Source of the DNA: Mitsuokella multacida DSM 20544
Lineage (GTDB): Bacteria; Bacillota; Negativicutes; Selenomonadales; Selenomonadaceae
DNA length: 64,000 nt
Assembly: GCF_000155955.1 (NCBI RefSeq)
Contig: NZ_GG697141.2
Coordinates: 568,855-632,854 of the forward strand
Direction: 5' to 3'
Positions 1-64,000 of the stretch are shown here, one piece after another. The notes beneath the pieces were generated by a model. It was not told where the DNA came from. It was given only the letters and a program-made list of their open reading frames with translations, and searched no databases. The position numbers and the translations under genes were made by a program. Each line of letters begins with the position of its first letter. The first letter of the stretch is position 1.

Positions 1-1
1 C

Positions 2-2905
2 CTGCAGCATAAGGAATACATCCCGGAAGTCGACTCGACGGCCTACACGTTCGAGCACGAGAAGAGCGGCGCGCGCCTGTTCTTCCTCGAGAACGGTGAC
101 GACAACAAGGTCTTCTCCATCTCGTTCCGCACGCCGCCGGTCGACGATACGGGCGTCGCGCACATCGTCGAGCACTCGACGCTCTGCGGCTCGCGCAAGT
201 ACCCGCTCAAGGAGCCGTTCGTCGAGCTCGTCAAGGGCTCGCTCAACACCTTCCTCAACGCGATGACGTATCCGGACAAGACGATGTACCCGGTGGCCAG
301 CCGCAACGACAAGGACTTCCAGAACCTCATGGACGTCTACCTCGATGCCGTCTTCTACCCGAACATGCGCGAGAACCCGCAGGTCCTCATGCAGGAGGGC
401 TGGCACTATGAGATCGAGAAGCCAGAGGACCCGCTCACGTACAGCGGCGTCGTCTACAACGAGATGAAGGGCGCGCTCTCCTCGCCGGACGACCTGCTCG
501 AGAGCCGCATCATGCACGCGCTCTACCCGGCGACGACGTACGGCCATGAGTCGGGCGGCGACCCCGAGGCCATCCCAGACCTCACGCAGGAGGCGTTCAT
601 CGCCTTCCATGCGAAGTACTACCATCCGTCAAACAGCTACATCTACCTCTACGGCGCGATGGACATCGCGGAGAAACTGCGCTACCTCGACGAGGAATAC
701 CTCTCGCATTTCGACCGCATCCCCGTGCCGTCGAAGATCGACCTGCAGCCGGAGTTCTCGCATCTTGAGCGCGAGACGGTCGCCTATCCGGTCAGCGAGG
801 AGGAAGGCACGGCCGAGAAGACTTTCCTCGCGCTGAGCTGGACGACGGGCCAGTCGCTTGACCACAAGGCGATGATGGGCCTCGAGATCCTCGAGCACGC
901 TCTCCTGCGCACGCCGGCCGCGCCGCTGCGCAAGGCGCTCGTCGATGCGAAGCTCGGCAAGGATGTCGGCTCCATCTTCGAGACGGACATGCTGCAGCCG
1001 TTCTTCAGCATCGTCGTCAATAATGCGGAGCCGGAGCGCCTCGATACCTTCTACCATCTGGCCATGACGAAGCTGCAGCAGCTCGCCGAGAACGGCATCG
1101 ACCGCCAGCTGCTCGAGGCTTCCATCAACCTCATGGAGTTCCGCCTGCGTGAAGCGGACTTCGGCTCGGCGCCGAAGGGCCTCATCTACGGCATCCGCAT
1201 CATGAAGAGCTGGCTCTACGGTGGGGCACCGGAGACGTACCTGCGCTATGAGGACTTGCTGCAGCAGATGAAGGATGGCCTCTCGAGCCGTTACTTCGAG
1301 TCACTTATTGAGGAGTACTTCCTCGCGAACCCGCACCGCAGCCTGCTCGCGATGGTGCCAGACACGCAGATGGCCGCGCGCCGCGAGAAGGAGCAGCAGG
1401 AAAAGCTCGCTGAGAAGAAGGCCTCGATGAGCGAGGCGGAGATCGAGGCGACGATTGCGGCGACGCGCGCACTCAAGGAGCGCCAGCAGAGCCCGGAGAC
1501 GGAGGAGGCCCTGCGCACGATACCGGTCCTCAAGCTCTCCGACATCCGCAAGGAGTCGTACCCGCTGCCGCTCGAGGTCCGCGACCTCTCGGGCACAGAG
1601 GTGCTCTTCAGTGACGTCAATACAAACGGCATCGCTTACCTCAACCTCTACTTCGATGCGAGCGCCGTGACTGAGGAGGAGCTTCCGTACCTCTACCTCT
1701 TGAGTGAGCTCCTCGGCATGGTCGACACGGAGCAGCACACGTATGCTGAGCTCGCGAACCTGCGCAATCTGCACACGGGCGGCATCACCTCGGACGTCGT
1801 CGTCTACACGAAGAAGAACGAGCCCGACTCCATGATGCCGAAGCTGCGCGTCCGCGCCAAGGCGCTCGTCGCGAAGCTGCCCGAGCTTATGGACCTCTTG
1901 CAAGAAATTTTAACGCAGAGCCGCTTTACGGATGAGAAGCGCATCCGCGAGCTCATCGAGCAGGAGGAGGCGTCAATCGAGCTCAACATGCAGCGCGCCG
2001 CCAACCAGATCATCGTCTCGCGCCTCGCTGCCTATCTCTCACGCGCGGGCCGCTATGCCGATGAGGGCGGTCTGCCGTTCTACCCGTTCCTCAAATCATT
2101 CGAGGCAGATTTTGCGGGCAGCCTCGAGAAGATGCAGCAGGTCTTTGCTGGCCTGCTGCCGAAGCTCTTCAACCGCCATGGCCTCATTGTCAGCGTCACG
2201 CTCAAGCAGGAGGAGTATCCTGCGTTTGAAGAGGCGTTCGGAGCTCTGCAGCAGAGCTTCTCGCAGGAGGTATTCCCGACCGCTTCGCTTGACTGGGAAA
2301 TCAAGCCGGAGAACGAGGGCCTGACGTCGTCGAGCCGCGTGCAGTACGTCGGCAAGGGCGCGAACTTCCTGCGCCTCGGCTACCGCTACACGGGCAGCAT
2401 GGCCGTCCTCGAGACGCTCCTGCGCTACGATTACTTCTGGACGAAGGTCCGCGTGCAGGGCGGCGCCTACGGCGCCTTCACAGGTTTCAACCGCAATGGC
2501 TTCATGTACTTCGGCTCGTACCGCGACCCAAACCTGCGCGAGACGCTCGCTGTCTTTGACGGCACGGCCGACTATGCGGCGCACTTTACGGCATCGGAGC
2601 GCGAGATGGACAAGTTCATCATCGGCACGATGAGCGGCGTCGACACGCCGCTGACCCCGATGATGAAGGGCGATGCCGCCGCGACCTGCTACTTGCGCGG
2701 CATCACGCAGGAGGACCGCCAGCAGCGCCGTGATGAGATCCTTTCGACGCGCCAGGAGGACATCCGCGCGCTCGCACCGCTCATCGCGGCCTGCATGAAA
2801 GAGAACGTGCTCTGCGTCTTCGGCAATGACGCGAAGATTGCCGAGGCCAAGGATGTCTTTGACAGCATCCATCCGGCGCTGCCGGCACTCGACGAGGGGG
2901 AATAA
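2..2905 (+). CDS. M16C zinc metallopeptidase (PreP/Cym1-like), 5' partial
   Basis: The reading frame is open from the window edge and gives 967 residues ending in TAA. The inverted zinc motif HxxEH is visible at bases 161-175 (HIVEH), a few dozen residues into the frame, as in insulinase-type (M16) peptidases. The following stretch (STLCGSRKYP, then GSLNTFLNAMTYPDKT) and the total length near 970 residues fit subfamily M16C, the presequence-protease type: two M16 halves that close around unfolded peptides. Probably only about ten N-terminal residues are missing. An internal ATG at 263 lies after the zinc motif and cannot be the real start. No signal peptide can be judged. The family degrades short peptides; the bacterial substrate is unknown. 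The next gene has its own promoter. Confidence 0.9.
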   Translation: MQHKEYIPEVDSTAYTFEHEKSGARLFFLENGDDNKVFSISFRTPPVDDTGVAHIVEHSTLCGSRKYPLKEPFVELVKGSLNTFLNAMTYPDKTMYPVASRNDKDFQNLMDVYLDAVFYPNMRENPQVLMQEGWHYEIEKPEDPLTYSGVVYNEMKGALSSPDDLLESRIMHALYPATTYGHESGGDPEAIPDLTQEAFIAFHAKYYHPSNSYIYLYGAMDIAEKLRYLDEEYLSHFDRIPVPSKIDLQPEFSHLERETVAYPVSEEEGTAEKTFLALSWTTGQSLDHKAMMGLEILEHALLRTPAAPLRKALVDAKLGKDVGSIFETDMLQPFFSIVVNNAEPERLDTFYHLAMTKLQQLAENGIDRQLLEASINLMEFRLREADFGSAPKGLIYGIRIMKSWLYGGAPETYLRYEDLLQQMKDGLSSRYFESLIEEYFLANPHRSLLAMVPDTQMAARREKEQQEKLAEKKASMSEAEIEATIAATRALKERQQSPETEEALRTIPVLKLSDIRKESYPLPLEVRDLSGTEVLFSDVNTNGIAYLNLYFDASAVTEEELPYLYLLSELLGMVDTEQHTYAELANLRNLHTGGITSDVVVYTKKNEPDSMMPKLRVRAKALVAKLPELMDLLQEILTQSRFTDEKRIRELIEQEEASIELNMQRAANQIIVSRLAAYLSRAGRYADEGGLPFYPFLKSFEADFAGSLEKMQQVFAGLLPKLFNRHGLIVSVTLKQEEYPAFEEAFGALQQSFSQEVFPTASLDWEIKPENEGLTSSSRVQYVGKGANFLRLGYRYTGSMAVLETLLRYDYFWTKVRVQGGAYGAFTGFNRNGFMYFGSYRDPNLRETLAVFDGTADYAAHFTASEREMDKFIIGTMSGVDTPLTPMMKGDAAATCYLRGITQEDRQQRRDEILSTRQEDIRALAPLIAACMKENVLCVFGNDAKIAEAKDVFDSIHPALPALDEGE

Positions 2906-2950
2906 GAGACGGCTGCCGTGTTACAGGACATATGTACACACATGGAAGGA

Positions 2951-2979
2951 TTGACTTTCCTAGATGGACATGGGATAAT
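2951..2979 (+). promoter_or_regulatory. Sigma-A-type promoter of dapA
   Basis: TTGACT at 2951-2956 and GATAAT at 2974-2979 are separated by exactly 17 bases. This lies downstream of an in-frame ATG at 2932, which argues that dapA starts at 3049. Confidence 0.7.
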
Positions 2980-3048
2980 GAAGAGGACATCATAAATTCA
3001 GTCTATGTTGCTGCTATGCGGCAGCTATCGCGACAGGAGGCTTTTTGG

Positions 3049-3936
3049 ATGAAGAAGACAATTTTCAAGGGTGCAGGTGTCGCCATCATCACGCCGTTCA
3101 CGGAGGATGGCGTCAACTTTGCGGAACTCAGCCGCATCATCGAAGACCAGATCAAGGGTGGCACGGATGCCATCGTCATCACGGGCACGAGCGGTGAGTC
3201 GGCCACAATGACGGACGAGGAGCACAGAGCAGCGATCAAGTGCGCCGTCGATACGGTCAAGGGCCGCATCCCGGTCATCGCTGGCACGGGCTCGAATGAG
3301 ACGTCGTACGCCATCGAGCTCTCGAAGTACGCGGAAGAAGTCGGCGCAGACGCCGTTCTCGTCGTCACGCCGTACTACAACAAGTGCACGCAGAAGGGCC
3401 TCATCGCACATTACAAAGCCATCGCCGACAGCATCAACATCCCAATCGTTCTCTACGATGTGCCGTCGCGCACGGGGGTCGGCATCCAGATTCCGACGTA
3501 CGTCGAGCTTGCCAAGATCCCGAACATCGTCGCAGTCAAGGAAGCCAATGGCGATCTCTCGAAGATCCTGCGCCTGCGCGCTGCCTGCGGCGACAGCCTC
3601 GACGTTTACTCGGGCAACGACGACCAGATCGTGCCGATCCTCTCGCTCGGCGGCAAGGGCGTCATCTCCGTCCTCTCGAACGTCGCACCGAAAGAGACGC
3701 ACGACATGTGCCAGCTCTACTTCGACGGCAAGGCAGAAGAAGCCGGCAAGATGCAGATCGAGTATGCCGACCTCATCGACGCACTGTTCTGCGAGGTCAA
3801 CCCGATTCCGGTCAAAGTCGCGATGCGCAAGCTCGGCTATGCAGCCGGCCCGCTGCGCATGCCGCTCTCCGAGATGGAGCCGGAGCATGAGAAGCAGCTC
3901 GAGACGGCCCTGCGCAACCACGGCCTGATCAAGTAA
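3049..3936 (+). CDS. dapA: 4-hydroxy-tetrahydrodipicolinate synthase
   Basis: DapA condenses pyruvate with aspartate semialdehyde, the first committed step to diaminopimelate and lysine, in the cytoplasm. The 295-residue product has the family length. Visible motifs are the substrate loop TGTSGESATMT, the catalytic tyrosine region VVTPYYNK, and the Schiff-base lysine in IVAVKEANGD. The start at 3049 is chosen because AGGAGG sits at 3035-3040 and the promoter lies between here and the upstream in-frame ATG at 2932; the protein beginning MKKTIFKGAGVAIITPF also matches family N-termini. It appears to be a single-gene unit, closed by the terminator at 3969-4007. NanA and KDG aldolases share the fold, but the motifs and length favour DapA. 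Confidence 0.95.
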   Translation: MKKTIFKGAGVAIITPFTEDGVNFAELSRIIEDQIKGGTDAIVITGTSGESATMTDEEHRAAIKCAVDTVKGRIPVIAGTGSNETSYAIELSKYAEEVGADAVLVVTPYYNKCTQKGLIAHYKAIADSINIPIVLYDVPSRTGVGIQIPTYVELAKIPNIVAVKEANGDLSKILRLRAACGDSLDVYSGNDDQIVPILSLGGKGVISVLSNVAPKETHDMCQLYFDGKAEEAGKMQIEYADLIDALFCEVNPIPVKVAMRKLGYAAGPLRMPLSEMEPEHEKQLETALRNHGLIK

Positions 3937-3968
3937 GCCACTGCGGCGCTGCCTTTTTTCAGCAGATC

Positions 3969-4007
3969 AAAGCCTTCGGGACTACTGCCCCGAGGGCTTT
4001 CTTTTTT
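3969..4007 (+). terminator. Intrinsic terminator of dapA
   Basis: A 12-base stem, AAAGCCTTCGGG with CCCGAGGGCTTT (one G-U pair), has an eight-base loop and is followed by a run of T. Confidence 0.85.
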
Positions 4008-4039
4008 GGAGATACCAGAGATAGGAGACAGGAGTTTTT

Positions 4040-4702
4040 ATGCACGGTGTATTTGACATTGTCGGGCCCGTCATGATCGGCCCGTCGAGCTCGCATACGG
4101 CAGGGGCCGTGCGGCTCGGCCTCATGGCCCGCAAGATACTCGGCGAGCCGGCGGTCCGCGCTGACATCAACCTGCACGGGTCGTTCGCGCAGACATACCG
4201 CGGCCACGGCACAGACAAGGCCCTGATTGCGGGCATCCTCGGCTTTGCGCCCGACGACGAGCGCATCCGCGAGGCCCTGCAGCTCGCTGAGGAGAATGGC
4301 CTCAGCTACCGCTTCCAGAAGGTCAATCTCGAGCAGGCGCACCCGAACACGGCCGTCATCCACTTGACGGGAGCTTCGGGGCGCACGGCGCGCGTGCGCG
4401 GTTCGTCTGTCGGTGGCGGCAACATCCGCATCACGAACATCGACGGCTACGAGGTCGAGCTCACGGGCACGTACCCAGCACTCATCACAATCCATCACGA
4501 TCGGCCCGGCATCATCACGAAGGTCACGCAGATTCTCGCGCGCTACGAATACAACATCGCCTTCATGCGCGTCTCGCGCCACAGCCGCGGCGAGATGGCT
4601 ATGATGATCCTCGAGCTCGACGAGCCGCTCGATGAGGATGTTGTCGCAGAGTGCTGTGAAGTCTACGAGGTCGAGCATGCCTTCGCCATCCCGGCCATCT
4701 GA
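4040..4702 (+). CDS. sdaAB: L-serine dehydratase, beta subunit
   Basis: This is the small subunit of the oxygen-sensitive iron-sulphur L-serine ammonia-lyase, which converts serine to pyruvate and ammonia. The 220-residue protein opens with the family signature GVFDIVGPVMIGPSSSHTAGAVRLG. Its C-terminal part (about residues 150-220: PALITIHHDRPGIITKVTQIL onward) is an ACT domain, typical of this subunit. A good SD (AGGAGACAGGAG) precedes ATG 4040. It is followed after 33 bases by the alpha subunit, so the two are probably one operon. Two-polypeptide serine dehydratases are usual in Firmicutes and anaerobes. Confidence 0.95.
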   Translation: MHGVFDIVGPVMIGPSSSHTAGAVRLGLMARKILGEPAVRADINLHGSFAQTYRGHGTDKALIAGILGFAPDDERIREALQLAEENGLSYRFQKVNLEQAHPNTAVIHLTGASGRTARVRGSSVGGGNIRITNIDGYEVELTGTYPALITIHHDRPGIITKVTQILARYEYNIAFMRVSRHSRGEMAMMILELDEPLDEDVVAECCEVYEVEHAFAIPAI

Positions 4703-4735
4703 CCGGCGGGCGAGAGCATGAGAAAGGGATATGAG

Positions 4736-5614
4736 ATGATACAGGTGAATTTCAATACGGTCGCGGAACTCATGGCTCTCGCGGAGAGCCAGCAGGTTCC
4801 CGTCCACGAGATCGTGCTGGCGCGCGAGATGCACGACAGCCAGCGCTCGCGCGGCGACATCCTGCAGGAGATGCTCAGGAACTGGCAGGTCATGCAGGAA
4901 TCCATCGAGCGCGGTATCCAGAATACGGAGCGGTCGCTCTCCGGCATGACGGGCGGTGACGCCAAGAAGCTCTACGCCTACCGCGAGCAGGGCTATATGG
5001 GTGAAGCGGCTGTCTCAGCGGCAGCCTATGCCGTGGGTATCAGCGAGGTCAATGCCGTCATGGGCCGCATCGTCGCGTGCCCGACGGCCGGCTCGTGTGG
5101 CATCGTGCCGGCCGCGCTCTACGCGGCGAAGAAGCAGCGCCATCTTGCCGACGCCGACATCGTGCTGGCCCTGCTGACGGCGGCCGGTATTGGCATGGTC
5201 ATCGACCAAAACGCCTCGATTGCCGGTGCGGCGGGCGGCTGTCAGGCGGAGTGCGGCACGGCGGCCGGCATGGCAGCTGCGGCGCTCGTCGAGCTCGCGG
5301 ACGGCACGCCTGCGATGATCGGCACGGCGGCGGCGCTTGCCATCAAGAACCTCTTAGGCCTCGTCTGCGATCCCGTCGCCGGCCTCGTTGAGGTTCCCTG
5401 CGTCAAGCGCAACGGCTTTGCGACCGTCGTCGCCATGACGGCCGCTGACATGACACTTGCTGGTATCGAGAGCGTCATTCCCGTCGATGAGGTCATCGCT
5501 GCGATGAACGAGATCGGCAGGGCCCTGCCGAAGTCCCTGCGCGAGACGAGCGAGGCCGGTCTCGCCGTCACGCCGACGGCCAAGGCCATAGAGAAGCGCG
5601 TCTATCCCGACTGA
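4736..5614 (+). CDS. sdaAA: L-serine dehydratase, alpha subunit
   Basis: This is the catalytic subunit partnering SdaAB; it carries the [4Fe-4S] cluster that activates the serine hydroxyl. The 292-residue product shows GGDAKKLYAY, the cysteine-containing ACPTAGSCGIVPA, and ECGTAAGMAAAALVEL with LLGLVCDPVAGLVEVPCVKRN, all conserved in the family. I prefer ATG 4736 over ATG 4718 because AAAGGG lies about seven bases before it and the protein then begins MIQVNFNTVAELM. No T-rich terminator follows; a very strong hairpin without a T-run stands at 5650-5700. Confidence 0.94.
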   Translation: MIQVNFNTVAELMALAESQQVPVHEIVLAREMHDSQRSRGDILQEMLRNWQVMQESIERGIQNTERSLSGMTGGDAKKLYAYREQGYMGEAAVSAAAYAVGISEVNAVMGRIVACPTAGSCGIVPAALYAAKKQRHLADADIVLALLTAAGIGMVIDQNASIAGAAGGCQAECGTAAGMAAAALVELADGTPAMIGTAAALAIKNLLGLVCDPVAGLVEVPCVKRNGFATVVAMTAADMTLAGIESVIPVDEVIAAMNEIGRALPKSLRETSEAGLAVTPTAKAIEKRVYPD

Positions 5615-5649
5615 GGGATGGAGAGGGCGGAGGACGTAGCTTGGCCGCA

Positions 5650-5700
5650 GGAGAGGGCTGCCCAACGCTGTGCATGGCCGACTGTTGGGCAGCCCTCTCC
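5650..5700. repeat. Perfect 17-bp inverted repeat after sdaAA
   Basis: GGAGAGGGCTGCCCAAC (5650-5666) is the exact reverse complement of 5684-5700, with a 17-base loop. The first nine bases also occur as a direct repeat at 5630-5638. There is no T-run on either side, so it is not a standard intrinsic terminator; it could stabilise the mRNA 3' end or be a dispersed repeat. Confidence 0.75.
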
Positions 5701-5743
5701 GCCCGCTGCAGACCAGTCTGACGGCGGTTCTGTGCTTTTTTCC

Positions 5744-5772
5744 TTGCGTATCTCTGCCAGGCAGTGTAAAAT
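5744..5772 (+). promoter_or_regulatory. Promoter of the secreted protein at 5827
   Basis: TTGCGT (5744-5749) and TAAAAT (5767-5772) are 17 bases apart, and the SD AAGGAGAG follows just before the start codon. Confidence 0.6.
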
Positions 5773-5826
5773 GAGAATAACAATGCGAGATGATTCGCAA
5801 TATATAGTGCAAGGAGAGATTGTTAT

Positions 5827-6393
5827 ATGAAGAAAATCATCCAGATGCTGCTCATCGCCTGCCTGGTGGTGCTCGGCACGCAGGTCGCTTTTGCAAACTC
5901 GGACAAGGTAACGGTCCAGGAAGGTGCAGACCTCACGGCTGTCCATCGCCTGGCCATCGGTTCGCCGCTCTACATGCAGGTCGACCCGAAATCTCCGAAC
6001 AAGGATATGCTCACGCAGATCGTCTACGAGTCGAGCCGCGTGGCGCGCTGCTACGTCATCTCGTATGACACGATTGCCCAGAACATCAAGGCGGACCAGA
6101 ACATCGACCTCAAGGCCCTCGACCGCCGCACGGCTGCCAAGGACTTCAAGCAGTATGTCGGCAACTACGCTGATGCCTACGTCATCCTGACGGTCGCCAA
6201 CGACAGCCGCACGACGTTCTTCTTCGACGTCTACAAGGCTGGCACGAATGAGCTTCTCTACACGTACCAGATCCAGGCCAACCGCAACGAAGGCGACACG
6301 GTTGCCACCTACACGAACATGGCAGAGCAGTTCTACAAGCACTTCGAGCGCTCGGCCGTCGAGCAGCAGAAGGACAACAGCAAAAAGAAATAA
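5827..6393 (+). CDS. Secreted protein of unknown function
   Basis: The 188-residue protein has a clear signal peptide (MKKIIQMLLIACLVVLGTQ, probable cleavage after VAFA near residue 22) and a soluble remainder. A cysteine in the signal (LLIAC) is too early for a convincing lipobox. The mature part begins with a segment resembling envelope-stress or lipoprotein assembly proteins (HRLAIGSPLYMQVD), continues with alternating strands and helices (AYVILTVANDSRTTFFFDVYKAG) and ends in a lysine-rich tail (KDNSKKK). I do not recognise a named family. It has its own promoter and a shared bidirectional terminator, so it is probably monocistronic and acts in the periplasm or outer envelope. Confidence 0.75.
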   Translation: MKKIIQMLLIACLVVLGTQVAFANSDKVTVQEGADLTAVHRLAIGSPLYMQVDPKSPNKDMLTQIVYESSRVARCYVISYDTIAQNIKADQNIDLKALDRRTAAKDFKQYVGNYADAYVILTVANDSRTTFFFDVYKAGTNELLYTYQIQANRNEGDTVATYTNMAEQFYKHFERSAVEQQKDNSKKK

Positions 6394-6399
6394 TGCATG

Positions 6400-6438
6400 A
6401 AAAAAGACAAGGCACATGATTGATGCCTTGTCTTTTTT
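6400..6438. terminator. Bidirectional terminator between convergent genes
   Basis: AAAAAAGACAAGGCA (6400-6414) pairs perfectly with TGCCTTGTCTTTTTT (6424-6438). The A-run and T-run let it act on both strands. Confidence 0.88.
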
Positions 6439-6465
6439 GTATCTGGATTGCGGTCAGGTGCCCTA

Positions 6466-7302
6466 TCAGTGGGCGAGGTAGAGCGGCTTGATCTTGGCGT
6501 CCTCGGCCATCGTCTTGTCGATGTAGCCGCAGCTGACCATCGCGTCGAGCACGATGAACTGGCGCTTCTTGGCCATTATGAAGTCGACGTAGGGGGAGTA
6601 GAGCGAGGGCGCGTTGGGCAGGCCCGCGAGCATGGCGGATTCGGGCAGGGCGAGCTCGCGCGGCCGCTTGCCGAAGTAGCCCTCGGAGGCCGCGCCGATG
6701 CCGTAGTAGTTCGAGCCGTAGTAGATGGTGTTGAGGTACATCTCGAGGATCTCGTCCTTCGAGTAGTTCCACTCCATGTCGAGCGCGAGGAGGAATTCCT
6801 CCGCCTTGCGGCCGAAGGACTGCTCGTGCGAGAGGAAGAGGTTCTTGACGAGCTGTTGCGTGATGGTGCTCGCGCCCTCCTCGATTTCGCCCGACTGCAG
6901 GTTGACGAGCGTCGCGCGCGCGATGCCCTCGAAGTCGAAGCCGTGGTGGCTATAGAAGCGCCGGTCCTCGACGGCGATGACGGCCTGCTGCAGCGAATTC
7001 GGCGTATCCTGCAGCCGGACGTAGTGCGGGTCGTGCACGTTGACGCGGCTCTCGACCGCGCGCCGCAGGAAGATGACGCGGCTCAGGCGGTCCGAAAAGC
7101 CCGGGTGGTGCACCTCGTCCGTCATCTCATTGGCCGGTACGCTCTGTGTCGGCCGCGGCAGGAAGGCGCCCGCGCTCTGCCACGTCTTCGAGGAGAAGAC
7201 GGCGAGCCCGCCCGATAGGAAGTAGGCGGCGAGGAACAGGATGATGAGGAAAAAAAGAAAGCGGATCAGCCGCTTCGGCGACCGCCGTCGTCTCGTTGCC
7301 AT
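6466..7302 (-). CDS. mtgA: Monofunctional peptidoglycan glycosyltransferase (GT51)
   Basis: It polymerises lipid II into glycan strands at the periplasmic face of the inner membrane. The 278-residue protein begins with basic residues (MATRRRRSPKRLIR), one membrane segment (FLFFLIILFLAAYFLSGGLA) and then a GT51 domain with the hallmark motifs EDRRFYSHHGFDFEG (catalytic glutamate), GASTITQQLVKN and KAEEFLLALDMEWNYSKDEILEMYLN. No transpeptidase domain follows, so it is monofunctional rather than a class A PBP. ATG 7302 is chosen because AAGGAGT lies seven bases before it; the longer reading frame upstream lacks an SD. It is oriented against its neighbours and divergent from argC. Confidence 0.9.
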   Translation of the reverse strand: MATRRRRSPKRLIRFLFFLIILFLAAYFLSGGLAVFSSKTWQSAGAFLPRPTQSVPANEMTDEVHHPGFSDRLSRVIFLRRAVESRVNVHDPHYVRLQDTPNSLQQAVIAVEDRRFYSHHGFDFEGIARATLVNLQSGEIEEGASTITQQLVKNLFLSHEQSFGRKAEEFLLALDMEWNYSKDEILEMYLNTIYYGSNYYGIGAASEGYFGKRPRELALPESAMLAGLPNAPSLYSPYVDFIMAKKRQFIVLDAMVSCGYIDKTMAEDAKIKPLYLAH

Positions 7303-7431
7303 GAAAAACACTCCTTTGCATGTACATCCTATTATAAGGCCATTGCCCCGGATTTGCCACCGACAAATTTTCCTCTTGATTCCGCCGCGGCAAGAAAAGA
7401 TAAAAAATCTGTAAATCTGTAAAGAAAAGGC

Positions 7432-7461
7432 TTGCAATTTTATACATCACAGTTGTATAAT
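7432..7461 (+). promoter_or_regulatory. Promoter of the argCJBD operon
   Basis: TTGCAA (7432-7437) and TATAAT (7456-7461) have an 18-base spacer; argC starts 43 bases downstream. Confidence 0.65.
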
Positions 7462-7465
7462 TATA
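7441..7465. promoter_or_regulatory. Possible arginine-repressor operator at the argC promoter
   Basis: TATACA at 7441-7446 and TGTATA at 7454-7459 are inverted arms seven bases apart, and the 10-base perfect palindrome TATAATTATA (7456-7465) covers the -10 box. The AT-rich symmetry and position resemble ArgR/AhrC boxes, and TGTATA recurs before argF. No argR gene is in the window, so this is inference. Confidence 0.35.
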
Positions 7466-7503
7466 AACATCAATTCGAGACATACCCAGAGGAGGAAATC
7501 GCT

Positions 7504-8538
7504 ATGAAAGTCAGTGTCCTGGGAGCAACGGGGTACGCGGGGGCAGAGCTCCTGCGCATCCTCTACAATCATCCACAGGCGGAAGTCGTGCATATCACAT
7601 CCGAGAGCCATACGGGCGAGAAGATCGCCGATCTCTACCCGCATCTGCGAGGCTGCTACGATATGGTGCTCGAGAGCATGAAGGACATCGAGGCCATCGG
7701 CAAGGACAGCGACTTCGTCTTCATCGGCCTGCCGCACGGCCACGCGATGAAAGTCGGCAAGGCACTTGAGGATCTGCCTGTGCGCATCATCGACCTCGGC
7801 GCTGACTACCGCTTCCACGATACGAGCGTCTACGAGGCCTGGTACCACGTGCCGCACACGCATCCCGACGCCAAGCGCGTCTACGGCCTCGCCGAGCTCT
7901 ATCGCGAGGAGATCCGCGATGCCAAGATCATCGGCAACGCCGGCTGCTTCACGACGGCGAGCATCCTCGCACTCGCGCCGCTCGCGCGTCAGCACCTAAT
8001 CGATGTCAATACCATCATCGTCGATGCGAAGTCGGGCGTCTCGGGTGCCGGCCGCTCGCCGAAGCAGGCGAACCACTTCCCGGAGCTCTACGACAACTTC
8101 CGCGCCTACAATGTTGCGCATCATAGGCATACGCCGGAGATCGAGCAGGCTGTCACCGACCTCTCGGGCGAGGCGACTGTCATCAACTTCACGCCGCATC
8201 TCGTGCCGATGTCGCGCGGCATCCTCTCGACCTGCTATGCGACCCTGAAGGAAGGCGTGACGCCGGAACTTGTCGATGCGGCTTTTGAGAAGGCCTACAG
8301 CAAGGAGTTCTTCATCCGGCTGCTCGGCCGCGGCGGCTATCCGTCGACGAAAGAAGTCCGGGGCTCGAACTTCTGCGACATCGCCTGGCACATCGACGAG
8401 CGCACGCACCGCGTGATTGTGCTCTCCGCCATCGACAACCTCGTCAAGGGCGCGGCTGGCCAGGCCGTCCAGAACTTCAACATCGCCTGCGGTTTCGATG
8501 AGAAGATGGGGCTCGACTTCGTGCCGATGTACCCCTGA
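7504..8538 (+). CDS. argC: N-acetyl-gamma-glutamyl-phosphate reductase
   Basis: ArgC performs the NADPH-dependent reduction of N-acetylglutamyl phosphate to the semialdehyde, the third step of arginine synthesis. The 344-residue protein shows the Rossmann motif LGATGYAGAELLRIL at the N-terminus and the catalytic cysteine in IIGNAGCFTT (Cys148), followed by DAKSGVSGAGR and FTPHLVPMSRGI. ATG 7504 is preceded by AGGAGG with correct spacing, whereas an in-frame ATG at 7432 lies within the promoter. It is first in the arginine cluster, 49 bases before argJ. Confidence 0.96.
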   Translation: MKVSVLGATGYAGAELLRILYNHPQAEVVHITSESHTGEKIADLYPHLRGCYDMVLESMKDIEAIGKDSDFVFIGLPHGHAMKVGKALEDLPVRIIDLGADYRFHDTSVYEAWYHVPHTHPDAKRVYGLAELYREEIRDAKIIGNAGCFTTASILALAPLARQHLIDVNTIIVDAKSGVSGAGRSPKQANHFPELYDNFRAYNVAHHRHTPEIEQAVTDLSGEATVINFTPHLVPMSRGILSTCYATLKEGVTPELVDAAFEKAYSKEFFIRLLGRGGYPSTKEVRGSNFCDIAWHIDERTHRVIVLSAIDNLVKGAAGQAVQNFNIACGFDEKMGLDFVPMYP

Positions 8539-8587
8539 GCAATCTATGAGATAGACTTTATATAGCATACAATAGGAGGAATCCGAT

Positions 8588-9799
8588 ATGGTAAACGAAT
8601 TCAAGAACGCAGCGGGCGTCACGTTCCCGCAGGGCTTCAAGGCAGCTGGCGTCAAGGCCGGCATCAAGAAGAGCGGCAACCTCGACGTCGCCGTCATCTA
8701 TACGGAGAAAGAGGCCGTCGTCGCTGGCACCTTCACGCAGAACGCCGTAGCGGCAGCACCGGTCTTCGCATCGAAGGCTGTCGTCGCCACGGGCATGGCA
8801 CATGCAATTGTCGCCAATGCCGGCTGTGCCAATGCCTGCACGGGTGAGCAGGGCGAGAAAGACGCCAAGGCCACGCAGGAGATTGCGGCCAAGGCACTCG
8901 GCTGCGACCCGCTTGACGTCATCGTCGCTTCGACGGGCGTCATCGGCGTGACGCTGCCGATGGACAAGATGGAAAACGGCGTCAAAGAGGCGGTCAGCGC
9001 ACTCTCCGAAGACGGCAGCAGCGCGGCGAGCCAGGCCATCATGACGACGGACACGCATCCGAAGTCGGCCGCGCTCGAGATCGAGGTCGGCGGCAAGAAA
9101 GTCCGCTTCGGCGTCATCGCCAAGGGCTCGGGCATGATCCAGCCGAACATGGCCACGATGCTCTGCTTCATCACGACGGACCTCGCCATCGACGGCAAGC
9201 TCCTGCAGAAGGCCCTGTCAGAGATTGTCGAGACGTCGTTCAACATGATCTCGATCGACGGCGACATGAGCACGAACGACATGGTCATCGTCATGGCCAA
9301 CGGTGCTGCCGGCAATGCGCCGATCACCGAAGAGAACGAAGACTATGCAATCGTCAAGGAAGCACTCGACAAGCTCTGCAAGGAGTTCGCTAAGGAGATC
9401 GCCGACGATGGCGAGGGCGCGACGAAGTTCCTGACGGTCCACGTCACGGGCACGAAGACCTTTGCTGACGCTAAGACGATCGGCATGAGCGTCGCCAAGA
9501 GCCCGCTTGTCAAGACGGCGTTCTTCGGTGCTGATCCGAACTGGGGCCGCGTCATCTGTGCCGTTGGCTATGCCGGCGTGCCGATGGACCCCGAAGATGT
9601 CGTCGTCAAGTTCGGCGATGTCCCTGTCTATGCACATGGCGTCGGCGCTGAGCATGATGTCGAGGCTTTAGCGAAGGTCATGGAGCAGCACGACATCACG
9701 ATCTCCATCGACATGGGCCAGGGCGAGGAAGAGGCGACCGTCTGGACCTGCGACTTCTCCTACGAATACGTCAAGATTAACGGTGAGTATCACACCTGA
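8588..9799 (+). CDS. argJ: Glutamate N-acetyltransferase / amino-acid acetyltransferase (ornithine acetyltransferase)
   Basis: ArgJ recycles the acetyl group from N-acetylornithine to glutamate and, in the bifunctional form, also makes N-acetylglutamate from acetyl-CoA. The 403-residue precursor contains the self-cleavage site KGSGMIQPNMATML; Thr190 becomes the N-terminal nucleophile of the beta chain. Other family motifs are VVANAGCANACTG-like sequence near residue 75 and GADPNWGRVICAVGYAG. No separate argA or argE is present here, which fits the cyclic acetyl pathway. The SD TAGGAGGAA lies just before ATG 8588. Confidence 0.95.
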   Translation: MVNEFKNAAGVTFPQGFKAAGVKAGIKKSGNLDVAVIYTEKEAVVAGTFTQNAVAAAPVFASKAVVATGMAHAIVANAGCANACTGEQGEKDAKATQEIAAKALGCDPLDVIVASTGVIGVTLPMDKMENGVKEAVSALSEDGSSAASQAIMTTDTHPKSAALEIEVGGKKVRFGVIAKGSGMIQPNMATMLCFITTDLAIDGKLLQKALSEIVETSFNMISIDGDMSTNDMVIVMANGAAGNAPITEENEDYAIVKEALDKLCKEFAKEIADDGEGATKFLTVHVTGTKTFADAKTIGMSVAKSPLVKTAFFGADPNWGRVICAVGYAGVPMDPEDVVVKFGDVPVYAHGVGAEHDVEALAKVMEQHDITISIDMGQGEEEATVWTCDFSYEYVKINGEYHT

Positions 9800-9836
9800 T
9801 CGGCAGCAGTACAAACGATAGGGGAAGGATAACATT

Positions 9837-10724
9837 ATGGTATTTACAGCCAAGGATAAGGCAGCCATCCTCGTCGAGGCGCTGCCCTACATCCAGGAAT
9901 TCTACGGCAAGACCATCGTCATCAAGTACGGCGGCAATGCGATGATCAACGAGGACCTCAAAGAGAAGGTCATGCAGGACGTCGCGCTGATGAAGTACGT
10001 CGGCATCCGCCCTGTCATCGTGCACGGCGGCGGCCCGGAGATCACGGGCTTCCTCAAGAAGGTCGGCAAGAAGTCGTCCTTCGTCGCCGGCCTGCGCGTG
10101 ACGGATGCGGAGACGGTCGAGATCGCGGAGATGGTGCTTGACGGCAAGGTCAACTCCGAGATCGTCAACCTGCTCAACCACCGCGGCGTGCGCGCCGTCG
10201 GCCTCTCGGGCAAGGATGCGAACCTCATCTGCGCGCAGAAGAAGCTCGCGACCGTCTACGATGGTGATGAGAAGAAGAAAGTTGACATCGGCTACGTCGG
10301 CGCCGTCGAACAGGTCAATGTCGCCCTGATTGAGGATCTCTTAGATCAGGACTATGTACCCGTCATCGCGCCGATTGGCGTCGGCAAGAACGGCGAGAGC
10401 TACAACATCAATGCCGACTACGTCGCGGCGGAGATCGCCGGCGCCCTGAACGCCGAGAAGCTGCTCTTGCTGACGGACGTCGAGGGCATCTACAAGGACT
10501 TTACAGACAAGTCCTCCTTCATCTCGACGCTCCACATGCAGGAGGCGCGCGACTACATCAAGTCGGGCATCATCCAGGGCGGCATGATCCCGAAAGTCGA
10601 AGCCTGCCTGACTTCTCTCGAGAAGGGCACGGGCAAGACGCACATCATCGACGGGCGGCTCGACCACTCGATCATCCTCGAGATCTTCACCTCGCAGGGT
10701 ATCGGCACGCAGGTCGTGCGCTGA
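9837..10724 (+). CDS. argB: Acetylglutamate kinase
   Basis: ArgB phosphorylates N-acetylglutamate, the usual feedback-controlled step in the cyclic pathway. The 295-residue protein has the amino-acid kinase fold motifs IKYGGNAMI near the N-terminus, VIVHGGGPEI for the substrate loop, and LLTDVEGIY plus GGMIPKVEACL toward the C-terminus. The N-terminal extension (AAILVEALPYIQEFYGK) is the helix that lets arginine-sensitive hexameric enzymes interlace, so arginine inhibition is likely by family knowledge. It lies 37 bases after argJ with the SD GGGGAAGGA. Confidence 0.95.
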   Translation: MVFTAKDKAAILVEALPYIQEFYGKTIVIKYGGNAMINEDLKEKVMQDVALMKYVGIRPVIVHGGGPEITGFLKKVGKKSSFVAGLRVTDAETVEIAEMVLDGKVNSEIVNLLNHRGVRAVGLSGKDANLICAQKKLATVYDGDEKKKVDIGYVGAVEQVNVALIEDLLDQDYVPVIAPIGVGKNGESYNINADYVAAEIAGALNAEKLLLLTDVEGIYKDFTDKSSFISTLHMQEARDYIKSGIIQGGMIPKVEACLTSLEKGTGKTHIIDGRLDHSIILEIFTSQGIGTQVVR

Positions 10725-10749
10725 ATTCAATAAAAAAGGATGCGATTTC

Positions 10750-11958
10750 ATGCAGGAAACAGATAAAGATATATTCGAGAAGGATGCGAAGGACTACTTG
10801 CCGGTGTTCAACCGCTACAAGATCGTGCTGGACCACGGCGAGGGCGCGTACCTCTGGGACAACAACGGCAAGAAGTACCTCGACTTTCTCGGCGGCATCG
10901 CCGTGAACGTGCTCGGCCATGACTACGAGCCGCTCGTCACGGCCATCTCCGAGCAGGCGAAGAAGCTCATCCACTGCTCGAACCTCTACTACACACAGCC
11001 GCAGGCCGACGCAGCGGCGAAGCTCGTCGAACTCTCGGGCCTCGACAAGGCGTTCTTCGGCAATTCGGGCGCCGAGGCGAACGAGGGCGCCATCAAGATC
11101 GCGCGCAAGTACGCGCATCAGTTCGACCCGGAGAAATCCCAGATCATCACGGCCTGGGACAGCTTTCACGGCCGTACGATCGCAACGCTGACGGCGACGG
11201 GCCAGCCGAAGTACCACGAGGGCTTCGGCCCGCTGCCGGACGGCTTTGACTACGTCCACTACAACGACATCGAGGAGCTCGAGTCGATGATGAGCGAGAA
11301 GACGGCCGCCGTCATGCTCGAGACCATCCAAGGCGAGGGCGGCGTCTACACGCCGGAGAACGACTACCTCAAGAAGGTCCGCGCGCTCTGCGACAAGTAC
11401 CATGCGCTCTTGATCTTCGATGAGATCCAGGCCGGCATCGGCCGCAGCGGCAAGTTCTTCGCCTACGAGAAGTACGGCGTCAAGCCGGACATCGTCACGC
11501 TGGCCAAAGGCCTTGCGGGCGGCGTGCCCATCGGCGCCTTCATCGTCACGGACGAGGTCGCCAAGGCCTTCCATGCGGGCGACCACGGCACGACGTTCGG
11601 CGGCAATCCGCTCGCCTGCGCCGCGGCCAACGTCGTCCTCGACACCGTGCCGAAGCCGGATTTCCTCGCGCATGTCGAGGAAGTCGGCAGCTACTTCAAG
11701 CAGCAGCTCGAGGTGCTCAAGAAAAAGCATCCGGCGCTCATCACGGAGGTGCGCGGTACGGGCCTGATTCTCGGCGCAGAGCTCGCCTCGGCAGAGCACG
11801 GCCGCGACATCGTCAACGACTGCCTCGCCGAGGGTGCTATCATCAACTGCACGGCCGGCAAGGTCCTGCGCTTCATCCCGCCACTCATCATCACGCAGGA
11901 GCAGGTCGATGCCGTCATCGCGACGCTCGACGATGTGCTCGCGAAGTACGACAAGTGA
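10750..11958 (+). CDS. argD: Acetylornithine aminotransferase
   Basis: This class III PLP-dependent aminotransferase makes N-acetylornithine from the semialdehyde with glutamate as donor. The 402-residue protein shows the PLP phosphate site NSGAEANEGAIKIAR, the aspartate motif LLIFDEIQAGIGRSG, the Schiff-base lysine in TLAKGLAGGVPIGA and the TTFGGNPLACA motif. The start is ATG 10750 with AAGGA before it, 25 bases after argB. It closes the first transcription unit; argF after it has separate promoter-like sequence. The same enzyme often also acts as succinyldiaminopimelate aminotransferase. Confidence 0.95.
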   Translation: MQETDKDIFEKDAKDYLPVFNRYKIVLDHGEGAYLWDNNGKKYLDFLGGIAVNVLGHDYEPLVTAISEQAKKLIHCSNLYYTQPQADAAAKLVELSGLDKAFFGNSGAEANEGAIKIARKYAHQFDPEKSQIITAWDSFHGRTIATLTATGQPKYHEGFGPLPDGFDYVHYNDIEELESMMSEKTAAVMLETIQGEGGVYTPENDYLKKVRALCDKYHALLIFDEIQAGIGRSGKFFAYEKYGVKPDIVTLAKGLAGGVPIGAFIVTDEVAKAFHAGDHGTTFGGNPLACAAANVVLDTVPKPDFLAHVEEVGSYFKQQLEVLKKKHPALITEVRGTGLILGAELASAEHGRDIVNDCLAEGAIINCTAGKVLRFIPPLIITQEQVDAVIATLDDVLAKYDK

Positions 11959-12004
11959 AAAAATTCAGCGATTCCAGCCGATGTGAATAGAAATACAAAA
12001 AAAA

Positions 12005-12046
12005 TGTATATCTACACTTTTCAAGCGGCAGAAATTGATGTATAAT
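12005..12046 (+). promoter_or_regulatory. Promoter and possible repressor sites before argF
   Basis: TATAAT at 12041-12046 has a weak -35 (TTTTCA, 12018-12023) 17 bases upstream. TGTATA occurs at 12005-12010, within TGTATATCTACA (TGTA-N4-TACA), and again at 12039-12044 over the -10 box, echoing the argC promoter. Arginine repression is inferred. Confidence 0.45.
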
Positions 12047-12108
12047 ATGCAATAGTTACGGACGAAGAAATCTAGTTGTTCCAGTAAGTCCAGTAGGGAG
12101 GTCATCTA

Positions 12109-13041
12109 ATGCTGAAAGGAAAAGACATGTTATCCATCCACGACTTATCCGTGGATGAGGTACAGGAGATCCTGGCACTCGCCAAGGAACTCAAGGCAAA
12201 ACAGAAAGCGGGTGTGCCGCACGAGATTCTCAAGGGCAAGACGCTCGGCATGATTTTTGAGAAATCCTCGACGCGAACGCGAGTCTCCTTTGAGACGGGC
12301 ATGTACCAGCTCGGCGGACAGGCGCTTTTCCTCTCGAACCGTGACCTCCAGCTCGGGCGAGGCGAACCCATCCGTGACACGGCGCGCGTGCTCTCGCGCT
12401 ACCTCGACGGCATCATGATCCGCACGTTCGGCCATGACCGCGTCGAGGAGCTCGCCAAGTGGGCGGACATCCCCGTCATCAATGCGCTGACGGACCTGCT
12501 GCATCCGTGCCAGGTGCTCACCGATCTCCTGACGATCGAGGAGTACAAGGGCAAGAACCTCAAAGGCCTCAAGATGGCCTACGTCGGCGACGGCAACAAC
12601 ATGACGAACTCCTTCCTCTACGGATGCGCAAAGGTCGGCATGACGTTCGTCGCAGCGACGCCGGAGGATTACCGCCCAGACGAGACGGTCTTCAAGAACG
12701 CACTCGAGGATGCCAAGGAGACGGGCGCAGAGCTCAGCCTCGTGACAGACCCGAAAGAGGCCGTCAAGGACGCCGACATCGTCGTCACCGACACCTGGGC
12801 CAGCATGGGCCAGGAGGCCGAGCACGAGGCGCGCAAGAAGATCTTCGCCCCGTACCAGGTCAACAAGGAGCTCTTGAAGGGCGCCGACAAGCGCGTCATC
12901 GTCATGCACTGCCTGCCGGCTTACCGCGGCGAGGAGATTACGGAGGAGGTCCTCGAGGCCAATGCCGACGTCATCTTCGACGAGGCGGAGAACCGCCTGC
13001 ACACGCAGAAGGCCATCATGGCGCTGACCATGTCAGATTGA
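12109..13041 (+). CDS. argF: Ornithine carbamoyltransferase (anabolic)
   Basis: ArgF joins carbamoyl phosphate and ornithine to give citrulline. The 310-residue protein has the carbamoyl-phosphate loop SSTRTRVSFE, the HPCQVLTDL motif, the DGNNMTNS ornithine-side motif and the signature MHCLPAYRGEEI. ATG 12109 follows GGGAGG; the next in-frame ATG at 12127 lacks as good an SD. It has its own leader of about 60 bases. The surrounding biosynthetic genes (argCJBD before, argGH after) argue for the anabolic enzyme rather than a deiminase-pathway one. Confidence 0.95.
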   Translation: MLKGKDMLSIHDLSVDEVQEILALAKELKAKQKAGVPHEILKGKTLGMIFEKSSTRTRVSFETGMYQLGGQALFLSNRDLQLGRGEPIRDTARVLSRYLDGIMIRTFGHDRVEELAKWADIPVINALTDLLHPCQVLTDLLTIEEYKGKNLKGLKMAYVGDGNNMTNSFLYGCAKVGMTFVAATPEDYRPDETVFKNALEDAKETGAELSLVTDPKEAVKDADIVVTDTWASMGQEAEHEARKKIFAPYQVNKELLKGADKRVIVMHCLPAYRGEEITEEVLEANADVIFDEAENRLHTQKAIMALTMSD

Positions 13042-13131
13042 GAGACGCACTGCTGCATATCGTGTAACATCGTCCCGGTCTCACAATGACAGTGGGAGAG
13101 GGAAGGAATCATAGGAAAAGAGGTTTTTATC

Positions 13132-14339
13132 ATGGCTAAGATCAAGAAAGTCGTACTCGCATACTCGGGCGGTCTCGATACCTCCGTCATCATCCCGTGG
13201 CTCAAGGAGCATTACGATGGCTGCGAAGTCATCGCAGTCTGCGCCGATGTCGGACAGGGTGACGAGCTCAACGCTGTACACGACAAGGCCCTGAAATCCG
13301 GTGCTTCCAAGGTCTACATCGAGGACCTCAAGGAAGAGTTCCTCAAAGAATACGTCTGGCCGACGCTCAAGGCCGGTGCTGTCTACGAGGATAAGTACCT
13401 GCTCGGCACGTCGTTCGCACGCCCAATCATCGCGAAGAAGCTCGTCGAGATCGCCAAGAAAGAGGGCGCTGACGCCATCGCTCACGGCGCTACGGGCAAG
13501 GGCAACGACCAGGTCCGCTTCGAGCTGACGGTCAAGGCACTCGCACCGAACATCACGCTGATTGCACCGTGGCGTGAGTGGGACCTCGATTCCCGTTCCG
13601 CTGAGATCGAGTATGCCAAGAAGCACGGCATTCCCATCGCGACGGAGAACAAGACGTACTCCATGGACCGCAACATCTGGCATCTTTCCCATGAAGGTTC
13701 CGACCTCGAGGATCCGGCCAACGAGCCGCACAACAGCATGTTCCTGATTTCCAAGGCACCGGAAGATGCGAAGGACGAGCCGGAATACGTCACGGTCGAC
13801 TTCGAGAAGGGCGAGCCGGTCGCGGTCAACGGCAAGAAGATGGACCCGGTCGCTCTCTTGACCGAGCTCAACGAGATTGGCGCGCGCAACGGCGTCGGCA
13901 TCGTCGACATCTGCGAGAACCGCCTCGTCGGCATGAAGTCCCGCGGTGTCTATGAGAACCCGGGCGGATCGATCCTCTACTACGCACATCGCGAGCTCGA
14001 GTACCTCTGCCTCGACCGCATGACGTTCCACTTCAAGCAGCACGTCGCCGTCCGCTTCGGCGAGCTCGTCTACGATGGCATGTGGTTCTGCCAGCTGCGC
14101 GAAGCGCTGTCCGCTTTCGTCGACAGCACCCAGCAGACCGTCACGGGCACGGTCAAGCTCAAGCTCTACAAGGGCAACATCATCTCTGCTGGCTCCACGA
14201 GCCCGTATTCCCTCTACAGCAAGGAATTCGTCACGTTCGAGCACGATGATGTCTACAACCAGGCTGACGCCACGGGCTTCATCAACCTCTTCGGCCTGCC
14301 GCTCAAGGTACGCGCCCTGATGCAGGAGAAGACCGGTAA

Positions 14340-14343
<4 letters not shown>
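13132..14343 (+). CDS. argG: Argininosuccinate synthase
   Basis: ArgG condenses citrulline and aspartate with ATP. The 403-residue product starts with the PP-loop ATP motif [18 protein letters not shown] and contains [15 protein letters not shown] and the citrulline/aspartate region [12 protein letters not shown]. It lies 90 bases after argF with an AGAGG SD. Its TGA stop overlaps the ATG of argH (ATGA), indicating translational coupling. Confidence 0.96.
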
Positions 14344-15767
<1,424 letters not shown>

Positions 15768-15802
15768 GACCAGAACAGACTCTAACAAGTTCATAGATAA
15801 AA

Positions 15803-15857
15803 GAGAAGTCCGCTTCTCTCCACGCTCTTGCGAGCGGTGGGGAAGCGGGCTTCTTTC
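15803..15857. terminator. Hairpin terminator after argH, probably bidirectional
   Basis: A stem of more than 20 pairs runs from GAAGTCCGCTTCTCTCC through a TTGC loop to GGGGAAGCGGGCTTC, followed by a short T-rich stretch. It lies between the convergent argH and SGNH hydrolase genes. Confidence 0.75.
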
Positions 15858-15870
15858 GTCTGCAGTGGCT

Positions 15871-16968
15871 TCATTCCTTGAGCAGCAGCGGTGCGATGCG
15901 CGGGGCGAGGTAGGCGGCGAGCTTCGCAGAGCCCGCCTTTGTTGGATGCGTGCCGTCGCCGACGAAGTCCTCGGGAGCGAGCAGCGGGCCGGTCTTGTTG
16001 AGCGCGATGTAATGCGCTGCAATGCCTTCGCCCCGTGCGCGCTCGCAGGCCTCATCAATCCAGAGCCCTGCGAGCGGCGAGATGGCAGCGGGCAGCGGTT
16101 CGAGGCAGATGATGGGAGCACTTGGGTTCATCTCGTGCACGCGACGCATGAGGCTTGTCCATGCCTGTACGTACTCCTCATGATAGGGGCGGCGCTTCGC
16201 GTCGCTGAAATCGTTCGTGCCGAGTGCGAGGATGACGGCTGAGACGGGCAGTCGCTCAGACTGCCAGATGGTGTTGCCTGCGGTCTTGCGCGCGCCGTAG
16301 AAAGTCCAGGGATAGCGCTCCGCTGTATGGAGGCCGCGGTCTGGCCAGCCGGCGCCCCAGTTGTGCACGACGCCCTCGCCGGACTTGGCGAGCACGCTGT
16401 AGTCGGCATCGAGCAGGCGCGCGAGCTGCGGGGCAAATGCCATGGAGCCGTCCTCGATGTCGGCGTCATTCTTGCCGCGTTTCTTGCCGTCATTGCGGAA
16501 GCCCGCCGTGATGGAGTCGCCGACGAATTCGAGACGCAGGCGCGAGGCCTGCCTCGTGGGAGCCTCGATAGAGTCAGCCTCTAGCCTCGCAAAGTGGCTG
16601 ATGCCGTACGAGCCCTCGGTCGCGCGCTCGAGGCGCAAGGTGTGGCGCCCCGCTGAAAGCCTGTCGGCGAGTACGGTCGGACTGCCTTTGGCTGCGCGTA
16701 TCTTGCGCACCGGGCCGCCGTCAATCGAGACGAGCCAGCGGTTCGCGGCGTCATCGAGCCTTGCGGCGATGCTTGTCCCCGTGAAGGTGGTCTCAAGGTA
16801 GACGGCTCCCTGCGCCGTTTCATAGCAGCCGTCCGCCGCCTGCTGCCAGCGCCCCTCGTAGTGGATGGCGGGATCTGCAGCAGGGTAGGAGGCGGCGAGG
16901 GCAGAGGCAGGCAGGGCCAGCAGCGTGAGGCCCAGGGCGAGCAGCGCGGATGGTTTTCGTTTTCTCAT
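15871..16968 (-). CDS. Secreted SGNH/GDSL esterase with N-terminal jelly-roll (CE2-like)
   Basis: The 365-residue protein has a signal peptide (MRKRKPSALLALGLTLLALPASALA), a beta-rich domain of about 110 residues (VYLETTFTGTSIAARLDD, GRHTLRLERATEG) and then an SGNH hydrolase domain: block I VGDSITAGF, block III ALGTNDF and the catalytic DGTHPTKAG near the C-terminus. This order is that of carbohydrate esterase family 2, secreted enzymes that remove acetyl groups from polysaccharides. Start 16968 is chosen for the SD GAGGAAGAA and the signal peptide; the longer frame upstream is basic and lacks an SD. It sits back to back with an OatA-like O-acyltransferase, suggesting opposed acetylation and deacetylation of an envelope or dietary glycan (inference). 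Confidence 0.82.
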   Translation of the reverse strand: MRKRKPSALLALGLTLLALPASALAASYPAADPAIHYEGRWQQAADGCYETAQGAVYLETTFTGTSIAARLDDAANRWLVSIDGGPVRKIRAAKGSPTVLADRLSAGRHTLRLERATEGSYGISHFARLEADSIEAPTRQASRLRLEFVGDSITAGFRNDGKKRGKNDADIEDGSMAFAPQLARLLDADYSVLAKSGEGVVHNWGAGWPDRGLHTAERYPWTFYGARKTAGNTIWQSERLPVSAVILALGTNDFSDAKRRPYHEEYVQAWTSLMRRVHEMNPSAPIICLEPLPAAISPLAGLWIDEACERARGEGIAAHYIALNKTGPLLAPEDFVGDGTHPTKAGSAKLAAYLAPRIAPLLLKE

Positions 16969-17061
16969 GTTCTTCTTCCTCGTTTCCTTTCTTAATTTTA
17001 TAGAAGGGATTGGTACCAGCATCGTGATGTTGCTTTTTCCCTGTGTTTTTCGTTTTTGGGC

Positions 17062-17090
17062 TTGCTTTTTCCTTCTTCTCACTCTATATT
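17062..17090 (+). promoter_or_regulatory. Promoter of the OatA-like acyltransferase
   Basis: TTGCTT (17062-17067) and TATATT (17085-17090) are 17 bases apart. About 80 bases of leader follow before the SD AGGAGT (17155-17160). Confidence 0.5.
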
Positions 17091-17168
17091 ATTAACTATA
17101 TGTGAGGGGCAGGCCTGAAGCCCTTCCGGGAAACCCATTCTATCAATCTGTTTTAGGAGTTGATCACC

Positions 17169-19034
17169 TTGTCATTATTTGGACGTGAAGTGGCGGGCAG
17201 GCGGCATATCGACGGCCTCGATGTGCTGCGCACGCTGGCGATTGTCGGTGTCACGCTCTTTCACATGTTCCCCGAGCGGCTGCCGGGCGGCTACCTCGGC
17301 GTCTCGCTGTTCTTCGTGCTCACGGGCTTCCTGCTCGCCTACACGAGCAAGCGCAGCTGGCTCGAGCACCGCTTCCGCGTGAAATCGTACTACTGGAAGC
17401 GCATCAAACGCATCTACCCATCCCTGCTCATCGTGCTGCTGACGACGATCGGCATCTACCAGTCCGTGCTGCCGAAGGCGGTCACAGCCATCCGGCCGGA
17501 GTTCCTCTCGGTCGTCTTGGGCTACAACAACTGGTGGCAGATCGCGCAGAACGCCGACTACTTCACGCAGCTGACGAACGCCTCGCCGTTCACGCACCTC
17601 TGGTTCATGGGCATCGAGATGCAGTACTACCTCGTCTGGCCGCTGCTCTTCGCGCTCTACGCCTTCCTCGACATCCTCGCCGGGCGCCGCGCGGGGCTCT
17701 TCGTCCTTACCGTGCTCGCGCTCGGCTCGGCGGCCGTCATGCCGCTGCTGTACGAGCCGGACATGGACGTCACGCGCCTCTACTACGGCACGGACACGCG
17801 CGTCTACGCGCTGCTCTTCGGCGCCGTGCTCGGCCTCTGGTGGGTCGACCATCCGCGCGCGCGCCTCGGCAAGTACAGGATGCTGTTCGGCTATCTCGCC
17901 TGGCCCGTGCTCATGGGCATCTCGATTGCCGCGTACTTCATCTTTGACGGCCAATCTGCCTATGTCTACGAGTGGGGCATGCTCGCGATGACCGTGCTCT
18001 TCTGCGCGCTGCTCCTATTGACGGCCGACGACCGCTTCTTCATCGGCGCGGCGCTCGAGAGTCCAAGGATGCGCTGGCTCAGCTGGCTCGGCAAGCGCAG
18101 CTTCGGCATCTACCTCTGGCAGTACCCCGTCATCTACCTCTTCGCCAAGCTCGGTTGGACGCAGCTGCCGTACTACGCGGCGCTCGAGATCGCAGCAATC
18201 CTTGTACTGACCGTCTGGTCGGACGCGCTCGCAAACGTCATCACGAGCCGCCGCCTGCCGGCCATCAACGGCCGCCACGTCGTCACGGCCTGTATTTTCC
18301 TGACGGTCTTCACCCTGCCGGGCCTCGCCATGATGGGCTTTGGCGGCCATGCGATTGCCGTCTCGGCCGATCAGAAGGTCAGCGACACGGGCGAGCTGCA
18401 GGAAAGGCTCGCCGCCAACGCCGCAGCGCAGCAGGCGGCCAATGATCAGGCCGCAGCGGGAGCGGCAGGGCAGAGCGAAAATGCCGCGGCACCGGCGGAT
18501 GTCGACCTCTCCGGCGTCGCCTGCATCGGCGACTCGGTCATGCTCGGCTCGTCTGGCGAGCTGCGCAAGGTCCTGCCGGGCTGCATCATCGACGCAGAGG
18601 TCTCGCGCTACGTCGGCGGCGGCCTCGATGCGGCCAAGCAGATGGATGCGCAGGGACGCCTCGGCAAGAACGTCGTCATCGCGCTCGGCACGAACGGCCC
18701 GATTGCCGGCTACGAGAAGTACGAAGTCCAGACGCGCGCCCTGCTCGAGTACCTCGGACCCGACCGCAACATCTTCTGGGTCAACGTCTACTGTCCGGAG
18801 CTCTCGTGGCAGCAGACAAACAACGACTACCTTGCGAACATGGTCAAGGACCATCCGAACGTGACGATCGTCGACTGGTACGGACTCATCTCGCAGCACA
18901 CCGACTGGCTCGGCGGCGATGGCATCCATCCGAACGACGAGGGCACGGCGGCCTACGCCAAGCTCATCCACGACACGATGGAGAAGACGCTCGCCGCCAA
19001 GCAGAGCGCGGCAGCAGACGGAAAGGCTTCGTGA
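17169..19034 (+). CDS. OatA-like membrane O-acyltransferase (acyltransferase 3 + SGNH)
   Basis: The 621-residue protein has about ten membrane helices of the acyltransferase-3 family (GLDVLRTLAIVGVTLFHMFP with the catalytic-type histidine, GGYLGVSLFFVLTGFLLAY). A low-complexity Ala/Gln linker (about residues 415-445) leads to an extracytoplasmic SGNH domain with CIGDSVMLGS, ALGTNGP and DGIHPND. This is the architecture of OatA and related enzymes that O-acetylate peptidoglycan or surface glycans: the membrane part brings acetyl across and the SGNH part transfers it. I take TTG 17169, eight bases after AGGAGT; TTG 17160 overlaps that SD. The adjacent divergent SGNH esterase could reverse the modification. 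The exact substrate cannot be read from sequence. Confidence 0.85.
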   Translation: MSLFGREVAGRRHIDGLDVLRTLAIVGVTLFHMFPERLPGGYLGVSLFFVLTGFLLAYTSKRSWLEHRFRVKSYYWKRIKRIYPSLLIVLLTTIGIYQSVLPKAVTAIRPEFLSVVLGYNNWWQIAQNADYFTQLTNASPFTHLWFMGIEMQYYLVWPLLFALYAFLDILAGRRAGLFVLTVLALGSAAVMPLLYEPDMDVTRLYYGTDTRVYALLFGAVLGLWWVDHPRARLGKYRMLFGYLAWPVLMGISIAAYFIFDGQSAYVYEWGMLAMTVLFCALLLLTADDRFFIGAALESPRMRWLSWLGKRSFGIYLWQYPVIYLFAKLGWTQLPYYAALEIAAILVLTVWSDALANVITSRRLPAINGRHVVTACIFLTVFTLPGLAMMGFGGHAIAVSADQKVSDTGELQERLAANAAAQQAANDQAAAGAAGQSENAAAPADVDLSGVACIGDSVMLGSSGELRKVLPGCIIDAEVSRYVGGGLDAAKQMDAQGRLGKNVVIALGTNGPIAGYEKYEVQTRALLEYLGPDRNIFWVNVYCPELSWQQTNNDYLANMVKDHPNVTIVDWYGLISQHTDWLGGDGIHPNDEGTAAYAKLIHDTMEKTLAAKQSAAADGKAS

Positions 19035-19109
19035 TATTTCGCCGTCTTTCCGTTACTTTTCAGAAATGCCTCGTATACTGATAGCCAGATTACAGAAGGA
19101 GTGATACAT

Positions 19110-19724
19110 ATGCTGATGCTGTTCTTAGTCCTCGGACTCAATCTCGTCATCAGTTTCCTCAATGCCCGCAACGTCGGGCGCATTTGGGCCGAATCGAAGG
19201 CCGTCGGCGGCTGGGTCCGCCTGCTGGCCTGGTGCGGCGCCATCCAGTCGGCGGCCGGCTTCACCTTTGTCTACGCCGTCGTCGTCGGCTACATCGCCGT
19301 GAGCACGGGCTACCTGCCCGCCGCGATGCTCGGCGTCATGATGAACCTCATCTACATCATGCTGATCGTGCCGCTCATTGGCTCGGGCATCTTCATCACG
19401 ATCCAGTCGTGGATCGCCTTCGCGCGCGACAAGTCGCTCGCGAACCTCGGCGTGGCCGGCTGGAACACGTTCGCGCAGGCCTACAACACCTACAATGCGA
19501 TCCAGAGCTTCGGCCCGGCGCTCGACAGCGTGCAGCAGGGGCTCGGCGGCCTGTTCTCGGATGATGGCGACAGCGACAATTCGACGGCGCGCGTCATCCT
19601 GCTCGTCGCCATCGTACTGCTCGCCGGCGTGCTGACGACATCCGTCATCGTGCGCCGCTACGAGGCGAGCCTGCCCGTCTCCGAGGAGATCCGCCGCGGC
19701 ACGCGCGACCTCGAATACCGTTGA
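19110..19724 (+). CDS. Multi-pass membrane protein of unknown function
   Basis: The 204-residue product has strongly hydrophobic segments near residues 1-19, 38-62, 67-97 and 165-187, with a soluble loop containing AGWNTFAQAYNTYNAIQSFG and an acidic patch (LFSDDGDSDN) before the last helix. ATG 19110 is preceded by AAGGAG with eight-base spacing; an in-frame GTG at 19101 overlaps that SD. A TATACT box at 19074-19079 could be its promoter. I recognise no family. It is followed by another small membrane protein, but an inverted repeat lies between them. Confidence 0.65.
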   Translation: MLMLFLVLGLNLVISFLNARNVGRIWAESKAVGGWVRLLAWCGAIQSAAGFTFVYAVVVGYIAVSTGYLPAAMLGVMMNLIYIMLIVPLIGSGIFITIQSWIAFARDKSLANLGVAGWNTFAQAYNTYNAIQSFGPALDSVQQGLGGLFSDDGDSDNSTARVILLVAIVLLAGVLTTSVIVRRYEASLPVSEEIRRGTRDLEYR

Positions 19725-19770
19725 TGAACGCAAAAAATGCACCATCGAGGTTCTGAAATAACTTGAATCT

Positions 19771-19819
19771 GACTCCAATCTCGAGTAGTATAAAAGCAAG
19801 AATACACGAGATTGGAGTC
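19771..19819. promoter_or_regulatory. 13-bp perfect inverted repeat over the SD of the next gene
   Basis: GACTCCAATCTCG (19771-19783) is the exact reverse complement of 19807-19819, with a 23-base loop. The right arm contains GGAG (19814-19817), which is the SD for TTG 19826. A possible promoter (TTGAAT 19763-19768, TAGTAT 19786-19791, spacing 17) lies within it. It may be a protein operator or an SD-hiding hairpin in longer transcripts. Confidence 0.55.
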
Positions 19820-19825
19820 TTTGAT

Positions 19826-20047
19826 TTGAGCAGAATGAATGAAAGAGATAATAAGGAAAACGAAAGCTGGCTCTCGGCGGCCGTCAAGCCGATGGATGGC
19901 GTGATTGCCATCGTGGCCATCTGCATCCTCTCGGTGATGGACTTCTCGAAGATGGAGACCGTCGACTGGATCTTCACGGTGACGATCGTCATCTGGTTTG
20001 TGCTGACGCTCGTCCGCTGCTACATCTACTACCGCAAATCGCGGTAA
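19826..20047 (+). CDS. Small two-helix membrane protein, unknown
   Basis: The 73-residue product has a charged N-terminus (RMNERDNKENESW) and two predicted membrane helices (GVIAIVAICILSVMDF and DWIFTVTIVIWFVLTLVRCYIYY), ending in a basic tail (YYRKSR). TTG 19826 is chosen because GGAG lies eight bases before it; ATG 19835 is the alternative and gives 70 residues. The frame is open further upstream, but that part lies in the inverted repeat. No family recognised. The downstream HAD gene begins 28 bases later and may be cotranscribed. Confidence 0.6.
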   Translation: MSRMNERDNKENESWLSAAVKPMDGVIAIVAICILSVMDFSKMETVDWIFTVTIVIWFVLTLVRCYIYYRKSR

Positions 20048-20075
20048 ACTGACTGGGGAATAAGGGGGACTGCCT

Positions 20076-20879
20076 GTGACACAGGAGAAGAAAGCCGTCT
20101 TCTTTGACATCGACGGCACGCTGATCAACATCATGAAGGGTCAGACGCAGATCGCGCCGGCCGTCAAGAAGGCCATCCGCACCCTGCGCGCGGCGGGCAA
20201 CTGCACGTTCATCGCGAGCGGCAGGCCGTATGCCTATCTCGACCCGGAGCTCGTGCAGCAGGACCTGTTCGACGGCTATGTGCTCATGAACGGCGCCGTC
20301 GTGCTGCTCGGCGACAAGACCATCTACAAGCAGATGCTGCCGCAGGAGACCGTCGAGCAGATTGCCGCGCTCTCCGAGCAGCATGGCGTCGAGTACATCC
20401 TCGAGGGGCCGCGAAACGTCTATCTCAAGCCGGAATACAAGCTGACGGAGAAATTCTACCGCAGCATCGATGTCGATGTCACGCAGTTCGTGCGCGACTA
20501 CGACCTCGCGAAAGTTCCCGTCGCCAAGATGGAGTTCGCCTCGGAAGACCCGGGCGGCCACGGTCTCTTCGACAAGCTGCTCGCATGGCCGGGGCTCACG
20601 GGCCTCATGGACCCGTACCACAAGAAGAACATGGAGCTCTACGCCAGCGACGTCACGAAGGGTTCGGGCATCCTGCACGCGCTTGCATATCTCGGCATCC
20701 CAGTCGAGCGCAGTTTCGCCTTCGGCGACGGACTCAACGACATCGAGATGATGACGACGGTCGGCACGAGCCTCGTCATGGACAACGCGCGGCCGCAGCT
20801 CAAGGCGATTGCCGACCACATCGTGCCGTCCGTCGACGAGGACGGCGTGGCCGCTGGCATCGAGCACTACCTGCTCTGA
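20076..20879 (+). CDS. HAD-superfamily phosphatase, Cof type
   Basis: The 267-residue protein starts at GTG 20076 after the SD AAGGGGGA. It shows HAD motif I in VFFDIDGTLI (DxDGT), motif II FIASGRP, the conserved lysine region, and motifs III/IV in FGDGLNDIEMM, with a C2B-type cap between (about residues 85-190). Cof-type enzymes dephosphorylate sugar phosphates, flavin or PLP-type substrates with low specificity, so the physiological substrate cannot be assigned. It is cytoplasmic and probably cotranscribed with the small gene before it. Confidence 0.88.
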   Translation: MTQEKKAVFFDIDGTLINIMKGQTQIAPAVKKAIRTLRAAGNCTFIASGRPYAYLDPELVQQDLFDGYVLMNGAVVLLGDKTIYKQMLPQETVEQIAALSEQHGVEYILEGPRNVYLKPEYKLTEKFYRSIDVDVTQFVRDYDLAKVPVAKMEFASEDPGGHGLFDKLLAWPGLTGLMDPYHKKNMELYASDVTKGSGILHALAYLGIPVERSFAFGDGLNDIEMMTTVGTSLVMDNARPQLKAIADHIVPSVDEDGVAAGIEHYLL

Positions 20880-20936
20880 TGCTGCACGATATCACGATAT
20901 TATGAAAAAGATGTTTGTTTTTTAGGGGGAAAGACA

Positions 20937-21947
20937 GTGAGAAAGAAAATCGGCATGATTCTCGGCATCCTCATGCTCGCCATCGCCGTGCTGACGGGCT
21001 GCGGCAACAGTCAGGGGACCTCGTCCTCGGGCACGGCCAAGTCCGCCACCTCGTCGGCAGCACAGGCTGGCAAGGATGTCACGATCAAGATGCTCAACGT
21101 TGGCCAGGGTGACTCCATCCTGATCCAGACAGCGGAGCAGACGGTGCTCATCGACACGAGCGATGTCGACGAGCGCGACAAGTTCAAGCGTGAGCTCGAC
21201 AAGGCAGGCGTCAAGAAGATCGACAAGGTCATCCTGACGCATCCGCATGCCGACCACATCGGCGGCATGGATGTTCTCCTCAAGGACTACCAGGTCGGCG
21301 AGGTCTACGACAACGGCATGCCGTCGACGTCGAAGCTTTACATCGGCTACATGAAGCAGCTCAAGTCGAAGGGCATCAAGCACACGGCCCTCAAGGCCGG
21401 CGATGTGCTCGACTTTGGCGGCGGCGTCTCGTTCAAGGTGTTCTACCCGACGAAGGAACTCGTCGAGAAGGGCACGCAGAAGGGCTACAAGCACGACCCG
21501 AACAATGAGTCGATCGTCGGCAAGCTCACCTATGGCGACTTCTCGATGCTCTTCACGGGCGACGCCGAGCAGCCGGTCGAGGAGCAGCTCTTGAAGTCGG
21601 ACGCCAAGGACCTCAGGAGCACGATCCTCAAGAGCCCGCATCATGGCAGCAGCACGGGTTCTTCCGTGCCGTATCTCAAGGCTGTCTGGCCGGAGGCCGT
21701 GCTGATCTCCTGTGGCAAGGGCAATGACTACGGCCATCCGCACACAGACGTGCTCGCGCGCTACCTCGGCCAGAGCACCTACAAGGACCGCCGCGACGGC
21801 TCGCAGAAGAAGACGAAACTCGTCAAGAACGACAAGGGTGAAGTCTACAAGGGCAAGGTCTACGAGACCGACAAGAACGGTACGATCACCGTCACGACGA
21901 ATGGCAAGGACTACAGCATCAAGGCAGAGGAGGGCGATGCACAATGA
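20937..21947 (+). CDS. MBL-fold hydrolase lipoprotein, ComEC C-terminal-like
   Basis: The 336-residue product starts at GTG 20937 (SD AGGGGGA) with a lipoprotein signal ending LTGC (Cys22), then a short Ser/Ala-rich linker. The metallo-beta-lactamase domain opens with MLNVGQGDSILIQT, carries the metal motif THPHADHIGG, LLFTGDAE and SPHHGS, and closes with SCGKGNDYGHPH. These are the features of the ComEC/Rec2-type soluble MBL domain. Secreted or lipid-anchored versions are common in Firmicutes and are proposed to be nucleases or phosphodiesterases. Its stop overlaps the DUF3006 gene by four bases (ATGA). Confidence 0.88.
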   Translation: MRKKIGMILGILMLAIAVLTGCGNSQGTSSSGTAKSATSSAAQAGKDVTIKMLNVGQGDSILIQTAEQTVLIDTSDVDERDKFKRELDKAGVKKIDKVILTHPHADHIGGMDVLLKDYQVGEVYDNGMPSTSKLYIGYMKQLKSKGIKHTALKAGDVLDFGGGVSFKVFYPTKELVEKGTQKGYKHDPNNESIVGKLTYGDFSMLFTGDAEQPVEEQLLKSDAKDLRSTILKSPHHGSSTGSSVPYLKAVWPEAVLISCGKGNDYGHPHTDVLARYLGQSTYKDRRDGSQKKTKLVKNDKGEVYKGKVYETDKNGTITVTTNGKDYSIKAEEGDAQ

Positions 21948-22147
21948 TCTCTGCATATCTCGACCGCTTTGAGGACGACCTCGCCGTGCTGCTGCTCGGC
22001 GATGAGATGAAGAAAGTCAACTTCCCGAAGTGCTTCCTGCCCGAGGGCGTCGGCGAGGGAGATTATTTGAAGATCGACATCGCCTACGACAAGGAAGCGA
22101 CGGAGAAAGCCGAGCAGGAAGCGCTCGACCTTCTCAAAGACGATTGA
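21944..22147 (+). CDS. DUF3006 family protein
   Basis: This 67-residue acidic protein (MISAYLDRFEDDLAVLLLGDE, then FPKCFLPEGVGEGDYLKIDIAYD) matches the DUF3006 pattern: a small beta-barrel-like domain found next to ComEC-like MBL hydrolases. It has no signal peptide. It is translationally coupled to the MBL gene, supporting a joint function that remains undescribed. Confidence 0.85.
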   Translation: MISAYLDRFEDDLAVLLLGDEMKKVNFPKCFLPEGVGEGDYLKIDIAYDKEATEKAEQEALDLLKDD

Positions 22148-22195
22148 TGCATGAATCAAGACATACATGAAGGACTAGAGAAGGAGGAACCCTTT

Positions 22196-23266
22196 TTGTT
22201 CAGCAAGATATGCCGCGCAGCAGCGCTATGCTTCATGCTGCTCGCGTGCCTCTCGGCCATCCTGCCGCAGAGCAGTGAGGCCGCGAAGCGCGAAGCGGTG
22301 CATAAACTCAATTACTTCCAGTCGTATGAGACCGAGGTCGACGGGCGCCAGGCCCTGCGCATCGAGATCGGCATGGACCGCGACAACGTGACGTACGACG
22401 TCACGGCGCATCCGTACCTGCAGAAGCAGCTCGTCATCGACCTCTCGAACACGGAGCCGGGCGAGCTCAAGCCCGACTACAGGTTCAGCAGCAAGCTCGC
22501 CAAAGCGCTGCACATCCGCGAGCTCGAGGCGCGCCACACGCAGGTCCGCATCGACTGCAAGAACCCCGTGATCGACGGCAGCTACGCCGTCCATGCGGAG
22601 CCGGCCGACCGCAAGGCGAAGAAGCCTTACCGCCTCGTCATCGACATTTTCGCATCGGGCGGCACGGCGAACAGCTCGCGCGTCGCGGGCGTCAGCGGCC
22701 ACTCCATTGTCATCGACCCGGGCCACGGCGGCAGCGATACGGGCGCCGTCGGGCCGACGGGCGTGACGGAGGCCTCGGTGACGCTCGCTGTCTCGAAGGA
22801 CCTGCAGTCCATCCTCGAGAACTCGGGCGCGCGCGTCACGATGACGCGCGACAAGGACGTCGACGTTTACGGCCCGTATGCGTCGGACCGTCAGGAGCTC
22901 CAGGCGCGCGTCAATGTCGGCGAGTACACGCCGGGCGCGGAGATCTTCGTCTCGATCCACTGCAATGCCTTCTCAAATCCGGCATCGAACGGCATGGAGA
23001 CGTACTACTACGCGGGCTCGCCGAAGGGCGAGCGGCTCGCGACCCTGCTCAATGAGGAGCTCGAGAAGGCAGGCGGCCTCTTCAACCGCGGCGTCAAGAC
23101 GGCAAACTTCTATGTCATCAAGCACTCGAGCATGCCGGCGACGCTCGCCGAGCTCGCCTTCGTCACGAATCCCCAGGAAGAGCAGCTGCTCGCCAGCCCT
23201 CAGTACCAGATGAAGCTCGCCGAGGGCATCGCGCGCGCCATCAGCCGCTACTTCAGCGGCAGCTGA
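22196..23266 (+). CDS. N-acetylmuramoyl-L-alanine amidase (AMIN + Amidase_3)
   Basis: The 356-residue periplasmic enzyme cleaves stem peptides from peptidoglycan glycan strands. A signal peptide (MFSKICRAAALCFMLLACL, cleavage near SSEA) is followed by an AMIN domain (about residues 35-140) and an Amidase_3 zinc domain: VIDPGHGGSDTGAVG, the zinc-site glutamate region TEASVTLAV, SIHCNAFSNP and LAELAFVTNPQEEQLL. The start is TTG 22196, eight bases after a perfect AGGAGG; an in-frame ATG at 22151 has no SD and gives a poor signal peptide. AmiC-type enzymes act in daughter-cell separation; neighbouring lipoproteins suggest an envelope operon. Confidence 0.9.
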   Translation: MFSKICRAAALCFMLLACLSAILPQSSEAAKREAVHKLNYFQSYETEVDGRQALRIEIGMDRDNVTYDVTAHPYLQKQLVIDLSNTEPGELKPDYRFSSKLAKALHIRELEARHTQVRIDCKNPVIDGSYAVHAEPADRKAKKPYRLVIDIFASGGTANSSRVAGVSGHSIVIDPGHGGSDTGAVGPTGVTEASVTLAVSKDLQSILENSGARVTMTRDKDVDVYGPYASDRQELQARVNVGEYTPGAEIFVSIHCNAFSNPASNGMETYYYAGSPKGERLATLLNEELEKAGGLFNRGVKTANFYVIKHSSMPATLAELAFVTNPQEEQLLASPQYQMKLAEGIARAISRYFSGS

Positions 23267-23341
23267 GGCAGGGAATCGCACGGCAAATCTCGAATCTAAG
23301 TATCAAGAAGCAGACGGAATAGACGGAACAGGAGATGAACT

Positions 23342-23941
23342 ATGATGAAGAAATATGTCCGTTACGCAATGCTGGGGCTCGCGATCTTCGCGCTCGCCCT
23401 CCTCGCCGGCTGCGGCTCAGGGACGACGGGTAAGGGCACGCCAGATGGCAGCTCTTCGGCGTCGGTCCAGAGTGAGAGCGCCCCGCAGGCCGCTTCGTCC
23501 TCGAGCTCAAGTGCCGAGAAGAAAGCGCAGAAGCTCACGATCAAGGTCTACTACCCGGATGAGCAGGGCATGAAGCTCATCGCCGACAAGCGCACGGTCA
23601 CGCTCGACCAGCAGGAGAAGTACACGGCGGCGATGGAGTCGCTCCTGGAGGGCACGACGGAGAAGGGCCAGACGAACATCATCCCGAAGCAGACGAAGCT
23701 CCGCAGCGTCAAGGTAGAGAACGGCACGGCGACGGTCGACTTCACGGGTGACCTTCGCAAGAACTTCGTCGGCGGCTCGACAGGCGAGACGATGCTCGTC
23801 GGCTCGATTGTCGACACGCTGACCGAGTTCCCGGAGGTCAAGAAAGTCCAGATCCTCATCGACGGCAAGAAAGTCGAGTCGCTCGGCGGCCACATGGACC
23901 TCTCGCAGCCGCTGACCCGCATGACGGATCTCTTGAAGTGA
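23342..23941 (+). CDS. GerMN-domain lipoprotein
   Basis: The 199-residue protein has a lipoprotein signal (MMKKYVRYAMLGLAIFALAL, lipobox LAGC with Cys24), a Ser/Ala-rich linker and a GerMN domain (about residues 60-199): LTIKVYYPDEQGMKLIADKRTV, YTAAMESLLEGT, VENGTATVDFTGDLRKNF. The GerMN fold was first seen in the spore germination protein GerM; in non-sporing bacteria it occurs next to amidases and is presumed to act at the cell wall. The SD AGGAG precedes it. It ends at the hairpin 23977-24008. Confidence 0.87.
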   Translation: MMKKYVRYAMLGLAIFALALLAGCGSGTTGKGTPDGSSSASVQSESAPQAASSSSSSAEKKAQKLTIKVYYPDEQGMKLIADKRTVTLDQQEKYTAAMESLLEGTTEKGQTNIIPKQTKLRSVKVENGTATVDFTGDLRKNFVGGSTGETMLVGSIVDTLTEFPEVKKVQILIDGKKVESLGGHMDLSQPLTRMTDLLK

Positions 23942-23976
23942 TTTGAACTTGATATTTTGACTTTATCGCCTGCTGA

Positions 23977-24008
23977 TGCGCAGAAATCCTTGTATTTCTG
24001 CGCATTTT
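23977..24008 (+). terminator. Intrinsic terminator after the GerMN gene
   Basis: TGCGCAGAAAT (23977-23987) pairs perfectly with 23994-24004 around a six-base loop, then TTTT. Confidence 0.8.
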
Positions 24009-24018
24009 ATGTTATGAT
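23990..24018 (+). promoter_or_regulatory. Candidate promoter of the tig-clpPX operon
   Basis: TTGTAT (23990-23995) and TATGAT (24013-24018) are 17 bases apart. The -35 box lies in the loop and stem of the preceding terminator. Confidence 0.45.
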
Positions 24019-24107
24019 AAAATCCATATGGCATGTTTTTGTGGCTAATAAGCCGGAACTGGCCAATCATGATTGCAATAAGATGATACAGGAGGTCATT
24101 TCACACA

Positions 24108-25397
24108 ATGAAAGTTACGGTAGAAAATGGAGAGAACCAGCAGGTCACTCTGACGATTGAAGTCGAAGCAGCAGAGGTCAACAAGGCAGTCGAGCAGGCA
24201 TGCAAGCGCCTCGCAAACCGCGTCAGCATCCCGGGCTTCCGCAAGGGCAAGGCTCCGCGCATGATCGTCGAGCGCCACGTCGGCAAGGACGCTGTCCTGC
24301 AGGAGGCTTTCGACATCGTCGCTCCGAAGGCCCTGAGCAAGGCATTCGATGAGCAGAAGATCGATCCGGTAACGCGTCCGAGCGTCGACATCGAGACGCT
24401 GGAAGAGGGCAAGGACCTCGTCTTCAAGGCTACGGTCACGCCGCGTCCTGAGGTCAAGCTCGGTGACTACAAGGGCCTCAACGTGCCGAAGAACGAAGTG
24501 AACATCACGGATGAGGATGTCGAGAAGCAGCTCAAGACGTTCCAGGACCGCCAGGGCAAGCTCGTCGATGCACCGGAAGGCGCTGAGGTAAAAGACGGCG
24601 ACTTCACGACGCTCGACTTCAAGGGCTTCGTTGACGGTGAGGCATTCGATGGCGGCGAGGGCAAGGATTACCCGCTGCAGATTGGCTCCAACAGCTTCAT
24701 CCCGGGCTTCGAGGATCAGCTCGTCGGCGCAAAGATCGGCGAGGAGCGCGACGTCAACGTCAAGTTCCCGGAAGAGTACCATGCAAAAGAGCTCGCTGGC
24801 AAGGACGCTACGTTCAAGTGCACGATCCGCAGCATCAAGACGAAAGAGCTGCCGGCTATCGACGATGAGCTCGCCAAGAAGGTCAGCAAGTTCGAGACGC
24901 TCGATGAGCTCAAGGCTGACATCCGCAAGAACCTCGAGGAGAACGCTGAGCGCACGGCTGAGAACGACCAGAAGAGCGCTGCCATCGAGATGGCGACGAA
25001 CAACATCACGGTCGACATCCCGGCTGTCATGATCGACAACCGCGTCACGGCCATGATCCAGGAGATGGCAATGCGCCTCGAGCAGCAGGGCATGAAGCTC
25101 GAGCAGTACCTGCAGTACGCTGGCACGGATATTGCCAAGCTCCGTGAGCAGTATCGCGAGACGGCTGAGAAGAACGTCAAGACGGACCTCATGCTCGAGG
25201 AAGTCGCCAAGGCTGAGGACATCAAAGTAGAAGCAAAGGACCTCGATGAAGAAGTCGCTGCTATGGCAGCTGCTTACGGTGCTACGCCGCAGCAGGTCCA
25301 GAAGATCATCAAGGAACAGGGTCGTATTGGCGATCTGGCTGCATCCGTACTCCGCAAGAAGACGGCTCAGTTCATCATCGATAACATCGCCAAATAA
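24108..25397 (+). CDS. tig: Trigger factor (ribosome-associated chaperone, peptidyl-prolyl isomerase)
   Basis: The 429-residue protein binds the ribosome exit tunnel and shields nascent chains. The ribosome-binding signature SIPGFRKGKAPR lies in the N-terminal domain (residues about 1-115). An FKBP-type domain follows (GDFTTLDFKGFVDGEAFDGG, FIPGFEDQLVGAKIGEERDV), then the alpha-helical arm/chaperone domain. The SD AGGAGGT precedes ATG 24108. It is the first gene of the conserved order tig-clpP-clpX-lon-engB, linking nascent-chain folding with proteolysis. Confidence 0.96.
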   Translation: MKVTVENGENQQVTLTIEVEAAEVNKAVEQACKRLANRVSIPGFRKGKAPRMIVERHVGKDAVLQEAFDIVAPKALSKAFDEQKIDPVTRPSVDIETLEEGKDLVFKATVTPRPEVKLGDYKGLNVPKNEVNITDEDVEKQLKTFQDRQGKLVDAPEGAEVKDGDFTTLDFKGFVDGEAFDGGEGKDYPLQIGSNSFIPGFEDQLVGAKIGEERDVNVKFPEEYHAKELAGKDATFKCTIRSIKTKELPAIDDELAKKVSKFETLDELKADIRKNLEENAERTAENDQKSAAIEMATNNITVDIPAVMIDNRVTAMIQEMAMRLEQQGMKLEQYLQYAGTDIAKLREQYRETAEKNVKTDLMLEEVAKAEDIKVEAKDLDEEVAAMAAAYGATPQQVQKIIKEQGRIGDLAASVLRKKTAQFIIDNIAK

Positions 25398-25421
25398 GAT
25401 CCCTGATATGGGGGTATACCT

Positions 25422-26036
25422 ATGAGTTATGTACCAATGGTAGTGGAGCGTTCCAATACGGGCGAGCGCGCGTACGATATCTACTCGCGCCTCCTGAAGG
25501 ACCGCATCATCTTCCTGGGCGGCCCGATTGACGACGCTGTCGCCAATACGGTTGTTGCGCAGCTCTTGTTCCTCGAGTCGGAAGACCCGGACAAGGACAT
25601 CCATCTGTACATCAACAGCCCGGGCGGCGTTGTCACGGCAGGCCTTGCCATCTACGACACCATGCAGTATATCAAGCCGGACGTGTCGACGATCTGCATC
25701 GGCCAGGCAGCGAGCATGGGCGCGCTGCTCTTGACGGCAGGCGCCAAGGGCAAGCGCTATGCGCTGCCGAATGCCCGCATCATGATCCATCAGCCGCTCG
25801 GCGGCGCTCAGGGGCAGTCGACGGACATCCAGATCCAGGCGCGCGAGATCCAGCGCATCCGCGAGGTCATCAACGACATCCTCGTGGAGTCGACGGGCAA
25901 GGACCGCGAGACGGTCGTGCAGGATACGGAGCGCGATAACTTCATGACGGCAGAAGAAGCCAAGGCGTACGGCCTGGTCGACGAAGTGATCACTCGTCCT
26001 GTCAAGAAGGGCAAGAAATCGGAGACCAAGGCATAA
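25422..26036 (+). CDS. clpP: ATP-dependent Clp protease proteolytic subunit
   Basis: ClpP is the 14-mer serine protease chamber that works with ClpX. The 204-residue protein contains the catalytic triad at Ser98 ([11 protein letters not shown]), His123 ([12 protein letters not shown]) and Asp172 (ERDNFM), and the substrate-strand motif [20 protein letters not shown]. The N-terminal [20 protein letters not shown] is typical and may be processed. It sits 24 bases after tig and 11 before clpX. Confidence 0.97.
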
Positions 26037-26047
26037 GAGGTGATGTC

Positions 26048-27358
26048 ATGTTGAAGTTTGGGGATGAGAAAGGCCAGCTCAAGTGCTCGTTCTGCGGCAA
26101 GACGCAGGACCAGGTGCGCAAGCTGGTCGCTGGTCCAGGTGTTTACATCTGTGATGAATGCATCGAGCTCTGCAATGAGATCATCGAAGAGGAATTCAAC
26201 GATGATGTCGAGGTCGAGCTCAAGGACGTCCCAAAACCGAAGGACATCCGCGCAATCCTCGACCAGTACGTCATTGGACAGGACGAGGCCAAGAAGACCT
26301 TGTCCGTGGCTGTCTACAACCACTATAAGCGCATCAACATGGGGCAGGGCAAGCCGGGTGAGGATGTCGAGCTCTCGAAGTCGAACATCCTCATGATCGG
26401 CCCGACGGGCAGCGGCAAGACGCTGCTCGCCCAGTCGCTCGCCCGCATCCTCAATGTGCCGTTTGCCATCGCTGATGCGACGGCGCTGACGGAGGCCGGC
26501 TATGTCGGCGAGGATGTCGAGAACATCCTCTTGAAGCTCATCCAGGCGGCGGACTACGACGTCGAGAAGGCGGAGCGCGGCATCATTTACATCGACGAGA
26601 TCGATAAGATCGCGCGCAAGTCCGAGAACCCATCCATCACGCGCGACGTGTCGGGCGAGGGCGTCCAGCAAGCGCTCTTAAAGATCCTTGAGGGCACGAC
26701 GGCTTCCGTGCCGCCGCAGGGCGGCCGCAAGCATCCGCATCAGGAGCTCATCCAGATCGATACGACAAACATCCTCTTTATCTGCGGCGGTGCCTTTGAC
26801 GGCATCGAGAAGATCATCGAGTCGCGTCTCGGTCAGAAGCAGATGGGCTTCGGTGCGCCAATCAAGTCGAAGCGCCAGAGGAACATCGGCGACACGTTGC
26901 GCAAGGTGCTGCCGGAAGATCTCTTGAAGAGCGGCCTGATCCCAGAATTCATCGGCCGACTGCCTGTCGTCGTGACGCTCGACGCGCTCGACGAAGAGGC
27001 TCTCGTCAACATCCTGACGAAGCCGAAGAACGCACTCGTCAAACAGTACCAGAAGCTCCTCGAGCTCGATGGAGTCAAGCTGACGTTTGATGACGACGCC
27101 CTGCGCCAGATCGCCAAGGAGGCGCTCAAGCGCAAGACAGGGGCTCGCGGCCTGCGCTCCATCATCGAAGGCATCATGCGCAACGTCATGTACGATGTGC
27201 CGTCGATCGAGGGCGTGACCGCCTGCCGCGTGACGAAGGACGTCATCACATCCAAGAAAGAACCCATCCTGACCATCGACAAGAGCGGGAATACGGACAA
27301 AGACAAGACCGATAAGCCCGGCAAGGACGATAAGGGTGGCAAGGAAGCATCGGCCTGA
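26048..27358 (+). CDS. clpX: ClpX unfoldase of the ClpXP protease
   Basis: ClpX is the hexameric AAA+ enzyme that recognises, unfolds and threads substrates into ClpP. The 436-residue protein starts with the C4 zinc-binding domain (Cys13, Cys16, Cys35, Cys38), followed by Walker [15 protein letters not shown], Walker [11 protein letters not shown], the pore motif GYVGEDVE and sensor-2 [10 protein letters not shown]. The ClpP-binding loop type IGF is represented by MGFGAP. The C-terminus carries a lysine/aspartate-rich tail of about 20 residues ([19 protein letters not shown]) not usual in the family. A terminator follows. Confidence 0.97.
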
Positions 27359-27366
27359 TACGATGC

Positions 27367-27404
27367 AAGACAGGGCGCTGCAATAGCAGCGCCTTGTCTT
27401 TTTA
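27367..27404 (+). terminator. Intrinsic terminator after clpX
   Basis: AAGACAGGGCGCTGC (27367-27381) pairs, with one mismatch, with GCAGCGCCTTGTCTT (27386-27400), followed by TTT. Confidence 0.8.
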
Positions 27405-27423
27405 TCCACAAGATCCATAGAAT
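27394..27423 (+). promoter_or_regulatory. Candidate promoter of lon
   Basis: TTGTCT (27394-27399) and TAGAAT (27418-27423) have an 18-base spacer. The -35 box overlaps the descending arm of the clpX terminator. Confidence 0.4.
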
Positions 27424-27458
27424 ATAAGATACAAGATATCGATAAGGGGAGGGATAAT

Positions 27459-29984
27459 ATGTCAGAAGCACCAGAAAAGAACGAGAAACAAAAGGCACCC
27501 GTTGCACCGACGAAACGCATGCCGCCCGAGATGAAGACACTGCCACTCTTGCCGCTGCGCGGCATGGTGGTCTTTCCCTACATGATCATCCATCTCGACG
27601 TCGGCCGCGAGCGGTCGCTTGCCGCCCTGGAAAGGGCAATGGTGGAGGACCGCCGCATCCTGCTCGTCGCCCAGCTCGACGCCGACAAGGACGACCCGGG
27701 CCGCGAGGATCTCTACAATTACGGTACAGTCGCCGTCATCAACCAGCTCATCAAGCTGCCGGGCGGCACGGTCCGTGTGCTCGTCGAGGGCGAGAAGCGC
27801 GCGCGCATCGATGACTACCACCGGCTCGAGAACTACGATGAAGTCGAGGCCAAAGTCTACACCGACCCAATCTACACCTCGATGGACATCGAGGTCGCGA
27901 CGCGCTCTGTCGTCCACCTATTCGAGGAGTGGGTCAAGCTCTCGAAGCGCATCCCGCCCGACACGCTCGTCTCCGTCGCCATCATCGACGACGCCGGCCG
28001 GCTGGCCGACCTCATCGCGAGCCATCTGAACCTCAAGATCGACTCGCGCCAGGACCTGCTCGAAAGCATCAACATACGGGACCGCCTCAAGCTGCTCTCG
28101 TACGACCTCTCGCATGAGATTGAGCTCCTGCGCATGGAGCAGAACATCGACGTCAAGGTCCGCAAGCAGATGGACAAAGCCCAGCGTGACTACTACCTGC
28201 GCGAGCAGCTCAAGGTCATCCGCAAGGAGCTCGGCGACAAGGATGACGTCATGTCTGACATCATAGAGTACCAAGGGACGCTCCTCAACGGCAAGTACCC
28301 TGAGAGCGTGCACCAGGCCGTCAACCGCGAGCTCCACCGGCTCGAGAACATGAGCAACACGAACGCCGAGGCGAGTGTCATCCGCAACTATATCGAATGG
28401 CTGCTCTCCCTGCCGTGGAGTCAGGAGTCAAAGGACACCGTCAACATCAAGAGGGCGGCGAAGATACTCGATCACGACCACTACGGTCTGCAGAAGGTCA
28501 AGGAACGCATCCTCGACTTCCTCGCCGTGCACAAGCTCGTGCCAGACAAGAATGCGCCAATCCTCTGCCTCGTCGGCCCGCCGGGCGTCGGCAAGACGTC
28601 ACTGGCGGCTTCGATTGCGCGCGCGACGGGGCGCAAGTTCATCCGCGCTGCGCTCGGCGGCGTGCGCGATGAGGCCGAGATTCGCGGCCATCGTCGCACG
28701 TATCTCGGTGCGATGCCGGGCCGCATCATCGAGGGCATCCGCAATGTCGGCACGCGCAACCCAGTCTTCCTGCTCGACGAAGTGGACAAACTCGTCACCG
28801 ACTATCGCGGCGACCCATCAGCGGCGCTCCTCGAGGTCCTCGACCCCGCGCAGAACAAGACGTTCAGCGACAACTACATCGACATCCCGTTCGACCTCTC
28901 GAAGGTCTTCTGGATCGTCACGGCCAATAGTCTCGGCCCCATCCCGCGCCCGCTGCGCGACCGCATGGAGATCATCGAACTCTCGAGCTACACGGAGTAC
29001 GAGAAGCTCGAGATTGCGAAGCGCTACCTCGTCGCCCGTCAGCGCGGACAGAACGGCCTTGCAGGCAAGGACATCCGCCTCGGCGCGGGCGTCCTGCAGG
29101 ACATCATCGAATACTACACGCGCGAGTCAGGCGTGCGCGAGCTCGAGCGCCTCATCGGCCAGGTCTGCCGCAAGGCCGCGCGCAAGATTGTCGAGGGCGA
29201 GGAGCCGCCCATCCGCGTGACGCGCCACAACCTGACCGACTTCCTCGGCCGCAAGAAGTTCCTCGAGACGAAGGCGGAGAAGAAGCCGCAGGTTGGCGTC
29301 GTCACGGGCATGGCCTGGACCGAAATCGGCGGCGACATCCTGCCGACGGAAGTCACTGTGCTCAAGGGCAAGGGCAAGCTCATCCTGACAGGCCAGCTCG
29401 GCGATGTCATGCAGGAGTCGGCGCAGGCCGCTCTTTCCTACATCCGCAGTCGCGCTGAAGCGCTCGGCCTGCCCGAGGACTTCTACGAGAAGGACGACAT
29501 CCACATCCACCTGCCTGAAGGCGCCGTGCCGAAGGACGGCCCGTCCGCAGGCATCACGATGGCTACGGCCATGATCTCGGCTCTGACGGGCCGCAAGGTC
29601 CGCAGCGATGTCGCCATGACGGGCGAGATTACCCTGCGTGGCAATGTCCTGCCGATTGGCGGCCTCAAGGAGAAAGTGATCGCCGCCTACCGCGAGGGCA
29701 TGAAGACCATCATCCTGCCGAAGGAGAACGAGCGCGACATCGAGGAAATCCCCGAGAACGTGCGCGAGAAGCTGACCTTCGTGCCTGTCTCGCACATGGA
29801 CGAGGTCCTGAAGACCGCACTGCTGCCGAAGGAGACGGCCAAAGCCGCGCCGGCTGCAAAGGGACCACAGGGGGTACAGACCGCGCAGGATACAAAGACT
29901 GTATCATCCGTAGAATCCACACAATCCATAAATGAGGAAGGGGGCCAGAGCCATGACGGAGCAGAAGACAGACCGACCGCTTGA
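27459..29984 (+). CDS. lon: ATP-dependent protease Lon (LonA)
   Basis: The 841-residue cytoplasmic hexamer degrades misfolded and regulatory proteins. In order are the N-terminal substrate domain ([21 protein letters not shown]), a coiled central part, AAA+ Walker [13 protein letters not shown] and Walker [11 protein letters not shown], and the C-terminal protease domain with the Ser-Lys dyad Ser696 ([13 protein letters not shown]) and Lys739 ([14 protein letters not shown]). About 40 extra residues at the C-terminus are low-complexity. Its last codons overlap the start of engB by 32 bases. SD AGGGGAGGG precedes the ATG. Confidence 0.97.
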
Positions 29985-30657
29985 CGCAAAGCCGGCAGAA
30001 GCTAGCGATGAGAAGGCCAAAACCGCAGAGCTGGTCGTCATCACGCAGGGCAAGTACATTGCCTCGGCCGTCAAGAAGGACCAGTATCCCGAGCGCGAGC
30101 TGCCGGAAGTTGTCTTCATCGGCCGCTCGAACGTCGGCAAGTCGTCGCTCATCAACTCCCTGACACGCATCCGCGGCCTCGCGCGCGTCTCCTCGCAGCC
30201 CGGCAAGACGCAGACCATTAACTTCTTTGAGTTGACGGCAAAGCTGCGCGACCCAGAGAGCGGGGAAGAGCAGGGGCGCAAGGACTTCTACCTCGTCGAC
30301 CTGCCCGGCTACGGCTACGCCAAGACGGGCAAGGAGCGCCGCAAGATCTGGAAGAAGTTCATCGACGAGTATCTGCTGACTTCACCGCAACTGCAGTTCG
30401 TCTGCCAGCTTATCGACATCCGCCATGAGCCCATGGCCTCCGACGTCGAGATGTTCCAGTGGCTCGTCGAGCACCATGTGCCCGTGCTGATCATTGCGAC
30501 GAAGGCCGACAAGATCGGCAAGAACGCGCGCCAGAAAAACATTGCTGCAATCCGTCGCGCGCTCGGCGTCAAGGAAATCTCCATCCTGCCGTACTCCTCC
30601 GTAAAAAATGAAGGACGTTCAGATTTACTTGACGTCATCCGTGAGATTCTAGTATAA
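29953..30657 (+). CDS. engB: Ribosome biogenesis GTPase EngB/YsxC
   Basis: EngB is a small Ras-like GTPase needed for 50S subunit assembly. The 234-residue protein has G1 [15 protein letters not shown], the conserved TQTINFF, G3 [10 protein letters not shown]4 TKADKI and G5 YSSVKNEG. I choose ATG 29953, about nine bases after GGAAGGGGG; ATG 29932 is in frame but precedes that SD. The N-terminal 40 residues are a charged extension ([20 protein letters not shown]), longer than usual. It is translationally linked to lon. A terminator follows at 30677. Confidence 0.95.
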
Positions 30658-30676
30658 TAGAGATAACGAAAGATGA

Positions 30677-30711
30677 ATTGGATTCACGTTTCGCGTGGAT
30701 CCAATTTTTTT
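30677..30711 (+). terminator. Intrinsic terminator after engB
   Basis: ATTGGATTCACG (30677-30688) pairs with CGTGGATCCAAT (30694-30705), with one G-U pair, and is followed by six or more T. Confidence 0.88.
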
Positions 30712-30755
30712 AGGAGCATAAAGACTGTGTAGAGAGAAATCTTGGGGGAGATATC

Positions 30756-31211
30756 ATGGAGCTGACATCGTTTGACAAATCCTTACTGAACCTGCTGCAG
30801 GGCAGCCTGCCCGTCTGCAGCCGCCCGTTCGCCGCCTTAGCCGAGCAGCTCGGCACGACGGAGGAGATCGTCATTGACCGCCTGCAGGTCCTCAAAGAGG
30901 AGGGCTACCTGCGCCGCATCGGAACCTTCTTCAACTCAAACCGCCTCGGCTACAAGGGCACGCTCGTCGCCCTGCGCGTCGACCCCGAGAAGATGGAGGC
31001 CGTCGCCAAGGCCATCAACCTCTATCCGGGTGCCACCCACAACTACGAGCGCGAGGGCCGCTACAACCTTTGGTTCACGCTGCTGACGCCGGGACTCGAC
31101 AAGGAGCATGAGATTCTCACGGAGATCCGGGCTCTGCCGGGCGTCGAGAGCATGCTCAATCTCAAATCGCAGAAGAAGTACAAGATCAACGTCCAGTTCA
31201 AGCTGGCCTGA
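30756..31211 (+). CDS. ahbA: Siroheme decarboxylase, AhbA-type subunit
   Basis: AhbA and AhbB together remove two carboxyl groups from siroheme to give 12,18-didecarboxysiroheme, in the alternative (siroheme) route to haem. The 151-residue protein has an Lrp/AsnC-like winged helix at the N-terminus (FDKSLLNLLQGSLPVCSRPF, EEGYLRRIGTFFNSNRLGYKG) and the C-terminal ferredoxin-like domain with THNYEREGRYNLWFTLLTPG, the histidine/tyrosine region typical of AhbA. These proteins are often mis-annotated as AsnC regulators. SD GGGGGAG. The partner gene follows after 30 bases; AhbC/AhbD are not in the window. Confidence 0.87.
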   Translation: MELTSFDKSLLNLLQGSLPVCSRPFAALAEQLGTTEEIVIDRLQVLKEEGYLRRIGTFFNSNRLGYKGTLVALRVDPEKMEAVAKAINLYPGATHNYEREGRYNLWFTLLTPGLDKEHEILTEIRALPGVESMLNLKSQKKYKINVQFKLA

Positions 31212-31241
31212 TAAAAGGGATAAGCAAGGGGGAGCCGGCCG

Positions 31242-31757
31242 ATGGCAGAACACCGCACAACTAACGGGAATCACGAAAACAATGCAATCAATGAACTAGA
31301 CAAGAAGATTATCTGCGCGCTGCAGGGCGACTTCCCGCTCGTCGCCGAGCCCTACAAGGTCCTGGCCGAGAAGGCCGGCGTCAGCGAGGAGCTCTTCCTC
31401 GAGCGCGTCAAGGCGATGGAGGAGGAGAAGAAGATCCGCAAGATGGGCGCCGTGCTGCGCCACCGCGAAGTCGGCTTCTCGTCGAACGTGCTCGTCGCCT
31501 GGAAAGTCGACCCAGAGCGCCTCGACGAAGTCGCCAAGCAGATGGCCGCCTCGCCGTCCGTCTCGCACTGCTACGACCGCACGACCGCGCCCGACTGGCC
31601 CTACAACCTCTACACGATGGTCCATGGGCACAGCCGCGAGGAGTGCGAGCGCATCGTCGCCGGCCTCGCCGCCAAGACAGGCGTCGAAGAGCGCGCCATG
31701 CTCTACACCAAACGCGAGTGGAAGAAGGTATCCATGAAGTATTTTCAGGAATCCTGA
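31242..31757 (+). CDS. ahbB: Siroheme decarboxylase, AhbB-type subunit
   Basis: This is the second subunit of the siroheme decarboxylase heterodimer. The 171-residue protein has a hydrophilic N-terminal extension of about 15 residues (EHRTTNGNHENN), an AsnC-like winged helix (NELDKKIICALQGDFPLVAEPY, EEKKIRKMGAVLRHREVGFSSN) and the active-site region VSHCYDRTTAPDWPYNLYTMVHG, distinctive for AhbB. The SD AAGGGGGAG precedes ATG 31242. The pair suggests haem made from siroheme in this anaerobe. A transcription-factor role is less likely because both subunits occur together with intact AhbAB signatures. Confidence 0.87.
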   Translation: MAEHRTTNGNHENNAINELDKKIICALQGDFPLVAEPYKVLAEKAGVSEELFLERVKAMEEEKKIRKMGAVLRHREVGFSSNVLVAWKVDPERLDEVAKQMAASPSVSHCYDRTTAPDWPYNLYTMVHGHSREECERIVAGLAAKTGVEERAMLYTKREWKKVSMKYFQES

Positions 31758-31795
31758 TCCCTGTCCTATACGTTCACACATCTCACACATCGAAG

Positions 31796-31829
31796 AAGAT
31801 GCCGGAATTTTGTCCGGCATCTTTTTTTT
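31796..31829 (+). terminator. Intrinsic terminator after ahbB
   Basis: AAGATGCCGGA (31796-31806) pairs perfectly with TCCGGCATCTT (31813-31823) and is followed by T. Confidence 0.9.
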
Positions 31830-31841
31830 CGGCTTCTTTTG

Positions 31842-31850
31842 TGGTAAAAT
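31842..31850 (+). promoter_or_regulatory. Extended -10 promoter before the aminotransferase
   Basis: TGGTAAAAT at 31842-31850 is an extended -10 element; the -35 position is T-rich terminator tail. Confidence 0.4.
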
Positions 31851-31927
31851 GTTAATTATGTTCTAGCATAAAAGAACTCTGTCCATGATAATGCAGCAAG
31901 ACATGAGATACAAAAGGTGGTTATCAA

Positions 31928-33127
31928 ATGGTTTCTGAAAAAATGTACGAGCTCGGCACCAAAAAATCCACGATCCGCACGATCTTTGAATTTGGCCGCA
32001 AGCGCGCGGCGGAGGTCGGCGAAGAGAATATCTATGACTTCAGCCTTGGCAACCCGAATGTGCCGACGCCGGAGTTCGTCAAGCAGGCGGCCATCGACAT
32101 CCTGCAGACGATGCCGCCCGAGGCCGTCCACGGCTACACGATTGCCCCGGGCAATCCGCAGGTCCGCGAGGCGCTCGCCAAGAGCATCAACGACCGCTTC
32201 GGCACGCATTTTGCCGGCAAGAACCTCTTCATGACGGCCGGCGCCGCTGCCGCCATCACGATCTGCTTCAAGGCGCTCTGCGAGGAAGGCGATGAGTTCA
32301 TCACGTTTGCGCCGTTCTTCCCTGAGTACCGCTGCTTCGTCGAGTCGGTCGGCGGCAAGCTCGTCGTCGTGCCGGCGCGCGTCGAGGACTTCCAGATTGA
32401 CTTTGCGGCCTTCGAGTCGCTCCTGACGCCGCACACGAAGGCCGTCATCGTCAACTCGCCGAACAATCCTAGCGGCGCCGTTTACTCCGAGGCGACCATC
32501 AAGGAGCTCGCCGCCATCCTCAAGCGCAAGGAGGAGGAGTACGGCCATCCGATTTACATCATCGCGGACGAGCCGTACCGCGAGATCGCCTACGAAGGCA
32601 ACACCGTCCCGTACATCCCGCTCTACTACCACGACACGCTCGTCTGCTATTCGTATAGCAAGTCCTTCTCGCTGCCGGGCGAACGCATCGGCTACATCGT
32701 CGTGCCGGACGAGCTCGAGGGCTCGTCCGAGGTCTACGGTGCCATCGCTGGTGCCGCCCGCGTGCTCACGCATGTCAACGCGCCGTCACTCTGGCAGCTC
32801 GTCGTCGCGCGCTGCGCCGGCATGCCGTCCGACATCTCGACGTACCGCAAGAACGGCCAGCTGCTCTACGACGGTCTCATCGAGGCAGGCTTCAGCTGCG
32901 TCAAGCCGCAGGGTGCCTTCTACCTGTTCCCGAAAGCGCTCGAAGAAGACGACTATGCGTTCTGTGAGCGCGCCAAGAAGTACGACCTGCTGCTCGTACC
33001 GGGCACGGATTTCGGCTGCCCGGGCTACTTCCGCGCGGCCTACTGCATCAAGACGGAGACGATTGAACGTTCCCTGCCGCTCTTCAAGAAGCTCGCAGAA
33101 GAATATAAAAATATAAATAAGAATTAA
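31928..33127 (+). CDS. PLP-dependent class I/II aminotransferase
   Basis: The 399-residue cytoplasmic enzyme has the fold-type I aminotransferase layout: N-terminal FSLGNPNVPTPEFVKQA, the PLP aspartate in IYIIADEPYREIAYEG, NSPNNPSGAVYS for the phosphate/carboxylate side, the Schiff-base lysine in CYSYSKSFSLPGERIGYI, and the C-terminal arginine region GCPGYFRAAYCIK. It resembles the aspartate/aromatic/alanine aminotransferase group, and the N-terminal MVSEKMYELGTKKSTIRTIF is typical of a pyridoxal phosphate-dependent branch seen in anaerobic Firmicutes. The amino donor cannot be assigned. It is monocistronic: promoter element before, terminator after. Confidence 0.88.
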   Translation: MVSEKMYELGTKKSTIRTIFEFGRKRAAEVGEENIYDFSLGNPNVPTPEFVKQAAIDILQTMPPEAVHGYTIAPGNPQVREALAKSINDRFGTHFAGKNLFMTAGAAAAITICFKALCEEGDEFITFAPFFPEYRCFVESVGGKLVVVPARVEDFQIDFAAFESLLTPHTKAVIVNSPNNPSGAVYSEATIKELAAILKRKEEEYGHPIYIIADEPYREIAYEGNTVPYIPLYYHDTLVCYSYSKSFSLPGERIGYIVVPDELEGSSEVYGAIAGAARVLTHVNAPSLWQLVVARCAGMPSDISTYRKNGQLLYDGLIEAGFSCVKPQGAFYLFPKALEEDDYAFCERAKKYDLLLVPGTDFGCPGYFRAAYCIKTETIERSLPLFKKLAEEYKNINKN

Positions 33128-33145
33128 TCTCGTAATCAACCCATC

Positions 33146-33187
33146 ATGTTCTCCTGTAGAAAACGGGAGAACATTTTCTTTTTTTTA
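33146..33187 (+). terminator. Intrinsic terminator after the aminotransferase
   Basis: ATGTTCTCC (33146-33154) pairs with GGAGAACAT (33166-33174); a T-rich tract follows. Confidence 0.8.
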
Positions 33188-33200
33188 AGAGAAAAACAAG

Positions 33201-33219
33201 GTATTCTGTGATAGAATAC
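33201..33219. promoter_or_regulatory. Palindrome upstream of the CYTH gene
   Basis: GTATTCT and AGAATAC are perfect seven-base arms around GTGAT. It lies at the -35 region of an extended -10 element TGCTAAGAT (33226-33234), so it may be an operator. Confidence 0.45.
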
Positions 33220-33276
33220 AGTTTATGCTAAGATATGTCATACAGATGATGCATGACAAATGAAGGTGATAGAAAT

Positions 33277-33363
33277 ATGAATACGATAAGAGATAGGGTC
33301 AGCCAGAGCATCATGACCGGGAAGGAGGCTGTATATGGAAATAGAACGTCAGTTTCTTGTTGA
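33277..33363 (+). CDS. Possible 28-residue leader peptide overlapping the CYTH gene
   Basis: ATG 33277 follows GAAGGTGA with workable spacing and opens a 28-codon frame (MNTIRDRVSQSIMTGKEAV...) that ends at TGA 33361-33363, 28 bases inside the CYTH gene in another frame. Its path covers the CYTH SD (AAGGAGG). It could couple or tune translation of the downstream gene, or be chance. No homology is recognised. Confidence 0.3.
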   Translation: MNTIRDRVSQSIMTGKEAVYGNRTSVSC

Positions 33364-34108
33364 TATCATTCCGGCATTGCCGGATACGTTCGATTCCATC
33401 TTGCAAGGGTATGTCTCGCTGTTCCCTGAGATCCGCATCCGCAGTGTCCGCCCCTTAGAAGGGCCTGAGAAATTCTACCTGACGGTGAAGCGCGGCGAGG
33501 GTCTTGTGCGCGATGAGTGGGAGACGGAAATCAGCTCGCGCGAGTTCTCGCATCTCGTCGAGTGCCTCGAGAAGGGCACCTGGTTCATCGAGAAGCGCCG
33601 TTACCGCCTGCCGCTCGCAGGCGACCACGTCGCGGAGTACCATCGCCACAGCGGCCACCTCAAGGGGTTTGATTACGTCGAAGTGGAGTTCCGTTCAGAA
33701 GAAGAGGCAAGAGCCTTCGAGCCGCCGTATTGGTTTGGCCGCGAGGTCACGGAGGACCCGCGTTTCAGTTACGGCAAGCTCGCGCGCGAAGACGGCACGC
33801 GCCTAGCCAAGCTTATTCTCGCACGTCCGCCGAAGCCGTGGACGCCCGACGATTTCGAGACGCTCGGGACGCTCGAAATGAACGGTTTTGCTGATCTCGC
33901 GAGACCGTCGGACACAGAAGTGCAGGCAGCACCGATTGTGACGGATGAGCAGTCGGTGCCATCTGGACCGTCCGACCAATCAGAGCAGCCCGACTCTGCA
34001 GAGATTGTACCGTCGGATGAGCCGGAGGAACAAGAGGAAGACAAGACGCTGGATACGTCAGGCGCGGAGAAGGCGGAAACCAAAGAGGAAGACGGGCCGG
34101 CCCGATAA
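33335..34108 (+). CDS. CYTH-domain protein with acidic C-terminal tail
   Basis: The 257-residue protein has a CYTH domain (about residues 1-170), the tunnel fold of triphosphate-processing enzymes such as thiamine triphosphatases, tripolyphosphatases and class IV adenylate cyclases. Visible are EIERQFLV at the start, RIRSV, KFYLTVKRGEG, EIS, IEKRRYRL, EYHRHSG and DYVEVEF. In the usual ExExK signature the lysine is replaced by Gln6 (E2-x-E4-x-Q6). Residues about 185-257 form a Pro/Ser/Glu/Asp-rich tail unlike the family. ATG 33335 follows AAGGAGG. Substrate unknown; a cyclase role is unlikely. Confidence 0.83.
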   Translation: MEIERQFLVDIIPALPDTFDSILQGYVSLFPEIRIRSVRPLEGPEKFYLTVKRGEGLVRDEWETEISSREFSHLVECLEKGTWFIEKRRYRLPLAGDHVAEYHRHSGHLKGFDYVEVEFRSEEEARAFEPPYWFGREVTEDPRFSYGKLAREDGTRLAKLILARPPKPWTPDDFETLGTLEMNGFADLARPSDTEVQAAPIVTDEQSVPSGPSDQSEQPDSAEIVPSDEPEEQEEDKTLDTSGAEKAETKEEDGPAR

Positions 34109-34167
34109 CTCGATAATATGTTTGGTTCTCGGTCTTGCTGGATTTCACAAGAAACACGCGGTGTCCA

Positions 34168-34204
34168 CCTGACTTTTCATGGCGGTTACCTGATGTTTTA
34201 TGGC
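34168..34204 (+). repeat. Imperfect 16-bp direct repeat
   Basis: CCTGACTTTTCATGGC (34168-34183) and CCTGATGTTTTATGGC (34189-34204) are 21 bases apart, two helical turns, in the gap after the CYTH gene. Confidence 0.4.
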
Positions 34205-34230
34205 ATTTTATGATATTTTTTCGCATTTCG

Positions 34231-34276
34231 GGGCTGACCCTGTCGGATATGACAGGGTCAGCCCTCTTTTATTTTG
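34231..34276 (+). terminator. Intrinsic terminator after the CYTH gene
   Basis: GGGCTGACCCTGTC (34231-34244) pairs perfectly with GACAGGGTCAGCCC (34251-34264), followed by a T-rich tail. Confidence 0.9.
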
Positions 34277-34283
34277 TTAGAAT
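34275..34283 (+). promoter_or_regulatory. Extended -10 element before the LuxR-type regulator
   Basis: TGTTAGAAT at 34275-34283 begins at the tail of the preceding terminator; the SD AAGGAG follows at 34297-34302. Confidence 0.4.
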
Positions 34284-34313
34284 AAAAGGGGAGAATAAGG
34301 AGATGTGAACGAT

Positions 34314-35219
34314 ATGACGCAACAAGAAGATTTTTTACGCCGGGCAGAGGCGATGGCCAAGGACTTTATCTGGGATTTTTACCAGAAGCGCAAGAGCATC
34401 TGGCAGATCATGGAACAGATGGACGAGAAGTGCTTCAGCTGGATTGGCGTGGGTCCCGGGGAATACCTGCGCAGCTACGATGAGGCACTCCATTACTTCG
34501 CGGAGCAGCGCTACGCTGGTGCCGTGCCGCTCATCGAGATATCCGAGGAGCACTACGATGCGCAGCTCGTGACGAACCAGGTCTGCATTGTGCTCTGCGA
34601 GTATTTGTTGACTGCCCGACCTGAGACGGGCAATGTCATGCAGGAACGCCAGCGCTCGACCATCACGATACGGCGCGCGCACGGCGGCAAACTGCTGGCT
34701 TGCCAGATTCACACCTCGAACCCCTGGTATCCGATGAAGGGCGATGAGCGTTGGCCGGAGCAGTTCGGTCGGCAGACTTACACTTACTTCCTCGAGCTGC
34801 TCTCCGAGCTCGAGCTCAAGGAGATGCCGCATCTGAGTTCACAACAGCGCAAGGTACTCGTGCTCATGATGCACGGCAAGACGTATCAGGACATTGCCGC
34901 AGCGCTCGACATCACGTATCGCACGGTGCAGTACCACGTGCGCATGATCTTCAATAAATTCGGCGTCGACTGCCGCGAGATGCTGTTCGCCAAACTCATC
35001 CGCACGCTCTGCGCCACGATGGGCAATTCACTTGATCACGATGGCGATGACAGCAATGGCGATGACGATATGGAGAGCAAGGTACTCAAGGCACTCGACG
35101 ATGCCGCAAAGAAATACAAGATCAGCCAGAGAAGCCATCATGGTCGTAAAAAAATCGATAAGTCAAATCTTCCAGTCACGAACGATATCATTCCCAAAGA
35201 TAAAGATAAGGAAAGGTGA
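34314..35219 (+). CDS. SnoaL-like/LuxR-type transcriptional regulator
   Basis: The 301-residue protein joins an N-terminal SnoaL/NTF2-like cone domain (about residues 10-155: WDFYQKRKSIWQIMEQMDEKCFSWIGVGPGEYLRSYDEA) to a C-terminal LuxR-type helix-turn-helix (LSSQQRKVLVLMMHGKTYQDIAAALDITYRTVQYHVRMIFNKFG, about residues 172-230). A low-complexity tail rich in Asp then Lys follows. The NTF2-like part may sense a small ligand; this is inference. ATG 34314 is taken with AAGGAG 11 bases upstream, since GTG 34305 is too close to that SD. Its stop codon is followed five bases later by the next gene, so the two are one unit. Confidence 0.78.
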   Translation: MTQQEDFLRRAEAMAKDFIWDFYQKRKSIWQIMEQMDEKCFSWIGVGPGEYLRSYDEALHYFAEQRYAGAVPLIEISEEHYDAQLVTNQVCIVLCEYLLTARPETGNVMQERQRSTITIRRAHGGKLLACQIHTSNPWYPMKGDERWPEQFGRQTYTYFLELLSELELKEMPHLSSQQRKVLVLMMHGKTYQDIAAALDITYRTVQYHVRMIFNKFGVDCREMLFAKLIRTLCATMGNSLDHDGDDSNGDDDMESKVLKALDDAAKKYKISQRSHHGRKKIDKSNLPVTNDIIPKDKDKER

Positions 35220-35224
35220 GCAGC

Positions 35225-35656
35225 ATGAACAAGAAAGCAGAAGAATTCAAGGCTTATGTAGAAGAGACGCATCCTCAGACGTTCACAATTGAGGAAATTC
35301 CCGATGACGCCTATGAGACGGTGGTTTTCCGGTCGTTTGCCGAAGTGCGCGGCAACCGCCTGCCGCTCGTTGTCATCCTCGACACGAGCATCTACGCGAT
35401 GATCCGCATCCTCGTCGTGCCGCGCGCTGTGCGCAACCAGAACCGCGAGGAACTGCTCGAGATGCTCAATCGCTACAACAAGAAATACAAGACCTGCAAA
35501 TATTATCTCGATGACGAAGAGAACCTCGTCCTCGATACCTGCATCCTCTGTGGTGAGGAGAAGATCGACGGGGACCTCGTCTATGCGATGTTCCGCGTCC
35601 TCCTGCAAGAACTCGAGGACCACTATCCTGAGCTCATGAAGATCGTCTGGGAGTAA
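35225..35656 (+). CDS. YbjN-like protein of unknown function
   Basis: The 143-residue acidic protein begins MNKKAEEFKAYVEE and continues with paired strand-helix units (TVVFRSFAEVRGNRLPLVVILDTSIYAMIRILVVP, LLEMLNRYNKKYKTCKYYLDDEENLVLDTCIL, VYAMFRVLLQELEDHYPELMKIVWE). This is the pattern of the YbjN family, which shares a fold with type III secretion chaperones. It has no signal peptide. The start at ATG 35225 follows AAAGGTG; GTG 35216 is the alternative. It is coupled to the SnoaL-LuxR regulator, so it may be its partner or target. Function cannot be named. Confidence 0.68.
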   Translation: MNKKAEEFKAYVEETHPQTFTIEEIPDDAYETVVFRSFAEVRGNRLPLVVILDTSIYAMIRILVVPRAVRNQNREELLEMLNRYNKKYKTCKYYLDDEENLVLDTCILCGEEKIDGDLVYAMFRVLLQELEDHYPELMKIVWE

Positions 35657-35659
35657 GCG

Positions 35660-35699
35660 AAAAGCCGCTTCGCAGCCTGTGCTGTGAAACGGCTTTTTG
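35660..35699. terminator. Terminator between convergent genes
   Basis: AAAAGCCGCTTCGCAG pairs, with mismatches, with CTGTGAAACGGCTTTT and is followed by T; the A-run on the other side could serve the minus strand. Confidence 0.75.
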
Positions 35700-35725
35700 T
35701 TTGCGTCAGTGAGAAGGGAGGTGTC

Positions 35726-36757
35726 TCAGCGTATGAGCCCCTGGACGCCGGGGGCGAAGGAGATGGCGTCGATGGCCTGCAGCTCTTCGGCGCTGAAGCG
35801 CGTGTTCTCGATGGCCTTGATGTTGTCGAGAATCTGCTCGGGTTTGGAGGCGCCAATCAGGACAGTGGTGACGTCCGTGTCCTTGAGGTCCCAGGCGAGG
35901 GCCATCTCGGCGAGCGTCTGGCCACGCTCATGAGCGAGGTCATTGAGCGCGCGGATGGCCTGCAGCTTCTCGGGTGTCAGGGACTTCTCTTTGAGGAAGC
36001 GGCCGTCGCGGTGGATGCGGCTGTCCTCGGGGATGCCGTGCAGGTAGCGGTCGGTCAGCAGGCCCTGGCAGAGCGGGCTGAAGGCGACGATGCCGAGGCC
36101 GAGGTCGGCGGAGGTGTCCTTGAGGCCGTTCTTTTCGATCGTGCGGTCGAAGATGGAGTAGCGGTTCTGGTTGACGATGAATGGCACGTGCATCTCGTGC
36201 AGGATGGTCGCTGCGCGCAGGAGCGTCGGGCCGTCGTAGTTCGAGAGGCCGACGTAGAGTGCCTTGCCGCTCCTGACGATCTGCGCGAGTGCACCCATCG
36301 TCTCCTCGAGCGGTGTCTCGGGGTCCATGCGGTGATGGTAGAAGATGTCGACGTAGTCGAGGTGCATGCGTATGAGGCTCTGGTCGAGGCTCGCAATCAG
36401 GTACTTGCGGCTGCCCCAGTTGCCGTAGGGGCCCGGCCACATGTCGTAGCCGGCCTTTGTCGCGATGACGAGCTCATCGCGGTAGGGGCGGAAGAGCCCG
36501 TCCATGAGCTGGCCGAAGTTGCGCTCGGCACTGCCGTAGGCGGGGCCGTAGTTGTTGGCGAGGTCGAAGTAGGTGATGCCGTGGTCAAAGGCCGTGCAGC
36601 AGAGCGCCTTCATCGTGCCGTAGTCTGCCGTGTCGCCGAAGTTGTGCCAGAAGCCCAGAGCGATGCGTGGCAGCCGCAGGCCGCTCCTGCCACAGTGCGG
36701 GTAGGCCATCGTCTCGTAGCGCGAGTCGGCAGCTAGGTATGTCTTGCTGATATCCAT
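35726..36757 (-). CDS. Aldo/keto reductase, YghZ/L-glyceraldehyde 3-phosphate reductase-like
   Basis: The 343-residue NADPH-dependent reductase has the AKR catalytic tetrad in context: Asp and Tyr in TYFDLANNYGPAYGSAE, Lys in VIATKAGYDMWPG, His in DIFYHHRMDPETP. The C-terminal cofactor region VTTVLIGASKPEQILDNIKAI is also present. The opening (YETMAYPHCGRSGLRLPRIALGFWHNFG) and length match the YghZ/AKR14 group, which reduces L-glyceraldehyde 3-phosphate and methylglyoxal-type aldehydes. The SD AGGAGGAA precedes ATG 36757. It is divergent from the marR unit, whose regulator could also control it (inference). Confidence 0.88.
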   Translation of the reverse strand: MDISKTYLAADSRYETMAYPHCGRSGLRLPRIALGFWHNFGDTADYGTMKALCCTAFDHGITYFDLANNYGPAYGSAERNFGQLMDGLFRPYRDELVIATKAGYDMWPGPYGNWGSRKYLIASLDQSLIRMHLDYVDIFYHHRMDPETPLEETMGALAQIVRSGKALYVGLSNYDGPTLLRAATILHEMHVPFIVNQNRYSIFDRTIEKNGLKDTSADLGLGIVAFSPLCQGLLTDRYLHGIPEDSRIHRDGRFLKEKSLTPEKLQAIRALNDLAHERGQTLAEMALAWDLKDTDVTTVLIGASKPEQILDNIKAIENTRFSAEELQAIDAISFAPGVQGLIR

Positions 36758-36803
36758 CGTGATTCCTCCTGTCGTTTACCGGTCTGTCGGTTGATATGCT
36801 TCT

Positions 36804-36809
36804 ATTATA
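36804..36809 (-). promoter_or_regulatory. Candidate -10 box of the aldo/keto reductase gene
   Basis: TATAAT is read on the minus strand at 36809-36804, about 50 bases before the start; no good -35 was seen. Confidence 0.35.
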
Positions 36810-36865
36810 CACCTATCCATAAAGCATGCGCACGCGAACAGAGGATATCCTTCTTGTCAGGCTTG

Positions 36866-36894
36866 TTGACTATACTACGATATCGTATTATAAT
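36866..36894 (+). promoter_or_regulatory. Promoter with operator palindrome upstream of marR
   Basis: TTGACT (36866-36871) and TATAAT (36889-36894) are 17 bases apart. A 22-base palindrome (36871-36892) with the perfect 12-base core TACGATATCGTA and only one mismatched pair fills the spacer. This is a classic place for a MarR-family dimer to block polymerase. Confidence 0.65.
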
Positions 36895-36954
36895 AGACAA
36901 GCCGTTTCGGGATCGCCGTGCTGCGCGTCAGCTCGTTCTCTTTTTCCGCAAAGA

Positions 36955-36983
36955 TTGACAAGCCAGCGGACTGGTTGTACAAT
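36955..36983 (+). promoter_or_regulatory. Second promoter directly before marR
   Basis: TTGACA (36955-36960) and TACAAT (36978-36983) are 17 bases apart, 36 bases before the start codon. Confidence 0.65.
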
Positions 36984-37018
36984 ACATAGGTTTACGATAG
37001 GAAAAGGGAGATGAGATC

Positions 37019-37435
37019 ATGACACTTGATGATACGATTGGCTACATGATCAGCCGCGTGGCGCGCAAGATCCACTACGCGGTGGACGGCATGTTCAAGG
37101 AATACGGCATTACGGTGGAGCAGTGGGTCGCGCTCAAGACGATTGCGGAGTACGAGCCGCTCTGCCAGAAGGCGCTCGCCGAGCGGATCGAGAAGAACCA
37201 GAACACGGTCAAGGCGCTCGTCACGCATCTGGAGAACAAGGGCTGCATCGACCGCACGCCCGACCCGAGCGACATGCGCCACATGATCCTGCGGACGACG
37301 GAGAAGGGGCGCGACTGCGTCGAGCGGCTCAGTGCGCTCGACGAGCACGCCAACCTCGACTTCCTCGGAGCATTGAGCGCGGACGAGCAGGAAGAGCTGC
37401 GCCGCATGTTGCGCAAGATCGAGGCAAAGCTCTGA
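37019..37435 (+). CDS. MarR-family transcriptional regulator
   Basis: The 138-residue protein has the MarR winged helix-turn-helix: dimer helix DDTIGYMISRVARKIHYAVDGMFKEYGITVEQWVALKTI, HTH CQKALAERIEKNQNTVKALVTHLENKGCIDRTPDPSDMRHMILRTTEKG (wing), and a C-terminal helix. MarR proteins usually repress their own operon and a neighbouring efflux or detoxification gene and release DNA on binding phenolics or oxidants. It is followed 79 bases later by an MFS transporter and preceded by an operator-like palindrome at 36871-36892. SD AAGGGAG. Confidence 0.9.
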   Translation: MTLDDTIGYMISRVARKIHYAVDGMFKEYGITVEQWVALKTIAEYEPLCQKALAERIEKNQNTVKALVTHLENKGCIDRTPDPSDMRHMILRTTEKGRDCVERLSALDEHANLDFLGALSADEQEELRRMLRKIEAKL

Positions 37436-37514
37436 GCCGCAGAGAACATCAATCAACGCATTTCAATTAATTCTAATTCGACTTAACTCGACGGATTGAA
37501 GAAAGGAAGATCAC

Positions 37515-38726
37515 ATGCAGAGAGAGAAGCTTTGGACACCGGAATTCCTGGGGATGGGAGGCAGCAACCTCTTCTTGTTCATGTCGCAGTACATCATGGT
37601 GGCGGCGCTGCCGATTTTCATCATGGACACGCTCGGCGGCGGCGACATGGAGGCGGGCCTCGCGATGACGGCCTTCCAGATCGGCGCGGTGAGCTGCCGC
37701 CCGCTGGCCGGCCGCATCATCGACGCCGTCAACAAGCAGAAGCTGATGCGCGGGGCGACGGCGGCGTTCTTCCTCGTGATGTTCGCGTTCAACTGGCTCC
37801 ACTCGGAGCAGGCCATCTACGCGCTGCGCCTGCTGCATGGCTGCATCTTCGCGCTCGCGACGACGGCTGCGGCGGCGATGGCCGCGCTCGTGCTGCCGGC
37901 CTCGCGCAAGGGCGAGGGCATCGGCTACTTCGCGCTCTCGACGAACCTCGCGATGGTCGTCGGCCCGCTCATCGGCCTCTTGATCATCGGCAACCTCGGC
38001 GGCACGGCGCTCTTCGTCTTTATGACGGCGCTGGCGATCTTGACCTTCCTGACGGCCAATGCCCGCCGCCTGCCCGATGAGGTCATCCGCCCGGCCAAGC
38101 GCCCGAAGAAGGGCTTCCATCTCTCGGACTTCATTGAGCGGCGCTCGCTCGCACCGGCACTGCTCGGCGGCATGGTCTTCTTTGCCTACGGCGGCATCCT
38201 GACCTTCATCCCGCTCTACGCCAAGAGCCTCGGCCTGCAGGCGGAGACGAGCCTGTTCTTCGTCGTCTTTGCCTTCGTCATCATCCTGACGCGCCCCGTC
38301 ATCGGCCGCCTCTTCGACGAGAAGGGGCCGGACTGGACGGTCTGGCCGGGCTTCGCGTTCTTCGCGGCCGGCATGCTCTTCTTCAGCCAGGTCACGACGC
38401 TCGTCGGCCTGCTCGGCGCGGCCGCGCTGCTCGGCATCGGCTTCGGCGCACTGTCGCCGGCCTTCCAGACGCTCGCCGTTCAGAGTGCCCCCGCATCGCG
38501 TGCCGGCGTCGCGACGGCCACGTACTTCTGGTCGCTCGACATCAGCGTCGGTCTCGCCGCCGTGCTCCTTAGCATCGTCGCCGCGCAGTGCGGCTATCCC
38601 TTCATGTACGGCGTCGTCAGCACGGCCATCATCGCCTTGAACGCCGCGCTCTACTTCCTCTGGCGCCGCAGCAAGTTGCATAAGCTGCGCAAGCTCCAGA
38701 AAGCGCGCCGGGAACATAGCATGTGA
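37515..38726 (+). CDS. Major facilitator superfamily transporter
   Basis: The 403-residue inner-membrane protein has twelve likely membrane helices, with the MFS motif A-like loop RPLAGRIIDAVNKQKLMRG between helices 2 and 3 and its counterpart RPVIGRLFDEKGPDWTVW in the second half. The C-terminus is basic (RRSKLHKLRKLQKARREH). The drug:H+ antiporter type is suggested by the marR gene before it. The substrate cannot be read. No strong terminator follows; the rimP promoter begins 28 bases downstream of its stop codon. Confidence 0.88.
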   Translation: MQREKLWTPEFLGMGGSNLFLFMSQYIMVAALPIFIMDTLGGGDMEAGLAMTAFQIGAVSCRPLAGRIIDAVNKQKLMRGATAAFFLVMFAFNWLHSEQAIYALRLLHGCIFALATTAAAAMAALVLPASRKGEGIGYFALSTNLAMVVGPLIGLLIIGNLGGTALFVFMTALAILTFLTANARRLPDEVIRPAKRPKKGFHLSDFIERRSLAPALLGGMVFFAYGGILTFIPLYAKSLGLQAETSLFFVVFAFVIILTRPVIGRLFDEKGPDWTVWPGFAFFAAGMLFFSQVTTLVGLLGAAALLGIGFGALSPAFQTLAVQSAPASRAGVATATYFWSLDISVGLAAVLLSIVAAQCGYPFMYGVVSTAIIALNAALYFLWRRSKLHKLRKLQKARREHSM

Positions 38727-38753
38727 CTTTCCTGACTTTTTTTCAGATACCAT

Positions 38754-38782
38754 TTTACAAGCAGAGGCTTTTGTGGTATCAT
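38754..38782 (+). promoter_or_regulatory. Promoter of the rimP-nusA-infB operon
   Basis: TTTACA (38754-38759) and TATCAT (38777-38782) are 17 bases apart, with an extended TGG before the -10 box. Confidence 0.6.
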
Positions 38783-38810
38783 GAAATAGTTAATTTAAGG
38801 TTGTTTAGTG

Positions 38811-38834
38811 AAGAGTGGGTGCAAGCCCACTCTT
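38811..38834 (+). promoter_or_regulatory. Leader hairpin before rimP
   Basis: AAGAGTGGG (38811-38819) pairs perfectly with CCCACTCTT (38826-38834). It lies in the 5' leader, about 70 bases before rimP, with only a weak T tail. It may be an attenuator or stabilising hairpin. Confidence 0.5.
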
Positions 38835-38905
38835 TAATCTTATGCGAGAAAGACACGGATGAGCGCATCACCGTGATTCAAAAGCAGAAAGCTGGAGGTG
38901 GATGT

Positions 38906-39358
38906 ATGGCAAAGCAGCAGGTTGAGGATGCCGTAGAGGCAATCGTGCAGGAGCTCCTGAAGGATCAGGACGTCATCGAGCTCGTCGATGCCGAGTATGT
39001 CAAGGAACACGATTGGTATCTGCGCGTCTACATCGATAAGGAAGGCGGCATCGATATCGAGGATTGCCAGGCGCTGAGCGAGAAGCTCGAGGAGGCGCTC
39101 GACAAGGGGGATGTCGTGCCGGATTCGTACATTCTGGAGGTGTCCTCGCCGGGCATCGACCGCGTCCTGCGCAAGCCGCGCGACTTCACGCGCGAGCAGG
39201 GCAAGAAGGTCGACGTCACGCTCTACGCGCCGCGCGAGGGCAAGAAGCTCGTCGTCGGCGAGCTCACGGGCTTCGATGGCGATGCGATCGAGCTCGATGG
39301 CGAGACGAAGATCCCGCTGGCGGATATTGCACAGGTCCGCCTTCATATCGACTTTTGA
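38906..39358 (+). CDS. rimP: Ribosome maturation factor RimP
   Basis: RimP assists 30S subunit maturation. The 150-residue protein has the N-terminal alpha/beta domain (AIVQELLKDQDVIELVDAEYVKEHDWYLRVYIDKEGGIDIEDCQ) with the signature LEVSSPGIDRVLRKPRDF, and a C-terminal SH3-like domain. ATG 38906 follows GGAGG; the frame is open to 38723, but that part carries the promoter and leader hairpin. It is first in the conserved operon through pnp, and the gap before nusA is 47 bases. Confidence 0.95.
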   Translation: MAKQQVEDAVEAIVQELLKDQDVIELVDAEYVKEHDWYLRVYIDKEGGIDIEDCQALSEKLEEALDKGDVVPDSYILEVSSPGIDRVLRKPRDFTREQGKKVDVTLYAPREGKKLVVGELTGFDGDAIELDGETKIPLADIAQVRLHIDF

Positions 39359-39405
39359 CATAGCAAAAAAGGGGGGCTTCCCCCGTTCATTGGGAGGATA
39401 TTATT

Positions 39406-40542
39406 TTGGCAAGAAAAACGACGAAAGCGAAGGACAATGGTCAGGAATTCCTGACGACGCTCAAAGAGCTCGGCAAGGAGAAAGGCATTGATGAAGAAGT
39501 CCTCTTCGAGGCCATCGAGGCTGCCCTGATCTCGGCATACAAGCGCAACTTTGGCTCGGCACAGAATGTCCGCGTCACGCTTTCCAGAGAAACGGGTCAC
39601 TATCACGTCTACGCGATCAAGACGGTCGTCGAGGACCCCGAGGACGAAATCACGGAGATCTCGCTGGCGCAGGCCCGCACGATTAAGCCGGACTATGAGG
39701 TAGGCGACGTCATCGAGATCGAGGTGACGCCGGCGAACTTCGGCCGCATCGCTGCGCAGACGGCCAAGCAGGTCGTCGTCCAGCGCATCCGCGAGGCAGA
39801 GCGCGGCATCATCTACGAGGAGTTCATGAGCCGCGAGGGCGACATCCTGACGGGCCTCGTCGAGCGCGTCGAGAACCACAATGTCTACATCGACCTCGGC
39901 AAGACGGAAGCCGTGCTGACGCCGGCGGAGCAGATTCCGACGGAGACGTACGCACACGGCGACCGCATCAAGGCATACGTCGTCGAGGTCAAGAAGACGA
40001 ACAAGGGACCGCAGATCGTCGTTTCGCGCACGCATCCGGGCCTTTTGAAGCGCCTCTTCGAGCTCGAGGTGCCGGAGATTCAGGAAGGCATCGTCGAGAT
40101 CAAGTCAGTCGCACGCGAGCCGGGCAACCGCTCGAAGATCGCCGTCTACTCGAAGGACGAGAACGTCGATCCAGTCGGCTCCTGCGTCGGCCACCGCGGC
40201 CTGCGCGTGCAGTCGATCGTCGATGAGCTCGGCAGCGAGAAGATCGACATCGTCAAGTGGAGCGACAATCCGGCCAAGTTCATCGCCAATGCGCTGAGTC
40301 CGGCAAAGGTCGTCTCCGTCGCGGTCAACGAGACGGAGAAAGTCTCGCGCGTCGTCGTGCCGGATTACCAGCTCTCGCTCGCCATCGGCAAGGAAGGCCA
40401 GAACGCCCGCCTCGCCGCCAAGCTCACGGGCTGGAAGATCGACATCAAGAGCGAGTCGCAGGCCGCTGACGAAGAGCTCGACGCCAACATGAACGAGGTC
40501 GAGGTCACGGGCGATGCTGCCTTCACGGCTGAGGTTGAATGA
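39406..40542 (+). CDS. nusA: Transcription termination/antitermination factor NusA
   Basis: NusA binds RNA polymerase and nascent RNA and modulates pausing, termination and antitermination. The 378-residue protein has the N-terminal polymerase-binding domain (about 1-130), an S1 domain (about 135-200: GDILTGLVERVENHNVYIDLGKTEAVL) and two KH domains (DPVGSCVGHRGLRVQSI and LSLAIGKEGQNARLAAKLTGWKIDI). It lacks the C-terminal acidic repeats of enterobacterial NusA, as usual in Firmicutes. The start is TTG 39406, eight bases after GGGAGG; a G6-CTT-C5 mini-hairpin (39371-39384) stands just before the SD. Its stop overlaps ylxR. Confidence 0.96.
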   Translation: MARKTTKAKDNGQEFLTTLKELGKEKGIDEEVLFEAIEAALISAYKRNFGSAQNVRVTLSRETGHYHVYAIKTVVEDPEDEITEISLAQARTIKPDYEVGDVIEIEVTPANFGRIAAQTAKQVVVQRIREAERGIIYEEFMSREGDILTGLVERVENHNVYIDLGKTEAVLTPAEQIPTETYAHGDRIKAYVVEVKKTNKGPQIVVSRTHPGLLKRLFELEVPEIQEGIVEIKSVAREPGNRSKIAVYSKDENVDPVGSCVGHRGLRVQSIVDELGSEKIDIVKWSDNPAKFIANALSPAKVVSVAVNETEKVSRVVVPDYQLSLAIGKEGQNARLAAKLTGWKIDIKSESQAADEELDANMNEVEVTGDAAFTAEVE

Positions 40543-40820
40543 TGAAGATCAAGAAGATACCGCAGCGGATGTGCCTGGGCTGCCAGGAAAGCCGCCCGAA
40601 AAAAGAAATGGTGCGGATCGTGCGCAGCCCCGAGGGCGAGTTCTCCGTGGACTTCACGGGCAAGAAGCCTGGGCGCGGCGCCTACATCTGCCACAAGCGC
40701 GAATGCTTCGACAAGGCCAAGAAGAGTCATGGCCTCGAGCGTTCGTTCAAGTCGCCAATCGACGCTGCCGTCTACGATCTCCTCGAGCGCGAGCTGTTCG
40801 AGGACAAGGCTGAGGGCTGA
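40539..40820 (+). CDS. ylxR: YlxR-family RNA-binding protein (RnpM)
   Basis: The 93-residue basic protein shows the YlxR signature CLGCQESRPKKEMVRIVRSP and GRGAYICHKRECFDKAKK. The family is always encoded between nusA and infB; in Bacillus the protein was reported to bind RNase P RNA and modulate it (RnpM). ATG 40539 overlaps the nusA stop; ATG 40542 is an equal alternative. It is followed three bases later by the L7Ae-like gene. Confidence 0.92.
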   Translation: MMKIKKIPQRMCLGCQESRPKKEMVRIVRSPEGEFSVDFTGKKPGRGAYICHKRECFDKAKKSHGLERSFKSPIDAAVYDLLERELFEDKAEG

Positions 40821-40823
40821 GTC

Positions 40824-41141
40824 ATGGCGCATACCCAAGAAGAGCGCATCACGAACCTCCTGAGCATGGCCCAGCGGGCGCGCCGCATCGTGTCGGGCGC
40901 CTTTGCCGTGGAGCAGGCTCTGAAGGGCCGCGAGGCCGTACTCGTCTTCGTGGCGGCGGATGCCTCAGATGAAACAAAGAAAGATTACACGATCCTAGCG
41001 GATCGATACAAGGTTCCCTACCTTGAGGGGCTCGACCGGGAGACGCTCGGCCAGTGCCTCGGCAAGGAGTACCGCGCTGTCGCGGCCCTGACCGATAAGG
41101 GGTTCGCGAAGAAGCTGCGCGAGCTGATGAAGGAGCCATGA
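40824..41141 (+). CDS. ylxQ: L7Ae/L30e-family RNA-binding protein (YlxQ)
   Basis: The 105-residue protein belongs to the L7Ae/L30e/S12e group that binds kink-turn RNAs: [26 protein letters not shown], then [15 protein letters not shown] and [33 protein letters not shown]. It sits in its usual place between ylxR and infB. Its RNA partner is not established. Confidence 0.9.
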
Positions 41142-41169
41142 GTATGAAATAATAACCGGGGGTGGATTA

Positions 41170-43644
41170 ATGTCCAAATACAGAGTTTACGAACTCGCGA
41201 AAGAGTTCAATACGGATAGCAAAGTCATTCTGGATATCCTCAAGCGCAATAAGTTCAAGGCTGCCAACAATTTCTCGAGCGTCGGCGAAGAAGAGCGCAC
41301 GGCCATCAAGAATTCGCTGAGCAACAAGGGGGCTAAGCCGCAGGCAAAGGCTCCGGCAGCATCGGCTGCGCAGAAGCCGGCCGCAAAGCCGGCAGAGAAG
41401 CGCGCCGAGAAGCCGCAGGCTGGCAAGCAGAACCACGGCAACAGCGGCAGCAACGGCAATAACGGCCGCACTGAGCGTAACGAGCGCAACGAGCGCCGCA
41501 GCGATGCGGGCCGCAATAACGGCAACGGCAATCATAATGGTGGCAACCGCGCCGCTTCGGGCAGCAACCGCCCGAGCCACAATAGCGGCGGCAATAGCGG
41601 CAATAACGGCGGCAACCGCAACAGCAATGGCGGTGGCAACAATAACCGCGGCGGCAATCGCAACGACCGCCGCAACGGTAGCCGCAACGAGCGCGGCGGC
41701 CGTAACGACCGCAATGACCGTAACAACCGCTTTGGCAGCAAGAACGACCGCAACCGCAGGGGCCGCAACAACAAGCGCGGCGGCCAGCAGGCACCGAAGG
41801 TCGAGATCGCGCATCCGAAGCACATCAAGCTGCCGGAGACGATTGCCGTCAAGGACCTCGCGTCCAAGATGAGCTACACGGCTGCGGAAGTCGTCAAGAA
41901 GCTCTTCATGATGGGCGTCATGGCGACGATCAACCAGGAAATCGACTTTGATACGGCCGCCCTCGTGGCTTCGGAATTCGGCGTGACGTGCGAAGAGCTG
42001 CCGCCAGAGGTCGACCCGACGGAAATCCCGGAGATCGAGGACGACCCGAAGACGCTGAAGCTCCGTCCGCCTGTCGTCACGGTCATGGGCCATGTCGACC
42101 ACGGCAAGACGTCGCTGCTCGACTGCATCCGCAACACGCATGTCCAGACGCATGAGGCCGGCGGCATCACGCAGCACATCGGTGCTTATCAGGTCAACTG
42201 CAAGGGCAAGAAGATCGTCTTCCTCGACACGCCGGGCCATGAGGCATTCACGGCTATGCGTGCGCGCGGCGCCCAGATCACGGATATCGCAATCCTCGTC
42301 GTCGCCGCAGATGACGGCGTCATGCCGCAGACCATTGAGGCTATCCACCACGCGAAGTCGGCAGGCGTGCCGATCATCGTCGCAATCAACAAGATTGATA
42401 AGCCGGGCGCCAACCCGGACCGCGTCAAGCAGGAGCTCATGGAGCAGGGTCTCGTGCCGGAGGAATACGGCGGAGACACAATCATGGTCCCGGTCTCTGC
42501 TAAGAAGCAGATCGGCATCGATGACCTCCTCGAGATGGTCCTGCTCGTCGCCGAAGTCAAGGAGCTCAAGGCCAACCCGAACCGTGATGCGCGCGGCGTC
42601 ATCGTCGAGGCCAAGCTCGACAAGGGCCGCGGCCCTGTCGCGACGGTCCTCGTCCAGAACGGCACGCTGCGCATCGGCGACTCCGTCGTCTGCGGCACGA
42701 CGTACGGTAAGGTCCGCGCCATGGTCAACGACCGCGGCGAGAACGTCAAGAAGGCCGGCCCGTCCGTACCGGTCGAGATCCTCGGCCTCAACGACGTGCC
42801 GGAAGCCGGCGACATCCTCGCCGTGCTCGAGGAGAAGCAGGCCCGCTCCATCGCCGAGGCCCGCATCGAGCGCCAGCGCAACAACCTCATCAAGAGCAAG
42901 AAGGTCTCGCTCGACGACCTCTTCCACCAGATCCAGGAAGGCGACATCAAGGACCTCAACATCGTCATCAAGGCCGATGTACAGGGCTCTGTCGAGGCGC
43001 TCTCGAGCTCGCTTTTGAAACTCAACAAGAACGACGAGGTCCGCGTCTCCATCGTCCATTCGGGCGTCGGTGCCGTCAACGAGTCGGATGTCATGCTGGC
43101 ATCGGCTTCGAACGCGCTGATCATCGCCTTCAACGTCCGCCCGGATGCCAATGCGCGCAAGCTTGCCGACACCGAGAACATCGATATCCGCACGTACCGC
43201 GTCATCTACGATGCCATCAACGACGTCAAGGATGCCATGAGCGGCATGCTCAAGCCGAAGTACAAGGAAGTCATCCAGGGCCGCGTCGAGATCCGTCAGG
43301 TCATGAAGTTCTCGAAGGCGCTCGTCGCTGGTTCCTACGTGCTCGAAGGCAAGATCTGCAACAACTCCAAGATCCGCATCATCCGCGACAACATCGAGAT
43401 CTTCGACGGCGAGATCGACTCGCTGCGCCGCTTTAAGGATGAGGTCAAGGAAGTCAACGCAGGCTACGAGTGCGGCATCTCGATCGTCGACTTCCGCGAC
43501 TTCAAGGAAGGCGACATCATCGAGGCCTACACGATGGAGGAGATCGCGACGACGATCGCCGACGCCAACAAGGCTGCCGCCAAGAAGCGCGAAGAAGAGG
43601 CCAAGGCCGCTGCTGCCAAGGCAAAAGAGAACGCCAAGGACTGA
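41170..43644 (+). CDS. infB: Translation initiation factor IF-2
   Basis: IF-2 is the GTPase that delivers initiator tRNA to the 30S subunit and promotes subunit joining. The 824-residue protein has a short IF2_N domain ([22 protein letters not shown]), a long Asn/Gly/Arg-rich linker (about residues 88-210), a second IF2_N-like region ([22 protein letters not shown]), the G domain with G1 [12 protein letters not shown] near residue 308, DTPGHEAF and NKIDKP, and then domains II-IV. The linker resembles an RGG/Asn-rich disordered region and is unusual in composition. SD GGGGGTGG precedes ATG. Confidence 0.97.
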
Positions 43645-43701
43645 AACGCATAGTAATAGAAACGACAGTATAGAAGATAAATCAGAAAAGGAGGGAATGC
43701 C

Positions 43702-44097
43702 ATGAGCCAGCTCCGGGTAGAGAAGGTCCAGGAGCTCATGAAGCAGGAGATCTCGGAGATCATCCTGCGTGAGCTCAAGGACCCGCGCATCGGCTTCGTG
43801 ACGGTCACGTCCGTCGAATGCACGGGCGACCTGCGCGAGGCCAAGATCTACGTGAGCCTCATGGGCAGTGAGCAGCAGGTGAAAGACTGCTGGGCAGGAC
43901 TTCAGAGTTCGCTCGGCTTCATCCGCCGCGAGATCGGCAAGAGGATTCGCCTGCGCTTCACGCCTGAGCTTTCCTTCGTCGTGGACAAATCCCTCGACTA
44001 CAGCGCACACATCCAGGAGCTGCTGCTGAAGATCGAGGCCGAGGACAAGGCGAAGAAGGCTCCAGAGACCGATAACGTTAAGAAAGAAGAACATTGA
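43702..44097 (+). CDS. rbfA: Ribosome-binding factor A
   Basis: RbfA is a KH-fold protein that binds the 30S subunit late in maturation. The 131-residue protein shows VEKVQELMKQEISEIILRELKDPRIGFVTVTSVECTGDLREAKIYVSLMG and PELSFVVDKSLDYSAHI, the family pattern. The C-terminal tail is lysine/glutamate-rich. The SD AAGGAGGG precedes ATG 43702; the DHH phosphoesterase starts two bases after its stop. Confidence 0.95.
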   Translation: MSQLRVEKVQELMKQEISEIILRELKDPRIGFVTVTSVECTGDLREAKIYVSLMGSEQQVKDCWAGLQSSLGFIRREIGKRIRLRFTPELSFVVDKSLDYSAHIQELLLKIEAEDKAKKAPETDNVKKEEH

Positions 44098-44098
44098 C

Positions 44099-45067
44099 AT
44101 GATAGTGACATTGAGTGAAACAGCAGCCATCCTGTCGAGCGCTCAGCGGATCGTCATCACAGCCCACCAGAATCCCGACGGCGACGCCATCGGGTCCTCG
44201 CTCGGGCTCATGCACATCCTGCGCTCGCTCGGCAAGGAAGCTTCCGTTCTGCTCGATGATGATATCCCGGCCATCTTTTCGGTGCTGCCGGGATATGATA
44301 TTATTGGGAGACCCGACGAGGAAAAGCCCGTAGAGGCCGACCTGCTCGTCGTGCTCGACACGGCGACGGACCGCACGGGCTGCACCATGAAGGCCGTCCA
44401 TGCGGCGCATCTCCTCAATATCGATCATCATCAGACGAACGACGGCTCGGCAGAATACAGTTATATCGCAGCGACGCGCGCGGCGACGGCTGAGATCATC
44501 TACGACCTCATGCAGGAGCTGCCCGTGACGCTCAACAAGGAAATGGCCATGTGCATTTACACTGGCCTCGCGACGGATTCGGGCTTCTTCCGCTTCTCGA
44601 ACACGACGTCGCACACGATGCGCGCCGCAGCGGACCTCCTCGACCACGGCGTCGAGCCGAACGTCATCTCGGAGGCGCTCGAGCAGAAGCCGTACCAGAC
44701 CATCCGCGACATCGGCGAGGCCATCGAGCGCGCTGAGCTTTTCGCCGACGGCCATGCGGCCGGCATCTTCCTCGACTTGGAGACGACGGCGCGCATGAAG
44801 TCGACGGAGTCCTTCATCGGCATGATCCGCGTCATCGAGGGCGTCGACATCGCCGTCGTCCTCAAGACGAAGGAGGAGGGCATCTGCCGCGTCAGCATGC
44901 GCTCCAAAGGACTCGACGTCAGCGCGATTGCCGTGCAGTTCGGCGGCGGCGGCCACACGCGCGCGGCCGGCTGCACGCTCGCGATGCCATTCGAGGATGC
45001 CAAGCGCACGATCTGCGAGGCCATCTCGAAGGCCATTCGCGCCTACCATTGCCAGGGGGAGAAATGA
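44099..45067 (+). CDS. nrnA: DHH-family bifunctional oligoribonuclease/PAP phosphatase NrnA
   Basis: NrnA degrades nano-RNA fragments and dephosphorylates 3'-phosphoadenosine 5'-phosphate. The 322-residue protein has DHH motif I TAHQNPDGDAIGSSLGL, motif II VVLDTAT, motif III LNIDHHQTND, motif IV TGLATDSGFFRFSNT, and the DHHA1 domain with FGGGGHTRAAGC. It sits between rbfA and truB as in other Firmicutes. Its start is almost contiguous with the rbfA stop, implying coupling; its TGA overlaps the truB start region. Confidence 0.93.
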   Translation: MIVTLSETAAILSSAQRIVITAHQNPDGDAIGSSLGLMHILRSLGKEASVLLDDDIPAIFSVLPGYDIIGRPDEEKPVEADLLVVLDTATDRTGCTMKAVHAAHLLNIDHHQTNDGSAEYSYIAATRAATAEIIYDLMQELPVTLNKEMAMCIYTGLATDSGFFRFSNTTSHTMRAAADLLDHGVEPNVISEALEQKPYQTIRDIGEAIERAELFADGHAAGIFLDLETTARMKSTESFIGMIRVIEGVDIAVVLKTKEEGICRVSMRSKGLDVSAIAVQFGGGGHTRAAGCTLAMPFEDAKRTICEAISKAIRAYHCQGEK

Positions 45068-45960
45068 TGGACGGGTTTCTCAACATCCTCAAGCCGCCCG
45101 GCATGTCCTCGCACGACGTCATCGGCGCCGTGCGCAAGGTGCTGCACATGAAGCGCGTCGGCCATGCCGGCACGCTCGACCCTGCGGCAGCCGGCGTGCT
45201 GCCGATTGCCGTCGGGCAGGCCGCCCGACTCATCGAATACCTCGAGCTCGCCGATAAGACGTACCGCGCGGAGCTGACCTTCGGCTTTGCGACGGACAGC
45301 GGCGACGATACGGGGGAGATTACCGAGGAGGTAACAGACTTCACCATGCCCTCGCAGCAGGCCATCGAGCATGCGCTCTTGGGCTTCACGGGCAAGATAC
45401 GGCAGACGCCACCAGCGCACTCCGCCATCAAGATTGGCGGCAAGCGCGCCTGCGACCTCCTGCGCGAGGGCAAGGAAGTCGAGATCCCCTCGCGCGAGGT
45501 CACGATCCATGCGCTCGACATCGTTGCCTACCATCCCGAGGAGAAGAAGATACTCTTCGATGTCCAGTGCTCGAAGGGCACCTACATCAGGAGCCTCTGC
45601 CTCGACATCGGGGCGGCCCTCGGCCTGCCCGCGACGATGAGTTTCCTCGTGCGCAGCCGCGTCGGCGACTTCGCGCTCGCGGACGCGCTGACGCTTGAAG
45701 AGCTTGCCGAGGCGGGGGAGAGCGCCATCCTAGAGCCCGCGCATTTCCTCAGTCACCTCGAGCGCTACGACCTCGACCCGCGCCGCGAGAAGCCGTTCTG
45801 CAACGGCCTCGGCACGGGCGAGCGGCGCCATGTGCCCGAGACGGACATCCTGCGCGTCTACAGCGCGGGCCGCTTCCTCGGCATCGGCCGCTACGACCGC
45901 CGGAGCCAGGAAGTCATCCCGGCCAAGGTCGTTTGCCGCGAGCCTGCGACGAAGAACTGA
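45067..45960 (+). CDS. truB: tRNA pseudouridine-55 synthase
   Basis: TruB converts U55 in the tRNA T-loop to pseudouridine. The 297-residue protein starts MDGFLNILKPPGMSSHDV and carries the catalytic aspartate Asp38 in GHAGTLDPAAAGVLP, with RADLTFG-like, GTYIRSLCLDIG and C-terminal PUA-like regions. Of ATG 45064 and 45067 I choose the second because GGGGGA then has better spacing and the family N-terminus is matched. Confidence 0.95.
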   Translation: MDGFLNILKPPGMSSHDVIGAVRKVLHMKRVGHAGTLDPAAAGVLPIAVGQAARLIEYLELADKTYRAELTFGFATDSGDDTGEITEEVTDFTMPSQQAIEHALLGFTGKIRQTPPAHSAIKIGGKRACDLLREGKEVEIPSREVTIHALDIVAYHPEEKKILFDVQCSKGTYIRSLCLDIGAALGLPATMSFLVRSRVGDFALADALTLEELAEAGESAILEPAHFLSHLERYDLDPRREKPFCNGLGTGERRHVPETDILRVYSAGRFLGIGRYDRRSQEVIPAKVVCREPATKN

Positions 45961-45972
45961 GAGGGGAGCATT

Positions 45973-46911
45973 ATGCAGTTTTATTCAAGACTCACCACGC
46001 TGCGCGACGATTTCCCGCGGCTCGTCATTGCGCTCGGCATGTTCGACGGGGTCCATCGCGGCCACCGCAGCATCATAAGCCGCGCCGTCGAGCTCGCGCA
46101 CGAGATCGGCGGCACGAGCATGGTCTTCACCTTCAGCAACCATCCGCTCGCCGTCCTCGCGCCGCAGGCCGTGCCGCCGCAGATCAGCAACAACGCGCTG
46201 CGCCGTCAGCTCATCGAGGCGCTCGGCGTCGACGTGCTCATGGCCATCCCGTTCACGAAAGACCTCGCGCGCCGCACGCCGGAGGACTTCCTCGCGCTCT
46301 TGCGCGATTCCTTCGCGCCGCGCATCCTCGTCACGGGGCCGAACTACACCTTCGGTAGCCGCGGCAAGGGCACGCACCGACTCCTACAGCGCGTGGGCAG
46401 TGATTACGGCTTCCGCGCGGAGATCTGCCCGGCTGTCCAGCTCGGCGGCCGGCCCGTCAGCAGCACGCGCATCCGCGCCCTGATTGCAGGCGGGGACCTC
46501 GCCGCAGCCGAGGCGTGCCTCGGCCGCCCGTTCACCGTGCTTGACCGCGTCATCCACGGCGACAGGCGCGGCCGCACGCTGGGCTTCCCGACGGCCAACC
46601 TCGCCATCCCCGACGCCCAGGTCATGCTGCCGAACGGCGTCTACGCCGCGACGGCCCATTATGAGGGCAGGGACTATGCCGCACTCGCCAACATCGGCAA
46701 CAACCCGACGTTTGAGGGCTGCAACCGCCGCATCGAGGTCAACATCCAGGACTTTTCTGAAGACATCTACGACCGTCTGCTCGAGGTGCGCTTCCTGCAG
46801 AAGATCCGCGAGGAGGAGAAGTTCGCCTCGGTCGATGCCCTGATCGCGCAGATGCACAAGGACCGCGAGCGTGCTAAAGAAATCTGGCGCAATTGCTTTA
46901 CAAGCGATTGA
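45973..46911 (+). CDS. ribF: Bifunctional riboflavin kinase/FAD synthetase
   Basis: RibF makes FMN and then FAD from riboflavin. The 312-residue protein has the N-terminal FAD synthetase nucleotidyltransferase domain ([36 protein letters not shown]) and the C-terminal flavokinase domain ([42 protein letters not shown], and [13 protein letters not shown]). SD GAGGGGAG precedes ATG 45973. The promoter of rpsO lies in its final codons. Confidence 0.95.
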
Positions 46912-46926
46912 CGACTGTGATATACT
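46897..46926 (+). promoter_or_regulatory. Promoter of rpsO inside the end of ribF
   Basis: TTTACA (46897-46902) and TATACT (46921-46926) are 18 bases apart, giving a leader of about 95 bases for rpsO. Confidence 0.55.
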
Positions 46927-46950
46927 ATTGAAAGTGCCAAATGGCAAACC

Positions 46951-46991
46951 TCAGCCCAGATTGCGAAGAACTCCGACGTATTCTTGGCTGA
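46951..46991 (+). promoter_or_regulatory. Structured rpsO leader (candidate S15 autoregulatory RNA)
   Basis: TCAGCC (46951-46956) pairs with GGCTGA (46986-46991), and AAGAA (46966-46970) with TTCTT (46981-46985) inside it. S15 mRNA leaders that bind S15 are known from several bacteria; whether this one does is inference. Confidence 0.45.
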
Positions 46992-47026
46992 TGGAGATTG
47001 AACAACAAACAGGAGGAATTCAACAA

Positions 47027-47305
47027 ATGCTGACTCAGGAAGCAAAACAGGAAATCATGCAGAAGTATGCCGTTCACGAGGGTGATACGGGTTCGCCGGA
47101 AGTACAGATCGCTGTCCTCTCCGCACGTATCGACTATCTGACGGAGCATCTCAAGCAGCACAAGAAGGATCATCATTCCCGTCGCGGTCTGCTGAAGATG
47201 GTCGGCCATCGCCGTCGTCTGCTCAGCTACCTCTACAAGACGGATATTGAGCGTTATCGTTCGATTATCGCAAAGCTTGGTCTGCGTTCCACGGTTGAGC
47301 GCTGA
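47027..47305 (+). CDS. rpsO: 30S ribosomal protein S15
   Basis: S15 is an early assembly protein that binds 16S rRNA helices 20-22. The 92-residue protein is typical throughout: [48 protein letters not shown] and [14 protein letters not shown] 47027 follows AGGAGG; the open frame upstream is leader. It has its own promoter and terminator and stands before pnp as in many bacteria. Confidence 0.98.
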
Positions 47306-47330
47306 TTGCTGGCGAGCGATCCTGAAGCGG

Positions 47331-47357
47331 AAAGCGGGAGCAATCCCGCTTTTTTTT
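47331..47357 (+). terminator. Intrinsic terminator after rpsO
   Basis: AAAGCGGGA (47331-47339) pairs perfectly with TCCCGCTTT (47344-47352), followed by T. Confidence 0.88.
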
Positions 47358-47421
47358 CTGGAAAAATAGAGATATACAAGAGATATAGAGGAATTGAGAT
47401 TCAAGATCCAAGGAGGTACAT

Positions 47422-49491
47422 ATGAATCGCTTTGAGATGGAACTCGCAGGCCGCCCGCTCGTCATCGAGAACGGACAGCTCGCGAAGCAGGCCAACGGCG
47501 CCGTCCTCGTGCGCTATGGCGATACCGTCGTGCTCGTGACGGCTACGGCCTCGGCTGAGCCGCGTGAAGGCGTCGACTTCTTCCCGCTGACGGTCGACTA
47601 TGAAGAGAAGATGTATGCGGCAGGCAAGATCCCGGGAGGCTTCATCAAGCGCGAGGGACGCCCGTCGAGCGACGCCATCCTCTGCGCGCGCCTGATCGAC
47701 CGCCCAATCCGCCCGCTGTTCCCGAAGGGCTTCCGCAACGACGTCCAGATCGTCGCGACCGTCCTCTCTGTCGAGCAGGACAACGCGCCGGAGCTCGCCG
47801 CCATGATCGGCGCATCGTGTGCCCTGACCGTCTCCGACATCCCGTTCATGGGACCGATTGCGGGCGTGCGCGTCGGCCGCGTCAACGATGAGTTCGTCAT
47901 CAACCCGACCGAAGAGCAGCGCAAAGTCTCGACGCTGAACCTCACCGTCGCCGGCTCCCACGATGCCGTCATGATGGTCGAGGCCGGCGCCAACGAGCTG
48001 CCGGAGGACGTCATCCTCGACGCCATCCTGTTCGGCCACGAGGAGATCAAGCGCCTCGTCGAGTTCCAGCAGGGCATCCAGGCCGACTGCGGCAAGGAGA
48101 AGAGCGAGCCGAAGCTCTTCCTCGTCCCGCACGAGATGGAGGAGGCCATCCGCGACTACGCCAAGGACCGCCTCGACGCCGCCGTGCGCAACCCGGACAA
48201 GCTCGACCGCGACGCCCATATTGCCGAGGTCACGACCGACACGATGGAACACTTCCTCGAGCTCTACCCGGAGATGGACAAAGAGATCGCCATCGCCATC
48301 CACGACCTCGAGAAGTCCGTCGTGCGCCACATGATCACGCATGAGAAGATTCGTCCGGACGGCCGCGAGGTCGAAGAAGTCCGCCCGGTATCGTGCGAAG
48401 TCGGCCTCTTGCCGCGCACGCATGGCTCCGGCCTCTTCACGCGTGGCCAGACCCAGATCCTCACGGTCACGACGCTCGGCTCCCTCGGCGACGAGCAGGT
48501 CATCGACGGCCTCGGACCCGAGACGACGAAGCACTACATCCATCACTACAACTTCCCGGGTTACAGCGTCGGCGAAGCTCGCCCGATGCGCAGCCCAGGC
48601 CGCCGCGAGATCGGCCACGGCGCCCTTGCCGAGCGCGCCCTCGTGCCGGTTATCCCGTCCATCGAGGAGTTCCCGTACACGATCCGCCTCGTCTCCGAGG
48701 TCCTCGAGTCCAACGGCTCGAGCTCCATGGGCTCTGTCTGCGGCAGCACCCTCTCGCTGATGAACGCCGGCGTGCCCATCAAGCGCCCCGTCTCCGGCGT
48801 CGCCATGGGCCTCGTCAAAGAAGGGGATCAGTACACGATCCTCACGGATATCCAGGGCATGGAAGACGCCCTCGGCGACATGGACTTCAAGGTCGCCGGC
48901 ACGACCGAAGGCATCACCGCCATCCAGATGGACATCAAGGTCGACGGCCTCTCCCGCGAGATCCTGTCCGCCGCCCTGCAGCAGGCCAAGCGCGGCCGCG
49001 CCTTCATCCTTGGCAAGATGCTCGAGTGCATCGACAAGCCGGCCGCTGAGCTCTCCCCGTACGCACCGCGCGTCGAGACCATCAAGATCAAGGTCGACAA
49101 GATCCGCGACGTCATCGGCTCCGGCGGCAAAGTCGTCAAGAAGATCATCGACGAGACCGGCGTCGACATCGACATCCACGAAGACGGCAACATCTTCATC
49201 ACCTCCAACGATGCCGAGGGCATGAAGAAAGCCAAGCAGATGATCGAGGACATCGTGCGCGAAGTCGAAGTCGGTGAGATCTACACCGGCCGCGTCACCC
49301 GCCTGATGAAATTCGGCGCCTTCGTCGAAGTCCTGCCGGGCAAAGAAGGCCTCTGCCACATCTCCCAGCTCGCCAAGCACCGCGTCGAGAAAGTCGAAGA
49401 CGTCGTCCAGGTCGGCGACCAGCTTCAGGTCAAAGTTGTCGAGATCGACGACAAAGGCCGCATCAACCTCAGCCACAAAGCCGTGCTCTAA
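47422..49491 (+). CDS. pnp: Polynucleotide phosphorylase
   Basis: PNPase is the trimeric 3'-5' phosphorolytic exoribonuclease of mRNA turnover. The 689-residue protein has two RNase PH-like halves ([12 protein letters not shown] and [16 protein letters not shown] in the first; [26 protein letters not shown] and [15 protein letters not shown] in the second), then a KH domain ([20 protein letters not shown]) and an S1 domain ([34 protein letters not shown]). The AAGGAGG SD is ideal. A bidirectional-looking terminator follows. Confidence 0.97.
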
Positions 49492-49501
49492 GTACGTCAT
49501 A

Positions 49502-49540
49502 AAAAAGCTTCCCATCTCAGATTGAGAGGGGAAGCTTTTT
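49502..49540 (+). terminator. Intrinsic terminator after pnp
   Basis: An 18-base stem (AAAAAGCTTCCC...TCTCA with TGAGA...GGGAAGCTTTTT, one mismatch) closes on a GAT loop, ending in T. Confidence 0.88.
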
Positions 49541-49569
49541 CTAGTATCAGCAACTATCATAGAAATCAA

Positions 49570-49852
49570 GGCCGGAGCGAAGCAATCGGCCGCCTAATGT
49601 TCATAGCTGTAAACGGCCTGGAGCAAAGCACTCAGCCGCGCTACCGCAGCAGCTCAGTTTGCAGACATCCGCTCCGGGGCGTGGGCATGCATTCCGCCTG
49701 CAGGAGCGCAGTGACCGCCGCAGGCTGAGCCCCAAGCTGCCGCACCGAAGTCCGGCGATGTCAGAACGCCGCATCAGGCGGCGAAGCACCTAGATACACT
49801 ATCCGTAGCATGGGGCTCATTCAACGGAGCGACGAAGCCGGAATGTATGCCC
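49570..49852. repeat. Noncoding region with nested inverted repeats and repeated hairpins
   Basis: This gap of about 330 bases holds no credible gene. GGGCATGCATTCCG (49683-49696) is complementary at 13 of 14 positions to 49839-49852. Inside it TGAGCCCCA (49726-49734) pairs perfectly with 49811-49819, and inside that CGCCGC (49767-49772) pairs with GCGGCG (49778-49783). To the left are two hairpin-like units sharing a GAGC(G/A)AAGC loop (49574-49583 and 49620-49629), with weaker copies at 49703 and 49826. It adjoins the 3' end of a tyrosine recombinase gene and may be a structured RNA or recombination site. Confidence 0.6.
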
Positions 49853-49874
49853 ATGCCCTTTGCTGACCCCACAC

Positions 49875-50858
49875 TCACTTCTTGTACATCTTGTTGAGCG
49901 GGTTCTCCTTGAAGATATTGCCCTGCTCAATATATCGATGCACCATCTTCTCCGAGTGGTGCCGCGTCTGCCGCATGATCGTCAGCGCGTCGACGTCGTG
50001 CTGCGCCGCACTCGTCGCGAAGCCCCTGCGCAGGCTGTGCCCCGCGAAGCTCGCCGGATTGAAGCCCGCAAGCGCCGCGTACTTCTTCACGATCAGTGCC
50101 ACCGACTTGTCCGTGAGCTGCGAGTCCCGGAGCGAATGGCTGCGCGTGAACGGCCGGAAAAGAGGCCCCGTGTGGATGTCCGCGGCTTGCAGCCACGCTT
50201 GCACCGCGCGCACCGCGCAGACCTCCGGGTCCGGTGCATACGGCACCGCGATCTCCGTGCCGCGCCCGAGTTGGTCGCTCTTCGACTGCGGCACGAGGAC
50301 GACGAGCCCCTGCGAGGTAAACGTCAGATGCTCCACCTGTATCGCCACGAGCTCCGAGCGGCGGAACGCCCCCGCAAAGCCGAGGAAGATCAGCGCGCGG
50401 TCGCGCAAGGAGACGATGTCATCCCCGAAGCAGTCCGCCAGCACGTAGAGCGTCTCCATGAGGATCGGCGCCTTGCCCTGCTGGAACGTGCCCTTCTCGC
50501 GCCGTATCGCCTCCATCGCCGTCCGCACAAGTGCGTCCTTTGCCGGATTGTTCTTGCCCGTGTAGCCGGCCGCCATGTGGTTCTCCGAGATGGCCGTCAC
50601 GCGGCGCGCCACCGTATTCGCCTTCGCGTCATCCGCGAGGTCGTTGAGGTAGTTGACGATCGTCTCCGGCCGCGCCGGCAGGTCGCGCTCCCCGTGGTAA
50701 TGGCACCAGTCCGAGAAATCGCTCCAGTCCGCAGAATACGCCTTGAGCGTGTTGTCCGCCTTCGACTTGCCGAGGCGCGCCTTCGCCTTCTCCGAGAGAT
50801 GTTCATTTTGCTCAATGCGCTGGTTCTTGACCAGCAGGAAATTCTTCTTTGCCCGCAT
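49875..50858 (-). CDS. Tyrosine recombinase / site-specific integrase
   Basis: The 327-residue protein has a SAM-like core-binding domain (about residues 25-115: SKADNTLKAYSADWSDFSDWC, TVARRVTAISENHMAAGY) and a catalytic domain with Arg166 (GAFRRSEL), His274 and Arg277 (AGHSLRRGFAT), His300 (QTRHHS) and the nucleophile Tyr309 (MVHRYIEQ), so all active-site residues are present. ATG 50858 is taken, with AAAGGG before it; the longer frame upstream contains promoter sequence. No excisionase, phage or transposon genes accompany it, and no attachment-site duplication is evident. It could be a domesticated recombinase or a small mobile-element remnant acting on the repeats at its 3' side. Confidence 0.9.
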   Translation of the reverse strand: MRAKKNFLLVKNQRIEQNEHLSEKAKARLGKSKADNTLKAYSADWSDFSDWCHYHGERDLPARPETIVNYLNDLADDAKANTVARRVTAISENHMAAGYTGKNNPAKDALVRTAMEAIRREKGTFQQGKAPILMETLYVLADCFGDDIVSLRDRALIFLGFAGAFRRSELVAIQVEHLTFTSQGLVVLVPQSKSDQLGRGTEIAVPYAPDPEVCAVRAVQAWLQAADIHTGPLFRPFTRSHSLRDSQLTDKSVALIVKKYAALAGFNPASFAGHSLRRGFATSAAQHDVDALTIMRQTRHHSEKMVHRYIEQGNIFKENPLNKMYKK

Positions 50859-50895
50859 AGCTGCCCTTTCATCATGTATACCGTAATTTTCTTCT

Positions 50896-50901
50896 ATTAT
50901 A
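50896..50901 (-). promoter_or_regulatory. -10 box of the recombinase gene
   Basis: TATAAT is read on the minus strand, with TTGCAT 18 bases upstream of it on that strand. Confidence 0.45.
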
Positions 50902-50906
50902 GGGCA

Positions 50907-50921
50907 GATTTGTGCTATAAT
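50907..50921 (+). promoter_or_regulatory. Shared 15-base promoter element before the SGNH protein
   Basis: GATTTGTGCTATAAT contains an extended -10 (TGC-TATAAT). The identical 15-mer precedes the adhesin (54043-54057). Confidence 0.6.
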
Positions 50922-50968
50922 GCAATGCATGAAATCATTCATAGAATCCACGAAAGGGGGGAATCCCC

Positions 50969-52390
50969 ATGTTATCAAGAAAAGAAGCAAGAAAAGAGAA
51001 AGGAAACAAGAACGGCATCGGCCATAAGCACCTCACCGCCATCGGTGTCGGGCTCTCGTGTCTCGTCGTCGTCCTTGCGGCGCTCCTGCTGACGCAGCGC
51101 CATGAAGCGTCGTCGCAGCTCCTGACGCCGCCGCCCGCGGGCCTCAGCGCGACGACGGCCGAGACGCCGCTCTCGTATTCGCCAATCCTGACCTGGAACA
51201 CGGACGATGAGGCCGTCATGTACGAGATCGAGTTCTTCACCGAGCGGCCCGCGCATCTCTCGCCCGCAAAGAATTCCGAGGCCGCCGTCTTCCGCACGCG
51301 CAGCGTCTACCAGAACGCCTACAACGCGCCTTTGCGCGAATTCGCCGCGGACCAGCTCGGCTCCAAGACCGAGCCGCTCTACTGGCGCGTGCGCGCAATC
51401 GACTTCAACGGCACGCCCTACACGCCGTACAGCGACCTCGTGCCGCTCTACACCTCGCCCGACATCCCGCCGATGACGGCGCCCGTACTGACAGCTTCCT
51501 ACGGCGGCAGGCGAGGGGAGACGCTGCTCTATCCCGTCTACACCTGGATTGGCCAGGCGAATGCTGCGAGCTACGAAATTGCCATCTACGAGGTGAACCC
51601 CGAGGAAGAGCCCGCAGCTGAGCCCATCGAGACGCTGCGAAGTGACATGGCCGAGATTTACGATCCGCAGGCCCACTACGGTCCGACGCCGTTCTACTGG
51701 CGCGTGCGCGCCTTTGACGGCGAGGGGCAACCGCTCGGCGAGTGGTCGCAGGTGCGCTCCTTCCGCACAGACCCCGCCGACGGGTGGCAGGTCGCCGTGC
51801 TCGGCGACAGCATCAGCCACGGAGGCGGCCATTTCTCCTACAGTCCAGCCGTCTTTTCGTTCAGCTGGCTCCATTACCTCGACTTCCCGGCCATCAACCT
51901 CTCGCAGAGCGGTGACACGAGCGGCATGACCGCCGAGCGCTTCGACCGCGACGTCCTGCCGTTCCATCCGGCCTACCTCATCATCATGACGGGCAGCAAC
52001 AGCCTGCGGGCAGGGGAGGATACGGACGCCGTCATCGCCGACCTCGAGTCCATGCGCCAGCGCTGCCTCGAGAACGGCATCCGCCCAATCTTCGCGACGC
52101 TGCCGGCCATCAACCCCGACAACATCGACCACGTCTTTCAGGAGCCGACCGCTGACGACTGGCAGGAGCGCTTCGACGCAGTCAACGCCTACATCCGCAC
52201 GCATGCCTACATCGACATGGCCACAGCCATCCCGACACAGGATGGCCTGCTGCCGACGCAGTACGCCCTCGACGGCCTGCACCCCGACGCCAACGGCAAG
52301 GCCCTGATGGGCGCCTATGTCAACAGCGTCTGGCCCGAGGTCAAGGTCGCCGCTGACCAGGAACTCGAGGCGTACGAAGCGGGCGAATGA
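50969..52390 (+). CDS. Membrane-anchored SGNH/GDSL hydrolase with fibronectin-III-like repeats
   Basis: The 473-residue protein has a basic N-terminus, one membrane helix (LTAIGVGLSCLVVVLAALLL, a likely uncleaved anchor) and two fibronectin-III-like modules (about residues 50-155: ILTWNTDDEAVMYEIEFF...YWRVRAIDFNG; and 165-270: YTWIGQANAASYEIAIYE...FYWRVRAFDGEG). It ends in an SGNH domain with LGDSISHGGG, IMTGSNSLRAGED and the catalytic DGLHPDANGKA. It faces the periplasm or cell surface and probably removes ester groups from a glycan; substrate unknown. The SD AGGGGGG lies before ATG 50969. It is transcribed away from the recombinase and its promoter element is shared with the adhesin. Confidence 0.83.
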   Translation: MLSRKEARKEKGNKNGIGHKHLTAIGVGLSCLVVVLAALLLTQRHEASSQLLTPPPAGLSATTAETPLSYSPILTWNTDDEAVMYEIEFFTERPAHLSPAKNSEAAVFRTRSVYQNAYNAPLREFAADQLGSKTEPLYWRVRAIDFNGTPYTPYSDLVPLYTSPDIPPMTAPVLTASYGGRRGETLLYPVYTWIGQANAASYEIAIYEVNPEEEPAAEPIETLRSDMAEIYDPQAHYGPTPFYWRVRAFDGEGQPLGEWSQVRSFRTDPADGWQVAVLGDSISHGGGHFSYSPAVFSFSWLHYLDFPAINLSQSGDTSGMTAERFDRDVLPFHPAYLIIMTGSNSLRAGEDTDAVIADLESMRQRCLENGIRPIFATLPAINPDNIDHVFQEPTADDWQERFDAVNAYIRTHAYIDMATAIPTQDGLLPTQYALDGLHPDANGKALMGAYVNSVWPEVKVAADQELEAYEAGE

Positions 52391-52400
52391 AAAGCCTCTG

Positions 52401-52427
52401 GATTTGTGCTAATATCTGTACTATAAT
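52401..52427 (+). promoter_or_regulatory. Promoter-like region before the secreted protein at 52508
   Basis: GATTTGTGCTA (52401-52411) repeats the first 11 bases of the shared element, and a TATAAT box follows at 52422-52427. Confidence 0.45.
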
Positions 52428-52463
52428 GAAATGAGGGAAAGACAACAGCCTTTCCCTCATTTC
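52428..52463 (+). terminator. Perfect 14-bp hairpin after the SGNH gene
   Basis: GAAATGAGGGAAAG (52428-52441) pairs perfectly with 52450-52463, followed by TT. It immediately follows the TATAAT box, so it may be either the terminator of the SGNH gene or the start of the next gene's leader. Confidence 0.65.
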
Positions 52464-52507
52464 TTAATCTTTATCGTTGCAATTATTTTGACCTTGGAGG
52501 AATATCC

Positions 52508-53110
52508 ATGCATTTTTCTCATAACCTCATGGCCCTGGCTGCTGCCGGTGCTATCCTGCTCGCTCCGGCTACGAGCTTTGCTGATAACGCCGACATCGAG
52601 GCCGCGCAGATGGCCGCCACGCCCGTGCAGGCCACGAACGACAGCGCAGCGCAGGCAACGGCTGCAGTCGGCATGCCGAACCCGATGGTTCCCGCCGCGA
52701 GCTATAGCGAGATGGCTGAGGCCATCTCCGTCCATCCGCTCTACTTCCCGCTGAGCTCCGGCCTCGAGCTGCAGCAGCGCTTCATCATCGGCGGCACAGT
52801 CGCCGACCTTCGCTATGCCTCGCGCTACGGTGCGCCCGAGAAGCGCGCCCAGTTCACCGTGCGCACGGTGGTCGCCAATCCGACTCAGATGACGGCCGAG
52901 GCCCTCAGCGGCGTCTACGGTGCCGACTGGAAGGATACGACCATTGGCAGCACCGCCGTCCAGCTGGCCGAAGTCAGCGACTCGTCCTTTGTCGCCTACT
53001 GGACGAAGGACGGCGTCTGCTTCTCCGTCGGCGCGGAGAACGTCAATCGCTGGGACTTCCTGCGCCAAGTCCGCGACAACCTCATCGACCTGACCGAGCA
53101 TTACTATTGA
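52508..53110 (+). CDS. Secreted protein of unknown function
   Basis: The 200-residue protein has a signal peptide (HNLMALAAAGAILLAPATSFA, cleavage near residue 25), an Ala/Gln/Thr-rich linker to about residue 60, and a globular part (HPLYFPLSSGLELQQRFIIGGTVADLRYASRYG, then VQLAEVSDSSFVAYWTKDGVCFSVGAENVNRWDFLRQVRDNL). The alternation of short strands, including YWTKDGVCFSVGAENV, recalls DUF4367-type periplasmic domains, but I cannot assign a family. TTGGAGGAA is the SD. It stands between two surface-protein genes and shares part of their promoter element. Confidence 0.7.
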   Translation: MHFSHNLMALAAAGAILLAPATSFADNADIEAAQMAATPVQATNDSAAQATAAVGMPNPMVPAASYSEMAEAISVHPLYFPLSSGLELQQRFIIGGTVADLRYASRYGAPEKRAQFTVRTVVANPTQMTAEALSGVYGADWKDTTIGSTAVQLAEVSDSSFVAYWTKDGVCFSVGAENVNRWDFLRQVRDNLIDLTEHYY

Positions 53111-53115
53111 TCACA

Positions 53116-53168
53116 TGCGGCAGCACCCCCGGAATGCGAAATGCGGGATGGGGGTCTGCCGCTTTTTT
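53116..53168 (+). terminator. Intrinsic terminator after the secreted protein gene
   Basis: GCGGCAG (53117-53123) with CTGCCGC (53156-53162), and ACCCCC with GGGGGT inside, form a long interrupted stem followed by TTTTTT. Confidence 0.8.
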
Positions 53169-53210
53169 CGATGCCCCCAGATACCCCGGAAATCCAGAAA
53201 GGATGATACC

Positions 53211-53918
<708 letters not shown>

Positions 53919-53941
53919 AAATACCATATCGGATACCGAGC

Positions 53942-53986
53942 ACACGGGCATCTGTCATATCAAGATAGACAGATGCCTGTGTTTTT
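53942..53986 (+). terminator. Intrinsic terminator after the response regulator
   Basis: ACACGGGCATCTGTC (53942-53956) pairs, with one mismatch, with GACAGATGCCTGTGT (53968-53982), ending in T. Confidence 0.88.
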
Positions 53987-54042
53987 GTATTAAAACCTTG
54001 TTACTATACGTAACCATGAAACTTTTGCACTTCTTTTAGAAC

Positions 54043-54057
54043 GATTTGTGCTATAAT
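54043..54057 (+). promoter_or_regulatory. Shared 15-base promoter element of the adhesin gene
   Basis: GATTTGTGCTATAAT is identical to 50907-50921 and includes the extended -10 TGC-TATAAT (54049-54057). The -35 region is poor (TTGCAC at 54025 is too far). Confidence 0.6.
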
Positions 54058-54064
54058 AAGAATC

Positions 54065-54242
54065 GACTATAAAATTCTGCCTAAATGGCAGAAAAATATA
54101 ATCGGCATTATAGGTCACTAGAAAGATAATGCTGGGATAAGAGCTCTGCGGCCTGCTGACCTGTGCTGCATAGGGCATCACTTCTAATCATGTAAGAGGG
54201 AATCTAAGAATCGAATAACACAAATGGCAAAGGATGGTTACA
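54065..54242 (+). promoter_or_regulatory. Long structured 5' leader of the adhesin mRNA
   Basis: About 180 bases separate the -10 box from the start codon. GACTATA (54065-54071) can pair with TATAGGTC (54109-54116) with one bulge, enclosing a perfect hairpin TTCTGCC/GGCAGAA (54075-54081, 54087-54093). TATAAT-CGGC-ATTATA (54097-54112) is an alternative palindrome overlapping the outer arm. Two exclusive folds suggest a switch. No known riboswitch core was recognised. The SD AAAGGATGG lies just before the ATG. Confidence 0.45.
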
Positions 54243-57200
54243 ATGAACAGAGTCTACAAAGTCATTTATAATCGCGCAAGGAATCTCTACCAGGTCGTCT
54301 CAGAAATCGTGCACAGCCGCGGCAAGACAAAGAGCCTTACTGCCCAGCACCGGCACGACCGCCTGACGACCTCCATCCTCATCGCCCTGTTTGCCATGGG
54401 CACCAGCCTGCCAGTCGGATGGGCGGCTGGCACAACGACTACAGCGACAGACCCGACAACTGTCGAAGATGCAAAAGTCGATGCGTCCAACTTGTCCGGC
54501 GAAAACAAGACCGCTTGGAGGACGGCTCTAGGCGGCGGAAAAGTTGCAGCAGATGATGTAAAATTGATTGCTGGTCAAGATATCTACAAAGAACTGCGTC
54601 CTATCGCTGCTACATCTGAGAGGTTGACCTATGTCAGCCCAGATAATTCTACAGCCGACAATCTGAAGAACTTGGACATCCAGCTTGGAACTAATACGAC
54701 AGCGATTTCTACGCTGAACACTACAATTGGAACAATCACATCTGGCACGACAGTAGCGGGCAATCTGAGCAAACTGGATACACAGGTCAAAAATAATGCA
54801 GCTGGATTGTCCGCTCTGTCTAATACTGTGTCGACAAACAATACCAATCTCAATACTAAGATTACGTTCATCACAAGTGATATCACCAGTTTGAAGGACC
54901 TGAGCAATATCACGGACGCAGGCAGGAAAGTCATCACAGGACTCTCCACGATAATCACGCAGGGGGATCGTGTGACTATCACATCGACTAGTGATGCAAC
55001 GACGGGACAGACGACGTACACCATCAGCGCCAACAATGATGGTACGATTATTTCTGGGGATACGAATCTCGTTTCGGGCGGCACGATGTACAAGGAACTG
55101 CGCCCAGCCAGCGGCCAATATATCCGTGCAGATCAAAGTACTGCAAAGAATTTGATTTCTTTGGATCAAAATCTGTTGAACGTTGTCAATGCCCTTGGCC
55201 TGGATGCGGATGACACTTCAAAGAGCTATACCTCGAAGCTGAATAAATATTTCAAGGTTAATCCGGAGATAACGACCAATAACGATAATACAAAAACATA
55301 TGCTGCGGATGCGGCTGCCAACGGTACCAACTCCGTCGCCATCGGCCCAAGTGCTCAGGCCGGCGAAAAGACGAAGGATGCGACGACTTCCGCAACAACC
55401 GTTACTGGCGGCACGAGCAGTACGGCCATTGGTGACCGCGCCAAAGCTAACGGCGATCAGTCGGTAGCACTTGGCTACAATTCTCAGGTGCTCAACGCTT
55501 CTGGTTCGACGACTGCCATCAGTGGCAGTACCGCCATCGGCAATGGCGCAAAAGTCGAGGGCGGCAGTGACTCTACAGCTTTGGGTACCGGCGCCACTGT
55601 AGATACGGCATCCAATGCCATGGCTTTCGGCAAAGGCGCGACCATCAATAAAACAGCCACCAGCGGCGTAGCCATCGGTAATGGCGCGGTGACAGGTTCA
55701 GAAGATACGACGAAAACAGTCGACAATGTGACCTATAATATCAAGGCTGCCGGCGGTGTAGACAGTGTTGCTATCGGCACCAATGCGTCCAGTGCAGGTA
55801 ATACATCCATTGCTTTGGGCAAGGGTGCAGCGATAGAGAATGACACCGATGGAAACTATCAGGCTGTGGTGAAGTCGGATGACGTGGCCATTGGTACAGG
55901 GGCGAAGACCAGTGCTTCTGATTCTTCTACAGCTATCGGCAAGAGCGCGACGGTCTCTCAGAGCACCGATGCTATGGCAATCGGTAGCAGCGCCACAGTA
56001 GGGGCTTCTTCCAACAATGCTATGGCCCTAGGCAAGGGTGCTGCTGTGAGCAGTGGTGCTGCGGACTCCATTGCAATGGGTACCAGCGCCAAGACCGTTT
56101 CGGCAGATACCATTGCCATCGGTCAGGACACTAGCGCTACTGGTGCAAACTCTGTCGTCATCGGCAAGGGCGCTACGACGACGGTAGAAGGTGGCAATGC
56201 CATTGGATTAAGTTCCACTGCATCGGGCAGCTCTACTGCTATTGGCCAGTCTGCTACAGCCAACAACTACAATGCGGTAGCCATCGGCAACAAAGCCACG
56301 GCCAATGCCGATAAATCGATTTCTCTCGGCTATGAAGCCGGTGTCGACACGAGTGAAGGAAAGGGCGAAACTCAGAATGCGGGCTCGCTGATTGCCATCG
56401 GCACCAGCTCCGGCAACAATGTCTCCGGTATGCAGAACGTGGCCATTGGTGAAGGAGCTGGCAGTAATGTAAAGAGTAGTTACAATATTGCCATCGGTAC
56501 GCAGGCTGGGTATGGCATCAACTATGCAAGTGACGACAAATCCCAGAACGGTTACAACGTATCCATCGGTTACAATGCCAACTATCAGAAAAACTCGGCC
56601 AACATCATGTATTCTACGGCACTGGGCAACGAAGCAAACGCTTCTAACTATGCAGTAGCCATCGGCGATAAAGCAAAAGCAAGCGGAACGTATTCACTGG
56701 CACTTGGTGATACAGCCCAGGCCAATGATACGGAAAGTATTGCGTTTGGTCACAATGCGAGTGCTTCAGATGGAAATATTGCAATCGGCAATGGATCATC
56801 AGCACCTGCTGTTTCGACCTTGGGAACAGTAAAGGCAGTTACGGTGGATGGAACGACTGTCAATTATGTTTACGATGCCAATGGCAATCAGTTTAAATCA
56901 GCGTTTACCTATAAACCGCTTCAAGCAGATTCTCATTACATCTCCGTGGGTAACAGTACCTTGACACGGCGCATCTCCAATGTGGCAGATGGCGTGTTTG
57001 ATTCCGATGCGGCTACGGTAGGCCAGTTGAACTCACTGAACGAACTCCTGCAGGCGACGGATACAAAAGTCGGATTGACGAAGGATTATTTTGAGCAGAA
57101 GTTTACCGATCTGAATACGACGATTGATTCGTCAAAGACGCATTACTTCTCCATCAGCGAGTCCAGTGATAACTTGAGCGGGAATAAAGATAATACAGGT

Positions 57201-60200
57201 GCTACTTCCAATAAAGCCGACGCTATGGCGATTGGTCCCAATGCCAATGCGACCAACGTGAAGAGCTTGGCCGTGGGCAACAACGTCTATGCTACAGGCC
57301 TCCGCAGCATTGCCATCGGAACAGCACCAAACCCGACGACGGATGCTGCTGGAAAGACGACGACACACAACACATCCGCTGAAGGGGAGAACAGCATCGC
57401 TCTCGGTACATCGACAACCGCTCAGGCCGACAACTCGGTGGCCATCGGTACTCGTGCACAGACTTATACGACGGATACAAAATCGGGCAAGACTGGTGCG
57501 CGCTCTGTTGCCATCGGCAATCTCGCTACGACAGCTGGTGATGAAAGCGTAGCTTTGGGCTATTCGGCTACAGTCAAATACAACTATGGCACTGCCATCG
57601 GCAAGGAAGCTTTGTCTTCTGGTGTTGATGCAGTGGCTATTGGCAAGGGCAGCAAGGCCTACAGCACAGATTCTATGGCCATTGGTCAAGATAATACAGT
57701 GATTGGCAACAATGTCTATGGTTTAGGCAGCAGCAATAGTTTCAGCGGTGAATGGGAATCTATTATCCAGAGTGGCGTTTCTGGCTATAAGAATACCATC
57801 ACATCGGTATCCGACCAGGATACGACGAATGCCCTGACTGGCATCTATCTGACTGGCAATAGCAACACCTTAAATCAGAATGTCAAATACAACGTCATGC
57901 AGGATATCACTGTGCAGGGAAGCAGTAATACAATCGATGGCGGGGCAGGCGGCACGTCCAGCCATCAAAATACGCTGTCACAGATTGCCATTGTAGGTTC
58001 CGGCAATACGGTGCAGGGCAAGAGCTCGGATGACGGCAAGACCAACAATATCAAGGATGTGACTATCCTTGGCTATAACAACACAGTGGATGCCAACAAG
58101 GATACGACAGTCGACTTCTCCAACACCCAGATTCTCGGCAGCAATGTGACAGCTACTCTGGGCAACTCGGTCTACCTGGGCAATCATGCTGCTTATGTCC
58201 AGCCGAATGGGCCTGCCCAGGATGCCATCGATGCAGCCAGGACAAAGGCAGATACCGCAGCTGAAGCCTCGGATGAATACAAAGCTGCTGCGACGGATGA
58301 AGACAAAGCGACGATCAAGGCCCAGTATGAAGCAAAATACCTGTACAAGCTGAGAGTGCAGGCCATGGAAGCCAAGGGCACGACTGCCGGCATGAATTCG
58401 TACAATACAGATGAGACCTATGGCAATGGTACGAGCTACACCTATGCCGGCAGCAACCCGACTGGTGCCATCACTGTCGGTAGCGCTGGTGCTGAGCGCC
58501 GCATCCAAAACGTAGCGGCCGGCCTAGTGAGCGCCACGAGCACTGACGCCGTCAATGGTTCCCAGCTCTACGCTCTGACCCGGCAGATCCGCTTTGGCGG
58601 GGACAACTCCACCTTTGGCAAGACTACTGCGGCAGACGATCAGAACGTAGTAGCCCGGGGATCCAATGAGACCATCTCTATCACCGGTGGCAGTGACGCC
58701 GTCACCGCCTCGACTACAGATGGCACGACGACCTATACCGTGGACGCTGCCAAGCTCACCGGCAATAACATCGCTGTCATAGCCGACAAAGATGCCAACG
58801 CACTCCATGTCCAGCTGGCCAGCAATCTCAAGGACCTGAACACCGCTCAGTTGGGCTCAGGCAATGGGGAAAGCTATAAAGAAACCATCAAGCTGGACGG
58901 CACCGGGACCAGCGGTGGCCAGATGACATTGGCTAGTGCTGATGGAACCGTAAAGACTACCCTGGATACCACAGGCATCACGATTGCCAATGGTCCGAAA
59001 TTTACCAGCAGCGGCATCGATGCAGCCAATCAGCAAATCCATAATGTGACGGCAGGTACGAAAGATGCAGATGCGGTTAATGTTAAGCAGTTGCAGTCTG
59101 CTCGTACCCTGTTGACCCAGGGCACGAATACCACTTTGGCTGATATAGATGCTGATGGACACCATACCTATACGGTGAATGTGGACAATCTGGCAGTGAA
59201 AGCCAATGGAACGGGCACTACCGTGGCATTAGCTAATGGCATCAACTTCAAGAACGGCACCAATACCACCAGTTCCGTCGATGCCAATGGCAATGTCACC
59301 ATCGATACCAAGAACCTGGCCCTCAAAGCCAATGGCACGAATACAGCAACTGTCACCATGGATAACGGTATCAACTTTAAAAACGGCACCAACACCACGG
59401 CAACTGTCGGTACAGATGGCACGGTGACCATCAATGCCACCCATAACAAGCTCAGCACGGTATCTGCGGCAACAGGGGATAACGACAATGTGACCTTGAC
59501 TTTGACGGATGCAGACGGCAATACGGTTACGTCCACCGGCCTCAAGAATACCTATACCACTGTTACCAAGAACGGAACGGCCCATACGGTCACCTTTGCT
59601 CGGAATGACGGAACGACACAGACATTGTCTCTGGGAGATCTGGACGGTGCTTCTACTGAGGCGCTCAACAAGGCTGCTGCCAAAGCGACTTCTGAAGTGA
59701 CCAATGGTACCAACGTGGCCTCCGTCACGAAGACAGCGGGTACTAACGGCCAGAATATCTACACCGTCAATGTGGATGACCTGGCTGTTAAGACGACTTC
59801 CGGTGAGAAGAAGTCCGTCCATTTGGCAGATGGCCTTGTCTTTGCTGATGGCACCAATACGACGGCAACGGTGGGGGATAATGGCACCATCAAGTTTAAT
59901 GTGTCCGATGCTGCCATCAAGAAACAGGCAGTACAGGCTGTCAATGTAACGGGCGACAACAAAAATGTGACTGTTACGCCGGAAACGAATGCAGACGGTA
60001 CGCTCAAGACCTTCACGGTTACAGCTACGCACAATAAGCTCAATGCCACGGGTGCGGCTACCAAAGCCACCGCTGACAGCAATGCTGTTACGCTGACATT
60101 GCAGGATGCTGACGGCAACACGACTACCACTGGACTGACCGATACTTATACGACAGTCTCTAAAGATGCTACAACCAAGAAAGTCACGTTCAAGCGCAAT

Positions 60201-63200
60201 GACAGCGAAACACAGACGCTGGACCTGTCCGACCTGGGCGGTATCACGGCGGCACAGGATAAATACATCACCGGCGGCACCGTAAGCTATGATACAAACG
60301 GCAATGGTACGGCTTCCCTCACGGGGACTAACGGACTAACGGCCTCCATTAGGGGCCTGAAGGATACGAAGGTTTCCTCCGGTACGGCAAGTTATATGGA
60401 TGCTCAAGGGAATGCGACTATGAACGGCAGTGCAGTACTGACCATGAATGATGGCTCTACAGCCACCATCTCCGGCTTGAAGGACGACTACATCACCAGT
60501 GCGGCAGTCGGCGCGGAAAACAACCATGTGACCATGACCCGACTGGGCGGTGGCACGGTAGACTTGAATCTGAATCCAATCTTGGAGAAGTATAGCCTCA
60601 GCGACTATCATCTTGTTGGTGCAGGAACGACCCATGATCAGGCTTATGCCGTTGACAGCAATGGTACGGTCACGCTGAATGTGGTAGATGACAAGAATCC
60701 GACTGGTACGCCAAAGACCATCCAGATTACCGGCCTGGCATCCCAGTCCGGCGTCAGTGCAGGACGCACGACTGTGACTTCTTCTGATCAGAGTGTCACT
60801 ATTAACGACAGCTCGCCTAACAGCGATACTCATACGTACGATATCAAGGTGGACTACAGCAAGATCCCGGCAAATCTGAAAGTCCAGTACCGCGGCGACA
60901 ATGATACTGCTGGCTCCAACACCATGAATACGGCAACTGCATTCACCGGTACGGCTAATCAAATTGTCACGACAGCAGCAAACGGCAAAGTCTCCTTCAA
61001 ACTGGCAGATGACATTTCTGGTATCAAGTCTGTTACCACAGGGAATTCAAAACTCAATACGGATGGCCTGACAGTCACCAACGGTCCGACTTTCACGAAG
61101 AGCAATATCGACGTCAACAATCAGCAGATCCATAAGGTAACGGCAGGCGAGTCGGATACCGACGCTGCTAATGTCGGCCAGGTCAAAGCAGCTACGACAG
61201 AAGTCCAGGCTGGCACCAATGTATCAGTTGGCAAGCCTGCGACAGATTCTACGGATAACCATAAGATTTACACAGTGAATGTAGACAATCTGAGTCTGTC
61301 GCAGAATGGTACGAAAGTAGGTACTGGCGTAGCCCTGAAAGATGGTCTGGATTTCCAGAATGGCACGAATACTACGGCTAGTGTCACGGCTGATGGCAAA
61401 GTCTCCTTTAGCATCTCCAATGACGCCATCAAGGCTCAGGCGAAGGACGCCGTTGTCCTTGCGGCTGGCGACAATGTGACCATTGGCACTCCGACTGATG
61501 CAAATAACGTAAAGACCTATACGGTTTCGGTAAACGACCTGAAGTTGCAGGCTGACGGTGCCGATAAGGCAACACGTAAACTGTCGGACGGCATCAACTT
61601 CGCTGGTGGTACGAACACCATGGCAGATGTTACAGCCGATGGCAAAGTGACCTATGACCTGAAAGACAGCATTTCTCTGAACCAGGTTCAGACCGGCGAA
61701 AGCAAACTCAACACCAATGGCCTGACCATCACGGGCGGCCCAAAGGTCCTGAAGAGTGGCATTGATGCTGGGAATAAACAGATCACCAATGTAGCCAGCG
61801 GTGGTACTGTCGAAAGCAATGCAGCTACCATTGGCGATTTGAAAAAAGCCATCGAGACAGCTTCGGCAGGCACCACGGCTTCGGGCTTCAAGACAAAAGG
61901 CAACTACGGTGAGGCGGTAACGTCTCGTCTGGATAAGCAACTCAATATCGTGGGCGATGTGGATACTACGAAAGTTGCGAAGGACAATCTGTCCAATGAC
62001 AATGTTGGTGTTGTCACCTCGACCGATACGAATGGCAATGCTACGCTGACGGTGAAACTCAATAAGGATATCAACCTTGGCGAAAACGGCAGTGTCACGA
62101 CTGGCAGTACGCTCATGAACAAGACAGGCATCACCAACGGCAATATGAGTCTTGGTGCTGATGGCCTTACAATTCAGAATGGGCCGAAGTTCACCAATAA
62201 TGGTATCAATGCAGCCAACCAGAAGGTTACAGGTGTAGCGAATGGTACCAATCCGAACGATGCGGTCAATGTATCTCAGTTGGAGGCAGTAAAGTCTGAC
62301 GTCACTACAGGATGGACGATTGCTGGCAAGAATGCCTCGGGGACAGACCTGACAGCGAATATCGGCAAGGGCAAGACTGTCTCGTATGCAGGTGGCAAGT
62401 ATGCAACGGCAACACTTTCGGTTGACAGTACGACTGGCAATGCAACGGTTGCGGTGGATGCAGTGACGAATACACTGTCGGTTGGAGCGGATGGCAAGAT
62501 TACATCCAATGGTGATGGCCTGACGACAACAGGTGCAGTCAAAGATGCCATCAACGGTGCTTATTGGACCATCCAAGCAGGAAATGCGACTGGGAGTGCG
62601 CAAAAAGTAAGCGCTGGTTCTACAATCACGTTCAATGCAGGTAGCAATCTGAGCTTATCGCAGGATGGTACAAACTTCACCTATGCGTTGAATACAGATC
62701 TTCAGAATATGACGAGTGTCACAGCAAAGGATCAGAAGGATAATACAGCAGTTTTAACCGGTGAGGGCCTGAAGGTATCCGATAAGGATGGCAACAGCCT
62801 GACCCAGCATGCGACGGAAATCCGTCTCCACGATGCGACGAAAACGGCAACAGGTACGACCACTGATGTGGTGCTCAATAAGCAGGGCTTGCAGAACGGC
62901 GGTCATACGATTACAGGTGTAGCTAACGGCACGGTTGATGCCGGTTCGCAGGATGCTATCAATGGCAGCCTGCTCTATGAATTGCAGCAGAAGGTCACGA
63001 ATGCGACCAATACGGGTGCTACGGTATCCTATACGGCACAGACGGCTAGTCTGACCACTACAGATGGAAAGGCCGCGCTGACTGGCACGACGGATGGGCT
63101 TGTCACGGGAACAAATCTGACGAGTGTCTTGAATAGTCTTTCGTGGACGGCACAGTCTTCGCAGGTTGGCAGTGGCCAGAATAACGGTAGCACTTTACAG

Positions 63201-64000
63201 TCCATTACGGCTGGTTCGAAAGTCGGCTTCATTGCGGGGAATAATATGATCCTGACGCAGGATGGCACGAATTTCACCTATGCGTTGAATTCAAGTCTCA
63301 CCGGCATGAATACGATTGCATTCACCGGCCTCGGCAGTGGTGCCAGCAATCTGACCATTGGCCTCCAGAACGGCGGCGGTGCTAATCCGGATAAGGGATA
63401 CTACATCACGGGCCTCTCGAATACGAAATGGGATCAGTCCAACTATGAAGGCACGCGGGCGGCTACGGAAGCCCAGTTGCGAGAAGCCATTGATAAGGTT
63501 TCGGCAGCTACGGGAACGGGCGGCTTCGGCCTGACGGCTGATGAAGGTGCCAATAATGGTGGTGAGAAGAAAGTTTCCCAGACATTGGGACGTACGATTG
63601 CTATCCAGGGTGATGGCACCTATGGTGCAGACGGTACGGTTGTCAAGCAGGGCAACATCTCGACGGTGGCTTACACCGATAATGCCGGCCCGACGGGTGC
63701 CATCAAGGTCAAGCTCAACAAGGACATCGACCTCAGTGAGGCAGGTTCGTTGACGATTGGCGCCAGCAAAGTGTCGGCTGGCAGCATCGTACTGGACAAT
63801 ACGGGCGATGCTGCCAAGAAGATTGCCTTGAACAGCACCGCTGGCACGGCTTCCATCGGCGGTGTCACGGTAAATGGCACAGCGAAGACCATCATGGGAC
63901 TTGCCAATACGACTTGGGATGGTACGGCGGTCAGCGGCCGCGCTGCGACGGAGGATCAGCTGGCTAAGGCCATCTCGGATGCTTCGACGCAGGCTTCTAA
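54243..64000 (+). CDS. Giant trimeric autotransporter adhesin (YadA-like), 3' partial
   Basis: The frame is open to the window end (more than 3,250 residues, no stop). It begins with an extended signal region (MNRVYKVIYNRARNLYQVVS) and hydrophobic core, cleavage near Ala62 (LPVGWAA). After a beta/coiled segment comes a YadA-type head of about 29 degenerate (S/A)xAIGxxA repeats (residues about 360-850), a neck (RRISNVADG...AATVGQL, bases about 56970-57035), and about ten more head repeats. Next are a GxxNT-repeat stretch, an Ala-rich helical insert and a second neck (RRIQNVAAG, about 58500). A stalk of repeated GINFKNGTNTT-type modules and further neck motifs follows (near 59032, 61123, 61777, 62219). 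The membrane anchor must lie beyond the window. It mediates surface adhesion by family knowledge. GC content is lower than in the neighbours. Confidence 0.95.
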   Translation, partial: MNRVYKVIYNRARNLYQVVSEIVHSRGKTKSLTAQHRHDRLTTSILIALFAMGTSLPVGWAAGTTTTATDPTTVEDAKVDASNLSGENKTAWRTALGGGKVAADDVKLIAGQDIYKELRPIAATSERLTYVSPDNSTADNLKNLDIQLGTNTTAISTLNTTIGTITSGTTVAGNLSKLDTQVKNNAAGLSALSNTVSTNNTNLNTKITFITSDITSLKDLSNITDAGRKVITGLSTIITQGDRVTITSTSDATTGQTTYTISANNDGTIISGDTNLVSGGTMYKELRPASGQYIRADQSTAKNLISLDQNLLNVVNALGLDADDTSKSYTSKLNKYFKVNPEITTNNDNTKTYAADAAANGTNSVAIGPSAQAGEKTKDATTSATTVTGGTSSTAIGDRAKANGDQSVALGYNSQVLNASGSTTAISGSTAIGNGAKVEGGSDSTALGTGATVDTASNAMAFGKGATINKTATSGVAIGNGAVTGSEDTTKTVDNVTYNIKAAGGVDSVAIGTNASSAGNTSIALGKGAAIENDTDGNYQAVVKSDDVAIGTGAKTSASDSSTAIGKSATVSQSTDAMAIGSSATVGASSNNAMALGKGAAVSSGAADSIAMGTSAKTVSADTIAIGQDTSATGANSVVIGKGATTTVEGGNAIGLSSTASGSSTAIGQSATANNYNAVAIGNKATANADKSISLGYEAGVDTSEGKGETQNAGSLIAIGTSSGNNVSGMQNVAIGEGAGSNVKSSYNIAIGTQAGYGINYASDDKSQNGYNVSIGYNANYQKNSANIMYSTALGNEANASNYAVAIGDKAKASGTYSLALGDTAQANDTESIAFGHNASASDGNIAIGNGSSAPAVSTLGTVKAVTVDGTTVNYVYDANGNQFKSAFTYKPLQADSHYISVGNSTLTRRISNVADGVFDSDAATVGQLNSLNELLQATDTKVGLTKDYFEQKFTDLNTTIDSSKTHYFSISESSDNLSGNKDNTGATSNKADAMAIGPNANATNVKSLAVGNNVYATGLRSIAIGTAPNPTTDAAGKTTTHNTSAEGENSIALGTSTTAQADNSVAIGTRAQTYTTDTKSGKTGARSVAIGNLATTAGDESVALGYSATVKYNYGTAIGKEALSSGVDAVAIGKGSKAYSTDSMAIGQDNTVIGNNVYGLGSSNSFSGEWESIIQSGVSGYKNTITSVSDQDTTNALTGIYLTGNSNTLNQNVKYNVMQDITVQGSSNTIDGGAGGTSSHQNTLSQIAIVGSGNTVQGKSSDDGKTNNIKDVTILGYNNTVDANKDTTVDFSNTQILGSNVTATLGNSVYLGNHAAYVQPNGPAQDAIDAARTKADTAAEASDEYKAAATDEDKATIKAQYEAKYLYKLRVQAMEAKGTTAGMNSYNTDETYGNGTSYTYAGSNPTGAITVGSAGAERRIQNVAAGLVSATSTDAVNGSQLYALTRQIRFGGDNSTFGKTTAADDQNVVARGSNETISITGGSDAVTASTTDGTTTYTVDAAKLTGNNIAVIADKDANALHVQLASNLKDLNTAQLGSGNGESYKETIKLDGTGTSGGQMTLASADGTVKTTLDTTGITIANGPKFTSSGIDAANQQIHNVTAGTKDADAVNVKQLQSARTLLTQGTNTTLADIDADGHHTYTVNVDNLAVKANGTGTTVALANGINFKNGTNTTSSVDANGNVTIDTKNLALKANGTNTATVTMDNGINFKNGTNTTATVGTDGTVTINATHNKLSTVSAATGDNDNVTLTLTDADGNTVTSTGLKNTYTTVTKNGTAHTVTFARNDGTTQTLSLGDLDGASTEALNKAAAKATSEVTNGTNVASVTKTAGTNGQNIYTVNVDDLAVKTTSGEKKSVHLADGLVFADGTNTTATVGDNGTIKFNVSDAAIKKQAVQAVNVTGDNKNVTVTPETNADGTLKTFTVTATHNKLNATGAATKATADSNAVTLTLQDADGNTTTTGLTDTYTTVSKDATTKKVTFKRNDSETQTLDLSDLGGITAAQDKYITGGTVSYDTNGNGTASLTGTNGLTASIRGLKDTKVSSGTASYMDAQGNATMNGSAVLTMNDGSTATISGLKDDYITSAAVGAENNHVTMTRLGGGTVDLNLNPILEKYSLSDYHLVGAGTTHDQAYAVDSNGTVTLNVVDDKNPTGTPKTIQITGLASQSGVSAGRTTVTSSDQSVTINDSSPNSDTHTYDIKVDYSKIPANLKVQYRGDNDTAGSNTMNTATAFTGTANQIVTTAANGKVSFKLADDISGIKSVTTGNSKLNTDGLTVTNGPTFTKSNIDVNNQQIHKVTAGESDTDAANVGQVKAATTEVQAGTNVSVGKPATDSTDNHKIYTVNVDNLSLSQNGTKVGTGVALKDGLDFQNGTNTTASVTADGKVSFSISNDAIKAQAKDAVVLAAGDNVTIGTPTDANNVKTYTVSVNDLKLQADGADKATRKLSDGINFAGGTNTMADVTADGKVTYDLKDSISLNQVQTGESKLNTNGLTITGGPKVLKSGIDAGNKQITNVASGGTVESNAATIGDLKKAIETASAGTTASGFKTKGNYGEAVTSRLDKQLNIVGDVDTTKVAKDNLSNDNVGVVTSTDTNGNATLTVKLNKDINLGENGSVTTGSTLMNKTGITNGNMSLGADGLTIQNGPKFTNNGINAANQKVTGVANGTNPNDAVNVSQLEAVKSDVTTGWTIAGKNASGTDLTANIGKGKTVSYAGGKYATATLSVDSTTGNATVAVDAVTNTLSVGADGKITSNGDGLTTTGAVKDAINGAYWTIQAGNATGSAQKVSAGSTITFNAGSNLSLSQDGTNFTYALNTDLQNMTSVTAKDQKDNTAVLTGEGLKVSDKDGNSLTQHATEIRLHDATKTATGTTTDVVLNKQGLQNGGHTITGVANGTVDAGSQDAINGSLLYELQQKVTNATNTGATVSYTAQTASLTTTDGKAALTGTTDGLVTGTNLTSVLNSLSWTAQSSQVGSGQNNGSTLQSITAGSKVGFIAGNNMILTQDGTNFTYALNSSLTGMNTIAFTGLGSGASNLTIGLQNGGGANPDKGYYITGLSNTKWDQSNYEGTRAATEAQLREAIDKVSAATGTGGFGLTADEGANNGGEKKVSQTLGRTIAIQGDGTYGADGTVVKQGNISTVAYTDNAGPTGAIKVKLNKDIDLSEAGSLTIGASKVSAGSIVLDNTGDAAKKIALNSTAGTASIGGVTVNGTAKTIMGLANTTWDGTAVSGRAATEDQLAKAISDASTQAS
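59182..61640 (+). repeat. Repeated stalk modules within the adhesin gene
   Basis: Modules encoding (L)A-N/D-GINF-K/A-N/G-GTNTT occur near 59230, 59365, 59830, 61340 and 61590, each followed by VxxDGxV. The first two are very similar at DNA level (for example AACGGCACCAA at both). They are internal protein repeats that could recombine to change stalk length. Confidence 0.7.

Follow-up and report, generated by a model that had tools for sequence, protein, structure and literature searches.

What occupies the gap between pnp and a convergent tyrosine recombinase gene in Mitsuokella multacida DSM 20544, given that no convincing coding frame runs across it? The gap lies in the 64,000-nucleotide stretch of DNA analyzed here (the window), and a preliminary description, which had already called it non-coding, offered two readings, a structured noncoding RNA or a recombination array used by the neighboring recombinase. 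We propose instead, with a probability of roughly 70%, that the segment is one copy of a new mobile repeat family of Selenomonadaceae, MITE-like, non-autonomous and selected for its structure. Its parts, and those of its immediate surroundings, are as follows:

49502–49540, + strand: host intrinsic terminator of pnp (18-nt arms, 94% complementary, TTTTT at the end)
49541–49870, + strand: inserted segment, ends approximate (missing in the relatives G002, G082 and G018; present in G001)
49570–49591, + strand: mini-hairpin GGCCG-GAGCGAAGCAAT-CGGCC, probably the relic of an internally deleted core
49614–49638, + strand: second mini-hairpin, loop GGAGCAAAGC, probably a relic
49652–49675, + strand: 5′ flank akin to the motif GCTCNGTTTGCAGAACGTATCTNAGGG (flanks of 53 copies compared; extent by eye)
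49670–49860, + strand: full-length structured core (covariance model match G000:C6:618524-618714, 175.3 bits, model positions 1–193 of 193; this core is itself a member of the model's training alignment)
49677–49699, + strand: 5′ arm of P1 (helix 1; both sides changed in 19 of 20 pairs)
49717–49725, + strand: small hairpin GCC-GCA-GGC (the form in most copies is GCCC-GCA-GGGC)
49726–49738, + strand: 5′ arm of P3 (helix 6; both sides changed in 6 of 9 pairs)
49756–49784, + strand: conserved motif at the apex, CGATGTCAGAACGCCGC...GGCGGCG, which includes a 3-bp hairpin
49807–49819, + strand: 3′ arm of P3
49818–49839, + strand: internal loop, conserved 3′ side, CATTCAACGGAGCGACGAAGCC
49836–49858, + strand: 3′ arm of P1
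49875–50990, − strand: tyrosine recombinase (Phage_integrase, Pfam PF00589), outside the element

The nested inverted arms on which attention first fell are present, and the outer helix is longer than the 14 bases originally assigned to it: positions 49677–49699 pair with 49836–49858 over 23 nt at 87% complementarity, and positions 49726–49738 with 49807–49819 over 13 nt at 92%. Likewise, the feature reaches past the span first quoted: the insertion begins directly behind the pnp terminator and continues approximately as far as the recombinase 3′ end. Both upstream hairpins with GAGC(G/A)AAGC loops were recovered (49570–49591 and 49614–49638), and a weaker copy of this hairpin lies at 49825–49841. 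The segment folds better than dinucleotide shuffles on either strand (z -3.26 each).

The structure stands far above chance, because dozens of copies of the same core of about 190 nt exist and differ by compensatory changes. This core has a long outer helix and an inner helix, between them a conserved internal loop, and small hairpins at the apex. In an alignment of 53 copies from three Mitsuokella genomes, on which the covariance model was built, 96.4% of the pair cells are paired compared with 80.9% in shuffles, both sides have changed in 31 of 41 pairs, and the covariation is 0.449 as against 0.150 in shuffles and no more than 0.09 when partners are slid. The covariance check suggested at the outset returned very strong covariation. 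A long outer helix and an inner helix were found again in separate alignments of halves A and B of the repeat units in the complete genome G126. The motif GCTCNGTTTGCAGAACGTATCTNAGGG precedes many of the 53 cores, and conserved unpaired motifs within the core include CGATGTCAGAACG and GGAGCGACGAAGCC.

G-U cells outnumber A-C cells in all three alignments (78:23, 132:10 and 44:4), as do the corresponding columns (21:6, 11:5 and 9:1), and in each of the three the given strand has the lower consensus energy; these strand statistics treat related copies as independent, so that their p-values are optimistic. The excess of G-U over A-C indicates that every copy forms its fold in its own strand, whether that strand is RNA or single-stranded DNA. 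The pattern argues for selection acting on the fold of one strand, with which RNA and single-stranded DNA are alike compatible.

Scanned over the whole window at the gathering threshold, Rfam yielded no family, and at a relaxed E-value the window segment and seven further loci gave core matches that were absent or at chance level, none above a family cut-off. No earlier description of the repeat family was found in the literature searched, in line with the initial suspicion that the segment was something undescribed. A search of the M. multacida genome with the segment returned at least 45 matches, most of them 70–83% identical, and the covariance model recognized at least 38 full-length copies plus one 73-nt deletion derivative (G000:C6:1144691-1144763), in which only the outer helix and a fused loop, CCTGCAGGAGCGCAGCGACGAAGCC, are kept. 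By their resemblance to this derivative, the upstream window hairpins, with loops GGAGCGAAGC and GGAGCAAAGC, are probably further deletion relics. Elsewhere in the same genome three cores stand in tandem (G000:C4:148946-149512).

In other genomes, the model found at least 60 matches in G126, at least 18 in the Anaerovibrio genome G022, at least 8 in G113 and, among the matches listed, one each in G028 and G136. Within the family draw the element occurs in 32 of 151 Selenomonadaceae genomes and 5 of 30 genera, Mitsuokella and Anaerovibrio included; among 199 genomes drawn across the phylum, matches were confined to M. multacida itself and G017. In Anaerovibrio (G022:C3), six model matches lie within 20 kb (L157, 2151–19444), most of them shortly 3′ of an ORF; they include a 57-nt deletion derivative. 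A second locus (L159) has two cores of greater length, 279 nt as against about 190, at 2123–2401 and 5375–5653. The genus that holds G126, G017 and others is probably Selenomonas, judging from a match to plasmid pSR1 of Selenomonas ruminantium. That plasmid (L211, NC_002139.1), which also carries radical SAM genes, harbors a partial copy of the unit and is the only plasmid match. A phage or plasmid origin was considered and set aside: no viral contig matched the core pattern, there was no phage match, and the sole viral match to the end motif falls within an ORF of a contig lacking the core.

In G126, cores are arranged in divergent pairs that form units of about 600 bp with terminal inverted repeats; divergent core pairs are also present in Mitsuokella and G113. 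The G126 units are 90–92% identical over 553–598 nt with unrelated flanks, and copies in G017 reach 98%. Most of the copies in Mitsuokella are old and have diverged, a point against the MITE-like reading. The units share the ends AAATTGCAGTTTGT, and inverted AAATTGCAGTTTGT...AGTTCGTG ends occur in G126 and elsewhere in its genus, the one genus in which the terminal inverted repeats were defined. Matches to the end motif were obtained in 22 genomes of this genus, and identical end variants recur within species, often near contig ends, which suggests recent within-species spread. For the unit at G126:C1:1561741 an empty site exists, with a match across the junction in G066, G154, G017 and G148; for G066, G154 and G148, automatic alignment against the filled site gave a poor result, and the position of the junction was judged by eye. 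A target duplication may exist: the empty site is compatible with TA, but TA flanks both ends in 9 of the 20 units with both ends recognized. At the matched site in G148 (L182, G148:C63) the sequence ACTGCA lies near the junction and is possibly a footprint of lost element ends.

The window copy itself is an insertion behind the pnp terminator, because three relatives (G002, G082 and G018) keep pnp and the recombinase gene as convergent neighbors without the element. A terminator-like hairpin follows pnp in all three. Mitsuokella jalaludinii (G001) carries two tandem cores at the same place, and the insertion probably dates to the ancestor of the two species with the element at pnp. The recombinase gene, which is single-copy, lies convergent to pnp in all five of these genomes.

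Proximity to terminators extends to other copies. With a strict finder, 16 of 29 units in G126 have a terminator within 30 bp, and in 15 of these 16 the T-run points towards the unit; set against a background of 3.3% per flanking position the enrichment is overstated, because that background includes genes. In Mitsuokella the raw count of a script gave a facing terminator within 110 bp in 14 of 26 clusters. Insertions surviving in harmless places could be a partial cause of the pattern. Flanking-ORF context was examined for 28 units in G126 and 24 in M. multacida; according to a crude ORF caller, the G126 units are flanked by 12 convergent, 12 tandem and 4 divergent gene pairs.

Based on these observations, we envisage that a transposase supplied in trans would move the unit by way of its ends, that landing behind terminators would spare host genes, and that the strand in which the fold acts would be the element's own, RNA being a likelier form of it than single-stranded DNA. 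The small GGAGC(G/A)AAGC hairpins would be internally deleted relics. Nearly all G126 matches to the terminal inverted repeat, exact or with one mismatch, are paired around units of about 600 bp, and no transposase-bearing copy was found among them.

The alternative that survives best, though we consider it unlikely, is a family of functional small RNA genes that act in trans or in 3′ UTRs and were spread by duplication, mobility being incidental. In its favor are the very strong covariation, the strand-specific wobble pairs and the unpaired motifs that copies have in common, CGATGTCAGAACG and GGAGCGACGAAGCC among them; the first two of these bear out the RNA half of the preliminary description insofar as it concerned the fold. 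Against this, copy number varies widely, from 1 in G136 to at least 60 in G126, most sampled Selenomonadaceae genomes show no copy, and insertions with empty sites occur. A simple scan of the window segment also returned no promoter- or terminator-like site, but it missed the pnp terminator as well; the promoter scan of another locus (L123, 900–1650) gave one promoter-like site, at the right edge of the unit.

Quite unlikely, in our estimate, is a mobile element that needs its folded strand, whether RNA or single-stranded DNA, in order to move, targets intrinsic terminators and uses an enzyme yet to be recognized. Two specific forms of strand-dependent movement fare worse. Group IIC introns prefer sites behind intrinsic terminators, and an RNA-mediated element aimed at such sites in the same way would fit the strand-specific fold and the tight terminator adjacency in G126; in G094, one reverse transcriptase gene, which probably belongs to a group II intron, lies directly beside a unit. 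This reading is nevertheless very unlikely: no reverse transcriptase match was found in G000, G001, G113, G017 or G066, the element differs from these introns further in having no Rfam intron match, and the terminal inverted repeats in G126 are of the DNA type. The G094 reverse transcriptase ORF (470 aa; L227, 1153–2700, G094:C3) stops shortly before the unit end, and the locus of a second copy (L224) has no core match. The strand-specific fold would also suit a REP-like element that travels as single-stranded DNA with the help of a Y1 (IS200/RAYT) transposase, and Y1 genes are present in Mitsuokella, G017, G113 and G066; we consider this highly improbable, since element-bearing G126, G022 and G094 gave no Y1_Tnp match and the units are 600 bp long with terminal inverted repeats. 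The search for mobilizer genes covered these two enzyme families, and each is missing from several element-bearing genomes, which rejects either as an obligatory mobilizer.

Finally, the attachment or recombination array proposed for the neighboring recombinase has proximity and inverted repeats in its favor and is extremely unlikely on distribution and synteny, given the three relatives with the recombinase gene beside pnp and no element, the presence of the enzyme in 34 of 61 genomes and in 20 of the 30 genera as against 5 for the element, and the fact that, among the matches listed, 1 of about 40 genomic element copies adjoins it. The recombinase is, as far as its distribution tells, an unrelated, older bystander, because it is present in many element-free genera (most of its genomes belong to genera without the element) and missing from some element-rich genomes: there was no match at E 1e-40 in element-rich G017, and none above threshold in the three sampled members of the genus of G113. 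The co-occurrence once suggested as a check thus does not hold.

Taken as a mobile repeat family, the element means that Selenomonadaceae, which are common in the communities of rumen and gut, have a widespread mobile repeat whose structure is under selection, and it accounts for otherwise puzzling intergenic hairpins. With many copies, a complete genome and empty sites, it also offers a clean system in which to ask why a non-coding element keeps an elaborate strand-specific fold.

Among known systems, the closest general class is that of the MITEs, with which the family shares terminal inverted repeats (in the genus of G126), short length, lack of coding capacity and many intergenic copies. 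MITEs are "typically AT-rich", a usual rather than a defining trait (PMC10969869), whereas the GC content of the window core is 0.64. In the Bacillus cereus group, bcr1 and related repeats are likewise multi-copy and intergenic, and bcr1 is described as resembling MITEs in both structure and function (PMC3446304); the Selenomonadaceae repeat is set apart from them, by description rather than by sequence, in its other host family, its many divergent pairs and its spread over at least five genera. Pneumococcal BOX and RUP elements, too, occur in many copies between genes and are predicted to be extensively structured (PMC3049150). BOX, however, is modular (boxA-boxB-boxC), whereas the Selenomonadaceae repeat has a single complex core, often divergently paired. 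The ERIC and RU elements have a smaller unit, another structure and other hosts. These repeats of Enterobacteriaceae are small, mobile and intergenic and have also been likened to MITEs (PMC2759123).
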